NCBI GenBank assembly: GCA_016838885.1
Contig: JAEKNW010000220.1
Span: 1 to 51,591, forward strand
Source: Candidatus Cloacimonadota bacterium
GTDB taxonomy: Bacteria; Cloacimonadota; Cloacimonadia; Cloacimonadales; JAFGVF01
Reading direction: 5' to 3'
Length of the DNA stretch: 51,591 bases
In this document: positions 1 through 51,591 of the stretch, in pieces
Layout: each line of letters begins with the position of its first letter
How positions within the stretch are numbered: position 1 is the stretch's first letter
Position numbers and translations under genes: made by a program
Notes under the pieces: generated by a model
Told to the model about the DNA's origin: nothing
The model's database searches: none
What the model saw: only the letters and a program-made list of their open reading frames with translations

Positions 1-104
1 GAGAGATAGAGAGATAGAGAGATAGAGAGATAGAGAGATAGAGAGATAGAGAGATAGAGAGATAGAGAGATAGAGAGATAGAGAGATAGAGAGATAGAGG
101 GATA
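1..104. repeat. 8-bp satellite array (GAGAGATA)n at left end
   Basis: Twelve perfect tandem copies of GAGAGATA fill positions 1-96, followed by one variant copy, GAGGGATA, at 97-104. The array reaches the first base of the window, so its true length is unknown. The same repeat in reverse-complement orientation fills the right end of the window (51443-51591), and that array contains the same GGG-type variant units. The array lies only about 160 bp upstream of dnaN. Confidence 0.97.
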
Positions 105-262
105 TTGACTTCTTCAAAGATAAGCTTTTGGGGAGAGTGGCTTGATGATTGAACAGTCTCAGATGTCTCATTCCAAAAAAAAAGATATTTTTCTTGACGT
201 TATATTTAGTGAGCACAAATTGAGTAAATAAACTATAATATTAAGTGAATTAAGGGGTAAAG
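105..262 (+). other. Leader region upstream of dnaN
   Basis: This stretch carries no open reading frame of note. It contains the dispersed 24-bp repeat at 137-160, a TTGACG at 194-199 and a TATAAT at 234-239. These two boxes are about 34 bp apart, so they cannot be one standard promoter. A ribosome binding site AAGGGG at 252-257 sits five bases before the dnaN ATG. dnaA, which commonly precedes dnaN, is not present between the satellite and dnaN. Confidence 0.5.
137..160 (+). repeat. Dispersed 24-bp repeat, copy 1 (left)
   Basis: These 24 bases occur exactly, in reverse complement, at 42049-42072. Similarity continues on the satellite side (about 108-136 here, about 42073-42105 there), including an identical AAAGATAAG block, with scattered mismatches. 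The unit therefore looks like a roughly 55-bp dispersed element. I do not recognise it as part of a known insertion sequence. Confidence 0.85.
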
Positions 263-1408
263 ATGAAGTTTTTTATAGATAAGGGAGATTTACTACACAA
301 TATTCAACATCTCGCCAATGTTGTACCAAGCAAAAACACAATGCCAATTTTGACAAATTATCTCATTGAAGCAATTGAAGTTGATAATCTAATTAAAATT
401 ATTACTACTGATTTGAAAATAACAGTGGTAGTAACTTTCAACGCAACTGTTATGGAATCCGGTACTATTGCTGTAGCAGCAAAAGATTTGAATGAGATTA
501 TCTCTGCCTTGCCTGATTCTCAAATCACCTTCACAAAAGACGATGAATTACTCAGAATTCATTGTGAGAATATTGATTTTAATTTAAACTTGTCTGATTA
601 TTCTAACTTCCCATTGATTCCAGAAGCATTATTTGAAAATTCGATACAGTTCAAGGCTTCTGAGTTTGATAAGATGATTAACAAGACTATTGTGGCAGTT
701 CAGAAAGATCAACATAATTCTATTTTCTCGGGGATTCTTTGGGAGATTTCAGGAAGTAAACAAGCCATGGTAGCAACAGATAGTAAGAAAATTGCGCATA
801 TAGCTATAGATTCTGAAACTAAAGACTTTGTTAATCCAATTGATGAAAATGATGATACTATTAGAATCGTGCTTCCAACCGGAGGTATTAGTTTCTTACA
901 AAAAATTATCTGTGAAGAATCCGATATCCTTCAAGCTGATATTAGCAAGAATAAAGTTATCTTTAAATACCGTAATTTCATAGTTTTCTCTCACTTGATG
1001 ACTACTAAATTCCCTGATTATAACAAGGTTTTTCCAGAATCATTACCTAAAGAGTTACTCCTTGATAAGAGTCAACTTAAAGCAGCTGTTAAAAGAATTT
1101 CATTGGTAGCTCCGATCGATAGTTTCAAAATTATGTTTAGCCTCAAAGGCAATACCCTTGAATTAGCTACCAGTAATGATGAAAAAGGTGGAGCTAAAGA
1201 ATTTATAAAAGATATTAACTACAGTGGTGAAGATATTAGCATTGCTTTCAACTTCAAATTCTTAAGTATCATCCTTGATTGTATTGATACTGATAATGTA
1301 AGAATATGTTTAGGAGAATCAAAGAACCCTGCTCTTATCTACAATGAAAAAGACCCGGAAGGAACTCTTCTGAGATATCTATTAATGCCTTTGAGAGTCG
1401 CCAGATAA
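263..1408 (+). CDS. dnaN: DNA polymerase III sliding clamp (beta subunit)
   Basis: This encodes the ring-shaped processivity clamp that tethers replicative and repair polymerases to DNA. The 381-residue length and three-fold repeated clamp architecture fit the family. The N-terminus (MKFFIDKGDLLHNIQHLANV) and the C-terminal LLMPLRVAR, close to the conserved MPLR/MPMR ending, are typical. The ATG is chosen because AAGGGG precedes it by five bases. recF follows after only three bases with a second in-frame TAA between them, so the two are probably co-transcribed. The dnaN-recF order is the common arrangement near bacterial origins, but dnaA is not seen on the left. Confidence 0.97.
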   Translation: MKFFIDKGDLLHNIQHLANVVPSKNTMPILTNYLIEAIEVDNLIKIITTDLKITVVVTFNATVMESGTIAVAAKDLNEIISALPDSQITFTKDDELLRIHCENIDFNLNLSDYSNFPLIPEALFENSIQFKASEFDKMINKTIVAVQKDQHNSIFSGILWEISGSKQAMVATDSKKIAHIAIDSETKDFVNPIDENDDTIRIVLPTGGISFLQKIICEESDILQADISKNKVIFKYRNFIVFSHLMTTKFPDYNKVFPESLPKELLLDKSQLKAAVKRISLVAPIDSFKIMFSLKGNTLELATSNDEKGGAKEFIKDINYSGEDISIAFNFKFLSIILDCIDTDNVRICLGESKNPALIYNEKDPEGTLLRYLLMPLRVAR

Positions 1409-1411
1409 TAA

Positions 1412-2470
1412 GTGTATATAAAAGAAATTTCTCTTTATAATTTTAGAAATTATACTAATCAGAAATTTGAATTTGAGAAGGATGGGGGTCTTATCACTGG
1501 CAAAAATGGCATTGGTAAGACCAATCTTCTTGAAGCTATCTGTTACCCTGCTTTCGGAAAATCTGTTAGGCAGTTTGCAGATGCAGATTTAGTAAAATTC
1601 GACTCTTTAGAATTCGCTATTAATAGCAAGTATCAAGATGAACATAAAAATTATGATTTCCAAGTCATCTTCTCCAAAAATAAAAAAGCAATAAAACTCA
1701 ATAACTCACCTATTACTAGAATTAGTGACTTATATAATTACTTAAAAATTGTCTATTTCTCAGCTGATGATATCTGGCTGGTAAATGGTAATCGGCAAAA
1801 AAGAAGAAGCTTCTTTGATCAAGCTATCACCCAATCATCTATACTTTACAGCGATCTTTTAAGAGAATATTATCGGATCTTGGAACAAAGAAACTCTATT
1901 TTGAAAGATGATAAATTCAAATCACAACTCCAGCCATGGAATAAACAATTTATCTCAAAAGCTATTGAAGTTGTTGAATATAGAAAGAATTATCTAGCCA
2001 AATTTATTAAGTTTGCTGAAGATATATTGAATAATATCACTAATTCCCATGAATCATTACAGATTGATTATGAAGCATTTAGTCATATAGTTTATGAATC
2101 AGACTGGTTAGAAAACTATCTCCACAAAATAGAACAAAATGAATTTGAATATAAACGAACATTGGTCGGACCTCACTTAGATGAATATGAGTTTAACATT
2201 AATGAATATTCTGTTAAAAGATATTCATCCCAAGGGCAACGTAGATCATTAGTCATTGCCTTAAGATTTGCCCAAATTGCTATGATAAAAGAAAACTCAA
2301 GCTGTATTCCTATCATAATCTTTGATGACGCTCTCTCTGAGTTAGATAAAAATAGAGTAGATAAGATACTTAGTCTGCTAACTGATGAACATCAGATCTT
2401 GATTGCTTCGCCTAATATCGATAATTATCGGGGATTTAGCTTTCCCATCATTAAGTTGGGAGATGAGTGA
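1412..2470 (+). CDS. recF: DNA replication and repair protein RecF
   Basis: RecF is an SMC-like ATPase that helps load RecA at gapped DNA. Visible motifs are Walker A GKNGIGKT (residues 30-37), the ABC-type signature SSQGQRRS (about 272-279) and Walker B IIIFDDALSELD (about 300-311). The 352-residue length is normal. Translation starts at GTG 1412, directly after two tandem TAA codons that end dnaN, which suggests coupling. The last codons (GAT GAG TGA) form part of the first, incomplete unit of a 14-bp tandem repeat, so the gene ends inside a minisatellite. Confidence 0.96.
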   Translation: MYIKEISLYNFRNYTNQKFEFEKDGGLITGKNGIGKTNLLEAICYPAFGKSVRQFADADLVKFDSLEFAINSKYQDEHKNYDFQVIFSKNKKAIKLNNSPITRISDLYNYLKIVYFSADDIWLVNGNRQKRRSFFDQAITQSSILYSDLLREYYRILEQRNSILKDDKFKSQLQPWNKQFISKAIEVVEYRKNYLAKFIKFAEDILNNITNSHESLQIDYEAFSHIVYESDWLENYLHKIEQNEFEYKRTLVGPHLDEYEFNINEYSVKRYSSQGQRRSLVIALRFAQIAMIKENSSCIPIIIFDDALSELDKNRVDKILSLLTDEHQILIASPNIDNYRGFSFPIIKLGDE

Positions 2471-2519
2471 AGAGTAATGAGTGAAGAGTAATGTGTGAAG
2501 AGTAATGTGTGAAGAGTAA
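2463..2519. repeat. 14-bp minisatellite, copy A (overlaps recF stop)
   Basis: The array has a partial unit (12 of 14 bp, 2463-2474), then full units TAATGAGTGAAGAG (2475-2488) and TAATGTGTGAAGAG twice (2489-2516), then TAA. The recF stop codon TGA (2468-2470) lies in the partial unit. The reverse complement of this unit makes up the nine-copy array at 22921-23050, so the two arrays are one repeat family in opposite orientation. Confidence 0.95.
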
Positions 2520-2582
2520 GAATCTGGCGACAATTGGCATGGAGTGGAAGCACCACCAAGAAAAAACTAAAAGGTAGAATAA

Positions 2583-3827
2583 ATGAAGATTAACAAGAGT
2601 ATTTTCGGATGGATGGCTTATGATTTCGCTAATTCATCATTCACTACGATTATAGTAACAGTAGTATATAGCGTATACTTTAAGACTACTGTGGTGGGTG
2701 ATAGGGGAGATGGAAGTTTCCTTTGGGGGTTAGCTCTAGCTATTTCAATGTTCTTAGTTGCTATAACAGCACCTATATTCGGGGCAGTAGCAGATTATTC
2801 ACGAGCCAAGAAAAAGTTTTTATTCTACAATACTTACCTGTCAGTTATCTTCACTATTTTGTTAGGATTTGTTGGTCCTGGCTCGATATTTACCGGGATG
2901 CTTTTTTTCATAATTGCAAATTTTGGATTTCATTCTGCCATTGTTTTTTATGATTCTTTTTTATCAGAAATAGCAACTACCAAACATTTAGGAAGAATTT
3001 CAGGTTTTGGTTGGGCTTTTGGCTATGTAGGAGGGCTAGTCTCCTTGGTGTTAGCTCTTTGGCTAGTTAACTTGAATAAAATAACATTAGTATTCCCTAT
3101 GGTTGGAGTATTTTATGGAGTATTTGCAATCTTTACTTTTGTTCTCTTAAAGGAATTTAGAAGAACCTCGAAAAGAGCAAATTACTTTAAAATAGCCTAC
3201 CAAAGAATTAGTATTTCTTTTAGCTCTATCAAATCATTCAGAGATCTGGGAACATTCTTAGTAAGTTTCTTTTTCTATAATGATGCAATTTCAACTGCTA
3301 TTGGTTTCACTATGATCTATGGTCAAGAACGTTATGGTATGACCACTGATGAATCAATTAAGGTCTTTATCCTAGCTCAACTAACATCTATCCTGGGGGC
3401 TTTTATTTTTGGTTATATTGCTGATAAGATCGGACATAAAAAGACTCTCTCCATTTGTTTATTCATCTGGCTTTCAGTAATAGTTTGGGCCTTCTTATCT
3501 CCAGCGAAAAAAGACTATTATGTAGTAATTCTTCTTGCCGGGTTTGCTATTGGGTCAACTCAAGCTAATAGTAGGGCTATGATTGCTTCATTAACTCCTA
3601 AATCTAAAAATGCAGAATTCTTCGGATTTTATACTGTTACAGGAAGAATGTCCGCTGTTATAGGTCCTATCCTCTTCGGACTTGTCAGTAAATGGACAGG
3701 TAATATTAAATATTCTATCTTAACAGTGATTCCTTTCTTTTTGCTGGGTCTGATCACCTTGCAAAGAGTTAATGAAAAGAGAGGTCAATTAATTGCTAGA
3801 GAATGGAAGGAAGATAATGGATTATAA
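2583..3827 (+). CDS. MFS transporter, UMF1/Atg22-like family
   Basis: This is a 414-residue polytopic membrane protein with about twelve hydrophobic segments. The N-terminal GWMAYDFANSSF is the characteristic start of UMF1-type (Atg22-like) major facilitator proteins. In eukaryotes Atg22 exports amino acids from vacuoles; the substrates of bacterial UMF1 proteins are mostly unknown, and none is claimed here. The GYIADKIGHKK loop near residues 277-287 fits the MFS loop between helices. The ATG follows AAAAGGTAG by six bases. It is separated from recF by the minisatellite and may have its own promoter. Confidence 0.88.
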   Translation: MKINKSIFGWMAYDFANSSFTTIIVTVVYSVYFKTTVVGDRGDGSFLWGLALAISMFLVAITAPIFGAVADYSRAKKKFLFYNTYLSVIFTILLGFVGPGSIFTGMLFFIIANFGFHSAIVFYDSFLSEIATTKHLGRISGFGWAFGYVGGLVSLVLALWLVNLNKITLVFPMVGVFYGVFAIFTFVLLKEFRRTSKRANYFKIAYQRISISFSSIKSFRDLGTFLVSFFFYNDAISTAIGFTMIYGQERYGMTTDESIKVFILAQLTSILGAFIFGYIADKIGHKKTLSICLFIWLSVIVWAFLSPAKKDYYVVILLAGFAIGSTQANSRAMIASLTPKSKNAEFFGFYTVTGRMSAVIGPILFGLVSKWTGNIKYSILTVIPFFLLGLITLQRVNEKRGQLIAREWKEDNGL

Positions 3828-3850
3828 AACTCATAGTAAGGAAATTTCTT

Positions 3851-4414
3851 ATGAATAGCCTTTCATCCCGAATTGAAGTAATCAAAGCTGACATAACCAG
3901 CTTGGAAGTTGATGCCATTGTTAATGCTGCAAATTCATCACTTTTAGGTGGTGGGGGAGTGGATGGTGCTATTCATAAAATTGCAGGTCCAGACCTTTTA
4001 GCAGAGTGTAAGACTCTTAATGGCTGTGCTATAGGCCAGGCTAAAATTACCAAGGGTTATAAACTTCCCGCTAAATTTGTAATTCATACAGTTGGTCCAA
4101 TTTATCAAGAAAACAATAAAAACCAAGAGCAAGAACTAAGAAATTGCTATCTAAATTCTTTGATTATTGCTAAGGAGAAAAAGCTTGCAACGATTGCTTT
4201 TTCAGCTATTTCAACTGGGGTTTATGGTTATCCTGTTAAGGAAGCAGCAGTTATCGCAGTCAGGGAAGTTATTATTTTCCTTTCTGATCATAAGTTCCCT
4301 GCCAAAGTCTTTTTTTGCTCTTTCTCGGAAGATCATTATAATATTTATCAAGAATTGTTAAATAAATGGAAAAGTTCATTGACAGAATATCCGACTTCAT
4401 TTAACTTAGAGTAA
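3851..4414 (+). CDS. Macrodomain protein (ADP-ribose/O-acetyl-ADP-ribose hydrolase, YmdB-like)
   Basis: This is a single-domain macrodomain protein of 187 residues. The ligand loops are clear: DAIVNAAN (residues 21-28) followed by GGGGVDGAIH (33-42), and AISTGVYGYP (119-128). These match the YmdB/MacroD class, which removes the acetyl group from O-acetyl-ADP-ribose or ADP-ribose from acidic residues. The start follows AAGGAAA by seven bases and lies 23 bases after the MFS gene, so the two may share a transcript. A role in ADP-ribose signalling or defence cannot be told from sequence alone. Confidence 0.93.
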   Translation: MNSLSSRIEVIKADITSLEVDAIVNAANSSLLGGGGVDGAIHKIAGPDLLAECKTLNGCAIGQAKITKGYKLPAKFVIHTVGPIYQENNKNQEQELRNCYLNSLIIAKEKKLATIAFSAISTGVYGYPVKEAAVIAVREVIIFLSDHKFPAKVFFCSFSEDHYNIYQELLNKWKSSLTEYPTSFNLE

Positions 4415-4586
4415 TGAGAAAATATCTTGTTAAAACAATAATAATCAATATAATATCAAATATGAACTCAAGATTTTAAATAATCTTGAATAATCCCCAA
4501 AATCATAAAAAACTTGAAAATATAAAAGAAAATAGGAAAAATGGTTGACACAATTTAGTCCTTGATTTTTTTAGGATAATAGTTGT
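4415..4586. other. Intergenic region before tRNA-Lys with a weak hairpin
   Basis: No gene is visible. A perfect 8-bp inverted repeat (TCAAGATT at 4468-4475, AATCTTGA at 4482-4489, six-base loop) could be a weak terminator for the macrodomain gene, but no T-tract follows. TTGACA at 4545-4550 looks like a -35 box for the tRNA. The best -10-like boxes (TAGGAT 4572-4577, GATAAT 4575-4580) are 21 or 24 bases away, outside the usual 16-18, so the promoter is not settled. Confidence 0.4.
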
Positions 4587-4662
<76 letters not shown>

Positions 4663-4720
4663 CATTTTTTGAATCAATCAATAAAAGTTTAACAACCAAA
4701 TTTTCCACTGAGGAGTTTCC

Positions 4721-5980
4721 ATGAATAATTATGAAAATATCTTTGATCTTACAGTACCAGAATTAAATCAAGTTGCTAAAGATCTCGGTCTAACCGGATA
4801 TAGTACAATGAAAAAATTGCAATTAATCTATACTATCTTAGAATTCAATGCTTCCCAAGAAGGTTTAGCCTTTATCACCGGTTGTCTTGAATTAATGCCT
4901 GATGGGTATGGATTTTTAAGATTCCAACACAATAATTATCTCCCAGGCAGAGATGATGTTTATGTTTCACTTACCCAAATTAAGAGATTTAATTTAAAAG
5001 CAGGACACATGATATCTGGTCCGGTACGTTCTCCAAAAGAGGGTGAGAAATATTATGCTTTACTAAGAGTAGATGCTGTCAATGATGAATCTCCTCAAAA
5101 AGCTTTTGAATCAAAGCACTTTGATAATCTAACCCCTTACTATCCAACTAAGAAAATTAACTTAGAGACTGATAAAGATATCATTTCTACGAGAATTATT
5201 GATTTATTTACTCCTATTGGAATGGGACAAAGAGGTTTAATTGTTGCTTCTCCTAGAACAGGTAAAACTGTTCTCCTACAAAATATTGCTAATGCCATTC
5301 TGACAAATCATCCTGAAGCTTACTTACTAGTTCTGCTCATTGATGAAAGACCTGAAGAGGTTACTGATATGAAAAAAATATTGAAAGAAGGTAATCAAGA
5401 AGTTGTTAGTTCAACCTTTGATGAATCACCACGCAACCATATTGCTGTGGCTGAAATGGTCTTAAGCAAAGCTAAAAGGTTGTGTGAATTAGGAAAAGAC
5501 GTAATTATTGTTTTAGATTCTATTACACGTCTTGCTCGTGCATATAACAATGTTCAACCTTCCTCAGGTAAAGTGCTTTCCGGTGGTATAGATGCTAATG
5601 GACTTACCAAGCCTAAGAAGTTTTTCGGTGCTGCTCGTGATACAGTGGAGTCTGGTAGTTTAACTATTATTTCCACAGCTTTAGTAGATACAGGTTCACG
5701 TATGGACCAAGTTATCTTCGAAGAGTTCAAAGGTACTGGTAACATGGAATTGGTTTTAGATAGATCAATTAGTGATTTACGTCTATATCCTGCTATTGAT
5801 TTGGTTAAATCAGGAACAAGAAGAGAAGAGCTTTTACTAACAGAAATCGAAAGAAATAGAATGTTTATTTTAAGAAACTTCCTCAAAACAATGAGTCCTG
5901 CTCAAGGTATTGAAACACTTCGTAAGAGAATGTTAACCACCCAAAGTAATTCGGACTTCTTAAAATCAATGAGTAACTAA
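4721..5980 (+). CDS. rho: Transcription termination factor Rho
   Basis: Rho is a hexameric RNA helicase that ends transcription of untranslated RNA. The 419-residue length matches the E. coli size. Order of domains: Rho_N helical domain (about 5-45), cold-shock-like RNA-binding domain with GYGFLR (62-67), then the RecA-like ATPase with P-loop ASPRTGKT (176-183) and Walker B VIIVLDSITRLARAYN. The start ATG follows GAGGAG closely. The next gene begins with GTG at the base immediately after the rho TAA, so rho heads a long tightly packed gene run. Confidence 0.97.
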   Translation: MNNYENIFDLTVPELNQVAKDLGLTGYSTMKKLQLIYTILEFNASQEGLAFITGCLELMPDGYGFLRFQHNNYLPGRDDVYVSLTQIKRFNLKAGHMISGPVRSPKEGEKYYALLRVDAVNDESPQKAFESKHFDNLTPYYPTKKINLETDKDIISTRIIDLFTPIGMGQRGLIVASPRTGKTVLLQNIANAILTNHPEAYLLVLLIDERPEEVTDMKKILKEGNQEVVSSTFDESPRNHIAVAEMVLSKAKRLCELGKDVIIVLDSITRLARAYNNVQPSSGKVLSGGIDANGLTKPKKFFGAARDTVESGSLTIISTALVDTGSRMDQVIFEEFKGTGNMELVLDRSISDLRLYPAIDLVKSGTRREELLLTEIERNRMFILRNFLKTMSPAQGIETLRKRMLTTQSNSDFLKSMSN

Positions 5981-7174
5981 GTGGAAATATTAGCTCCTGC
6001 TGGAAATTTAGAAAAGTTAAAGTATGCCCTTTTATATGGGGCTGATGCTGTTTATACTGCAACTAATAGATTTGGATTAAGAGCAAAAGCTGGTAATCTT
6101 AGCTTAGAAGAGCTTAAAGAGGCTACTGAATTCTGCCATAGTCTTAATAAAAAAATCTATGTAACTGTTAACATCTTTGCCCATAACAGGCACTTAGTAG
6201 ATTTACCTGAATATGTAGAAGATTTAGAAAAAATCGGGATTGATGCTGTGATAGTATCAGATCCAGGTGTTTTTCAAGTTGTGAAAGAGCATAGCAATTT
6301 GGCTATTCATATAAGTACTCAAGCTAATGTAGTCTCTTGGAAATCTGCTGAATTTTGGCATTCATTAGGAGCAGAAAGAGTTATCTTAGCTAGGGAATTG
6401 ACTTTTGATGAGATAGTTGAGATGGCTGATAAGGTTCCTCAGGTCGAATTAGAGATGTTTGTTCATGGAGCAATGTGTATTGCTTATTCAGGGAGATGCT
6501 TACTCTCAGCCTTTTTTAATAATCGTAGTGCAAATTTGGGAGAGTGTACTCAACCCTGCAGATGGAAATACTTTTTGATGGAAGAAACCAGACCTAATGA
6601 GTTTTTCCCTATTACAGAAGATGAATTTGGGACATATATCATGAATTCAAAAGATCTTAACTTGATTAACAGGCTCACTGATATCTACAAAGCAGGTGTT
6701 GCCAGTATTAAGATTGAAGGAAGAATGAAAAGCTTGCACTATGTGAGTAACGTTACCAGAGTTTACCGCAATGTATTAAATCGAATTCAAGAAGGTAAAG
6801 ATATTCCTGAGAGCTTCATTGAAGAGCTTAATAATGTTTCTCATCGAGTCTATACTGAGGCATTTTATGCAGGATTCAATGACCAAGATACGCAATTTTA
6901 TGAAAACTCTGCCTATATCAGAGATTATAAATATATTGGAAAAGTTCTTCACAAAACAGATAACTTAGTAAAAATCCAGATTTTGAATAAGTTCGAAGTT
7001 GGTGACGAAATCGAAATTATCTTTCCTGACATTGACAATGATATCGTTTTTACAGTAAATACACTATATAGTGAAGATATGCAAAAAATAACCTTTACAA
7101 AACCTAACACCAATGCATTTATAGAATTGCAAGGAAATATCCCTGAATATGGGTTAGTAAGGAAAAGAATATGA
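5981..7174 (+). CDS. U32 family protein (peptidase U32 / TrhP-like tRNA hydroxylation)
   Basis: This 397-residue protein belongs to the U32 family. The signature FVHGAMCIAYSGRCLLS (residues 160-176) is clear, with four cysteines (166, 173, 189, 193) in the pattern seen in members that hold an iron-sulfur cluster. Families of this type act in prephenate-dependent hydroxylation of tRNA uridine (TrhP/YegQ), 23S rRNA cytidine hydroxylation (RlhA) or, in shorter forms, ubiquinone synthesis; older annotations call them collagenase-like proteases. The tRNA role is the likelier. The start is GTG at 5981 with no gap after rho. It overlaps the next gene by four bases (ATGA). Confidence 0.88.
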   Translation: MEILAPAGNLEKLKYALLYGADAVYTATNRFGLRAKAGNLSLEELKEATEFCHSLNKKIYVTVNIFAHNRHLVDLPEYVEDLEKIGIDAVIVSDPGVFQVVKEHSNLAIHISTQANVVSWKSAEFWHSLGAERVILARELTFDEIVEMADKVPQVELEMFVHGAMCIAYSGRCLLSAFFNNRSANLGECTQPCRWKYFLMEETRPNEFFPITEDEFGTYIMNSKDLNLINRLTDIYKAGVASIKIEGRMKSLHYVSNVTRVYRNVLNRIQEGKDIPESFIEELNNVSHRVYTEAFYAGFNDQDTQFYENSAYIRDYKYIGKVLHKTDNLVKIQILNKFEVGDEIEIIFPDIDNDIVFTVNTLYSEDMQKITFTKPNTNAFIELQGNIPEYGLVRKRI

Positions 7175-8604
7175 AAATTAATTTAAGGCTTATCATAGTT
7201 GTTTTAATGGGACATATAGCATGTTTAAGTGCTGTAGATTATCAAGAGTTATATGAGAATGGTAAAGTTGATGAGTTAAGAAGTGCAATCTACTCTAAAC
7301 CTCATTTCGATGAAGAAGAGTTACCCCGTGCTGCCTTTTATGAGTCCTTAGTTACCAGTAAGAATTTTGATACTACTTTGCAGGAGTTAATAGAAGGATT
7401 TCCAGAGATTGATACAAAAGATCAGATAAATTTCAAATTAGGTATTATTAACTTCTTTCAGAGAAAATACTCTCAAGCTGAATTTTTTTTCACTAAAGTT
7501 GAAAATAGAGATCAGTTTTATGAGTTTAATTATTGGTTAGCCAGACTTTATTATATGAAGCAAGATCATAAAAATAGTTCTCTATATGCTAGTAAATTTA
7601 TTGAAAAGTGTGAGAAAATAGATCACAAGTATGAGCTTTCTTTCTATATGTTAATCGAAAATAGTATTAGTGATAATAATTTTCAGAAAGCCGTAGTATT
7701 AGCTGAAGAACTTCTCCTGAAGAAAGCTGAAGGCATAAATAAAAAATATCTCTATTATCGAATAGGATATAGCTATGAAAGATTGGAAAATATCTCTTTA
7801 GCAGTAGCAAATTATAAAAAATCCTTTGAGTTGGATCCTTATGGACAGTATGCAGCCTTAACAGAAGAGAGACTATTTGAGCTTCAGAAAAGTAGCAAAC
7901 AGAATTTAGATTTATCCTTTCTTTATACCAAGAATTATCCACCTGCAACAAGCCAAATGCCTGTAGCTCAAAAAACTAGTGTTAAAGAATTCAATATAAC
8001 AGAACTAGTCCGAACAGACACCAGTACGGTATTGAACAAGTTTTTCAATGGTGAGTATAAGCAAGATAATCATTTGGATATTATTCATACTCAGGATAAA
8101 ACTAGCAAAGAAGATTTGAGTTCTCCCAAAGGACCAGAAGAGCTTTTAGTTTCAAATAACCTTGAAATGATTGAAGAGAATATTGAAATCAAAACAAATG
8201 ATTCTTTCAATACAGTAGCCGATAATGATATCATAGGAAATCCTGGTCAAGAAAGTAGGGGTATTAATCCCAATCAATCCCATAGCTCTCAAGAATCTCC
8301 AAATGGTACTTTTTTAGAACGTCCGAAAAATATCGAGAAAGATGGATATGTTTATCTGATGAATAAACCGGTAGGCAACTACTTTGTACAGATTGGTAGA
8401 TTCTCTACTAAGGAATCTGCTATCAATAGAACAAAAGAGTTATTCTTTTTGCAAAAGACTTGGAATATTATCAGAGATGTTAGCAATGAAAAAATTACTT
8501 ATATGATTTGGACACATCCCTATGATACTGCTAATCAAGCAAAAAATGATATTGCATATTTCAAATCAAAAGGCATTGATTGCTTCCTAATCTCAAATGA
8601 GTAA
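7171..8604 (+). CDS. Periplasmic TPR and SPOR-domain protein
   Basis: The 477-residue product has a signal peptide (about 1-21, LIIVVLMGHIACLSA core), a helical middle with tetratricopeptide-like repeats (about 75-235), a polar low-complexity linker (about 255-385) and a C-terminal SPOR domain (about 396-477, starting near GNYFVQIGRFSTKESA). SPOR domains bind peptidoglycan lacking stem peptides at division sites, so an envelope or division role is likely. It overlaps the U32 gene by four bases and mutS by eight, so the three are translationally coupled. The exact function is not known. Confidence 0.8.
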   Translation: MKINLRLIIVVLMGHIACLSAVDYQELYENGKVDELRSAIYSKPHFDEEELPRAAFYESLVTSKNFDTTLQELIEGFPEIDTKDQINFKLGIINFFQRKYSQAEFFFTKVENRDQFYEFNYWLARLYYMKQDHKNSSLYASKFIEKCEKIDHKYELSFYMLIENSISDNNFQKAVVLAEELLLKKAEGINKKYLYYRIGYSYERLENISLAVANYKKSFELDPYGQYAALTEERLFELQKSSKQNLDLSFLYTKNYPPATSQMPVAQKTSVKEFNITELVRTDTSTVLNKFFNGEYKQDNHLDIIHTQDKTSKEDLSSPKGPEELLVSNNLEMIEENIEIKTNDSFNTVADNDIIGNPGQESRGINPNQSHSSQESPNGTFLERPKNIEKDGYVYLMNKPVGNYFVQIGRFSTKESAINRTKELFFLQKTWNIIRDVSNEKITYMIWTHPYDTANQAKNDIAYFKSKGIDCFLISNE

Positions 8605-11233
8605 AGTGAAAGAAAAAAAATCAACTCCAATGCTAGACCAGTATTGGCAATTCAAGGATCAACATCCTGATAAAATTCTTCTATTTAGAATGGGAGATTT
8701 TTACGAGACTTTCTTTGAAGATGCTAAGCTGACAGCTAGAATTCTTGGCATAACCCTAACTGCTAGAAATAAAAGCGATGATGATCCTGTTCCTCTAGCC
8801 GGCTTTCCTTACCATGCCCTAGATAATTACTTGAATAAACTTGTCTCAGCAGGACAAAAAGTAGCTATCTGTGAACAGATCGAAGATCCTAAAGAGGCCA
8901 AGGGAATAGTAAAACGTGATATTGTTGATATCATTACTCCGGGTTCATTGCTAGATAGTAAGCTTATTAGCAAACCTGATAACATCTATTTATCTACTAT
9001 TCATTATGGGAAAAAGGATCTTGTAGGACTAGCCTCAATAGATATCTCTACTGGTGATTTTATCTTCACAGAACTTATTAAAGCTCAACTAAAAAGTGAG
9101 TTGTTGCGAATTAACCCGGCAGAAATTATTGTTAAAGATGACGTAACAGAGAAAGAAATAAAAGACTTATTAAGTGATTTTGAAACTACTATTTCGGTAT
9201 ATGATTCTTGGCATAATGAGTCAGGTGAAGCTCTCAAAATATTAAAAGAACACTTTCATACTAAATCTTTAGAGAGTTTAGGTGCTAATAGAAAGAAAGT
9301 TGGAGCAACCGCTGCAGGTATCGCTATTGCCTATCTCAGAGATTTAAAGAATAATGATTTATTACATATTAACAGATTAGTGTATTACTCAATTGAGAGT
9401 TATATGCTTCTAGATGAAATCAGTAGAAGAAATCTAGAACTCACTAAATCTATTCGCTATGGAAACAAATATGGATCATTAATTTCTATTATAGATAATA
9501 CTTTAACTCCAATGGGTACTAGATTGTTAAACAATTGGTTAACCCATCCTCTAATTAATAAAGATGATATATTGGAGAGACAAAAATCTGTTCAACAACT
9601 TAAAGACAAAATTGAAGATAATAATGCGATTAGAGATATACTTACAGATATTGGAGATATAAGTAGAATCATCTCTAAAATTGGTGCACTCAAGGTCAAT
9701 CCCCGCGAATTGATAGCCTTGAGAAATTATCTTAGTGTTGCCCCTAAATTATCATACTACTTAAAGAGCCTTCATTCTCAACAACTTAACAGGATTGCTA
9801 CAAATATTGAAGATTATTCCGAGATTATAAATCTAATAGATTTGGCGATTCAGGATAATCCCCCCGTTACTATCAAGGATGGGAATATTATTAACGATAA
9901 CTTCAATGAAGAACTTGATAATCTTAGGGACTTAAGCAGAGATGGTAAAGCCTGGATTGCTAAACTTGAGGATTCTGAACGACAACAAACGGGAATTAAT
10001 TCTTTAAAAATTGGTTATAACAGAGTGTTTGGCTATTACTTAGAAGTAACAAAAACCCATAAAGATAAAATTCCTGAACACTATATTCGCAAACAAACTT
10101 TGGTTAATTGCGAAAGATATATCTCACCTAAACTAAAAGAATATGAGACAAAAGTTCTTGGAGCTGAAGAGAGAATTAAATCTCTTGAATATGAATTATA
10201 TGTTACTGTCAGAAGCAAAGTTCAAGAATTTATCCAAATTCTCCAGCAGTTTGTGGATTTGATATCTGAACTTGATGTCCTCTGCTCCTTTGCATATTCA
10301 GCACATAAGAATAGATATATTAGACCTGAGTTTTCTGAAGATGGCTCGATGCAGATTGAAGAGTGTCGTCATCCTGTAATTGAACAACTCTTAGAAGATG
10401 AACACTATATCCCTAATGATGTAAATTTAGATAATCAAAATAATAAAATAGCCATTATTACAGGTCCTAATATGGCTGGTAAATCAACTTATTTAAGGCA
10501 GATAGGTCTCATTGCTATCATGGCTCAGATTGGTTCTTTTATTCCTGCTAAAAAAGCAATTCTACCCATTTTCGATAAAGTATTTACACGGGTTGGAGCT
10601 TCAGATAATTTAGCTCAAGGTCAATCAACCTTCTTAGTTGAGATGATTGAAACTGCTAATATCTTAAATTCAGCAACTCCTGATTCACTCATCCTCTTAG
10701 ATGAGATTGGTCGAGGGACTTCTACTTTTGATGGCCTGAGTTTAGCCTGGTCAATCGTTGAATACATTCATAATCACAAAAAGGCAAAGACCCTCTTTGC
10801 TACTCATTATCATGAACTTACAGAATTAGAGAATGTTCTCTCATCAGTAAAAAACTATAACATTGTTGTTAAAGCTTGGAAACATGAACTAATCTTCCTC
10901 AGAAAGATAGAAAGAGGAGGAGCAGATCAAAGTTACGGAATCCAGGTTGCACGATTAGCTGGGATGCCTGAATCTGTTCTTAAAAGAGCAAGGCAGATTT
11001 TAACTAACTTAGAAGAACATGAATTATCTCCTCAAGGGTTAGTTGGAAAGATTAAGAAGCAATTAGGAACAATGGATGATCAAATAACGATTTTCGAATT
11101 CCTTGATGAAAAAAATAAAAAAAGTGATGATATCTTGCAAGAAATTGCTGAGATAGATTTAAATACAATGTCTCCTCTTGATGCCTGGCAAAAGCTTCAA
11201 GAGATTCAAACAAAAATTGATAATAAAGATTAA
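8597..11233 (+). CDS. mutS: DNA mismatch repair protein MutS
   Basis: MutS recognises base mismatches and recruits MutL. The mismatch-reading Phe-x-Glu lies in GDFYE (F35, E37). The ATPase has P-loop GPNMAGKST (623-631) and Walker B LILLDEIGRGTSTFDG (about 698-713), and FATHYHEL follows. The 878-residue length is usual. The start ATG lies inside the last codons of the preceding gene (eight-base overlap). No mutL is in the window. The gene ends 18 bases before the PPIase lipoprotein gene. Confidence 0.97.
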   Translation: MSKVKEKKSTPMLDQYWQFKDQHPDKILLFRMGDFYETFFEDAKLTARILGITLTARNKSDDDPVPLAGFPYHALDNYLNKLVSAGQKVAICEQIEDPKEAKGIVKRDIVDIITPGSLLDSKLISKPDNIYLSTIHYGKKDLVGLASIDISTGDFIFTELIKAQLKSELLRINPAEIIVKDDVTEKEIKDLLSDFETTISVYDSWHNESGEALKILKEHFHTKSLESLGANRKKVGATAAGIAIAYLRDLKNNDLLHINRLVYYSIESYMLLDEISRRNLELTKSIRYGNKYGSLISIIDNTLTPMGTRLLNNWLTHPLINKDDILERQKSVQQLKDKIEDNNAIRDILTDIGDISRIISKIGALKVNPRELIALRNYLSVAPKLSYYLKSLHSQQLNRIATNIEDYSEIINLIDLAIQDNPPVTIKDGNIINDNFNEELDNLRDLSRDGKAWIAKLEDSERQQTGINSLKIGYNRVFGYYLEVTKTHKDKIPEHYIRKQTLVNCERYISPKLKEYETKVLGAEERIKSLEYELYVTVRSKVQEFIQILQQFVDLISELDVLCSFAYSAHKNRYIRPEFSEDGSMQIEECRHPVIEQLLEDEHYIPNDVNLDNQNNKIAIITGPNMAGKSTYLRQIGLIAIMAQIGSFIPAKKAILPIFDKVFTRVGASDNLAQGQSTFLVEMIETANILNSATPDSLILLDEIGRGTSTFDGLSLAWSIVEYIHNHKKAKTLFATHYHELTELENVLSSVKNYNIVVKAWKHELIFLRKIERGGADQSYGIQVARLAGMPESVLKRARQILTNLEEHELSPQGLVGKIKKQLGTMDDQITIFEFLDEKNKKSDDILQEIAEIDLNTMSPLDAWQKLQEIQTKIDNKD

Positions 11234-11251
11234 TATAAAATAGGGGTTCTT

Positions 11252-12994
11252 ATGAGAAAAGTTCTGATACTAGCAGGGCTGATACTAATGATAATGAGTT
11301 GTACTTCTAATAAAAATAGTAGTAAAGTACAATATGCGGGTGAGATTAACGGAAAATTAATTGACAGATCTGTTTTTACAACAAATTTTCTCTTTAATTA
11401 TAGAGAATTAACTAAGGGCAATACAAATTATCAAGCAACTGACAAAGAGATTAAGCGATTGGAAGACTTAACTTGGGAAGGTTTAACTCGCTCTGTTGTT
11501 ATTGGTCAATTTATTGAAAAAAATAATCTTGAAGTTACACAAGAGGAAGTTAATGATACTTTGCTTACTAACCCTCCCAAAGTTTTAACCGAATCAGGAT
11601 ATTTTTATAGTAACGGCACTTTTGATTTTAACAAGTATAAAAAATCAATTCTTACTAATGAACCAGTTAATACGGATTTTATTAAAAGCACCTATTATCA
11701 AGGGATTACTCTACAAAAGATTCAACAAAGGCTAGTTAAAGATGCTGAAATTTCTCGCTCTGATGTTGAGAAATATTATCAACAAAATTATGCTACTGCT
11801 GATATCATTCTTCTCAGTATTGACTTAGATACTAATAAACCTACAGTTACAAATACTGAAATTACTTATAAATGGGAAAAAGATAAAAATCAATATTTCT
11901 ATGAGCCATCTTTGTCAATAAAGTACATCATTAGAGAGATTAAACCAACTACTAATGAGATTAGCCAAACCAAAAATGTTATAGAGTCACTTTATTTTTC
12001 TTTGTCTAAGGGTGGTGACTTTGATAGTGCTGTAAGAGAATTTTCTTCGAATTTAAATTCCTACCCTCTAGGAAAGTTACCCTTCTTGAAAATTGAAAAT
12101 GTGCCAGATATTATTCAAAACTATGTAAGAAATTCACAAGTAGGTGATGTTATTTCTCCGGTTAAGAAAAATGAAGTATGGTATATCTATAAAGTGCTGG
12201 AAAAAACTAAGAGTATGGTAAAATTACAAGAGCTAAAACACCCTGTCCAAATTAGTAAAGAGACTATTTTACAAAGGAGAGAGGAGTTTATGCAGATTTC
12301 TGATATGATTAGTCAAATTGGTATCGATAATGCAGGCATGGAATATGGATGGGAAGTAAGAAGTGCTGATGGTCTTAACCAACAAAAAACTTTTGTGGAA
12401 GACCTAGGTGATCTTTCAGAAATGATTAATGATGCTTATAATAAACCTGATGGTTATATCTATCCACCTATTTATAATAAAAATGAGAGATTCTTAGTTA
12501 TGGTACAAATTGTTGAGAATCGACTCAATAAGAAGAAGGATTTAGAACTAGTTTTTGAAGATATAAAAGAGCAAATTAAAAGTGAAAAGCAATTTGACAT
12601 GGTATCTGACGAATTAAGAAGCTTAGCTGATATTTATCAAGAACTTAATCCTGAAAATCTGACCTATGTTACATATTCTACACTCAAAAATGTCTCCTTG
12701 AGTTCAACTATAACAAATGATGATAAAGATCATATAAATAAAGAAATTCTTTCACTTGAGAAGAAAGGTGATTATACTAAGTGTTACAAAGATGAAAGAA
12801 AAGGATATTTAGCAATTCTGCTAAAGAAAAATAGAGCTGATAAGAAATATTTAAGCAATAATTTCTACGAAATCCAAGGGGAATACCGTAAAAATGAATT
12901 GGATAACTATTTTAATATCTGGATTGATGAGCAAGTTGATAAAGCTAAAGTTAGAAAATGGTTTACTATGAAAGATTTATATAATAGGAATTAA
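11252..12994 (+). CDS. Peptidyl-prolyl isomerase lipoprotein, SurA/PpiD-like
   Basis: This 580-residue protein has a lipoprotein signal (hydrophobic core LILAGLILMIMS, lipid Cys17), a SurA_N-like helical region (about 28-185) and a divergent parvulin-type domain (about 215-315, ending near VGDVISPVKKNEVWYIYKVLE). A second degenerate isomerase-like or helical part follows. Family members fold or escort outer-membrane proteins in the periplasm. RBS AGGGG lies before the ATG. It lies 18 bases after mutS and two bases before the asparaginase gene. Sequence divergence makes catalytic activity uncertain. Confidence 0.75.
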   Translation: MRKVLILAGLILMIMSCTSNKNSSKVQYAGEINGKLIDRSVFTTNFLFNYRELTKGNTNYQATDKEIKRLEDLTWEGLTRSVVIGQFIEKNNLEVTQEEVNDTLLTNPPKVLTESGYFYSNGTFDFNKYKKSILTNEPVNTDFIKSTYYQGITLQKIQQRLVKDAEISRSDVEKYYQQNYATADIILLSIDLDTNKPTVTNTEITYKWEKDKNQYFYEPSLSIKYIIREIKPTTNEISQTKNVIESLYFSLSKGGDFDSAVREFSSNLNSYPLGKLPFLKIENVPDIIQNYVRNSQVGDVISPVKKNEVWYIYKVLEKTKSMVKLQELKHPVQISKETILQRREEFMQISDMISQIGIDNAGMEYGWEVRSADGLNQQKTFVEDLGDLSEMINDAYNKPDGYIYPPIYNKNERFLVMVQIVENRLNKKKDLELVFEDIKEQIKSEKQFDMVSDELRSLADIYQELNPENLTYVTYSTLKNVSLSSTITNDDKDHINKEILSLEKKGDYTKCYKDERKGYLAILLKKNRADKKYLSNNFYEIQGEYRKNELDNYFNIWIDEQVDKAKVRKWFTMKDLYNRN

Positions 12995-12996
12995 TA

Positions 12997-13974
12997 ATGA
13001 AAAAAAAGATATTAATTCTAACCACTGGTGGTACTATTGGAATGAAAAGATCACAAGACTTAGGTGTTGTCCCAACCTCTGAGTTTTTAGAATTTTTGAA
13101 TTCTTTTCCCCAACTTAATGAAATAGCAAACATTGAAGTAGTTGAATACTCTAATGTTCCAAGTCCCTATATGACCCCTAAAATCATGCTAGACTTAGCT
13201 CAAAATGTTGATAGTTACTTATTAGATTATGATGGTATAGTGATTACACACGGTACAGATACACTTGAGGAAACCGCTTATTTCTTAGACTTAGTTACTA
13301 CCTCACGGAAGCCAATAGTTCTTACTGCTGCCATGCGGTCTGGTTCAGAGTTAGGTTTAGACGGACCTCGTAACATCATTGATTCTGTAAGGGTTGCCAG
13401 TCATCCCGAAACCGTAGATAAAGGGGTTTTAGTAGTTATGAATGATGATATTCATACTGCCCGTGATGTGTTGAAATTTGATTCTGGTACTGTTGATGCC
13501 TTTAGATCTCCTAAATACGGTCCCATCGGAACCATTGATCCTGACATGGTCATCTATCATCGCAACAACTATCTCAGAGAATCTGTCTGGACCAATGTAA
13601 TTGAACCAAAGGTAGATTTAATTAAAGCTGTAGCAGGGATGGATGATACTTACATAAATGCCTCTATTGCTAATGGTTCAAAAGCATTAGTTATCGAAGC
13701 ATTTGGTCGTGGAAATCTTCCTTGTGATTTAGTCCCATCCTTAAAACTAGCTATTGAAGCTGGTGTTTTAGTTGTTGTAGTTTCTAGAACAATAACCGGA
13801 CGTGTTCTTCCTGAATATGGATATGATGGGGGAGGGAAGAGTTTGCAAGAAATTGGCTGTATCCTAGGCGGAGACTTACAGGGTCCCAAGGCTAGAATAA
13901 AACTGATGGCGCTTTTTGGAAAATATCAGAGTGCTGAGATGGTAAAGAAATTTTTTAATCAGAGCCTTCTATAA
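12997..13974 (+). CDS. ansA: Type I L-asparaginase
   Basis: This enzyme hydrolyses L-asparagine to aspartate and ammonia. Both catalytic Thr regions are visible: LTTGGTIGM (residues 9-17) and ITHGTDTLEETAYF (about 83-96), followed by AMRSGSELGLDGPRNI. The 325-residue size fits the cytoplasmic type I family, and there is no signal peptide. It starts two bases after the stop of the PPIase gene. It fits an amino-acid-fermenting lifestyle together with the aminotransferase and oxoacid oxidoreductase genes elsewhere in the window. Glutaminase side activity cannot be judged. Confidence 0.92.
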   Translation: MKKKILILTTGGTIGMKRSQDLGVVPTSEFLEFLNSFPQLNEIANIEVVEYSNVPSPYMTPKIMLDLAQNVDSYLLDYDGIVITHGTDTLEETAYFLDLVTTSRKPIVLTAAMRSGSELGLDGPRNIIDSVRVASHPETVDKGVLVVMNDDIHTARDVLKFDSGTVDAFRSPKYGPIGTIDPDMVIYHRNNYLRESVWTNVIEPKVDLIKAVAGMDDTYINASIANGSKALVIEAFGRGNLPCDLVPSLKLAIEAGVLVVVVSRTITGRVLPEYGYDGGGKSLQEIGCILGGDLQGPKARIKLMALFGKYQSAEMVKKFFNQSLL

Positions 13975-13976
13975 AT

Positions 13977-14633
13977 ATGTTAGATAATATAAAAGCAGTA
14001 ATTTTTGATCTAGACGGAACTCTTATTGACTCTATGCATGTTTGGGATAAAGTTGATATTGATTTTTTACAGAAAAGGGGCAAGGAAGTACCTGAAGATC
14101 TTTTTTCTGATTTACCCTCGGGTGATGGACTTCTTCCCATGGCCATTTATTTCAAAAAGAAGTTTGACTTACCTGAAAATACCCAAACAATAATAGCTGA
14201 ATGGAATTCGATGGCTCTAGACTTCTATTCCTCCTTAGATTTAATTAAAGGAGCTGAAAATTTGCTTAATAAATTACTTAATAAGAATATAAAGTTAGGA
14301 ATAGGCACAAGTAATTCTGAAGTATTAACCGAGGCAGTTCTTAAATATAATCAGATCAGAGACATTTTTCAAAGTGTAGTAACCGGTTGTTCTATATCTA
14401 GGGGTAAACCTTTTCCGGATATATACCTCACAGTAGCTTCAGAACTTGATATTCCCCCTGAGAACTGCTTAGTAGTTGAAGATACAGTTCACGGGGTTGA
14501 AGCAGCTAAAAATGCCGGGATGAAGGTTATAGCTATCTATAATGATTATTCTAAAAAAGATGAAGAAATCCTAAAAGAAAAAGCTGATGCCTTTATCTAT
14601 AACTATTCTGAATTAGATTCTTTGCTTTTCTAA
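13977..14633 (+). CDS. HAD-superfamily hydrolase, beta-phosphoglucomutase-like
   Basis: This is a 218-residue haloacid dehalogenase-fold phosphatase. Motif I is VIFDLDGTLIDS (nucleophile D11, D13), motif II is GTSNS, motif III is the Lys in GKPFPDIY and motif IV is VVEDTVHGVEAAKNAG. The cap between motifs I and II is helical as in the beta-phosphoglucomutase/phosphatase subgroup. The substrate cannot be predicted. It starts two bases after the asparaginase stop and is followed by 44 bases before the next gene. Confidence 0.9.
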   Translation: MLDNIKAVIFDLDGTLIDSMHVWDKVDIDFLQKRGKEVPEDLFSDLPSGDGLLPMAIYFKKKFDLPENTQTIIAEWNSMALDFYSSLDLIKGAENLLNKLLNKNIKLGIGTSNSEVLTEAVLKYNQIRDIFQSVVTGCSISRGKPFPDIYLTVASELDIPPENCLVVEDTVHGVEAAKNAGMKVIAIYNDYSKKDEEILKEKADAFIYNYSELDSLLF

Positions 14634-14677
14634 ATTAAAATATTATATTCTTTATAAAATACCTTAGGAGTTTTAAA

Positions 14678-15373
14678 ATGACTGAACATAAATTGATTGT
14701 TGTAATAGGAGCCTACGGTTCCGGGAAAAGCGAATATGCCATAAATCTAGCTAAAGATTTTAATGATAAAGACCACGATGTAGTCTTATGTGATATGGAT
14801 GTAGTTAATCCTTACTTTAGAAGTAGAGATGTACGTGAGCAATTTGAAGATATTGGAATTCAAGTTGTAGCCCCTGAAGGTGAGTTCAAGCATGCTGACT
14901 TGCCCATGATTTCACCTAGAATTAGAGGGATGATTATGAAAACAGATAGGACCGTGATTCTAGATGTTGGTGGAGATCCTGCTGGGGCAAGAACTCTAGG
15001 ACGATTTGTTCCTGAAATCAAGAAAAGAGGTTATGAATTACATTTTGTGGTAAATATCAATAGACCTTTCACAAGCAATCCAGCTGAAATAAAGCTCATG
15101 TTAGAAATGATTGAGTCTCTATCTTCTTTGAAAGTTACTGAGTTGATAAGTAATGCTAATTTAATGGAGTTCACAGACGAGAAAGTAGTCTCTGAAGGTG
15201 TTGAAGTAGTTCAAGAAGTTGCTAATGATTTAGGCTTAGCTTTTCATAAATATTTAGTTTTAGATAAATTTCAAGAAGCCATACCTGAAAATATTGGGAA
15301 TAAGAAAAGAATAGTTCTTAAGTACTTTCTAAACAAACCTTGGGAGCAGAAACTTATTTATAAAGGTATATGA
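14678..15373 (+). CDS. ParA/CobQ-type P-loop ATP-binding protein
   Basis: This 231-residue protein has an N-terminal P-loop GAYGSGKSE (residues 11-19), then DMDVVNPYFRSRDVREQF (about 41-58) and a second acidic strand VILDVGGDPAGA (about 88-99). It resembles a family of small MinD/ParA-like ATPases. From memory, these often sit in operons with VorB-type 2-oxoacid:ferredoxin oxidoreductases in Clostridia-like anaerobes. Here the VOR operon is 21 kb away. A role in cofactor or complex assembly is conceivable but unproven. RBS TTAGGAG lies about eight bases before the ATG. It ends only seven bases from a convergent gene. Confidence 0.65.
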   Translation: MTEHKLIVVIGAYGSGKSEYAINLAKDFNDKDHDVVLCDMDVVNPYFRSRDVREQFEDIGIQVVAPEGEFKHADLPMISPRIRGMIMKTDRTVILDVGGDPAGARTLGRFVPEIKKRGYELHFVVNINRPFTSNPAEIKLMLEMIESLSSLKVTELISNANLMEFTDEKVVSEGVEVVQEVANDLGLAFHKYLVLDKFQEAIPENIGNKKRIVLKYFLNKPWEQKLIYKGI

Positions 15374-15380
15374 AGATGAG

Positions 15381-17915
15381 CTAAAATTCAGTCCCAAAGC
15401 GAATCAGAGGTCTAACTTTATTCTCATTAAAATAAATTCCTGATTCAATCTTGAACTGAAGTAAGCCTGCCAAGAAAATATCAGATATTGCAGAAACTTT
15501 GAAGTAAGTAACATTATCATCAGACCTGTAATTATTTTGATATATACCCAAGCTTAAATCAATATCTCTCATGGCAATATTAGGTGTCCAGAAACCATTT
15601 CTTACTTTAACAAGATTGAAATCTGTAACCAGTCCATAATCATTATAAGATGATTTACCCGAATATATTTTATTTTCTGAGAAGTTTGGAGATTCATCAA
15701 ACTTCTCAACTTTTTCGTAGATACCACTAATTTGCACGTTCTTAAAGTTGTGGCTTAAAATTGTTTTATTAGCATAACCATTATCTTCAAGATCAAAGAG
15801 ATTTTTATTGATTAAAGTAGAATCGAATTTTCTGAACAAAACTTGATGACCTAAGTAGTTGTTATTATCAAAATCGGTTTGGCCCAGTAAATCAAGATAA
15901 TTTAACCAGTTTATTTGAGAATTATATAAGCGTAAATTCGCATTTAAATTATTCGTGTCATTGCTTGTTATGAAATAATTTAGATATAATGGAGAAAAGA
16001 TTTTTGTTGCAAGGTTGGCTTCAATAACCCCTTTACCTGAATTATCCAGATACCACATCGAAGAGATATCAAAATATCCAATTCCATCACTAGTTAATAA
16101 TCCTAATGGTTGTCTGATATATGGGATCATTAGTTGTGTTAATGACTCTCCCACAGCATTATGCTCTTCATAGTCATCGTCCATGATAGTTATCAAGCGT
16201 GAATCATCAACTAAATTTAGGGCTGAAGGCGAAGTTGAGATCTCAGCATAAGATATTCTTTCTCCTGATCCAGAAATACTTTTATAATACAAGTTATTGT
16301 TAATTACCTGAGGCATGTCTGCATAAAAACCATTGCTGATTATATCTATGTTTTTAGTGGTTAAATCATAACTATAGGCCTGGGATTTGTTTCCTTGGTT
16401 TGAAGTGAAAATGATTTGATTGTTAGCAATTGAGAGATTCTTCTCCTGAGATTTTGTTTTTATAACTTCTGAAAAACTGTTATCAGATAACGATATCACT
16501 CCTATGTCCCATGAAGAATTTTGATATTTGTAAGTGCAAAAGATTTTATTATCATGATAAACTAATTCACTTATCAAGAAGGGATAATTTTTGACTAGAG
16601 AGTGATGATTATTAGTAAATTTATAAAGAGATGAAGTCATAGAATTAATATCTTCAATAGTATAATAAATTACTTTTGTATTAGCAACAGTAAAGTCTTT
16701 AAAAGGAGCTTGGAGAATCATAGACGTTGAATTGTTGTCATCTAGGTTTAGTTTTTTAAGCACTGATGTACCAGAATAGCCATTAAATTCAAGATTATTC
16801 CCTAAAAAATCAGACTCTTCTTCAGAGAAATAAAGAGTATTATCGTGAATTTCCATATTGGTAGTAAGGGTTGAGTTGCTTTTATAAATAATCTGACTCT
16901 TCTGAAGACCAATATCATGAGAAATGATCTGATTACGATAGTGATTGAAGTATCTTTTAGTTTCGAAGAAGAATAATCTATTTTGGTCATCAGATGTTAA
17001 ATTACTAACTAAGAGAGTGTTATCCCATTGATGATCAATATTCTGTGATATCATATCTTTATCGAAATTAGCACTTAACTCAAGATAATTTTTCCATTGT
17101 TCGAAAAGTTCAGGGAAGCTCTTATCAAAAACTTTATTGGCTGTTCTATCTAGAGTATATTTGGGAATTAGAGAACCGAATATAATATTTGCTAAATTTG
17201 AACCATATTTATCAAAGAATTTAGTAAGTTTATCCTCTCCATACACATCTGAAAGCCACTTAACAAAGGCACCACCATAGATGTAATAGTTTCCCATGGG
17301 GAAATCATCTAAATAATAATTTGCTTTGATATGATTTTGAAATTTATTATCACGAAGTTGAGCATTTATAATTTCAGTGTAATAGCCATTGTTTAGTCTG
17401 CCCATATATGGCGAGAAATATGATTCGTTACGTACTGTAATCCCCTCTACAATCCACATTGGAGAGTATAGGTTAGGAGAGAAAACATTCCCGAATATTC
17501 TTGATAATAATAAGGGCTCCATCTTAGCATGAGTTAGATGAGAGTGATGTGTATATTCATGAATGACAAGCATATTAAGCCACTCTTGAGAGGTAAAAGA
17601 ACCGCTCGTGGGAGGAGTATTTAAAAATAATTTAAGTTTATTTTCTAAAGGATTAGCTAAACCATTATGAAATTCTCCTGTATCTTCTAAAACGATATTA
17701 ACATGCTGTTCTCTTTTATTTCCAGTAGTCTGATCTATTACTTGGGCATATTCTTTAAGGGTGTTCATTGCATATTTAGCATACAAGTATTGCCCTTGTG
17801 GATAATAAATAGTGAATCTTCCATCCTTTAGATAACGCCATTCAAAAATAGTGGTATATGCGAAAATATTTAATATTGATAATAATAATACTATAAAGAG
17901 AATATTTTTTTTCAT
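15381..17915 (-). CDS. Secreted gluzincin-like metalloprotease with propeller-like and beta-barrel-like regions
   Basis: The 844-residue protein has a signal peptide (1-19) and a zinc motif HEYTH (119-123) with a downstream Glu in WIVEG (E157), the spacing of gluzincin metallopeptidases. The middle (about 290-600) is rich in short beta-strand repeats, as in TolB-like propellers. The last 200 residues alternate polar and hydrophobic strands and end in RFGTEF with a terminal Phe, a common end of outer-membrane barrels. It may be a surface-anchored peptidase or a barrel protein with a degenerate protease head. It is convergent with the preceding ATPase gene. Confidence 0.65.
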   Translation of the reverse strand: MKKNILFIVLLLSILNIFAYTTIFEWRYLKDGRFTIYYPQGQYLYAKYAMNTLKEYAQVIDQTTGNKREQHVNIVLEDTGEFHNGLANPLENKLKLFLNTPPTSGSFTSQEWLNMLVIHEYTHHSHLTHAKMEPLLLSRIFGNVFSPNLYSPMWIVEGITVRNESYFSPYMGRLNNGYYTEIINAQLRDNKFQNHIKANYYLDDFPMGNYYIYGGAFVKWLSDVYGEDKLTKFFDKYGSNLANIIFGSLIPKYTLDRTANKVFDKSFPELFEQWKNYLELSANFDKDMISQNIDHQWDNTLLVSNLTSDDQNRLFFFETKRYFNHYRNQIISHDIGLQKSQIIYKSNSTLTTNMEIHDNTLYFSEEESDFLGNNLEFNGYSGTSVLKKLNLDDNNSTSMILQAPFKDFTVANTKVIYYTIEDINSMTSSLYKFTNNHHSLVKNYPFLISELVYHDNKIFCTYKYQNSSWDIGVISLSDNSFSEVIKTKSQEKNLSIANNQIIFTSNQGNKSQAYSYDLTTKNIDIISNGFYADMPQVINNNLYYKSISGSGERISYAEISTSPSALNLVDDSRLITIMDDDYEEHNAVGESLTQLMIPYIRQPLGLLTSDGIGYFDISSMWYLDNSGKGVIEANLATKIFSPLYLNYFITSNDTNNLNANLRLYNSQINWLNYLDLLGQTDFDNNNYLGHQVLFRKFDSTLINKNLFDLEDNGYANKTILSHNFKNVQISGIYEKVEKFDESPNFSENKIYSGKSSYNDYGLVTDFNLVKVRNGFWTPNIAMRDIDLSLGIYQNNYRSDDNVTYFKVSAISDIFLAGLLQFKIESGIYFNENKVRPLIRFGTEF

Positions 17916-18050
17916 TTAATTTATTCCTACATTTATTTGCTTTCCATAAAGGTTTAACCATAAAACAGATCTTGGCTATTATCGTCAAGGCAATAATTAC
18001 TTAATACAAGTTTTATTCTGATAACAAAAGACGGGTATCAAGTAATTAAG

Positions 18051-19211
18051 CTACTTTATTCGGGTTAAAACTAAACAGATAAATTCCTTATCCATTCTAA
18101 TCAGATAGATTAGACTGGTATTTGGACCACTTAACTTGAACTTACTGATAACTTGATTAGGCCTTTCAGGAAATCCTCTTACTTTCACAACTAATTTACC
18201 TATTTGATTTTCTTTTAGATATTTTTTTAGAGTTTTAACACTGTAATGGAAATATTCAATAACTTCATAGCCCTTTAAAAACTCTGAGTTAATCTTACTA
18301 TCAGATGTCAAAATTGACAGATGTTTATTTATAAGACTAGCCTCCACTTCATAAGCTAAATCTTGAACTAAACCACTTCTGATAATCGCAGGATCTGGGT
18401 CATAAACAAACTTCTTTATCGAAGATACTTGAACAGATTGATAGTTTTGAGTAAAGACAGTTTGTGGTAGTATAACCACTTTTCTGTTAATATTCGGTGT
18501 AGCAAAACTCCCTGTACAAAGAAGTATTTCTTTTAAAACACCATCTTCGGAGATGAATTCCCAAGTATGAGGTTCAGCTACACTAGCATTTAGATAATCA
18601 AAGACGGGGGAGAGCTTGATAACAACGTTTTGGAACTGGTGAATAATCTTTATGAGTTCATCAAAATTTGGAGAAATATCCTCAGCTTGAATAACCCTTC
18701 TCTCCTCAGGTCTCCTATCCGGATCAATAAAGACAGCTTCAACCTCTTCATTGAAATCTTCAGCTTTCATGTTCCGAAAGATTATAGTATCGAGTCTATT
18801 AATCTGACAATTATAACGACTACAAAGAAGGGCTGTATTAGACAAATCAACAGCATAAACTAAGCTTTTGTTTTTGGCAATATTTATAAGATCAATCCCA
18901 TTACCACAACATAAATCAGCAAGAACATTAACATGCTTGAATAGTTTAGCATGATATTCTGCCACTTGTGAAGAACTTGATTGCTCAACCCCTTTTGTTG
19001 TAAAAAGGTAATTCTCAGCATCTTTTATTCTTTCCTTAGCATTTTTCCGTAACCTTTCCAAAGTAAGAAGTTCAGCTACAGGATCCTCAGAATATTTATC
19101 TTTTAAGAATTTAATTTGATTTATTTCCCTAATATTTCTGTGGGCAATATCTTGATAAAACTCTTCAGCCTTACTACTTTGAAGGAAATCATACAGTCGT
19201 ATAATATTCAT
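18051..19211 (-). CDS. Class I SAM methyltransferase with THUMP-like C-terminus
   Basis: The 386-residue protein has a helical N-terminus, a SAM-binding motif LADLCCGNGIDL (residues 97-108), an acidic strand end VYAVDLS (about 118-124), a catalytic-type loop FIDPDRRPEERR (161-172), and a C-terminal part resembling the THUMP-like domain found in Bacteroidota homologues. The DPDRR loop replaces the DPPY/NPPY of N-methyltransferases. An RNA substrate is probable but not established. It is divergent from the next gene, with about 80 bp between the two starts. Confidence 0.75.
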   Translation of the reverse strand: MNIIRLYDFLQSSKAEEFYQDIAHRNIREINQIKFLKDKYSEDPVAELLTLERLRKNAKERIKDAENYLFTTKGVEQSSSSQVAEYHAKLFKHVNVLADLCCGNGIDLINIAKNKSLVYAVDLSNTALLCSRYNCQINRLDTIIFRNMKAEDFNEEVEAVFIDPDRRPEERRVIQAEDISPNFDELIKIIHQFQNVVIKLSPVFDYLNASVAEPHTWEFISEDGVLKEILLCTGSFATPNINRKVVILPQTVFTQNYQSVQVSSIKKFVYDPDPAIIRSGLVQDLAYEVEASLINKHLSILTSDSKINSEFLKGYEVIEYFHYSVKTLKKYLKENQIGKLVVKVRGFPERPNQVISKFKLSGPNTSLIYLIRMDKEFICLVLTRIK

Positions 19212-19293
19212 TTTATAATCCTATTTTTTTTTAGATTTGACAATATTCAACTAGTTTTGATTATTGCTTAATCTGTTATTAGGAGAAATAATT

Positions 19294-20094
19294 ATGAAAT
19301 ATGATATTGTCAAAGATAAAATTGCTTTTTTTATTGCATTAATTCCTGCATTAAGGAAAGTATTCTATAAGATGCTTACCTGCTTGATTTTAAGGCAGCA
19401 GTATGTTTTTAGATTAATTGGTGATTTGTTCCCGAATAAAAATGAAAAATTGAAAATGTATGATGCCGGTGGAGGTTATCTGCAATATACAGATTATGTT
19501 CTTTCTAATTACTCAAAGTCTAATGTTTTCGCTGTTGATATCAAAGATAACTATATAGAAGACTATTATTCTTATATTAGAGGAAGTGAAAAAGAATCAA
19601 GATTTAATCATCATTGTGCTGATCTGCAAGATTTCACTCCTAATCAAGATTTTGATTTAATTATTGCTATTGACATCTTAGAACATATAGAAAATGATAG
19701 GGCTGTCTTAAAAAACTTTTTTAAGGTTCTTAATCCCGAGGGTAAATTAATAATCTCTACCCCAAGCACTTTCGATGAAGCTGCAGCTTTCACCGAAGAA
19801 CATGTAAGACCTGGGTATGACCTTGCTGATTTGCTTGAAAAATTAGAAACTAGTGGATTCACTATAGATAAAGCTAAATATACTTACGGCAAATATGGAG
19901 CTTATTACTGGAAGTTAGCTATGAAAACTCCTTTGCTAATGTTACAAAAAAGCAATGCTTTCTTCTTGATTCTGCCACTATTTTATTTGATCACTTTCCC
20001 AATTTTTCATATCTTGATGAAGATTGATCAAAAGATGAATAATCCCATTGGTAATGGCTTATTAGTTGTTGCATCAAAAAGAAGAGGTAAATAA
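19294..20094 (+). CDS. SAM-dependent methyltransferase, possibly membrane-associated
   Basis: The protein contains a methyltransferase core: MYDAGGGYLQYT as motif I, VFAVDIKD as motif II, and DLIIAIDILEHIEND followed by LNPEGKLIISTPS, typical of Methyltransf_11/25 folds. Hydrophobic segments near the N-terminus and at about residues 220-245 suggest membrane contact. The reading frame is open from TTG at 19264, but I chose ATG 19294 because AGGAG (19281-19285) precedes it by eight bases; this gives 266 residues. The stop overlaps the next start (TAATG). The substrate is unknown, with lipids, quinones or glycans possible. Confidence 0.72.
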   Translation: MKYDIVKDKIAFFIALIPALRKVFYKMLTCLILRQQYVFRLIGDLFPNKNEKLKMYDAGGGYLQYTDYVLSNYSKSNVFAVDIKDNYIEDYYSYIRGSEKESRFNHHCADLQDFTPNQDFDLIIAIDILEHIENDRAVLKNFFKVLNPEGKLIISTPSTFDEAAAFTEEHVRPGYDLADLLEKLETSGFTIDKAKYTYGKYGAYYWKLAMKTPLLMLQKSNAFFLILPLFYLITFPIFHILMKIDQKMNNPIGNGLLVVASKRRGK

Positions 20095-21215
20095 TGCATA
20101 TCATAATAACTGAACTAGATAAACAACAATCAAAAACCCAAGAGTTTCCTGAACTTAACTTAAAAGTTACTTCACGCTCTGGCTTACACCCAACTGAAAT
20201 AAATCTCTTGAATCAAAAGATTAAAACAGAAGATATGAAACATACTCTCTTTATTAATAATAGAACAGGCGTGTTACCAATATTTTTCTCAAACACTTAT
20301 GCTGATGCTTCTATAAATGTTTTGAACATTGACTTTCATCACTTTAAGAAGGTAGAAGATAATGCTAAGCTCAATAATGCAAAATTTAATAATATGTGTG
20401 CTTCTAATTACCTTCCTGAAACTAAACTAACTCAGATCTTTCTGCAAATTGATAACACAACTTATAGTAAAGAGTATTATCAAGATATCTTTATTCAACA
20501 TTATAAACTCTTAACTAAAAAAGGGAAAATTTTCATCTCTAGCGATAAACGAATTCAATGGTTTGAGGATTTCTTGAGAGTGTTTAATATAAGCTATACA
20601 TTGGAGAAATTCAATAAACATGAATTTGTCTTGATTTTACGCAAAACAGTGGATTTCCCTGAAAGTATTAGTTATAATGATTCTTTCCAGTTATCCTTAC
20701 CAGATAAGCCTGTGATTGACTTCTTTTCCTTACCCGGAGTCTTCGCCCATCACCGTATTGACGAAGGTGCCTTGGCCCTAATTGACACTGTTAAAGTCTA
20801 TCAAAATGATGTTCTCCTTGATATGGGATGCGGAATTGGAACTGTTGGTATTGCATTAGCAAAATATTATCAGCCTAAACAAGTTATTTTCCTTGATTCA
20901 AATGCAAGAGCTTTAGATTGTGCTAAGATAAATGCTCATGATAACCATCTTGAGAATTGTCTCTTTTTCCTAACAGATGAAGGTTTAAAAGCAAAAAAAG
21001 CTACTATATTTGTTGGTAATCCCCCTTATTTTTCTAACTTTAGAATTGCAGATCTTTTCATCGACAATGCATATTCTAATCTAGCTCAAGGCGGAACAGC
21101 ATATATAGTAGCAAAGAATATTAAGCATATTCATAAAGCTATGCTTAAGGTATTTAATAATGCCATCATAACCTCACGAAGAGGTTATAATGTCATTACT
21201 TCAGTTAAATATTAA
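20094..21215 (+). CDS. RsmC/RlmG-like rRNA methyltransferase (MTS domain)
   Basis: The 373-residue protein has two Rossmann-type halves as in RsmC and RlmG. The N-terminal half is a degenerate methyltransferase. The C-terminal half carries LLDMGCGIGTVG (about 241-252) and the catalytic NPPY (309-312), which marks guanine-N2 or adenine-N6 methyltransferases. RsmC modifies 16S G1207 and RlmG 23S G1835; which applies here is not resolvable. It starts one base into the stop of the preceding gene. Its stop is two bases from that of the convergent birA-like gene. Confidence 0.78.
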   Translation: MHIIITELDKQQSKTQEFPELNLKVTSRSGLHPTEINLLNQKIKTEDMKHTLFINNRTGVLPIFFSNTYADASINVLNIDFHHFKKVEDNAKLNNAKFNNMCASNYLPETKLTQIFLQIDNTTYSKEYYQDIFIQHYKLLTKKGKIFISSDKRIQWFEDFLRVFNISYTLEKFNKHEFVLILRKTVDFPESISYNDSFQLSLPDKPVIDFFSLPGVFAHHRIDEGALALIDTVKVYQNDVLLDMGCGIGTVGIALAKYYQPKQVIFLDSNARALDCAKINAHDNHLENCLFFLTDEGLKAKKATIFVGNPPYFSNFRIADLFIDNAYSNLAQGGTAYIVAKNIKHIHKAMLKVFNNAIITSRRGYNVITSVKY

Positions 21216-21217
21216 AG

Positions 21218-22201
21218 TTATGAGATAATGAAATCTCCATATCTGATATAAAGGTCTTTATCATAATCATCTGAAGAGAAGATTAACTTACCCTTATCTG
21301 TAATACCTCTAACATAACCTTTGTGGATTATGCCATCGATATCAATCTGGACGTGTTTGTTTAAGATATCAAGATATTGTACCCAACGATCTAAGTTCTC
21401 ATTAATCTCTTTGTTCTTGAACTTTAGATATTCATCATTGAAGGTATTTAAGAATTCTGAAATTATATCATTTCTATTGAAATCAGTATCTGCAATTGCA
21501 TTCAAAGAGGTAAGACCTTTTTCAGCAATACTTTTTTGTTCTTTAGCACTTAAATTGATATAAGCACCTAAACCTAATACAGTTTTGCCAACTCCGTCCA
21601 TATCTGTGAATGTCTCAGCTAATAGACCTGCAAATTTTTCACCTTTATAGGTAATATTATTTGGCCAAGCTAATTTGAAATCATCTAAACCAGTCATTTT
21701 CTTCATAGTTTCGATGAAACTATAAGCAGCTATCAAGTTAACTAAAGTAACTTTATCTAAGACACATCTTGGATTTAGATAAACAGAAAGATAGATTCCT
21801 TTCCCTTTAATTGATACCCATTCAGTCTCATTGATACCTTTACCTTTTGATTGGTTCTCTGCAATAATTACTGAACCTTCTCTAATTTGGTGTTTGATTA
21901 CCTGACGTGCAATTTCTGAATTAGTTGAATCTAGCTTTTTGTATAAATAGATTTTGTTACCAATTAATTGCTTCTTATCGTTTAACATAATTTCAAATGT
22001 GTAAATTTTGTCTTCAGCATCCATAAATCTATAACCTCTATTAGTTGAGGCTAAGATCTTAACTCCATTGTCTCTCATAAGCTTAACATGTTTTGATACT
22101 GCGTTTCTACTAATTTCTAACTCATCTGCAATTGCTTGTCCAGATATCCATCTGCCACTACTCTCACGGAGTAACTTAAATATTGTTTTTCTGTTGTCCA
22201 T
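21218..22201 (-). CDS. birA: BirA-like bifunctional biotin ligase/repressor with altered active-site motifs
   Basis: The 327-residue protein has a winged helix-turn-helix (about 1-60, SGQAIADELEISRNAVSKHV), a central ligase domain and an SH3-like C-terminus (about 275-327), as in E. coli BirA. ATG 22201 is chosen because AAAGGGAG lies six bases upstream; the frame stays open to 22255. The family loop GRGRRGxxW reads GKGINETEW (120-128) and KWPND reads AWPNN (178-182), while STN (92-94) and the later Lys (K189 in EKFAG) are kept. The fold assignment is sound, but activity may be altered or lost. Confidence 0.8.
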   Translation of the reverse strand: MDNRKTIFKLLRESSGRWISGQAIADELEISRNAVSKHVKLMRDNGVKILASTNRGYRFMDAEDKIYTFEIMLNDKKQLIGNKIYLYKKLDSTNSEIARQVIKHQIREGSVIIAENQSKGKGINETEWVSIKGKGIYLSVYLNPRCVLDKVTLVNLIAAYSFIETMKKMTGLDDFKLAWPNNITYKGEKFAGLLAETFTDMDGVGKTVLGLGAYINLSAKEQKSIAEKGLTSLNAIADTDFNRNDIISEFLNTFNDEYLKFKNKEINENLDRWVQYLDILNKHVQIDIDGIIHKGYVRGITDKGKLIFSSDDYDKDLYIRYGDFIIS

Positions 22202-23144
22202 ATTTTCTCCCTTTAAATTTCTTGATGACATTACAAATTTAAGTAAAGCCGTCATTTATGTCAATATATTTTAATTTTAGGTAATACTTTTATTCATTAT
22301 CGTAACTGGACAAATGCCTAAATATAGGTATTTTTTACACTTTTAAGTTTTTTTTATTTGTTAACAAATTTAACAAAATTATTACCATTTTTTACATTCA
22401 TATATATTAATAATCGATAATCTTTTTTTAACAAATTTTATTTTGTTACATTAGAAAATTAATGAGTTGATTGAAAAATTACTATTGTTTAATGGGGTTT
22501 AGTTAATAATTATATAAGTAAAATATTGATATATAGAAATTAAGATAATTTAGTAACCATAGATATTTTTAATCTGCTATTCTGTGAGTGTTATTTAATA
22601 AGGACGAATATCAGGTAATTATTGGGATGGACATTATTCTAGATCAATGTTCCTATCGTTAATAGTAGCTTTTTTGGCTTAATTGTATTATTTGCACAGC
22701 AGATAATTATATTATTTAAGATATATAAGCATCACATTTTTATCTATTATCAAAAGACATGACACTTGTTAACATTATATACAGTTGTCTAATTAAGTAA
22801 TTATAACAAAAGATGCTCAATATCATATTACTATTGCCATCTAGACAGCATATTTGAAGATAGTTAAACCCGAATGGTGCAGTAGAGCTTTAGGGAAGAG
22901 TGCAGATTCTTCTAGCTAAACTCTTCACTCATTACTCTTCGCTCATTACTCTTCGCTCATTACTCTTCACTCATTACTCTTCACTCATTACTCTTCGCTC
23001 ATTACTCTTCACTCATTACTCTTCACTCATTACTCTTCACTCATTACTCTCCTCTAATAAAGCCATATTTTATTCATTTAAGAAAAATATTGACAAATAA
23101 ACCATTTAATCCATCTTAAAAAAAAGTGAAAAAGAGAAGGTAAA
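22202..23144. other. Long AT-rich non-coding region with 14-bp minisatellite
   Basis: This 943-bp gap separates the birA-like gene (minus) from the PPDK-like gene (plus). I see no convincing gene. A 66-codon frame at 22900-23100 is simply the minisatellite read through. The part nearest birA has several TTAACAAA/TTTGTTA words (for example TTGTTAAC at 22358-22365). TTGACA at 23090-23095 may be a -35 box for the downstream gene, but no good -10 lies at 16-18 bases. No known RNA family was recognised. Confidence 0.6.
22921..23050. repeat. 14-bp minisatellite, copy B (nine units)
   Basis: Nine full tandem units of CTCTTCRCTCATTA run from 22921 to 23046, with a further CTCT. The seventh base of successive units is A, G, G, A, A, G, A, A, A, so there are only two unit types. 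The unit is the reverse complement of the array at the end of recF (2463-2519). The array ends about 95 bp before the start codon at 23145. Confidence 0.97.
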
Positions 23145-26108
23145 ATGGATTTAAAACAGTTAAATTATCACTATAATAAATTTAAATTTGGTGAAGATAA
23201 CTTCCATTATTTAATGAAAAGAAGAGTCAAAGATATTTTAATGGTATCTTCATTCTATGATGCTTATATTTTTGAACAGGATGGAAGATTATCTGAACAG
23301 ATATTTGGTGAATATAAACACTTAAACCTTACAACAATCCCTCGCATAACATCAGTTCCGACTAAGGAAGAAGCCCTTAAAAAGATCTCAATTCACAACT
23401 ATGATTTGGTTATTACAATGATGAGAGTAGGGGAGACTATCCCCTTTGAGCTATCATCTGCCATTAAGAAGCTTTCTCCTGATACTCCGGTTCTTTTACT
23501 ATTGAATAATACTGGAGATATTAACCTGATTCAAAAATTCCCTGAAAAGATGGTCTATATCGATAATGTTTTCTATTGGAATGGTGATAGCAAACTTTTC
23601 TTGGCAATGATAAAATATGTTGAAGATCGTTGGAATTGCGATTTTGATACTACTGTTGGACTTGTTAGAGTAATTCTTTTAGTGGAAGACTCGATTAACT
23701 TCTATTCTTCATATTTACCTCTCTTATACGCTGAGATTATGAAACAAACCCAGCTTCTGATTGATACTGAGATGAATGATATGAATAAGAGATTACGAAT
23801 GAGGGCCAGACCAAAAGTCTTGCTAGCAAACAATTATGAAGATGCTATAGAAATTTATTCTAAGTATAAAGAGTTTATTGTTTGTTTGATTTCTGACATC
23901 GATTTTCCTAAGTTAAATGATGATTATCTTGGAGCAGGTTTAAAACTTTTAAATGAAATTCGTCATTTGAATGCTGACCTTCCTATTTTAATGCAATCTG
24001 CTAATCAAGACTATCAAAAAGAAGTTCTCAAGAAGAATGCTAGTTTCATCAGAAAACATGATAGGAATTTAATGAAAGATTTGAAAGTTTTCATTAAAAC
24101 AAATCTAGGATATGGCGATTTTGTCTTTAAAGATGAAAAGAATAATATCTATGGTAAAGCCAATACCCTTAAAGAGTTTGAAAAGATTTTAGCTGAGATA
24201 CCGGATTTTAGTCTATTATATCACTCTCGTAGAAATCATTTTTCTTCTTGGTTAATTGCCCATGGTGAGTTCTTGGTTGCAAAAAAAATCAGACCTATAA
24301 GCACCAGCGAATTTTCATCAATAGATGATCTAAGAAACTTTCTCTTAAATACTTTCAAAGAGGTTAAATCTCTACGTGCCCGTGGTAAAATTATCAATTT
24401 TGATAATGCTGAGTTTAATTTAGAAGATCAAATTGTTAAAATTGCAGAAGGTTCATTAGGGGGAAAGGGGAGAGGTCTTGCCTTTATGAATTCATTACTT
24501 AATTCTATGGAATTTGATGAAAGCTACCCTGAGGTTAATATCTCAATACCGGCAACATGTATTATAGGTACTAATGAATTTGATAACTTTATTGATCTGA
24601 ACAATATAACTCCAGAGATTTCAGAAAAGAGTGATGAAGATATAGAAAGGTATTTTCTACAATGCAAAATATCAAAAGAGTTAGAAGATAGACTGTATCA
24701 CTTGATCTTAGAATTAAAAAATCCCTTAGCTGTAAGATCTTCAAGCTTATTAGAAGATTCTCAAGCTCAGCCTTTTGCAGGTATTTATTCAACCTATATG
24801 TTACCAAATATTTCTGAAGATATTGATGAAAGGTATGACGATTTAAAAAACGCTATCAAACTCGTTTATTCCTCAATTTTTGTGAAAAAAGCTCGAGATT
24901 ATATTGAAAATGTTAATTATATGATTGCTGAGGAAAAAATGGCTATCATTATTCAAGAAGTTACAGGTTCAAGGTTTGGAAACTATTATTTTCCGAACTT
25001 TTCAGGAGTTGCTCAATCTTTTAATTTCTACCCAACTTCAGATTTAAATAACTCAGATGGGATTGCTACAATCGCTGTAGGCATGGGAAAATCTGTTGTT
25101 GAAGGAGAAAACACCTATCGCTTCTGTCCTAAATATCCAAAAAAAGAGTTATTATCAGGTGAATACTTGGTTGGTAATTCTCAAAGAGACTTCTATGCTA
25201 TTGATTTAGAGGATAAAGAATATGATCTTCTAAGTGGGGAAGATGTCTGTTTAAAAAAAGTTAATGTGAGAAATCCCATGATTAAAGAAGCTTTAAAGGA
25301 TTTAGTTTCTTATTGGGATTATAATAGCAAAGCTTTCATATCAGGGATGTTTGGTGAAGGGATGCCTGTAGTTACATTTGAAAACATAGTCAAATATAAC
25401 AAATTTCCATTAGCTAATATCCTAGAAGATATTTTATCAATTGGAGAAGTTGCTATGGGAGTTCCAGTTGAGATTGAATTTGCCGTCAATTTACAACCAA
25501 ATATCCAAAAAATAAAGAAGCCTACATTTTATATCCTACAAATTCGCCCTTTATCTATAAATGCTGAAGATGTAGTCATTGATGCCCATGAAGCAGAACC
25601 TAAGGATTGTCTTATCTTTTCAAATTTCTCAATGGGAAATGGCATAGTAGATGATTTGACTTATATTGTCTATGTTAAACCTCATGTCTTTGATAATACT
25701 AAAACAATTGAAATAATGAATGAAATAGATGCAGTAAATCGAGAAATGTTGCAGAAAGATATTCATTATATTCTTATAGGTCCCGGACGATGGGGCTCGC
25801 GAGATAGATTCTTAGGGATTCCTACCGCATTTAGCAATATCTCAATGGCTAAGGTGATTGTTGAAGTTGGATTAGAAAACTTTAGAGTCGATCCTTCCCA
25901 AGGAACTCATTTCTTCCATAATATTCTTTCAATGAATATTGGATATGTCTCTGTTCCTTATGGAGTTAATAATAATATTCTAAACTGGGAGAAATTAGAT
26001 AAGATCGAAGTTGTTGAAGAAACTAAATACATCAAAGTAGTTAAAACTGAGAAAGCAATGATAGCTAAAATGGATGGAAAAAGAGGACTCTGTTATGTCC
26101 GAATTTAA
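23145..26108 (+). CDS. Receiver-like plus PPDK N-terminal (PEP/pyruvate-binding) domain protein
   Basis: The 987-residue protein has two receiver-like alpha/beta segments (about 28-145 and 173-335; the second starts VRVILLVEDS) followed by a pyruvate phosphate dikinase N-terminal nucleotide-binding domain (about 430-810), seen in GSLGGKGRG (about 436-444), NPLAVRSSSLLEDSQAQPFA (526-545) and YILQIRP. The phosphohistidine swivelling domain and the PEP-binding barrel of true PPDK/PEP synthase are not seen. Instead a 180-residue C-terminal region with GPGRWGSRDRF follows. Similar proteins occur in Bacteroidota. Its reaction is unknown. RBS GAGAAGG lies just before the ATG. Confidence 0.75.
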   Translation: MDLKQLNYHYNKFKFGEDNFHYLMKRRVKDILMVSSFYDAYIFEQDGRLSEQIFGEYKHLNLTTIPRITSVPTKEEALKKISIHNYDLVITMMRVGETIPFELSSAIKKLSPDTPVLLLLNNTGDINLIQKFPEKMVYIDNVFYWNGDSKLFLAMIKYVEDRWNCDFDTTVGLVRVILLVEDSINFYSSYLPLLYAEIMKQTQLLIDTEMNDMNKRLRMRARPKVLLANNYEDAIEIYSKYKEFIVCLISDIDFPKLNDDYLGAGLKLLNEIRHLNADLPILMQSANQDYQKEVLKKNASFIRKHDRNLMKDLKVFIKTNLGYGDFVFKDEKNNIYGKANTLKEFEKILAEIPDFSLLYHSRRNHFSSWLIAHGEFLVAKKIRPISTSEFSSIDDLRNFLLNTFKEVKSLRARGKIINFDNAEFNLEDQIVKIAEGSLGGKGRGLAFMNSLLNSMEFDESYPEVNISIPATCIIGTNEFDNFIDLNNITPEISEKSDEDIERYFLQCKISKELEDRLYHLILELKNPLAVRSSSLLEDSQAQPFAGIYSTYMLPNISEDIDERYDDLKNAIKLVYSSIFVKKARDYIENVNYMIAEEKMAIIIQEVTGSRFGNYYFPNFSGVAQSFNFYPTSDLNNSDGIATIAVGMGKSVVEGENTYRFCPKYPKKELLSGEYLVGNSQRDFYAIDLEDKEYDLLSGEDVCLKKVNVRNPMIKEALKDLVSYWDYNSKAFISGMFGEGMPVVTFENIVKYNKFPLANILEDILSIGEVAMGVPVEIEFAVNLQPNIQKIKKPTFYILQIRPLSINAEDVVIDAHEAEPKDCLIFSNFSMGNGIVDDLTYIVYVKPHVFDNTKTIEIMNEIDAVNREMLQKDIHYILIGPGRWGSRDRFLGIPTAFSNISMAKVIVEVGLENFRVDPSQGTHFFHNILSMNIGYVSVPYGVNNNILNWEKLDKIEVVEETKYIKVVKTEKAMIAKMDGKRGLCYVRI

Positions 26109-26239
26109 TATTTTTTATATAAAACATTTTCAGGGGAGAATATTTGGTTTTAAACAAACAAAACCATAAGACATATTATGTAAACTTACATATAGATCAA
26201 GCTATATTCAACCCTAATAATAAGATACGGAGATAGATA

Positions 26240-27121
26240 ATGTTCAAAAGTATGACTGGTTATGGAAAGCATAACTTCACAAGTGATATATATGATATAG
26301 AAGTTGAGATTAAATCTTTAAATTCTAAGTACTTTGATTTTAGATTTTTTTCAGGTCGAGAGTATTCTTACATAGAATCATTTGTAAGCAAATTAATAAA
26401 AGAGACTATAAGTCGTGGAAGCATAGAATGCAGGATTAACATTACAGATCTAAGCGAACCACTATTAAAAATTAATGAAGGTAAATTAAAGGCTATTTGG
26501 GAAGCTGTGCAACGTGCCAAGCTTATTTTAAATTCAGATGGAGATATATCATTAGATAGAATCCTCATGTATCAAGGTATTTTAGAGATGAAATCTCAGA
26601 CAGGAAATGAAGAAGTATTACTTGATTCAGTCAAAGAAGCCATAATTAAAGCATTAGAGGAGCATCAGAAGATGGCTATCAATGAGGGGAAGATCATGTT
26701 AGATTTCTTCACATCTTCCCTATCCAAAATGCGGGCTGCAACGGAAGCGGTTAAAGAGATTATACCAGGTTATAAAGATCAGATATACAACAAGATAGTA
26801 GATAATATTAAAGAAATGCTTAAAACTGAAATTAGTGATGATATCCTTAGAAGAATAGTTATTGAGACAGCATTTTATGTTGATCGAAATGATGTGAATG
26901 AGGAGGTGATTAGATTACTTGATCATATAAACAAGTGTGAGAAATTATTAACCTCGGAAGACGATAATGTAGGTAAATCTTTTAATTTTATTATTCAAGA
27001 GATGCATCGAGAAGCTAATACTTTAGGATCTAAATTTAGCATTCCTGAGACATTTGACTATATTCTTACTATAAAAGAAGAAATAGATAAGTGTAAGGAG
27101 ATGATTTTAAATGTCCAGTAG
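26240..27121 (+). CDS. yicC: YicC family endoribonuclease
   Basis: The 293-residue protein starts with the family hallmark FKSMTGYGK and ends with the conserved helical part holding EMHREANTLGSK (about 254-265). YicC-family proteins have been described as endoribonucleases that take part in RNA turnover. The length is normal. It overlaps the next gene by 11 bases, and rnr follows, so RNA decay genes are grouped. RBS CGGAG precedes the ATG by about seven bases. Confidence 0.92.
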   Translation: MFKSMTGYGKHNFTSDIYDIEVEIKSLNSKYFDFRFFSGREYSYIESFVSKLIKETISRGSIECRINITDLSEPLLKINEGKLKAIWEAVQRAKLILNSDGDISLDRILMYQGILEMKSQTGNEEVLLDSVKEAIIKALEEHQKMAINEGKIMLDFFTSSLSKMRAATEAVKEIIPGYKDQIYNKIVDNIKEMLKTEISDDILRRIVIETAFYVDRNDVNEEVIRLLDHINKCEKLLTSEDDNVGKSFNFIIQEMHREANTLGSKFSIPETFDYILTIKEEIDKCKEMILNVQ

Positions 27122-27587
27122 TAAATTAACAAGCGAAAAGAAAGAAAAGAAAGATGTTGTGCATTTTGAATGGACCTCATTTCCCTTTAAAGATAGGCCC
27201 CAGACCTCTGCCCTATTGACAGTCTTTCTCATATTCTTTTCATTTTTATTACGTTATTTTGTTGAGCATGCTTTCTTGCTATCAACTATGTGGTTTTGGA
27301 TTTTTATGACCTTGATATTTCTTAGTATCAGTTCATATTTTATTCCTTCAAAATATACTTTTTATAATAATAGACTAGTAGCAAAGTACCTGTTTTTTAA
27401 AGTAGAGAGACCATATAAAGATTTTGGTTGCTTTTATTCAGATAAATTAGGAGTTATGCTAAGTACATTTAAAACTCCACGTCGATTAGATCCATTTCGT
27501 GGGATGTCTGTAAGATATTCTAAAACCCAGCTCGAGAAAGAAGAGCTACTTAAATTTTTGGAACAAAAAATAGGAAAGAGATTTTAA
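27111..27587 (+). CDS. Small membrane protein of unknown function
   Basis: This 158-residue protein has a charged N-terminus (1-30), two adjacent hydrophobic segments (about 32-50 and 55-77) forming a membrane hairpin, and a basic cytosolic part of about 80 residues with PRRLDPFRGMSVRYSK. That part resembles, only loosely, the PH-like domain of small bPH-type membrane proteins. It starts inside the end of yicC (11-base overlap) and ends one base before the rnr start codon, so it is translationally coupled to two RNA-decay genes. No function can be assigned. Confidence 0.75.
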   Translation: MSSSKLTSEKKEKKDVVHFEWTSFPFKDRPQTSALLTVFLIFFSFLLRYFVEHAFLLSTMWFWIFMTLIFLSISSYFIPSKYTFYNNRLVAKYLFFKVERPYKDFGCFYSDKLGVMLSTFKTPRRLDPFRGMSVRYSKTQLEKEELLKFLEQKIGKRF

Positions 27588-27588
27588 T

Positions 27589-29778
27589 ATGTATATTAAA
27601 GAGATAGAAGAAAAAGTACTAAAGTTGTTTAGTCAATACCCTGGTGCCCAGTTAAAGATTAAAGAGATATCAAGCATTTTATCAATCAAGAAATTTGATT
27701 TTACCAACCTCAATGACACAATTAGAAAATTAATTAAAGATAATTTGCTAATTAAAGAGGGACAGTATGTTACGAGTAATAAATCAAGTCAAAATAATGA
27801 ATCAAATAAGGATTCAAAAAAAGCCTCAAACAAAAGCGTTTCTAATAAAAATTCGAAAAGAGATTATAGTCCAAATTCTACCAATGGGAATGTTAAACTC
27901 ATCGAAGCGACCTTCGATGCTACTTCATTAGCTAAAGGCTACTCTTTTGGTTTTGCCATAACTGAAGAAAATGATTATTTTGTTTCTTCTGAAGATCTGC
28001 TAAATGCTTATCATGGAGACAAGATAGCAATTGAGCCTTATAAGCAAAAGAATGGAAAGTTCTACGGAGTAGTCAGAAATGTTTTAGAGAGAGCTAATCA
28101 CAAAATGGTTGGTAATGCAACTAAGTATGGCAGTTCATATATTTTTGTCTGTGATAATCACAAAATTCACACCTCTATAATAGTAACTAGTCCAGACAAA
28201 GACATCGATAATATGAAGGTTGAGATTGAGATTTTGAATTGGGGAGATAAAAAAAGAGGGACTCTTCCTGCAGGCAAAGTATTAAGTATTTTAGGAGAAG
28301 CCCATGATCCTGAAATTGAAGTTTTGGGTGTTATAAAGCAGTTTAATCTACCACTAGATTTTCCTGAAAATGTTATAGATGAAGCTTCTATGTTATCAGA
28401 GAATATTTCAGACCGTGAGATAGAAAGAAGAAGTGATTTTAGAGATATTGTTACGCTAACAATAGATCCTATTAGTGCCAAGGATTATGATGATGCTATT
28501 TCTTTAGTTAAAGAAGACCATGGCTATTCACTCTATGTCCACATAGCTGATGTTGGTCATTTTGTAAAGCCAGGTACAGAGCTATTTAATGAAGCCGCGA
28601 GTCGTGGTAATAGTTTTTATTTTCCAAAAAGAGTTATTCCCATGCTTCCTGAGCAGATTTCTAACAAACTTTGCAGTTTAAGACCTGATGAAGATAAGTT
28701 AACCCTTTCTGTGGTAACTAAATTAAATCATAAATATGATATTATTGAACAATATGCAGTTGAGTCTATTATTAACTCAGATGCCAGGCTTAATTATGAA
28801 GAAGTTGATAAGTTTTTTGAGACTAATGAACTTGACCAAAGCGATGAAGTTAAAGAGCTTTTAACAGAATCCCTCAAGATTTCTAAGAGATTTTCCGAGA
28901 AATTAAAAAAGAATGGGTATATAAACTTTAGATTGCCGGATGTAGAATATATTTATGACGAGGAAGGTCATCTTGTTTCCATTATTGAAAGTGAAGAGAC
29001 AGCCTCTCATAAACTTGTCGAGAATTTCATGTTACTGGCAAATGAATATGTAGCAACATATTTAAAAGAGAAAACAAAAACTACAATCTATCGTGTTCAT
29101 GAATTACCTGATAAAGAGAAGATTGAAAATGTTGCTAAGCTCTTAAGTTTTTATGGTCATAAAATGAAATTTGATGGCACTCTTAACCACTCAATCCAAG
29201 AAGTGTTAAAATCATTTGAGGGGACCTTTGAAGAGAAAGTCTTTAACAAAATGATTCTAAGATCTATGAAAAAAGCTCAATATACAACTAAACATAACCT
29301 GCATTTTGGTCTTTCAATTCAGAATTATACTCACTTTACCTCACCTATAAGACGTTTATCAGACTTAGTTATTCATCTTCAACTCAAGTCTTTACTTGGT
29401 AAAGACGGATTTACTTTTAAGGCTAAGTCCCTTGAAGAACTCGCTGAAAATGCCACACAACAAGAAGTTTTAAGTGATGAAGCTTACCGTGCTATTTTGA
29501 AAAAGATGGTGGAATACTTTATGAAAGATAGAATTGGTAAAGAATATGAAGCCCTTATTACAGGTATGAATAACTCTAATATGTTCGTTACCCTGTTAAA
29601 GTATCCAATTACCGGTGTCGTTAAGTTAAGCTCTATCCCTGGTGATTATTTTGTTGTTGATGAAGAAAAAATGATGATTACTGGTAAAAAAAAGAAAAAA
29701 CAATTTAAATTAGCTCAAAAGATTGATATCAGAGTTTCTGATGTTACTGATGATATCTACTTCGATATAATCTTATAG
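27589..29778 (+). CDS. rnr: Ribonuclease R (RNase II/R family 3'-5' exoribonuclease)
   Basis: RNase R degrades structured RNA from the 3' end. The 729-residue protein shows a winged-helix N-terminus (about 4-57), a low-complexity Ser/Asn/Lys linker (about 60-98), cold-shock domains (about 105-265), the RNB catalytic domain with the metal-binding stretch DPISAKDYDDAIS (293-305), then a HFTSPIRRLSDL block and an S1 domain (about 645-729). The order fits the family. The long polar linker between helix-turn-helix and cold-shock parts is less usual, as is the lack of a long basic tail. Confidence 0.93.
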   Translation: MYIKEIEEKVLKLFSQYPGAQLKIKEISSILSIKKFDFTNLNDTIRKLIKDNLLIKEGQYVTSNKSSQNNESNKDSKKASNKSVSNKNSKRDYSPNSTNGNVKLIEATFDATSLAKGYSFGFAITEENDYFVSSEDLLNAYHGDKIAIEPYKQKNGKFYGVVRNVLERANHKMVGNATKYGSSYIFVCDNHKIHTSIIVTSPDKDIDNMKVEIEILNWGDKKRGTLPAGKVLSILGEAHDPEIEVLGVIKQFNLPLDFPENVIDEASMLSENISDREIERRSDFRDIVTLTIDPISAKDYDDAISLVKEDHGYSLYVHIADVGHFVKPGTELFNEAASRGNSFYFPKRVIPMLPEQISNKLCSLRPDEDKLTLSVVTKLNHKYDIIEQYAVESIINSDARLNYEEVDKFFETNELDQSDEVKELLTESLKISKRFSEKLKKNGYINFRLPDVEYIYDEEGHLVSIIESEETASHKLVENFMLLANEYVATYLKEKTKTTIYRVHELPDKEKIENVAKLLSFYGHKMKFDGTLNHSIQEVLKSFEGTFEEKVFNKMILRSMKKAQYTTKHNLHFGLSIQNYTHFTSPIRRLSDLVIHLQLKSLLGKDGFTFKAKSLEELAENATQQEVLSDEAYRAILKKMVEYFMKDRIGKEYEALITGMNNSNMFVTLLKYPITGVVKLSSIPGDYFVVDEEKMMITGKKKKKQFKLAQKIDIRVSDVTDDIYFDIIL

Positions 29779-30068
29779 ATTAAGACCAAATAATGCAGTA
29801 TAACTTTGATAAAGATTGTTGAAATATCAGCAAAATAAGTTACAAAATTAACATGCATATTATTATATATTCATGAATATGTTGTTGCTTACTTTTATTG
29901 GAAGAATATTATACCATTCAAAATGAATATTGCATTGTTTGGGTTAATTTCATTTCATAACTAAAAGTTTATTCAACAAAAGTATAAATGACTTCTTCCT
30001 GACTTGTAAACAGAGAGTTGTGTATGTTGCATCGAAACTATATCAAAGTGTTTCATAATAAACCGACT
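29779..30068. other. Intergenic region between convergent rnr and the LytTR gene
   Basis: This 290-bp region separates rnr from the minus-strand regulator gene. A short AT palindrome (ATATTCATGAATAT, about 29867-29880) is present. No T-tract terminator or small gene is recognised. Confidence 0.5.
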
Positions 30069-30833
30069 TTAATAGCTTAACCATTGTTTAAACAAATGTG
30101 CTTTGGCTTTACTTACAGAGATTTTATGATTTGTTTTAATAGAAATAGTTACATTTAACTTTCCATTAAACAGTTTCTCTATACTTTTTATAAATTTTCG
30201 AGAAACAATAAACTGCCTGTTAGCTCTAAAAATATTCTTTGGATCAATTCTCTGCTCAATTTCATTTAGTGAAAAATCAACCAAATATTTTTCGTTCTGA
30301 TTAGTGAGACAATGAACCAGTTCATTTTTAGAATAAAACAGAACAATCGTATCAACTTTAATTGGAATCATTCTATTATTTTGATTAATTAAAAAAGATT
30401 GCTGATATTGTCTTTCTTTATAATCATATTCTTCAAGTAATTTTTTGATATTTGCATCAACTTGAAAAGATTGGTTTTGGTAGAGTTTATTAAATTTATC
30501 CAATGCATTTTTCAATTCATTTTTATTAATTGGCTTTAACAAGTAGTCAACGCTGTTCAATTTAAAAGCATCTATTGCGAATTGATTATAAGCAGTCGTA
30601 AAAATAATCGGGAAATCAGCAGAAATTGAATCAAATATTTTAAAAGATTTTCCATCGGTAAGCTGAATATCAATAAAAGCCAGATCTGGCTCAGGATTAC
30701 TTTTTATCCATTCAATTGATTCAGCAATAGATTCCAATCTCGCTATAATTTCGATATTTTCATCAATTTCTTGTATAAGTGCTTTCAAGTTTTCAGAAGC
30801 ACCAAATTCATCTTCAATTATTATGATTTTCAT
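30069..30833 (-). CDS. LytTR-family response regulator
   Basis: This 254-residue two-component regulator has a receiver domain (about 1-118; acidic pocket EDE at 7-9, phospho-acceptor D55 in AFIDIQL, K102 in LLKPI) and a C-terminal LytTR DNA-binding domain (about 148-250). It overlaps the histidine kinase gene by 20 bases, so the pair is translationally coupled. LytTR regulators often control envelope or secretion genes. The only nearby candidate target is the lipoprotein gene at the start of the same operon. Confidence 0.92.
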   Translation of the reverse strand: MKIIIIEDEFGASENLKALIQEIDENIEIIARLESIAESIEWIKSNPEPDLAFIDIQLTDGKSFKIFDSISADFPIIFTTAYNQFAIDAFKLNSVDYLLKPINKNELKNALDKFNKLYQNQSFQVDANIKKLLEEYDYKERQYQQSFLINQNNRMIPIKVDTIVLFYSKNELVHCLTNQNEKYLVDFSLNEIEQRIDPKNIFRANRQFIVSRKFIKSIEKLFNGKLNVTISIKTNHKISVSKAKAHLFKQWLSY

Positions 30834-31989
30834 ATTTTATTGGAAGTTTTACGATAAAATTTCCATCCTCCTGCAAAATAATCACATCTTTGTTCATTAT
30901 AAGTTTAAATCTTTCAGAAAGATTGAATAATCCTGTCCCGAAGTTTTCAGAACCTTGAATTTTGCTAATCAGGTTTTTTATAACAATGTATTCGTTATCA
31001 ATAGTTATTCTGATTTCTAAAGGTTTATCAGTCGTTGATTGATTATGTATAACAGCATTTTCAATACATACTTGTAGTGATAAAGGAGGAATTTCGACTG
31101 TCGGGATATTATTTTCTAAATCAATAACTAACTGGATTCTTTCACCAAATCTCTTTTGAAGCAAATAGAAATATGATTCTATGAATTTGATTTCTTTCTT
31201 TAAGTGAATTGTATTTTTCTCATTGCACTCTAAGATATAATGATAAACTCTTGATAGTTCATCAATGAATTCAAGACTTAACTCTTTTTTTTGTGTTCTA
31301 ATAACGGAACTCAATGTGCTTAGTGTATTAAAGAAGAAATGAGGGCTGATTTGTTCTTTTAAAGAAGCAAGCTGTGCTTTGACATTTTCTTCTTTTAATC
31401 TCATATTTTCAATTTCTGATTTTTTTTTTTTGATAAAAATAGTTGCAATGTAAGAAAATATTAAAGCATAAAGTAAAGGCAAGTTAGTAATATATGTGAA
31501 TTTAAATAATAGAACCTTCATTTTGCCAAAACTCAAAAAGTATTCTTCATACCATTGAAAAAGAATCGTGGATGAGACAATCGACAATGATAAAAACAGA
31601 AGAAAAATCACTATATTAAGAAAAATGAATTTTGATAGTATTTTGATATTAAATTTATCAGCCGAAAATAATCTTAGATTTAATAATACTGCAATGTAAA
31701 AGATAACGAAAAAATTCAGGAATGACCAGATATAATACTTTTGAATTTTAAATTTTTCTTTCTTATCATCCACCTTTTTTTTAGAAGGATACTTTTTATT
31801 ATAGTATTTTTGTTTTAACTCGTATTCATTCTTATATTGATAATTAAACTTTTCAATTTTTACTTTCTTTTCTTCAAAAAAAATCTTTTTAAAATAACCA
31901 TTTATTGGAAAAGAAAAAAGCAAAGCAAGAAATATTGCAATAAAGATTATACCAATTTTGAAATGTTTTCCTTGCTTTGCCGATCTCAT
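30814..31989 (-). CDS. LytS-type sensor histidine kinase
   Basis: The 391-residue membrane kinase has four hydrophobic segments (about 11-30, 86-106, 120-143, 163-187) with a Lys/Tyr-rich loop after the first (about 34-83), a coiled linker, the His_kinase motif QISPHFFFNTL (213-223; phospho-acceptor H217) and an HATPase domain with IENAVIHNQ and GTGLFNLSERF. The first loop is very basic. It lies two bases after the lipoprotein gene stop, and its RBS (AAAGGT) sits within that gene's last codons. It is the partner of the LytTR regulator. Confidence 0.92.
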   Translation of the reverse strand: MRSAKQGKHFKIGIIFIAIFLALLFSFPINGYFKKIFFEEKKVKIEKFNYQYKNEYELKQKYYNKKYPSKKKVDDKKEKFKIQKYYIWSFLNFFVIFYIAVLLNLRLFSADKFNIKILSKFIFLNIVIFLLFLSLSIVSSTILFQWYEEYFLSFGKMKVLLFKFTYITNLPLLYALIFSYIATIFIKKKKSEIENMRLKEENVKAQLASLKEQISPHFFFNTLSTLSSVIRTQKKELSLEFIDELSRVYHYILECNEKNTIHLKKEIKFIESYFYLLQKRFGERIQLVIDLENNIPTVEIPPLSLQVCIENAVIHNQSTTDKPLEIRITIDNEYIVIKNLISKIQGSENFGTGLFNLSERFKLIMNKDVIILQEDGNFIVKLPIKYENHNN

Positions 31990-31991
31990 TG

Positions 31992-32519
31992 TTATTTACC
32001 TTTGCTCATATCAAATGTGTATGACCCATAATCAGTTGTTTTGGTTCCGATTGAATCCAATTCTCCATTGCCATAATCAATCGTTGCGATAAGAGTTTCT
32101 GATTTGAAAATTTCAATCGTTCCAGCAACGGGATAGTCCCAACCTTCTACTTTCACAATGGGATTTGTGATAATTTTTTCGTAATCGGGTTTGCTTTCAG
32201 ATAAATCAATTTCATGGGTTTCACCACCGACAATTTTGCTGGCAATAGAGTCTAATTCCCCATTACCGTAATCAATTGTTGCAATCAAATTTTCGTTTTG
32301 CCAATATTCAATGGTTCCTGAAACTGGATACTTCCAGCCTTCGACTTTGACTAATGGATTGATTACTACTTTTTCATAATCCTTTTTTTCCGGAATTTTG
32401 ACATTTTCACGCTGATTTCCATAATTCTCATTTTCTGAAGAATTTGGTGCTGTCATCTCTGAGCAGGCTGTAGTGAGCATTATAATTGCTACAACTACGA
32501 ATGTTAAAATAGATCTCAT
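31992..32519 (-). CDS. Lipoprotein with two tandem 65-residue repeats
   Basis: The 175-residue product has a lipoprotein signal (1-18, lipid Cys19 in LTTAC), a polar linker, and two similar units (about 46-107 and 111-172), each with DYEK, NP, VKVEGW, YPV-GTIE, LIATIDYGNGELDSI. The unit recurs at a 65-residue offset. Similar DYG-x-G-x-x-D modules occur, as I recall, in Bacteroidota lipoproteins of unknown role. It is the first gene of an operon with the LytS-type kinase and LytTR regulator, so it may be a sensor input or regulated target. Confidence 0.75.
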   Translation of the reverse strand: MRSILTFVVVAIIMLTTACSEMTAPNSSENENYGNQRENVKIPEKKDYEKVVINPLVKVEGWKYPVSGTIEYWQNENLIATIDYGNGELDSIASKIVGGETHEIDLSESKPDYEKIITNPIVKVEGWDYPVAGTIEIFKSETLIATIDYGNGELDSIGTKTTDYGSYTFDMSKGK

Positions 32520-32829
32520 TCTGATCTCCCTTTTTATTTATTAAGTATTTACTACTCAGAATTTAATTTAATGTTCTTATCAATTAATACAATGATTACT
32601 GCTGTGAAGCAGATAAATTTCTATGTGAAAGAGAAAAAAATTAAATTGAAAGAACAGTTTTCTTGTATCTACTAATGTGAAATTGGGATGTTTCATTTGC
32701 AAAATCAAAGATATTACCTAGTTACCTCTAAAAGAAAATCATTGTACTTCAAATTTAACCTGAAAAATGCAGTGAACCTTTACGAAAATCACATTATTCT
32801 CCATAGAGTACTAAAATTACTCCTTCAGG
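32520..32829. other. Intergenic region with inverted repeat at the end of pyrG
   Basis: This 310-bp gap holds no gene. An 11-bp perfect inverted repeat joins 32754-32764 (TTTAACCTGAA) to 32824-32834, which includes the pyrG stop codon; the loop is 59 bases. It could fold in the 3' end of the pyrG transcript, but no T-tract follows the stem directly. The remainder includes the leader of the lipoprotein gene (AGGGAGATCAG just before its ATG). Confidence 0.45.
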
Positions 32830-34434
32830 TTAAACCTTATTCTTTTTCTTCAAGGATGACTGGATAAATTTATTGAAAATTGGATGTGGTCTTAATGGTC
32901 TAGACAAGAATTCTGGGTGGAATTGAACAGCTACAAAAAAGTCATTCTTTGGGTATTCAATTATTTCAACTAGTAACCCATCAGGAGAAGTCCCAGAAAT
33001 AACCAGTCCATTTTCTTGCATAATTTCACGATAAGCATTATTAAATTCATATCTATGTCTGTGTCGCTCACTAATTACCTCATTTTGATAGGCATCCCAA
33101 GCTAAGGTTTGAGGATATATCTTACAAGGGAAGGCTCCTAATCTCATAGTTCCGCCTAGTTTATCAATGTAGGATTGATCATCCATTAGATGAATAACAG
33201 GGTTTTCACAAGCATGGTCAAATTCTGAACTAAAGGCGTCTTTAATATTACATACATTTCGGGCAAATTCAATTACAGCAACCTGCATTCCTAAACAAAT
33301 CCCGAAGAAGGGAATATTGTTTTCTCTGGCATATCTTACAATATTAACTTTACCTTCGATTCCTCTTAAACCGAATCCTCCGGGAATAAGTATTCCATTA
33401 ATTTTCTTTAATCTATCTTTATCCAGGTCATTATCAAAGCTCATCTCAGAATCAATCCACTCGATATTAACTTTAATATCGTTAGCAATACCTGCATGTA
33501 CAATAGCTTGTTCAACAGATTTATAAGCATCTTGATGCTGCACATATTTGCCACAAACTGCAACAGTAACTTCGTCTTTATAGTTTTGAGTTCTTTTTAT
33601 ATAATTATCTAACTCTGTAAAATCAATTTCTCTGGTTTCTAAGCGTAATTGCTTGCAAATAGTCTCGTGTAAACCTTCCACAAAGTAATTACCAGGAACA
33701 CTAAAGACGGATTTGACGTCAATAGCATTAATCACTGACCTAATAGGAACATTAGTAAAGAGGGAAATTTTATTAATAATATCTTGGGAGAAAGGTTTCT
33801 CTGATCTACATAGAAGAATGTCAGGTTGAATCCCAATTTCTCTTAGTTTTATAGCACTATGTTGAGTTGGTTTTGTTTTTAATTCTCCGGCAGATTTAAT
33901 AAATGGTACATAGGTAAGTAGAACAAATAAGGAATTCTCATATCCCACTTCCATTCTAAACTGTCTTACTGCCTCTAAGAAGGGTAAAGATTCAATATCT
34001 CCTACAGTACCTCCAATCTCGGTAATAACAATGTCATACATCTCCCCTATTTGTTTAATCTTTGAGATGATTTCATTAGTAATATGAGGGATAACTTGAA
34101 CAGTCTTGCCTAAGTAATCACCGCGTCTTTCTTTCTTAATAACAGATTCATAAATCTGACCTGAAGATACACTGGATAGTTTTGAAAGAGCTACATCAAT
34201 AAATCTTTCATAATGTCCCAAATCTAGATCTGTCTCTGCACCATCATCAGTAACAAAAACTTCACCATGTTGATATGGACTCATAGTCCCTGGATCAACA
34301 TTCAAATAAGGGTCCATCTTTTGAAGCCCAACATTATATCCCATTTTCTTAAGGAGTAGCCCTATTGAAGATGAAGCTATTCCTTTTCCTAATGACGAGA
34401 GAACACCACCCATAACAAAAATATGTTTAGCCAT
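32830..34434 (-). CDS. pyrG: CTP synthase
   Basis: CTP synthase makes CTP from UTP, ATP and glutamine. The synthetase domain opens with FVMGGVLSSLGKGIASSSIG. The C-terminal glutamine amidotransferase has the nucleophile loop FGICLGMQ and the His-Glu pair in VQFHPEF. The 534-residue size is standard. RBS AAAGGTG lies seven bases before the ATG, 15 bases after the M29-like gene, so murI, the M29-like gene and pyrG probably form one unit. The stop codon is part of an inverted repeat. Confidence 0.97.
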   Translation of the reverse strand: MAKHIFVMGGVLSSLGKGIASSSIGLLLKKMGYNVGLQKMDPYLNVDPGTMSPYQHGEVFVTDDGAETDLDLGHYERFIDVALSKLSSVSSGQIYESVIKKERRGDYLGKTVQVIPHITNEIISKIKQIGEMYDIVITEIGGTVGDIESLPFLEAVRQFRMEVGYENSLFVLLTYVPFIKSAGELKTKPTQHSAIKLREIGIQPDILLCRSEKPFSQDIINKISLFTNVPIRSVINAIDVKSVFSVPGNYFVEGLHETICKQLRLETREIDFTELDNYIKRTQNYKDEVTVAVCGKYVQHQDAYKSVEQAIVHAGIANDIKVNIEWIDSEMSFDNDLDKDRLKKINGILIPGGFGLRGIEGKVNIVRYARENNIPFFGICLGMQVAVIEFARNVCNIKDAFSSEFDHACENPVIHLMDDQSYIDKLGGTMRLGAFPCKIYPQTLAWDAYQNEVISERHRHRYEFNNAYREIMQENGLVISGTSPDGLLVEIIEYPKNDFFVAVQFHPEFLSRPLRPHPIFNKFIQSSLKKKNKV

Positions 34435-34449
34435 TTTTTTTACACCTTT

Positions 34450-35514
34450 TTATAATAAAATATCTTTTGAATTTTCATTAGTAAGTCTAACAGAACTTGA
34501 GCTTATTTCGATCGTATTATTAACTTCATCGTAAAACACGAGACTGAAATTATTATCTAAACATCTATCATAATAGTTAAAATTACAAGGCTCAGAAACA
34601 CCATTATTAACGCCTATAAAGAATTCAACTCTATCTTTGCTGTTCATAATCCCAACTTTTATAATTTCAGATAAAGCATCATTGTTTTCAAATTGAATTG
34701 AAAGAATATTTCCATAGGAGAATGTTAAAATTACAGATTCTCTGCAAATATTTTTGTAGTAGAGTTTGTCGGCCTTAAAAACTCCATTAAGGGTATTTTT
34801 ATTCACTGTCAGAGCAACATAACCAAATGGTAAAACAGTATAAGAGTTAGTTATTTTGTTGCTAACAAAGTAGCTTTGATGATCAGATATACTTAATTTT
34901 AAAATACTTTCTTCATTATCAGAACTTTTCAAGCTATATGTTTCACCAGGCATAATGTGATTTAATATTTTTAGCCCCTTAACATTCATTTTGCTTTCAA
35001 TTGGCTCAAAAGAACTAAGATAAAATCGTTCCAAATCTGTTAAATCAATATTGTAATATTCCGCAATTGAAGGTTTTGGGAAATTAGGGAGTAAAACCTT
35101 TTTCTCTGATATCAACATATTCTTATAAATAGATTGCAGGGATTTGTTGATTAAATCAGTTTTGTTTGAGGCTATATAATTATCAGTAAAGATGTTACGA
35201 ATTTCTGGAAAGCTTAAATCAATAATAATATCTACTAATTTAACCCATTGCGAGAAATACTCATCAGGAACATAATACTTCTCTTCAGGAGTCTCTTCTA
35301 ATGATCTTAATTTTATAGTTTTAGTAGCAAGATCTAAAACCGGATAAGCCCCTTTGACTCTTATCATTATGGCCAATTCTTCTATAATCTTGATATCAGA
35401 TAATTCGCAACTTTTTGAAGTATCTAACAAGCCTGACAAAACAATAATCTGTTCTGGAGAAATTTGCAGAAACTCTTCGATTAAATAATTATAAACTTGG
35501 GAAATATTTATCAT
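34450..35514 (-). CDS. M29 aminopeptidase-like protein, probably degenerate
   Basis: The product (354 residues from ATG 35514) resembles the thermophilic aminopeptidase (M29) fold in layout: an N-terminal alpha/beta half, an IAEYYNIDLTDLERFYLSS segment (about residues 152-170), and LPFGYVALTVNKNTLNGVF where M29 enzymes have LP-x-GEV. The metal-binding Glu of that motif is Tyr here, and I see no HxD. A TTG at 35526 would add four residues; ATG 35514 is preferred because it gives a four-base ATGA overlap with murI. The family assignment is tentative and the function unknown. Confidence 0.5.
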   Translation of the reverse strand: MINISQVYNYLIEEFLQISPEQIIVLSGLLDTSKSCELSDIKIIEELAIMIRVKGAYPVLDLATKTIKLRSLEETPEEKYYVPDEYFSQWVKLVDIIIDLSFPEIRNIFTDNYIASNKTDLINKSLQSIYKNMLISEKKVLLPNFPKPSIAEYYNIDLTDLERFYLSSFEPIESKMNVKGLKILNHIMPGETYSLKSSDNEESILKLSISDHQSYFVSNKITNSYTVLPFGYVALTVNKNTLNGVFKADKLYYKNICRESVILTFSYGNILSIQFENNDALSEIIKVGIMNSKDRVEFFIGVNNGVSEPCNFNYYDRCLDNNFSLVFYDEVNNTIEISSSSVRLTNENSKDILL

Positions 35515-36314
35515 TCTACAAACCAACTTTCACCTAGGGTAACTTTTTTGAGGTTAGTAACTTTCTTATCTAAAATCATATCTGCTATTTTTACAAACTT
35601 CACTTCGTTATCACTGACATAAAAAAGATCTTTCCCGATCTGTAATGAGCTATTATCAATAAAAGGTTTGATATGTTTAATAATAGCTTGAGAACTATCT
35701 ACAAGATTAACTTTGCCTGAAAAATAAGTATCAATTGCTGCTTTCAAGACCGGATAGTGGGTACATCCCAGGATCAAGGTATCAACCTTTTCCTCTAAGA
35801 ATACAGAAAGATACTCTTGAATGATTAGATGGGTTACTTGAGTATCTAGCCACCCTTCTTCTACTAAAGAGACGAACAGAGGACAAGGCTGAGCAAATAT
35901 TTCTAACTTCTGATTTAATCTCAACAACTCATTTTTATAGGCATTACTATTGATAGTTCCCTCTGTACCTATAATCCCTACTCTTCCTGTTTTTGTTAAA
36001 GAAAGTGCTTCTTCTGCTCCTGGGATTATTACTCCTATTACCGGAATATCGGTCATTTTTTGTAAATAAGGGATAGCTACAGCAGATGAAGTATTACAGG
36101 CAATGATTAATAGTTTGATATTTTGTTGAAGTAAAAATCTCGTATTTTGAATAGAATAATTTATTACCGTATGCTTAGATTTAGGTCCGTAGGGAACTCT
36201 CGCTGTATCCCCAAAATAGATAATATCTTCATAAGGAAAATACTCTCTGATTGATTTGAATACTGTTAGTCCTCCAACTCCTGAGTCAAAAATTCCAATT
36301 GCTCTTTTTTCCAT
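35511..36314 (-). CDS. murI: Glutamate racemase
   Basis: MurI makes D-glutamate for peptidoglycan. The N-terminal GIFDSGVGGLTVF (residues 7-19) and both catalytic Cys motifs are present: IACNTSSA (C73) and LGCTHYPVL (C184). The 267-residue length is normal. It heads a group with the M29-like gene and pyrG on the minus strand. The 4-base overlap with the following gene suggests coupling. RBS GGAGAAAA precedes the ATG. Confidence 0.96.
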   Translation of the reverse strand: MEKRAIGIFDSGVGGLTVFKSIREYFPYEDIIYFGDTARVPYGPKSKHTVINYSIQNTRFLLQQNIKLLIIACNTSSAVAIPYLQKMTDIPVIGVIIPGAEEALSLTKTGRVGIIGTEGTINSNAYKNELLRLNQKLEIFAQPCPLFVSLVEEGWLDTQVTHLIIQEYLSVFLEEKVDTLILGCTHYPVLKAAIDTYFSGKVNLVDSSQAIIKHIKPFIDNSSLQIGKDLFYVSDNEVKFVKIADMILDKKVTNLKKVTLGESWFVE

Positions 36315-36462
36315 TTTTCTCCAGTGGTTTTATTTTTATTTTTTTTAGCTTTAGTTATCTGTCAAGTATCTTTAGCGTTTTATGCATTGATCAGTGATAA
36401 AATAACATCTTAAATGCTAACTAATTAATTATTTGGCTTTATCTAAAAAAATAATTTTCAAT

Positions 36463-36497
36463 AAAAAAAGAGAGACTGTAAAGAAACACAATCTCTC
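36463..36497 (-). terminator. Rho-independent terminator of the VOR operon
   Basis: On the minus strand GAGAGATTGT pairs with ACAGTCTCTC (one G-T pair) around an eight-base loop, and seven T follow directly. It lies 20 bases past the stop of the VOR gamma gene. This is the clearest intrinsic terminator in the window. Confidence 0.88.
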
Positions 36498-36516
36498 ATT
36501 TATTAGTTACATTGTT

Positions 36517-37053
36517 TTATTTTGTTAAATCAATTCCTTTTTTAATTGCGATTAGATTCAGTTCTAGCAATTTAGGATTCTTTTTCTCTAAAAAGGCTGT
36601 CAAATCAGCTTCAATAGTTTCATATTTTATCATATCAGTTAACCCGATGACCATTCCAATAGCTAACATATTGAGAACCATTTCACTACCAATTTCAGTT
36701 GCTATCTTCGATAAAGGAGCGGATATAGTTTTCACGCCTTCAAAAGTTGGTATTTTAGGACATAAATTCTCATTAGCTATGATAAAACCACCTTTAACAA
36801 CACTAGAGGCGAATTTGTCTAATGAAGGTTGATTCAAAGCTACTAGAACATTAGGAAAGGATACGATTGGTGAGGCAACAGGTTTGTCAGAAATAACTGT
36901 AGAAACATTTGCTGTTCCTCCACGCATTTCAGGACCATAAGATGGTAACCATGATACATGTTTTCCCTCTTTCATCCCAGCTTTTGCCAAGAATTTGCCT
37001 ATTGTTAAAGCACCTTGACCACCAAATCCGGAGCTAATAATTTCATAAATCAT
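36517..37053 (-). CDS. 2-oxoacid:ferredoxin oxidoreductase gamma subunit
   Basis: The 178-residue protein matches the gamma/catalytic-gamma domain of pyruvate-type ferredoxin oxidoreductases: SGFGGQGALTIGKFLAKAG (about 8-26) and SYGPEMRGGTANVSTVISD (about 38-56). It is the last gene of the aminotransferase, ferredoxin, alpha, beta, gamma operon, two bases after the beta gene, and is followed by an intrinsic terminator. It assembles with alpha, beta and the ferredoxin-like delta subunit to oxidise 2-oxoacids to acyl-CoA, reducing ferredoxin. Confidence 0.92.
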   Translation of the reverse strand: MIYEIISSGFGGQGALTIGKFLAKAGMKEGKHVSWLPSYGPEMRGGTANVSTVISDKPVASPIVSFPNVLVALNQPSLDKFASSVVKGGFIIANENLCPKIPTFEGVKTISAPLSKIATEIGSEMVLNMLAIGMVIGLTDMIKYETIEADLTAFLEKKNPKLLELNLIAIKKGIDLTK

Positions 37054-37055
37054 TT

Positions 37056-37799
37056 CTATTCCTCCCCTCTATCTCTTAGCTTTCCAATAGGGAAATATGG
37101 TACCATTTTTTCTTTAGCCCATTTCAAAGAATCAATCGCTGTCATGCCCCAGTTTGTTGGGCAAGTTGAAAGTAATTCAACGATAGTGAATCCTCTTCCT
37201 TCTTTGTTATAAGTAAGAGCTTTCTTCACTGCTTTCTTAGCCTTAAGAATATCAGCAGGAGAAAGCAAAGATACTCTTTCAATATAGTAAGGAGCTTGAA
37301 GTGTATTGAGTAATTCACATACTTGGATAGGGAAACCGACATCATCAGTTTTTCTACCATAAGGAGAAGTTGATGTTTTCATCTCAGGAAGGGTTGTAGG
37401 AGCCATTTGACCACCTGTCATTCCATAAATAGCATTATTCACAAAGAATACTGAGATATGCTCGCCTCGGTTAGCAGCATGAACAATTTCAGCTGTACCA
37501 ATAGCAGCTAAGTCTCCATCACCTTGATAAGTGAATACTTGCATATTAGGTCTGGCTCTTTTGATACCGGTTGCAACAGCCGGAGCTCTTCCGTGAGCTG
37601 CTTCTGCCATGTCCATATCAAAGAATTTGTAAGCGAATACTGAACAACCAACTGGTGCCACACCGGTAGTTGTATCTTGGATTTCTAATTCATCTATAGC
37701 TTCGGCTATCAAACGGTGAGCAACACCATGAAGACAGCCTGGACAGTAAGTAAACTGTAAATCAGTTAATGATTTAGGTCTTGTTGCGATTACTTGCAT
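37056..37799 (-). CDS. 2-oxoacid:ferredoxin oxidoreductase beta subunit (TPP-binding)
   Basis: The 247-residue subunit carries the thiamine diphosphate site: YCPGCLHGVAHRL at the N-terminus and YQGDGDLAAIGTAEIVHAAN then VNNAIYGMTGGQMAPTT. This matches VOR/KOR-type beta subunits. It lies between alpha and gamma, with eight bases after the alpha gene. The preferred substrate (branched-chain 2-oxoacids or 2-oxoglutarate) cannot be decided from the sequence, so no firm gene symbol is given. Confidence 0.93.
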   Translation of the reverse strand: MQVIATRPKSLTDLQFTYCPGCLHGVAHRLIAEAIDELEIQDTTTGVAPVGCSVFAYKFFDMDMAEAAHGRAPAVATGIKRARPNMQVFTYQGDGDLAAIGTAEIVHAANRGEHISVFFVNNAIYGMTGGQMAPTTLPEMKTSTSPYGRKTDDVGFPIQVCELLNTLQAPYYIERVSLLSPADILKAKKAVKKALTYNKEGRGFTIVELLSTCPTNWGMTAIDSLKWAKEKMVPYFPIGKLRDRGEE

Positions 37800-37807
37800 A
37801 ATTACTC

Positions 37808-38887
37808 CTATAAGTTTTCTTCGATTTTTGCTTTAATTTCTTCAGGTGTGAAGACTATTCCACCAACTTTACCAAAGAATCCTACCGGTACTTTGCCATT
37901 GACTGCGAGTTTGACATCTTCAACCATCTGACCCAAGTTAAGTTCAAATACCATAACTTTTTTAACTTTATCATGTAAAGCATTAGCAATAGTAGCATAA
38001 GGGTAAGGCCACACAGTAATAGGTCTGATCAAACCGATATTCTTTCCTTCAGCATTTAATTGATCAACTGCTGAACGAACTATTCTGGAAGCTGTACCAA
38101 AGGCAACACATACCATATCATTATCTTTATTTATATTGTATTCTTCTACTTTAATTTCTTTAGACTCGATTAGCTTATATTTCTTCTCTAAGTCTAAAAC
38201 ATGTTGTTCAAGAACTCTTGGATCAATCTCTAAGGAGTTAATCTCATTATGATGAGGAGCTTCACCTTCTTCTTTTGGATGAATACACCAATCTTTATGT
38301 TGATTATCTAGTTTTGCTATTTCTTCATCTGTCTTAGCTTCTTTAAATTCAACAGGTTCCATCATCTGACCTAACATCCCGTCTGATAAAATCATAACAG
38401 GGATTCTATAAGCATCAGCTAAGTCAAAAGCATCACTTGCCATATCTGCAAATTCTTGAACTGAAGCAGGGGCTAAAACTATTGTATGGTAATCACCATG
38501 TCCCCCACCTTTTGTAGCTTGGAAGTAGTCTCCCTGTGCAGGCTGAATATCACCTAAACCAGGTCCACCACGCTGTACATTAACTATCACAGCAGGTAAA
38601 TTAGCCCCGGCTATGTAAGAGATACCTTCCATCTTAAGAGAAATACCTGGTGAAGAAGATGAAGTCATTACTCTTCTTCCTGCACCGGCTGCTCCATAAA
38701 CCATGTTTATAGCAGCAACTTCACTTTCAGCTTGTAGGAATGTTCCATTAACTTTTGGTAACATTCTTGACATATATTCTATTAACTCACTTTGAGGAGT
38801 TATAGGGTAAGCAAAATACAATCTGCAACCAGATCTTATCGCAGCTTCAGCAACTGCTTCATTACCTTTCATTAAAACTTTTGCCAT
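37808..38887 (-). CDS. vorB: 2-oxoacid:ferredoxin oxidoreductase alpha subunit, VorB-like
   Basis: The 359-residue subunit begins MKGNEAVAEAAIRSGCRLYF after MAKVL and includes FAYPITPQSELIEYM, AESEVAAINMVYGAAGAG and RGGPGLGDIQPAQGDY, the usual VorB pattern (3-methyl-2-oxobutanoate dehydrogenase type, also used for 2-oxoglutarate enzymes). The C-terminal part has the transketolase-like domain. It lies 10 bases after the ferredoxin gene. With the aminotransferase upstream it is suited to amino-acid oxidation with ferredoxin reduction. Confidence 0.9.
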   Translation of the reverse strand: MAKVLMKGNEAVAEAAIRSGCRLYFAYPITPQSELIEYMSRMLPKVNGTFLQAESEVAAINMVYGAAGAGRRVMTSSSSPGISLKMEGISYIAGANLPAVIVNVQRGGPGLGDIQPAQGDYFQATKGGGHGDYHTIVLAPASVQEFADMASDAFDLADAYRIPVMILSDGMLGQMMEPVEFKEAKTDEEIAKLDNQHKDWCIHPKEEGEAPHHNEINSLEIDPRVLEQHVLDLEKKYKLIESKEIKVEEYNINKDNDMVCVAFGTASRIVRSAVDQLNAEGKNIGLIRPITVWPYPYATIANALHDKVKKVMVFELNLGQMVEDVKLAVNGKVPVGFFGKVGGIVFTPEEIKAKIEENL

Positions 38888-38897
38888 TATCCTCTCC

Positions 38898-39101
38898 TTA
38901 CTTTTCGATGGTTATCGCTACATCCGGACAGGTTGTGTAGCACAATTTACAAGCTATACATGCCTCTTGATCAAAACATTCAGCATAGTTATAACCTTTT
39001 TCATTAATGTTAACTGAAAATCTAATGATTTTCTTAGGGCACGCAGCAATACATAGTCCACAACCCTTACAATATTTAGGATTGACTGTCATTCTTGCCA
39101 T
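38898..39101 (-). CDS. 2x[4Fe-4S] ferredoxin (VOR delta subunit)
   Basis: The 67-residue protein has two Cys motifs, CKGCGLCIAACPKK (residues 11-24) and CIACKLCYTTCPDV (about 48-61), each able to hold a [4Fe-4S] cluster. The position directly before the alpha gene is typical of the delta subunit that hands electrons on to ferredoxin. It lies 12 bases after the aminotransferase gene. Confidence 0.94.
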   Translation of the reverse strand: MARMTVNPKYCKGCGLCIAACPKKIIRFSVNINEKGYNYAECFDQEACIACKLCYTTCPDVAITIEK

Positions 39102-39113
39102 AGCACGACTCCT

Positions 39114-40334
39114 TTATTTATGTTTATTTATTTCTTTTTTTATTACATTAGCTAATCTTCTTACACCTTCGAGGTTCTTTTCTTCTGTAGCATAAGAGAA
39201 GTTTAGACGTAATGTATTTGTTCCACTTCCATCGCAGAAGAATGATGAACCTGCCACAAAGGCAACATTCTCTTCTTTGATAGCTGTTTTAATTAATTCA
39301 TTAGTATCAATATATTCAGGCAGGGTCATCATTGTGAAAAGTCCACCCTCGGATTTTGTCCAAGTTACACCTTCAGGCATGTTAGCTTCTAAAGCATCCA
39401 TCATGATCTCTTTTTTAGCACTATACATCTTGATAATTTTCTTCACATTTTCTTTAAGTAATCCTTTTTCTAAATAGCGGGCAGCTATTCTTTGAGTGAA
39501 AGGAGGAGTACAAAGATCAGTGGCTTGTTTAGCAACGACTATCTTATCTAAGACATCAGGATGACCTAAAACCCAACCAATTCTAAAGCCTGGAGCAAAT
39601 ATCTTGGAGAATGTTCCTAGCAGGATGACTTGTTCAGTGCCATCTAATTGATACATTGTACGTTGATGTTCACCTTCAAATCTTAATTCACGGTAAGGAG
39701 AATCCTCAATGATTAAAATATCATATTCATGAGCAATAGCAAGAATTTCTTTTCTTCTGCACTCAGGCATAGTGATACCTGCCGGATTCTGGAAATCTGG
39801 GATAATATAGATAAATTTAGGTAAATCATTAAGCTTTTTTAACTCAGCTAATTTTTGTTCCAAGAGGTCAGCTCTCATTCCTTTCTCATCTAAAGGAATT
39901 CCCACCATATCAGCACCATAACTATTAAAAGCGCTTAAACCACCAAGATAAGAAGGAAGTCCAACTATAACTTTATCTCCAGGTGAGATAAACACTTTAG
40001 CGATTAAATCAAGTGCTTGTTGTGATGCAGTAGTGATTATCAGGTTATCAATTGTAACATCATGACCATCTTCAACATACATTTTAACTAATTGCTCTCT
40101 TAAAAGAGGGTCTCCTTCTGTTGCTCCATATTGGAGAACTTGAGTACCATCTTTTTCTAACACTTCAACTGCAATATCTCTTAATTCTTCAATCGGAAAT
40201 GATTCAGGAGCTGGTAAACCACCGGCAAAAGAGATAATATCAGGATTATTGACTAATTTTAGGAGTTCTCTGATAGCTGAACGTTTCATACGTTTAACAT
40301 TTGTAGAGAGAATAGCATCTAAATTTTTAATCAT
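39114..40334 (-). CDS. PLP-dependent aminotransferase (class I/II, LysN/2-aminoadipate type)
   Basis: The enzyme (406 residues from ATG 40334) is a fold-type I aminotransferase: IISFAGGLPAPESFP, QYGATEGDPLLREQL, PDFQNPAGITM and the PLP Lys in GTFSKIFAPGFRIGW. It resembles the broad-range aromatic/2-aminoadipate group without the GntR head. ATG 40334 is chosen because GGGGGAA lies just before it; an ATG at 40346 lacks a ribosome site. It heads the ferredoxin-VOR genes, so it probably supplies their 2-oxoacid substrates from amino acids. Confidence 0.88.
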   Translation of the reverse strand: MIKNLDAILSTNVKRMKRSAIRELLKLVNNPDIISFAGGLPAPESFPIEELRDIAVEVLEKDGTQVLQYGATEGDPLLREQLVKMYVEDGHDVTIDNLIITTASQQALDLIAKVFISPGDKVIVGLPSYLGGLSAFNSYGADMVGIPLDEKGMRADLLEQKLAELKKLNDLPKFIYIIPDFQNPAGITMPECRRKEILAIAHEYDILIIEDSPYRELRFEGEHQRTMYQLDGTEQVILLGTFSKIFAPGFRIGWVLGHPDVLDKIVVAKQATDLCTPPFTQRIAARYLEKGLLKENVKKIIKMYSAKKEIMMDALEANMPEGVTWTKSEGGLFTMMTLPEYIDTNELIKTAIKEENVAFVAGSSFFCDGSGTNTLRLNFSYATEEKNLEGVRRLANVIKKEINKHK

Positions 40335-40373
40335 AATTTCCCCCATTTATTTTATTTTTATTTTATGACTATA

Positions 40374-41678
40374 TCAAGAGTTAATGAATTGTAGTTCATG
40401 ATACTTATCAATTTGTTTTTTAATTTCAGCAAATTCTGATTCAGAGATGCTCAAAGTATATTCATAACTCTCATTTTCTTCTAAATACAATTTTTTAGAA
40501 CCACTGTATTTTTTGTCAAGAAAAGAGATTAAAGATTTTAATTCAATCGGAATTGTTATCTTTTTTTCATTATTTTTTAATCTTAACATCTCTTGAATTT
40601 TAGCAGTGATAGCAGCAATATTTGTCTTATTTCTGGCAGATATATAAATTGAATTATTGTAAGATAAACTTATACTTTTTAGTAAAAATTTTGAAGTAAT
40701 TCCTTCAATCGCGTCAATTTTATTAAAAACCATTATTTTCGGGATGTCATCAGCATGAATATCTTTAATAACTTTATTGACTTCATGGATTCTTGCTTCA
40801 ATACCTGATTGGGAAGCATCTACAACATGAAGTAAGAGATCAGCATCTATTACATCTGTTAAAGTTGAATGAAAGGATGATACCAAGGTTGTAGGTATAT
40901 TTCTAATAAAACCAACTGTATCTGTCAAAATAATCTTAGTCTCATTATTGAATAAAATCTTAGATTTCGAATCTAGGGTAGCAAATAATTCATCTGCAAC
41001 ATAAATATCAGATTTTGTTAGGGTATTAAATAGAGTTGATTTCCCGGCATTAGTATATCCAACCAAGGCTATTTTAAAGAAATTCTCTCGATTTTTCCTC
41101 TGTTCATGGGTAACTTTCTTCAAAGTGTTAACCTTGTCTTTTAAAAAGCTAATCCTCTTCTGAACTAACCTTCTGTCGATTTCTAATTGACTCTCCCCAG
41201 GTCCTTTTGTCCCTACACCACCAACTATTCGTGAAAAATGTTGCCATAGATTTCTTAGCTTGGAATAACTATACTCCAACTGAGCCAGTTCTACTTGCAT
41301 TTTTGAAATACTTGTCCTGGCATGCATAGCAAAAATACTGAGGATAAGCTCTGTTCTATCAACCACATTTGTTAATGTGTATTTACTGATAAACTTTGCT
41401 TGAGAAGGAGTTAAATTATCAACAAATACTAATGTATTAACATTATACACCTTACAGTATTCATTTATTTCGCTCAATTTACCCTTTCCGATATAGCTGT
41501 CAGATTTATATTTAGGTAAGCCTTGAGTGAATACATTTACAGTGTCTAAATTAGCTGTTTTTGCCAGAAGCTTAGTCTCCTCTAATAGATCTTCAAACTC
41601 TTGATGATTACCGTTCTTGAGGTAGCTCCCTACAATAACTATTCTTTCTAATACTTTTTTTTCTTCTCTAAGATTCAT
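40374..41678 (-). CDS. hflX: Ribosome-associated GTPase HflX
   Basis: HflX splits stalled or stress-hibernating ribosomes. The 434-residue protein has the HflX-specific N-domain with GPGESQLEIDRRLVQKRI (159-176) and a GTPase domain with G1 GYTNAGKS (207-214), G3 DTVGF and G4 NKID. It overlaps the upstream SpoVG-like gene by 11 bases and is followed, after 39 bases, by the aminotransferase gene on the same strand. Length and motifs are normal. Confidence 0.95.
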   Translation of the reverse strand: MNLREEKKVLERIVIVGSYLKNGNHQEFEDLLEETKLLAKTANLDTVNVFTQGLPKYKSDSYIGKGKLSEINEYCKVYNVNTLVFVDNLTPSQAKFISKYTLTNVVDRTELILSIFAMHARTSISKMQVELAQLEYSYSKLRNLWQHFSRIVGGVGTKGPGESQLEIDRRLVQKRISFLKDKVNTLKKVTHEQRKNRENFFKIALVGYTNAGKSTLFNTLTKSDIYVADELFATLDSKSKILFNNETKIILTDTVGFIRNIPTTLVSSFHSTLTDVIDADLLLHVVDASQSGIEARIHEVNKVIKDIHADDIPKIMVFNKIDAIEGITSKFLLKSISLSYNNSIYISARNKTNIAAITAKIQEMLRLKNNEKKITIPIELKSLISFLDKKYSGSKKLYLEENESYEYTLSISESEFAEIKKQIDKYHELQFINS

Positions 41679-41961
41679 ATACTAATACTTTCTTAGTGTC
41701 TTGCCTCCATTTCCTATAAGCCTCTTTTATATCTATTTCAAAGAGTGTCTTCTTATCTTCACTTGCGAACATTATAATGTTCATATGAAATGCTCTACCG
41801 TCTTTTCCCTTGAAACTTTTTGTCGGAAATTCAATTCTTATATCATCATTAGCTGAATCAACTAATACTGTAATTTCATTGATAAATATACCCGGAACTA
41901 ATTCAACTACTGCTCGGGCAAGGACAACACCCTGAGAGACATCTCTAAATTTAATATTCAT
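41668..41961 (-). CDS. SpoVG-like small protein
   Basis: This 97-residue protein shows the general SpoVG pattern: a beta-rich N-terminus, an FINEITVLVDSANDDIRIEFP segment in the place of SpoVG's hairpin ending in the [LV]xMPS motif, and a C-terminal helix near IKEAYRKW. SpoVG is a small RNA/DNA-binding regulator. Similarity is weak and judged by eye. It starts the operon leading into hflX (11-base overlap), has RBS AGGTGC before its ATG, and has a plausible promoter at 41993-42021. Confidence 0.5.
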   Translation of the reverse strand: MNIKFRDVSQGVVLARAVVELVPGIFINEITVLVDSANDDIRIEFPTKSFKGKDGRAFHMNIIMFASEDKKTLFEIDIKEAYRKWRQDTKKVLVYES

Positions 41962-41992
41962 TTTTTTGCACCTATAACCTAATATTTTTTTT

Positions 41993-42021
41993 ATTATTTT
42001 AAATATATAAAATTATGTCAA
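41993..42021 (-). promoter_or_regulatory. Candidate promoter for the SpoVG-like gene and hflX operon
   Basis: On the minus strand TTGACA (42021-42016) is followed, after 17 bases, by AATAAT (41998-41993). The downstream ATG is at 41961. The -35 box is perfect and the -10 box is moderate. Confidence 0.45.
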
Positions 42022-42048
42022 GAAATTAATCAATTATTACCCGAAAGG

Positions 42049-42072
42049 GAGACTGTTCAATCATCAAGCCAC
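42049..42072 (-). repeat. Dispersed 24-bp repeat, copy 2
   Basis: This is the exact reverse complement of positions 137-160, with weaker matching that continues to about 42105. Copy 1 adjoins the left satellite; copy 2 lies between the SpoVG-like gene and the hairpin cluster that precedes the defence island. Confidence 0.85.
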
Positions 42073-42178
42073 CTTCTCCAATAACTTATCTTTAAGGAAA
42101 GTTATTATATTGCCATCTTATGGTTTTCTTGACATTTTATAATGTTTGTTTATAGGTACAAGGCCTCTTCTGTCGGAC

Positions 42179-42246
42179 GGTGGAGATTCTCTCCGCCCCA
42201 AGCTGTAAGCTTGTTAGTATTAAATCACGGCTCTGGGATTTAATAC
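42179..42246. repeat. Three consecutive inverted repeats
   Basis: GGTGGAG/CTCCGCC (42179-42197, five-base loop, one G-T pair), CAAGC/GCTTG (42199-42213, five-base loop) and a perfect 10-bp stem GTATTAAATC/GATTTAATAC (42217-42246, ten-base loop) follow one another. No protein is encoded. They lead straight into the GTCC hairpin family. Confidence 0.8.
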
Positions 42247-42257
42247 AAGGACAACAA

Positions 42258-42377
42258 GTCCCGATGGGACAACAAGTCCCGCAAGGGACGATAAAAAGTC
42301 CTGAAAGGACAACAATATGTTAGGCAGTGTTCGCAGACACTGCTAAAGGGAAAAAGAAAGTAGAGTCCTGCAGGGAC
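42258..42377. repeat. Family of short GTCC hairpins (four copies) plus one other hairpin
   Basis: Four related units occur: GTCCC-GAT-GGGAC (42258-42270), GTCCC-GCAA-GGGAC (42276-42289), GTCCT-GAA-AGGAC (42298-42310) and GTCCT-GCA-GGGAC (42365-42377). Each is followed by a short tail of the form RAYAA. The stem bases change together (C/G to T/A) between copies. A separate stem GCAGTGT/ACACTGC (42324-42343) lies between copies three and four. They resemble REP-like palindromic elements, but I cannot name the family. Confidence 0.85.
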
Positions 42378-42433
42378 GATAATATATTAGCACCTATTAC
42401 AGGGACAAAATAAACACCTCCCAAAAATAAAGT

Positions 42434-42461
42434 TTGACATAATTAATCTCTTCAATATTTT
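42434..42461 (+). promoter_or_regulatory. Candidate promoter of the defence operon
   Basis: TTGACA at 42434-42439 is followed after 16 bases by TATTTT (42456-42461). The hsdR ATG is at 42499, with AAAAGGTAG upstream of it. The -35 box is perfect; the -10 box is weak. Confidence 0.45.
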
Positions 42462-42498
42462 TTGGATTTAGACCCAAATAATAAAAGGTAGTAAAGCA

Positions 42499-45012
42499 AT
42501 GAACAACAAAGAGGCAAAAGCGCGTATTAAGATTAACAGGCTTTTAGAAGAGAGTGGTTGGTTATTTTTTGATGATAATAATAGGCAAGCAAATATTCAA
42601 TTAGAAACCAACACAAAAATCAGAAAGCAGGATATTGATAATTTTGGTGATGATTTTGAGAGTGTTAAGAATGGTTTTGTAGATTTTCTATTAATGGATA
42701 ATCGCGGATTTCCCTTAGTTGTTTTAGAAGCAAAGAGAGCAGATATCAATCCCTTGGATGCCAAAGAACAGGCGAGGGCTTATGCTCATGGCTTAAATGT
42801 TCGTTTTATCATCTTATCTAATGGAGATATTCATTATTTTTGGGATTTAGAGAGTGGGAATCCCGAGATTATTTTAGAGTTTCCCAGTCAAGAATCACTA
42901 GAGTCTCGTCTCAAGTTCAAGCCTAAGCGCAAGAACTTCTCTGAAATCACAGTAAAAGAAGATTTTATTGCTATCACACAGAAGCCTGATTTTAAAAATG
43001 ACCCTTTATATATAAATGAAGCCACTCGTGCTCAATACCTTTTTGATAACAATATCCGGATTCTCAGACCTTACCAATTAAGTGCAGTGAAGGCTTTACA
43101 GCAGTCAGCTTTAGCAGGCAATGATAGATTTCTTTTTGAAATGGCTACCGGAACGGGTAAAACCTTAGTCTCCGGAGCTATCATAAAATTATTTTTAAGA
43201 AGTGGTAATGCTAAGCGTGTCTTGTTTTTAGTTGATAGAATCGAGTTAGAGAATCAAGCTAAGAAGAGTTTTGACCAATATCTCCAGAATGACTACATCA
43301 CAGTGGTCTATAAGCATAATCGTGATGATTGGAAAAAAGCTGAAATAGTTGTTACTACTATACAGAGTCTTACTTCTAATGATAAGTATAAAAGATTATT
43401 CTCTCCAACTGACTTTGATCTCTTGATAGCTGATGAATCCCACCGGGCTATAGGAGGAAACTCACGAGCTGTTTTTGAATACTTTATTGGCTATAAGTTG
43501 GGATTAACAGCCACTCCAAAAGATTATCTCAAAAATATAGATATCGATAAATTGGCCTATGATGACCCTAAAGCTTGGGAAAAAAGGCAATTATTAGATA
43601 CTTATACAACCTTCGGCTGTAAAACTTCTGAACCAACCTTTAAGTATAGCCTTTTAGATGGAGTAAAAGATAATTATCTGATTAACCCTATTGTTTTAGA
43701 TGCCAGAACTGAGATTACTACTCAGATTCTTTCAGATGAGGGTTATTCGATATTAAAAGAAAATGACCAAGGACTTGAGGAAGAAGAGACCTACTATGCC
43801 CGTGATTTTGAAAGAAGACTATTTTCTGAAAAGACCAACATAGTCTTCTGCAAGGCTTTTATGGATAATGCTTTACGTGACCCAATCAGTGGTGAAATAG
43901 GCAAAAGTATTATCTTCTGTGTAAGTCAAAATCATGCTGCCAAAATTGCTGAGATTTTAAACCGGCTTGCAGATAGATTCTACCCGGGCAAGTATAACTC
44001 CGATTTTGCCTTACAAATTACCTCGCGCATACCCGATGCCCAAACCTATACTATCAATTTTGCCAATAATAACCTAAATGGCTATACCAAGTTCTTAGAA
44101 AGCTATAAATCAAGCAGGACAAGAGTTTGTATAACTGTAGGCATGATGACTACCGGTTATGACTGCCAAGACATTCTAAATATCGCTTTGATGCGTCCTA
44201 TCTTCTCCCCTACTGATTTTATTCAGATTAAGGGAAGGGGAACCCGTAAATTCGATTTTAAGTTCACTGATAGTAATAACACCCAGCATCTTCACCAAAA
44301 GACGAATTTCAAACTCTTTGACTTCTTTGCCAACTGTGAATACTTTGAAGAAAAATATAATTATGATGAAGTGTTAAGTATTCCCAAAATTTCTGAAACT
44401 CTAAAAGCAGATGATAAGTCAGAGCAAAGCACCATAGAAAACCTTGTTATAGACTTCCCTGACCAAATCAAGATATTAAAAACTATCGCTATTGGTAGTG
44501 ATGGGATGAAAGTTGACAGACGTCTCTTTGAGAAAGCTCAAGACTTGATTTCTCAAGATGAGGAGATAAAAGCAGCTATCAATGCTGAAGCTTGGGATAG
44601 AGCCCAAAGAATAGTAAAAGACAGATATGAAGATAAACCTGATCTCTACTTAAATCTGGAGAAAATCAAGAAAATGGAGGGTTTAGACAGACGCCTGACT
44701 TGGCGAGAAGTTTTAGAGCGTATCTTCGGTTTTATCAAGAAGTTTAAAAATGCAGATGAACTTATGAATGACGAAGTTGATAAATTCATCTCAATCCATA
44801 AACCTGAAAGTAAATATGTCCCCTATATCCGCAACTTCATGAAAGCCTATATTGGTGACCCTATGTTCCGTAACGAATTAGATAATAAGAGATTTCCTCA
44901 AACCTACGGAGGTTTTACTTTCGAAGAATATAAAGCCTTAGGCAAAGAGTGGAGAGAGATTCTGCCAAATTATATCAAAGATTATGTCCGACTTAATACA
45001 TTTATGAAATAG
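42499..45012 (+). CDS. hsdR: Type I restriction enzyme, R subunit (HsdR)
   Basis: HsdR is the DNA-translocating, cleaving subunit of type I restriction systems. The 837-residue chain has an N-terminal nuclease domain with D62 and E77-x-K79 (LEAKR), a superfamily 2 helicase with Walker A EMATGTGKT (214-222) and DEAD-like ADESH (311-315), and a C-terminal EcoEI_R-like region (about 640-837). The size matches the shorter EcoEI-type R subunits. The next gene starts nine bases after its stop. It is the first gene of a five-gene same-strand block. Confidence 0.93.
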   Translation: MNNKEAKARIKINRLLEESGWLFFDDNNRQANIQLETNTKIRKQDIDNFGDDFESVKNGFVDFLLMDNRGFPLVVLEAKRADINPLDAKEQARAYAHGLNVRFIILSNGDIHYFWDLESGNPEIILEFPSQESLESRLKFKPKRKNFSEITVKEDFIAITQKPDFKNDPLYINEATRAQYLFDNNIRILRPYQLSAVKALQQSALAGNDRFLFEMATGTGKTLVSGAIIKLFLRSGNAKRVLFLVDRIELENQAKKSFDQYLQNDYITVVYKHNRDDWKKAEIVVTTIQSLTSNDKYKRLFSPTDFDLLIADESHRAIGGNSRAVFEYFIGYKLGLTATPKDYLKNIDIDKLAYDDPKAWEKRQLLDTYTTFGCKTSEPTFKYSLLDGVKDNYLINPIVLDARTEITTQILSDEGYSILKENDQGLEEEETYYARDFERRLFSEKTNIVFCKAFMDNALRDPISGEIGKSIIFCVSQNHAAKIAEILNRLADRFYPGKYNSDFALQITSRIPDAQTYTINFANNNLNGYTKFLESYKSSRTRVCITVGMMTTGYDCQDILNIALMRPIFSPTDFIQIKGRGTRKFDFKFTDSNNTQHLHQKTNFKLFDFFANCEYFEEKYNYDEVLSIPKISETLKADDKSEQSTIENLVIDFPDQIKILKTIAIGSDGMKVDRRLFEKAQDLISQDEEIKAAINAEAWDRAQRIVKDRYEDKPDLYLNLEKIKKMEGLDRRLTWREVLERIFGFIKKFKNADELMNDEVDKFISIHKPESKYVPYIRNFMKAYIGDPMFRNELDNKRFPQTYGGFTFEEYKALGKEWREILPNYIKDYVRLNTFMK

Positions 45013-45021
45013 GAGAAAAAA

Positions 45022-47577
45022 TTGTTAGATAATGAATTTAAAAATAGTATAGATAGTGCCAGACAAATATTAGTTGGAAAAGTACCTGACCCTAAAGCCC
45101 AGATTGAACAAATTACTACTGCAATGATTTATAAATTTATGGATTTTATGGATAGAGAAAATATCGAATTTGGCTTAGAACCTCAATTTTTTGTAGGAGA
45201 TTATCAACACTTCTCCTGGTCCAACCTGCTCGACACTAAACTGTCAGGCCAGCAAAAGCTAGACCTCTATATCCAAGCTATTACCCAACTTCCCCAGTGC
45301 GAACATATCCCTCAACTCTTTAGAGATATCTTCAAGGGAACCTTTGTCCCCTTCCGTGAAGCCCGTACCTTCAACCTCTTCCTCAAAGAAATTGACAAGT
45401 TTAAATATGACAACAGCGAAAACTTAGGAAATGCCTTTGAATACCTCCTCTCTATCTTAGGCTCTCAAGGTGATGCCGGCCAATTCAGAACCCCCCGCCA
45501 TATCATCGATTTTATCGTGTCTGCTGTTGACCCCCAAAAAGATGATACTATTCTCGATCCTGCCTGCGGAACTGCCGGTTTCCTCATCTCTGCCTATAAA
45601 CATATTATAAAAATAAATTCAAAAAACTTCAATCATGATAATGATTCTATCATTGCTGAAGGTTCTACTGCCTACGAAACCGTTATCGATACCTCTGAAT
45701 ATTATATAGGCGACTTGATGACCCCTATCCAAAAAAGAAATCTCCTAGCCAATGTTACCGGCTACGATATCTCCCCCGATATGGTCAAACTTGCCCTGGT
45801 TAACCTCTACTTGCACGGTTTTAAACAACCCAAAATCTATGAATATGACACCCTTAGCGATGATAAACGCTGGGATGATGACTTCGATGTTATCCTCGCC
45901 AACCCTCCCTTTATGTCTCCTAAAGGAGGGATTACCCCCCACAAACGCTTTTCTATCCAGGCTAATCGAGCAGAAGTCCTCTTTGTTGATTACATAGCAG
46001 AACACCTAAGACCGGGTGGAAGAGCCGGGATCATCGTCCCGGAAGGCATAATCTTCCAAGCTAGCAATGCCTACAAAAACTTGCGTAAAAACTTAGTTGA
46101 GAATTGGGGACTCTACGCTGTGGTAAGCCTCCCCAGTGGTGTATTTCAGCCCTATAGCGGTGTGAAAACTTCTATCCTCTTTTTAGATAAATACTTGGCT
46201 AAACAATCTCCTGACATCCTCTTCCTTAAAATCGAAAACGATGGCTATGACTTAGGAGCTCAACGGAGAAAAATTGATAAGAATGATTTGCCTAAGGCCC
46301 TGAAAGCCTTCAAAGAATGGAAATCAAGCCAATCCCTCCTCGATGATAATATTGCTATGACTGTCCCCAAAGCTAAAATTGCCCAAGACGGGGACTATAA
46401 TCTCACTGCTGAAAGATATAAAGAAGCTATTGATTATTCTAATGTTAAATGGGATATGGTGGAGTTGGGGGAGGTGTGTGAAACTACCTCTGGTGGTACA
46501 CCATTAAAAGCTAAACAAGAGTATTATGAAAATGGTAAAATTCCCTGGCTAAGGAGTGGAGAAGTTGCACAAGGTGAGATATTACATTCTGAGTTATATA
46601 TTACTGAAGAAGGATTAAGAAAGTCTTCCGCTAAATTGTTACCACCAAATACAGTTCTTATAGCCATGTATGGAGCCACAGCTGGACAAGTAGGTTTATT
46701 AAAGTTTGAATCTGCTACAAATCAAGCTATATGTGGTATTCTTCCAAATGAAGGTATTGTTCCTAAATTTTTATTCCACCTTCTTTATTCAATGAAAGTT
46801 GATATCATTAGATTAGCTGGAGGTGGTGCACAGCCAAATATTTCGCAAAAAATCATCAAAAACCTCAAAATCCCTCTCCCCCCTCTCCAAGTCCAAGAAG
46901 AGATTGTTGCAGAAATTGAACAATATCAGAAAGTGATAGATGGAGCTAAGCAGGTTGTGGAAAACTATAAACCCCAAATTGATATTGATCCTGATTGGGA
47001 AAAGGTGGAATTGGGGGAGGTTTGTGATAAGATTACTGATGGATCTCATTTTTCTCCAACAACTATCAATAAAGGATATCCATATGTTACTGTTAAAGAT
47101 ATTAATAACGGAAAAGTTGATCTAATAAACTGTAAGAAAATTTCTTATGAAAGTTATATCGAACTTAAAAAAAATGGATGTAGACCCAATAAAAATGATG
47201 TTTTGTTTTCAAAAGATGGTACAGTTGGTAAAACATTCTATGTTAATTTTGATAAAGAATGGGTTGTTCTCTCATCTCTTGCTATTATAACACCGAAGCC
47301 AGAAAATATTATACCAAAATATTTATATCATATTTTATCAACTGATTATTTTAAAAATAAGGCCATATATAGGAAAACAGGTCTAGCCATTAAAAGAATA
47401 GTTCTTAAAACTTTAAAAACAATTCTTATCCCCCTCCCTCCCCTTTCAGTCCAAGAAGAAATAGTTGCCCGAATAGAAGAAGAGCAAAAATATGTAGATG
47501 GGTGTAAGAAGTTAATAGAGATTTATGAGCAAAAGATTAAGGATAGAATAGGAAAGGTTTGGGGGATAAATAAATAA
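45022..47577 (+). CDS. hsdM-hsdS: Fused type I methyltransferase and specificity protein (HsdM-HsdS)
   Basis: One 851-residue chain carries both the N6-adenine methyltransferase (SAM motif DPACGTAGF at 179-187, catalytic NPPF at 294-297) and, from about 478, two target-recognition domains. Each domain starts W-x-x-VELGEVC (478-486 and 659-668) and ends in a similar helical stretch after IPLPPL-x-VQEEIVA (617-630; again near the end). Type I systems usually make M and S separately. Translation starts at TTG 45022 with GGAG upstream. Base composition differs sharply between the methyltransferase and recognition parts. No frameshift is seen. Confidence 0.9.
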   Translation: MLDNEFKNSIDSARQILVGKVPDPKAQIEQITTAMIYKFMDFMDRENIEFGLEPQFFVGDYQHFSWSNLLDTKLSGQQKLDLYIQAITQLPQCEHIPQLFRDIFKGTFVPFREARTFNLFLKEIDKFKYDNSENLGNAFEYLLSILGSQGDAGQFRTPRHIIDFIVSAVDPQKDDTILDPACGTAGFLISAYKHIIKINSKNFNHDNDSIIAEGSTAYETVIDTSEYYIGDLMTPIQKRNLLANVTGYDISPDMVKLALVNLYLHGFKQPKIYEYDTLSDDKRWDDDFDVILANPPFMSPKGGITPHKRFSIQANRAEVLFVDYIAEHLRPGGRAGIIVPEGIIFQASNAYKNLRKNLVENWGLYAVVSLPSGVFQPYSGVKTSILFLDKYLAKQSPDILFLKIENDGYDLGAQRRKIDKNDLPKALKAFKEWKSSQSLLDDNIAMTVPKAKIAQDGDYNLTAERYKEAIDYSNVKWDMVELGEVCETTSGGTPLKAKQEYYENGKIPWLRSGEVAQGEILHSELYITEEGLRKSSAKLLPPNTVLIAMYGATAGQVGLLKFESATNQAICGILPNEGIVPKFLFHLLYSMKVDIIRLAGGGAQPNISQKIIKNLKIPLPPLQVQEEIVAEIEQYQKVIDGAKQVVENYKPQIDIDPDWEKVELGEVCDKITDGSHFSPTTINKGYPYVTVKDINNGKVDLINCKKISYESYIELKKNGCRPNKNDVLFSKDGTVGKTFYVNFDKEWVVLSSLAIITPKPENIIPKYLYHILSTDYFKNKAIYRKTGLAIKRIVLKTLKTILIPLPPLSVQEEIVARIEEEQKYVDGCKKLIEIYEQKIKDRIGKVWGINK

Positions 47578-47599
47578 ATAAAACATAAGGAGACAAATT

Positions 47600-49087
47600 A
47601 TGGACAATATCAGAAATTATCATCTTGGATTGCAACATCTAAAAGCACAGCCTTTGGAAGAAGAACTGGTTAAACATTTATCAAAGCCTGACGAAATTAG
47701 ATCAATATACCAAAAAGATAGAGATCGAATAATGTATGGTAAAGCGTTCAGAAGACTTGCGGGAAAGACACAAGTGTTTTTAGCTGGACATGATGATTAT
47801 AATAGAACAAGACTAACTCATACCCTTGAAGTTTCTCAAATAGCAAAAACAATTTCTGGTTTTTTAGGGTTAGATGTAGATTTAACTGAGGCTATTGCTT
47901 CAGGACATGATATTGGTCATGCTCCATTCGGTCATGTGGGTGAAAGAGTAATAAATCATTTTAGTAATGGATGTGATAATTATAAAGATTCAATGAGAAG
48001 AACTGATTATTACGACTTAAAAAATTGGATGGGTTTTAAACATAATTGGCAATCAGTAAGAATTGCTGAGTCCTTAGCAAGGCATAAAGAGAATTATGGT
48101 CTAAAACTTTCTAAACAGACCTTATATGGTATTCTTAATCACACTATACTTGATTATAAAAGTTGTAATTACTTTTGTAATAGTCATTGTAATTATCGCA
48201 AAAGAGGAGACTCCACTGAATGTATCAAAGAAAACTTATGTCTAGACTTTTACATCACAAATTATTCAGATATAAATAACTGTTTGTATTTTACTGTCGA
48301 ATCAATAATTGTTTCAATTTCTGATGAGATTGCGCAGATTCATCATGATTTAGAAGATGGCTTGCGTAATAATATCTTTTCCTTAGAATCATTGTTAGAT
48401 GAAATTAAGTCAATAATTAGTTTTGATAATTATACAAAAATCAAAACGATAACAAACAAAAAGGAAACTACTAATAGAATTGAAGATATAATAACAATAC
48501 TATCATCAGATCTAATTAATTATTTTGTTAGTAATACAATAATTAAATTGGCTACCTATTTTCAAGATTTTTCATATTCTGATATAAGCATAGAATCAAG
48601 AGTAATGAAAATTCGTGATGAAACAAAGTTTAGTTTTATATTTAAAAAATGTGAGAACATTCAAAAATTCATGTATAAAAGAATTCTTAATTCTCATATA
48701 GCTCAAGTAATGGATGGTCGTGCAGAATATCTTTTAAGGAGATTATTTAAAGCATATTTATCTAATCCACAACAATTACCAGATAATACTTTGTTAGCTT
48801 TTAAAAGGAATATTGATTTAGAATATGAAGATAAATCTCAACATAATAAGAAATCAATAGAAAAAATAGAAAATTATAAAGAAATTGGTCATTTAAGAGT
48901 TAATTTAGATAAACTCCTAAATGGTATAGAAAATGAAGCTGTCGATGGCGTGTTTTATGATTTCTCAAAGAATCGAGCTATCTTACTAAGAACCATTTGT
49001 GATTATGTTTCTGGTATGACCGACAGAAGAGCAACTTCCGAATATCAAAGACTATATGGTATAGAAAAAGATATCAGAGAACTTTGA
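47600..49087 (+). CDS. dgt: dGTPase (HD-domain deoxyguanosine triphosphate triphosphohydrolase) with Cys-rich segment
   Basis: The 495-residue protein is an HD-type dNTP triphosphohydrolase. Candidate metal ligands are H74 (RLTHTLEV), H103-D104 (SGHDIGHAPFGH) and D242 (SDEIAQIHHDLED). FRRLAGKTQV (50-59) is the family nucleotide loop. dGTPases of this group can protect against phages by emptying the dGTP pool. An unusual segment at about 186-216 has five Cys (189, 193, 197, 208, 214) and H196, suggesting bound zinc or a redox switch. RBS AAGGAG precedes the ATG, 22 bases after the fused M-S gene. Confidence 0.9.
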   Translation: MDNIRNYHLGLQHLKAQPLEEELVKHLSKPDEIRSIYQKDRDRIMYGKAFRRLAGKTQVFLAGHDDYNRTRLTHTLEVSQIAKTISGFLGLDVDLTEAIASGHDIGHAPFGHVGERVINHFSNGCDNYKDSMRRTDYYDLKNWMGFKHNWQSVRIAESLARHKENYGLKLSKQTLYGILNHTILDYKSCNYFCNSHCNYRKRGDSTECIKENLCLDFYITNYSDINNCLYFTVESIIVSISDEIAQIHHDLEDGLRNNIFSLESLLDEIKSIISFDNYTKIKTITNKKETTNRIEDIITILSSDLINYFVSNTIIKLATYFQDFSYSDISIESRVMKIRDETKFSFIFKKCENIQKFMYKRILNSHIAQVMDGRAEYLLRRLFKAYLSNPQQLPDNTLLAFKRNIDLEYEDKSQHNKKSIEKIENYKEIGHLRVNLDKLLNGIENEAVDGVFYDFSKNRAILLRTICDYVSGMTDRRATSEYQRLYGIEKDIREL

Positions 49088-49115
49088 TGCGAAAATTAAT
49101 CAATAGGGCAAGAAT

Positions 49116-49427
49116 ATGGTAAAAATTGAATTCATAGAGATATATTCCTCATTAGTTGATGAAAGTCTTATGCCATTTTTAGACGAAGGAGAAGAAAATC
49201 TTAACTTTGATTTCTCATTGTTTGAAGAATTTATTTCCAGAATTGATGTTAGTAAAAAGGGGAAATTAGATGTAGGTGAAAACACCAGAGATTTAGTTGA
49301 ATATTTAACTGGAGACGATTTAAGACCACCACCTAGGAGTCTTTGTATCAAGTTTTCAATTAATAGCAAAATTCATGAAATTAGCATTCCTTATGCAGAT
49401 TCTACTTATATTTATGTGTATTCATAA
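49116..49427 (+). CDS. Small acidic protein of unknown function in defence island
   Basis: This 103-residue product is rich in Asp and Glu, especially in the first 70 residues, and has a DDLRPPPR segment (67-74) followed by a beta-rich tail. I recognise no family. It lies 28 bases after the dgt stop, and 84 bases separate it from the Shedu-like gene on the same strand. AGGGC lies upstream of the ATG. Its position suggests a partner, regulator or immunity role, but there is no direct evidence. Confidence 0.6.
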   Translation: MVKIEFIEIYSSLVDESLMPFLDEGEENLNFDFSLFEEFISRIDVSKKGKLDVGENTRDLVEYLTGDDLRPPPRSLCIKFSINSKIHEISIPYADSTYIYVYS

Positions 49428-49511
49428 TAAACTTGTTTTTTTCATTATATCTATACTATAAATACTTTTTATCAGTACATTTAAATGAATTAATTTGACT
49501 AGGAGAGAATA

Positions 49512-50711
49512 ATGCAATTAGAGTTTAACAGTTCGTCTGAAGATATAGTTCTAGATTATACCCCTACAAATCAACCAGATTGGCTAGAAGATAAATTATT
49601 AAATAATGAGCCTTTTTCGTTAAAATATACTTTTCATTTATCTAAATCTGATCATATCCCTAATGCTGATGATGACGGAAGTTATTTATTTATGATTGGT
49701 AAAATTGATGGGCAGTATTTTAGAATCAATAAACACGTTCTTAACACACAATATGATGTATTGATCCACAAATCCTGTAATCTAGAATTGAAATATTTTG
49801 TTGTTAATAATCGATATTCTGTTTTCAAAAGACTAGATGAATTAGCAAATCAGCAAATAATAATCAGCGATAGTGAAGAAAATGCAATCCCAATCTTGGA
49901 ATTTCGTAAGATAATTAAGTCTTTACCTACTTCACGAGAGCTAAGACTATACGTGGAATCTAGAATGACTAATGTGTTAAGTCAATATTTAGAGGGAGTT
50001 AAAGATTCAGGAAAAGCCTATGAACAATATCGCTCCAAACGAGAGATAGGAGGAATGAATAATCAGTTTAAAGCAATTCATGACTATGAATTATTTAAAT
50101 ATACATCACTGTTAGAAACACTTCAACACATGCTAAGCAATTTTAGTAACTATAATGAAAGACAATGGCAAAAATGCATCTTAGAAATAATATTGCTCCT
50201 GTACCCAAAGTATATTGAATGCATACCCAGCGTTAAAATTAAAGATTATTATTCTAACCAACAGAAAGCAACAGACAGAGAAATTGATTTAATGTTAATT
50301 GATTCAAATGGATACATCGATGTAATTGAAATCAAGAAACCGGAAAGTAATTATATATTATCTACTGGAAAATACAGAGATAATTTTACCCCCAAAAGAG
50401 AACTTTCTGGAACTATAATGCAAGTTGAGAAGTATTTATTTCATTTAATGAAATGGGGTTCCGAGGGTGAGAAAAAGTTAACTAAAAAATATAAAAGTCA
50501 AATCCCTTTTGGTATCCAACTAAAAATATCAAATCCAAAAGCTGTTGTTATTTTAGGACGAGACAATGACCTTGATAAGAGTCAGCTATTTGATTTTGAA
50601 ATTATAAAACGCAAATATACTAACATTATGGATATTATTACCTACGATGATTTAATCAGAAGATTGGAAAAACTCATCGTTAAATTTTCACCAAGAAATA
50701 ATAATGATTAA
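49512..50711 (+). CDS. sduA: Shedu-like defence nuclease (SduA, DUF4263)
   Basis: The 399-residue protein has an N-terminal domain (about 1-200) without clear matches and a C-terminal PD-(D/E)xK nuclease. Nuclease signs are EIDLMLID (258-265, D259), VIEIKKP (271-277; E273, K275), Q304, then VILGRDND (346-353) and IITYDDLIRRLEKL (375-388), a pattern I associate with the DUF4263 domain of Shedu. Shedu proteins act as single-gene anti-phage systems. RBS AGGAGAG is strong. No own promoter is evident, although 84 bases separate it from the preceding gene. Confidence 0.8.
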   Translation: MQLEFNSSSEDIVLDYTPTNQPDWLEDKLLNNEPFSLKYTFHLSKSDHIPNADDDGSYLFMIGKIDGQYFRINKHVLNTQYDVLIHKSCNLELKYFVVNNRYSVFKRLDELANQQIIISDSEENAIPILEFRKIIKSLPTSRELRLYVESRMTNVLSQYLEGVKDSGKAYEQYRSKREIGGMNNQFKAIHDYELFKYTSLLETLQHMLSNFSNYNERQWQKCILEIILLLYPKYIECIPSVKIKDYYSNQQKATDREIDLMLIDSNGYIDVIEIKKPESNYILSTGKYRDNFTPKRELSGTIMQVEKYLFHLMKWGSEGEKKLTKKYKSQIPFGIQLKISNPKAVVILGRDNDLDKSQLFDFEIIKRKYTNIMDIITYDDLIRRLEKLIVKFSPRNNND

Positions 50712-51273
50712 TATTGTAAAAAAGTAAATATAGAATACAAATTCTTGATATTTCCAAGTAAATTATTCTTCTAATCTTATTTTTTATAGTGATTTAAACT
50801 CTCTGGTTAATTAATTAGGTTTATCTTTGATTGGAAACATAACTACTACTATTTTTGAGATTCATAATATCATACTTTAGGGGTTTTACTTTCTTTTGCA
50901 TCTCCTAATAATGTCTTGAAACCCTGCCTATTGTATTTTTTTCCCTTGAGGCGTCTCTGAAGCTATGCCTCACATGTCAGGATTTATAAAAAATCACAAT
51001 ATTATACTTTACAATACTAAAATCTTATTCCCTAGTCACTTCCTAGGAAAAGCCTAGTCATTCCTTACTCTATCTCGATGAATCATTGGAGATTCATCGA
51101 GATAGAGTAAAGCATCATTAAGCAAACCCTTTTGTAATGTCTAGTTGGGGCACTTGAAACAAAAGAAAAATATAGTTTATTTCCAGAATAAGGTCAAAGA
51201 TTTATTTTTATATTTCAACTCATAACTCTGTTTACATTAAAATTCATATTATATATCCTTTCTTTTAGAAGCG
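50712..51273. other. Non-coding region downstream of the Shedu-like gene
   Basis: No gene is recognised in this stretch, which runs on through palindromes and satellite to the end of the window. A small stem TGAGGC/GCCTCA lies at 50947-50972 (14-base loop), and a perfect 20-bp hairpin lies at 51065-51110. TAGTCACTTCC and TAGTCATTCC (about 51043 and 51056) are short direct repeats. No intrinsic terminator with a T-tract is apparent for the defence block. Confidence 0.6.
51065..51110. repeat. Perfect 20-bp inverted repeat (six-base loop)
   Basis: The arms 51065-51084 and 51091-51110 are perfectly complementary around ATTGGA. The arms contain CTCTATCTC, which also matches nine bases of the right-end satellite unit. 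There is no T-tract on either side, so a standard terminator is unlikely. Confidence 0.93.
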
Positions 51274-51417
51274 GCATCCATGACTGGGTTTGCGGTCATG
51301 GATGCCCGCGTCCAGCACATAAGTGCTGGACTTTCTTAAGATTACCACGCACATTAGTGCGTGGTGCGGGCAGGGGTGCCCGCGATCCCAGTTTTATTTC
51401 CAAGCTATCGCTTGGAA
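51274..51417. repeat. Cluster of five GC-rich hairpins
   Basis: Stems follow closely: GCATCCATGAC/GTCATGGATGC (51274-51305, ten-base loop), GTCCAGCAC/GTGCTGGAC (51310-51331), ACCACGCAC/GTGCGTGGT (51344-51365), GCGGGCA/TGCCCGC (51366-51383) and TTCCAAGC/GCTTGGAA (51398-51417). The last four have four-base loops. The sequence is far richer in G+C than its surroundings. It resembles the tetraloop-type hairpin cluster before hsdR (42258-42377). Confidence 0.9.
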
Positions 51418-51442
51418 GCGGGCCCGCATTCCGTCCATGAGT

Positions 51443-51591
51443 TCTCTCTATCTCTCTATCCCTCTATCCCTCTATCTCTCTATCTCTCTATCTCTCTATC
51501 TCTCTATCTCTCTATCTCTCTATCTCTCTATCTCTCTATCCCTCTATCTCTCTATCTCTCTATCTCTCTATCTCTCTATCCCTCTATCTCT
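51443..51591. repeat. 8-bp satellite array (TCTCTATC)n at right end
   Basis: About 18.5 units of TCTCTATC run to the final base. Four units have the CCC variant (near 51460, 51468, 51540 and 51580). The unit is the reverse complement of the left-end repeat GAGAGATA. The array reaches the edge of the window, so its full length is unknown. Confidence 0.97.

Follow-up and report, generated by a model that had tools for sequence, protein, structure and literature searches.

The window, the stretch of 51,591 nucleotides analysed here, belongs to a genome that its relatives mark as a Cloacimonadota MAG. ORF calling places hsdR, a fused hsdMS, a dGTPase gene, a small gene that we call orf103 and a Shedu gene in one row on the + strand, with gaps of 22 bases between hsdMS and the dGTPase gene, 28 between the latter and orf103, and 84 between orf103 and the Shedu gene:

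42499..45012, + strand: HsdR, type I restriction subunit, 837 aa, with HSDR_N nuclease and ResIII/SF2 helicase
45022..47577, + strand: fused HsdM-HsdS, 851 aa from a TTG start, with N6_Mtase ahead of two specificity domains
47440..47577, + strand: 3' end of hsdMS, where the HsdS C-terminal repeat marks the boundary of the cargo slot
47600..49087, + strand: accessory dGTPase, 495 aa, first cargo gene (PADLOC dGTPase, 6.8e-74)
49116..49427, + strand: orf103, small acidic protein, 103 aa, pI 4.4
49512..50711, + strand: SduA, EcSduA-type Shedu nuclease, 399 aa, last cargo gene (PADLOC SduA, 2.2e-144)

A sequence-only reading of this DNA had described three consecutive same-strand genes with gaps of 28 and 84 bases, encoding a dGTPase, an unrecognised 103-residue protein and a Shedu-like nuclease, behind a type I restriction system. 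The ORF calls give identical coordinates, strand and spacing, profile searches bear out the gene identities, and the system upstream proves to be HsdR followed by a single fused HsdM-HsdS protein; the same reading was also right that both enzymes are plausible defences in an operon-like order. HsdR (Pfam ResIII 3.5e-39, HSDR_N 2.4e-6; PADLOC REase_I 2e-56) and HsdMS (Pfam N6_Mtase 2e-55; Methylase_S 9e-57 in two stretches) bring the HsdR, HsdM and HsdS functions of type I restriction-modification (R-M) together in one operon, HsdM and HsdS being fused. The dGTPase, orf103 and Shedu genes have a G+C content of 0.286-0.294, compared with 0.36-0.377 for the hsd genes. Promoter matches exceed those in shuffled sequence modestly, and no terminator-like site was seen on the + strand from hsdMS to the end of sduA; neither was counted for or against any reading. 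At its end, some 730 bases beyond sduA, the contig carries 18.6 copies of an 8-base tandem repeat, TCTCTCTA (window 51443-51591).

Judged by its sequence, the product of the last gene is an EcSduA-type Shedu, predicted to be a DNA-end-dependent nickase with phage protection. Its SduA_C PD-(D/E)XK domain is well above the Pfam threshold (9e-35, 120.6 bits against a cut-off of 27), residues D259, E273 and K275 of the PD-(D/E)XK motif are invariant, and the EcSduA N-terminal half is present, with residues 3-389 aligning to 5-406 of E. coli Shedu 8ps4 (1.3e-88). The match to type I Shedu (EcSduA) therefore covers the full length, including the N-terminal half and the nuclease residues, although EcSduA is described as a single-gene system, whereas sduA of the window comes last in an R-M operon. 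Other settings were seen for Shedu as well: inside a type I operon of another lineage in the order HsdM-SduA-HsdS-HsdR (G341, L054:7077-8246, - strand), near an HsdM-like gene (G115, L051), and, as an EcSduA-type protein on a Methylomonas plasmid, in a BREX locus between PglX/PDDEXK and PglZ (L035:4941-6167, + strand).

The dGTPase passes TIGR01353 (226.5 bits against a cut-off of 152.35) and keeps its catalytic residues, namely the HD ligands H74, H103, D104 and D242 together with the H112/E115 pair. It fails the NCBIfam model for anti-phage dGTPases, NF041026, with 168.5 bits against a curated cut-off of 400; the housekeeping dgt of the host scores 113 bits on this model. Nor is it part of a Clover system, there being no CloB nucleotidyltransferase and its neighbours being HsdMS, orf103 (which has no family) and SduA. 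Because of the failed cut-off and the missing CloB, we file the protein solely as a dGTPase family member, and regard it as probably defensive by context. A separate dgt lies elsewhere in the host genome, on contig C286, which rules out the window gene as the host's sole dgt and makes it an accessory copy; in the order, dgt is present in 90 of 107 genomes, often followed by a prfB-like gene. The window type was found in none of the other Cloacimonadota genomes searched, its nearest full-length relatives are about 31-35% identical, and scans of viral contigs with the dGTPase, Shedu and orf103 as queries returned no relatives. Foldseek matched it to a Thermus dNTPase, CloA and SpdGTPase. It resembles SpdGTPase and Clover CloA in its HD dNTPase fold and residues, but differs from them in lying far under the NF041026 cut-off, in lacking CloB, and in a Cys-rich insertion of its own. 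Nearly all of 66 relatives lack this insertion (48167-48241, approximately residues 190-214), which could possibly be a metal site; in an AlphaFold2 (AF2) model, made from an alignment that left out two plasmid rows, the core is confident and the insertion disordered.

Operons of the window's HsdR/fused-HsdMS type occur in 21 of the 107 genomes of the order, the HsdR relatives in the 20 others being mostly 52-57% identical. Fifteen loci, the window included, are readable in that they have sequence beyond hsdMS, and many contigs end at or near such loci, hiding some cargo. The same-strand genes on the 3' side match PADLOC defence models, for known or candidate families, at 13 of these 15 loci, compared with 0 of 10 control flanking genes (Fisher p = 2e-5; the control is small and hand-picked). 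The cargo is listed below, where PDC and HEC labels are themselves candidate defence families:

Gabija: G007, G011
Kiwa: G031; G090 (KwaA after the small protein)
OLD: G096
HEC-04: G030
PDC-M30A: G043
CBASS cyclase and 2TM effector: G066
TIR: G085, G019
DUF4297: G052
Small protein, gene of no family and PDC-S18: G026
Family-less protein, homologous to the G026 gene: G058
Empty 3' slot, with SoFic between hsdR and hsdMS instead: G008
dGTPase-orf103-Shedu: the window

Behind operons whose HsdR proteins share 81-89% identity, the cargo differs. Between other loci, DNA similarity stops close to the hsdMS stop codon, and the HsdS C-terminal residues are conserved across loci. The G+C content of the cargo is below that of the hsd genes at all 15 loci, and the spacing is tight or overlapping at most of them (-53 to +124 bases). 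Behind this operon lies an exchangeable 3' defence slot with turnover across Cloacimonadota. Since the cargo varies, DNA similarity breaks off at the hsdMS stop, cargo G+C is lower and 13 of 15 loci give defence matches, the trio can be assigned to this slot, and it gives the impression of interchangeable cargo, not of a new and dedicated system of three parts. The arrangement falls within type I R-M-embedded defence, being variable between relatives, with a position 3' of hsdMS and not between hsd genes. The R-M operon, which the sequence-only reading had treated as a mere neighbour, is the constant partner, and the dGTPase and Shedu are the variable occupants.

Two further observations concern individual slots. 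Proteins of 267 and 256 aa, 59% identical to each other, recur as cargo in G026 (L042:8411-9214, + strand) and G058 (L161:423-1193, - strand); they have no convincing Pfam or PADLOC family and are a candidate new defence gene. In G066 (L170:4778-9802), hsdR contains an in-frame TAG and hsdMS is broken into two ORFs that overlap, while the CBASS cargo downstream is apparently intact; some operons, this one for example, may have decayed.

We consider it likely that the locus represents a type I R-M operon whose exchangeable 3' cargo slot is here occupied by a dGTPase, orf103 and an EcSduA-type Shedu, and we propose that the hsd, Shedu, dGTPase and orf103 genes act as layers. HsdR would cut incoming unmethylated DNA, and Shedu would attack linear DNA ends, including those made by HsdR; EcSduA senses and binds DNA ends and places its nicks at a fixed distance from the end (PMC12904381), and for that reason we propose that the ends left by type I cleavage are natural Shedu substrates. 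The dGTPase would lower dGTP, so that surviving phage genomes could be neither replicated nor repaired, dGTP depletion being an established defence (PMC12265719). The orf103 protein may modulate the Hsd complex or couple it to whichever effector lies downstream, for which PrrC in EcoprrI is a precedent as an effector under the control of an R-M complex (PMC12707154).

A serious if less probable alternative is passive accretion of a defence island, in which the 3' end of hsdMS does no more than tolerate recombination and the cargo is functionally unlinked to restriction. The cargo mechanisms are highly diverse, as this would predict, and the homology at the hsdMS 3' end could serve as a recombination anchor. 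TgvAB, which is embedded in another type I locus, moreover protects largely alone, without HsdR (PMC11411939), so embedding need not imply mechanistic coupling. The tight or overlapping spacing at most loci, and the recurrence of a small protein between R-M genes and cargo, nevertheless suggest more than chance.

Of the parts of the locus, the small protein is the new one. It matched no family in Pfam, PADLOC, NCBIfam or PHROGs, the last of which excluded it as a phage protein, but its relatives, at 22-47% identity, have invariant residues in common, and so we take orf103 to be a real gene. Relatives were found in five other genomes among 125 of the phylum searched; among approximately 260 genomes outside the phylum there was no convincing one, the weak matches there (E ~0.006-0.009) being judged chance. 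A contig scan with the orf103 alignment, motif-based and of low sensitivity, found two loci, apparently the contigs already known from G003 and G085. The relatives are situated as follows:

G003: after an EcoR124-like HsdR, before PDC-M18A/B
G090: after HsdR-HsdMS, before KwaA
G026: after HsdR-HsdMS, before a gene of no family and a PDC-S18 fragment
G085: before HsdM-HsdS-HsdR, at a contig edge
G051: a shortened orphan

Five of the six family members, counting that of the window, adjoin or closely follow type I R-M genes, which belong to three HsdR lineages; in the window, the dGTPase gene separates hsdMS from orf103. Three members carry other cargo (Kiwa, PDC-M18 or PDC-S18). The family is thus tied to type I R-M, and not to dGTPase, to Shedu or to any one cargo. 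Its members are acidic (pI 4.1-5.2), and the AF2 model of orf103 has a mixed alpha/beta fold (pLDDT 82.8) for which a search of PDB and viral libraries gave nothing below E = 0.001; the best PDB match, KwaB (E = 0.16), was unsupported by hhalign and was rejected as a fold relative. An in-frame TGA near the N-terminus of the G026 small protein (L042, ~8073-8118) may reflect a late start or decay.

From these associations, orf103 is predicted to be an R-M-linked modulator or adaptor. A stronger form of this idea makes it a generic adaptor through which type I R-M controls whichever effector sits behind it, be it dGTPase/Shedu, Kiwa, PDC-M18 or PDC-S18, and we regard that as improbable. If true, it would generalise the EcoprrI-PrrC arrangement to interchangeable effectors, with an effector being released or activated, for example, when a phage inhibits restriction. 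Among the 15 readable loci of the window operon type, just 3 contain orf103, so that the slot functions in its absence.

The sequence-only reading had instead proposed that the dGTPase, orf103 and Shedu work together, with the small protein as regulator of the two enzymes. As a dedicated composite this would consist of a dGTPase and a Shedu as co-effectors and orf103 as their regulator, independent of R-M. The three genes lie on the same strand with short gaps, and the G+C content that they share, lower than that of the hsd genes, would allow joint arrival; low cargo G+C is, however, general at these R-M loci, so we rejected it as proof that the trio arrived together. Conserved co-occurrence in other genomes, the check that the reading had proposed, was sought in 19 Shedu neighbourhoods besides the window. 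The five on plasmids, one of them within the BREX locus, had no annotated dGTPase, and the 14 in other genomes, two of which (L054 and L051) place Shedu in or near a type I-like R-M locus, had no match to the window dGTPase. At the eight nearest dGTPase loci, there were no homologues of Shedu, orf103 or hsd. With the pairing in 0 of 19 Shedu neighbourhoods and 0 of 8 dGTPase loci, the dGTPase-Shedu pair is no recurrent unit within the searchable data, and cooperation of the three genes found no support. The link of orf103 relatives to type I R-M, beside different cargo, likewise tells against a regulator of dGTPase and Shedu. We found no paper in the open-access literature that joins Shedu, dGTPase and type I restriction. 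A dedicated composite is, in our view, very unlikely. That orf103 specifically holds the dGTPase or Shedu in check, whether as antitoxin or restraint, in the way that CloB does with CloA in Clover, is highly improbable: it adjoins both genes, and unrestrained nucleotide-depleting dGTPases can be toxic, as CloA is without CloB (PMC12265719), but orf103 has no nucleotidyltransferase family, by which it was also rejected as a CloB, and its relatives occur with Kiwa, PDC-M18 and PDC-S18 with no dGTPase or EcSduA-type Shedu adjoining.

For a type I R-M operon with an exchangeable cargo slot there are several known counterparts. Defences embedded in type I loci are already known, and include PrrC (EcoprrI), TgvAB (V. 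cholerae VPI-2) and DarTG2 (EPEC), with further cases in Payne et al. 2024 and in PAGI-1 hotspot 7 of Pseudomonas (PMC11411939, PMC12255303, PMC12629846, PMC12707154). Like the window, these loci have additional defence genes that sit within or alongside a type I R-M operon and vary between strains; in the window type, unlike these, the main slot follows a fused hsdMS on its 3' side, is filled at nearly every readable locus, holds many unrelated families, and includes a small undescribed protein at three loci. RptR is another small protein with a genetic link to type I R-M that carries embedded cargo (PMC12255303). We rejected orf103 as an RptR, since RptR is all-helical and encoded first, whereas orf103 is acidic, modelled as mixed alpha/beta and encoded fourth, its family lying behind R-M genes with cargo or adjoining hsdM. 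BREX also combines a core restriction machinery with varied auxiliary or backup nucleases, Shedu among them (PMC12839542), but the core in the window is type I R-M.

What appears to be new is the systematic 3' slot of the fused-hsdMS operon in Cloacimonadota, together with the orf103 family. A guess about one trio thereby becomes a general pattern, in which a single type of type I R-M operon nearly always carries another anti-phage module in its 3' slot. The slot is a hunting ground for new defence genes, such as the 256/267-aa cargo of G058 and G026, and the orf103 family makes testable the long-standing question of whether restriction systems control the defences embedded in them or simply lie next to them.
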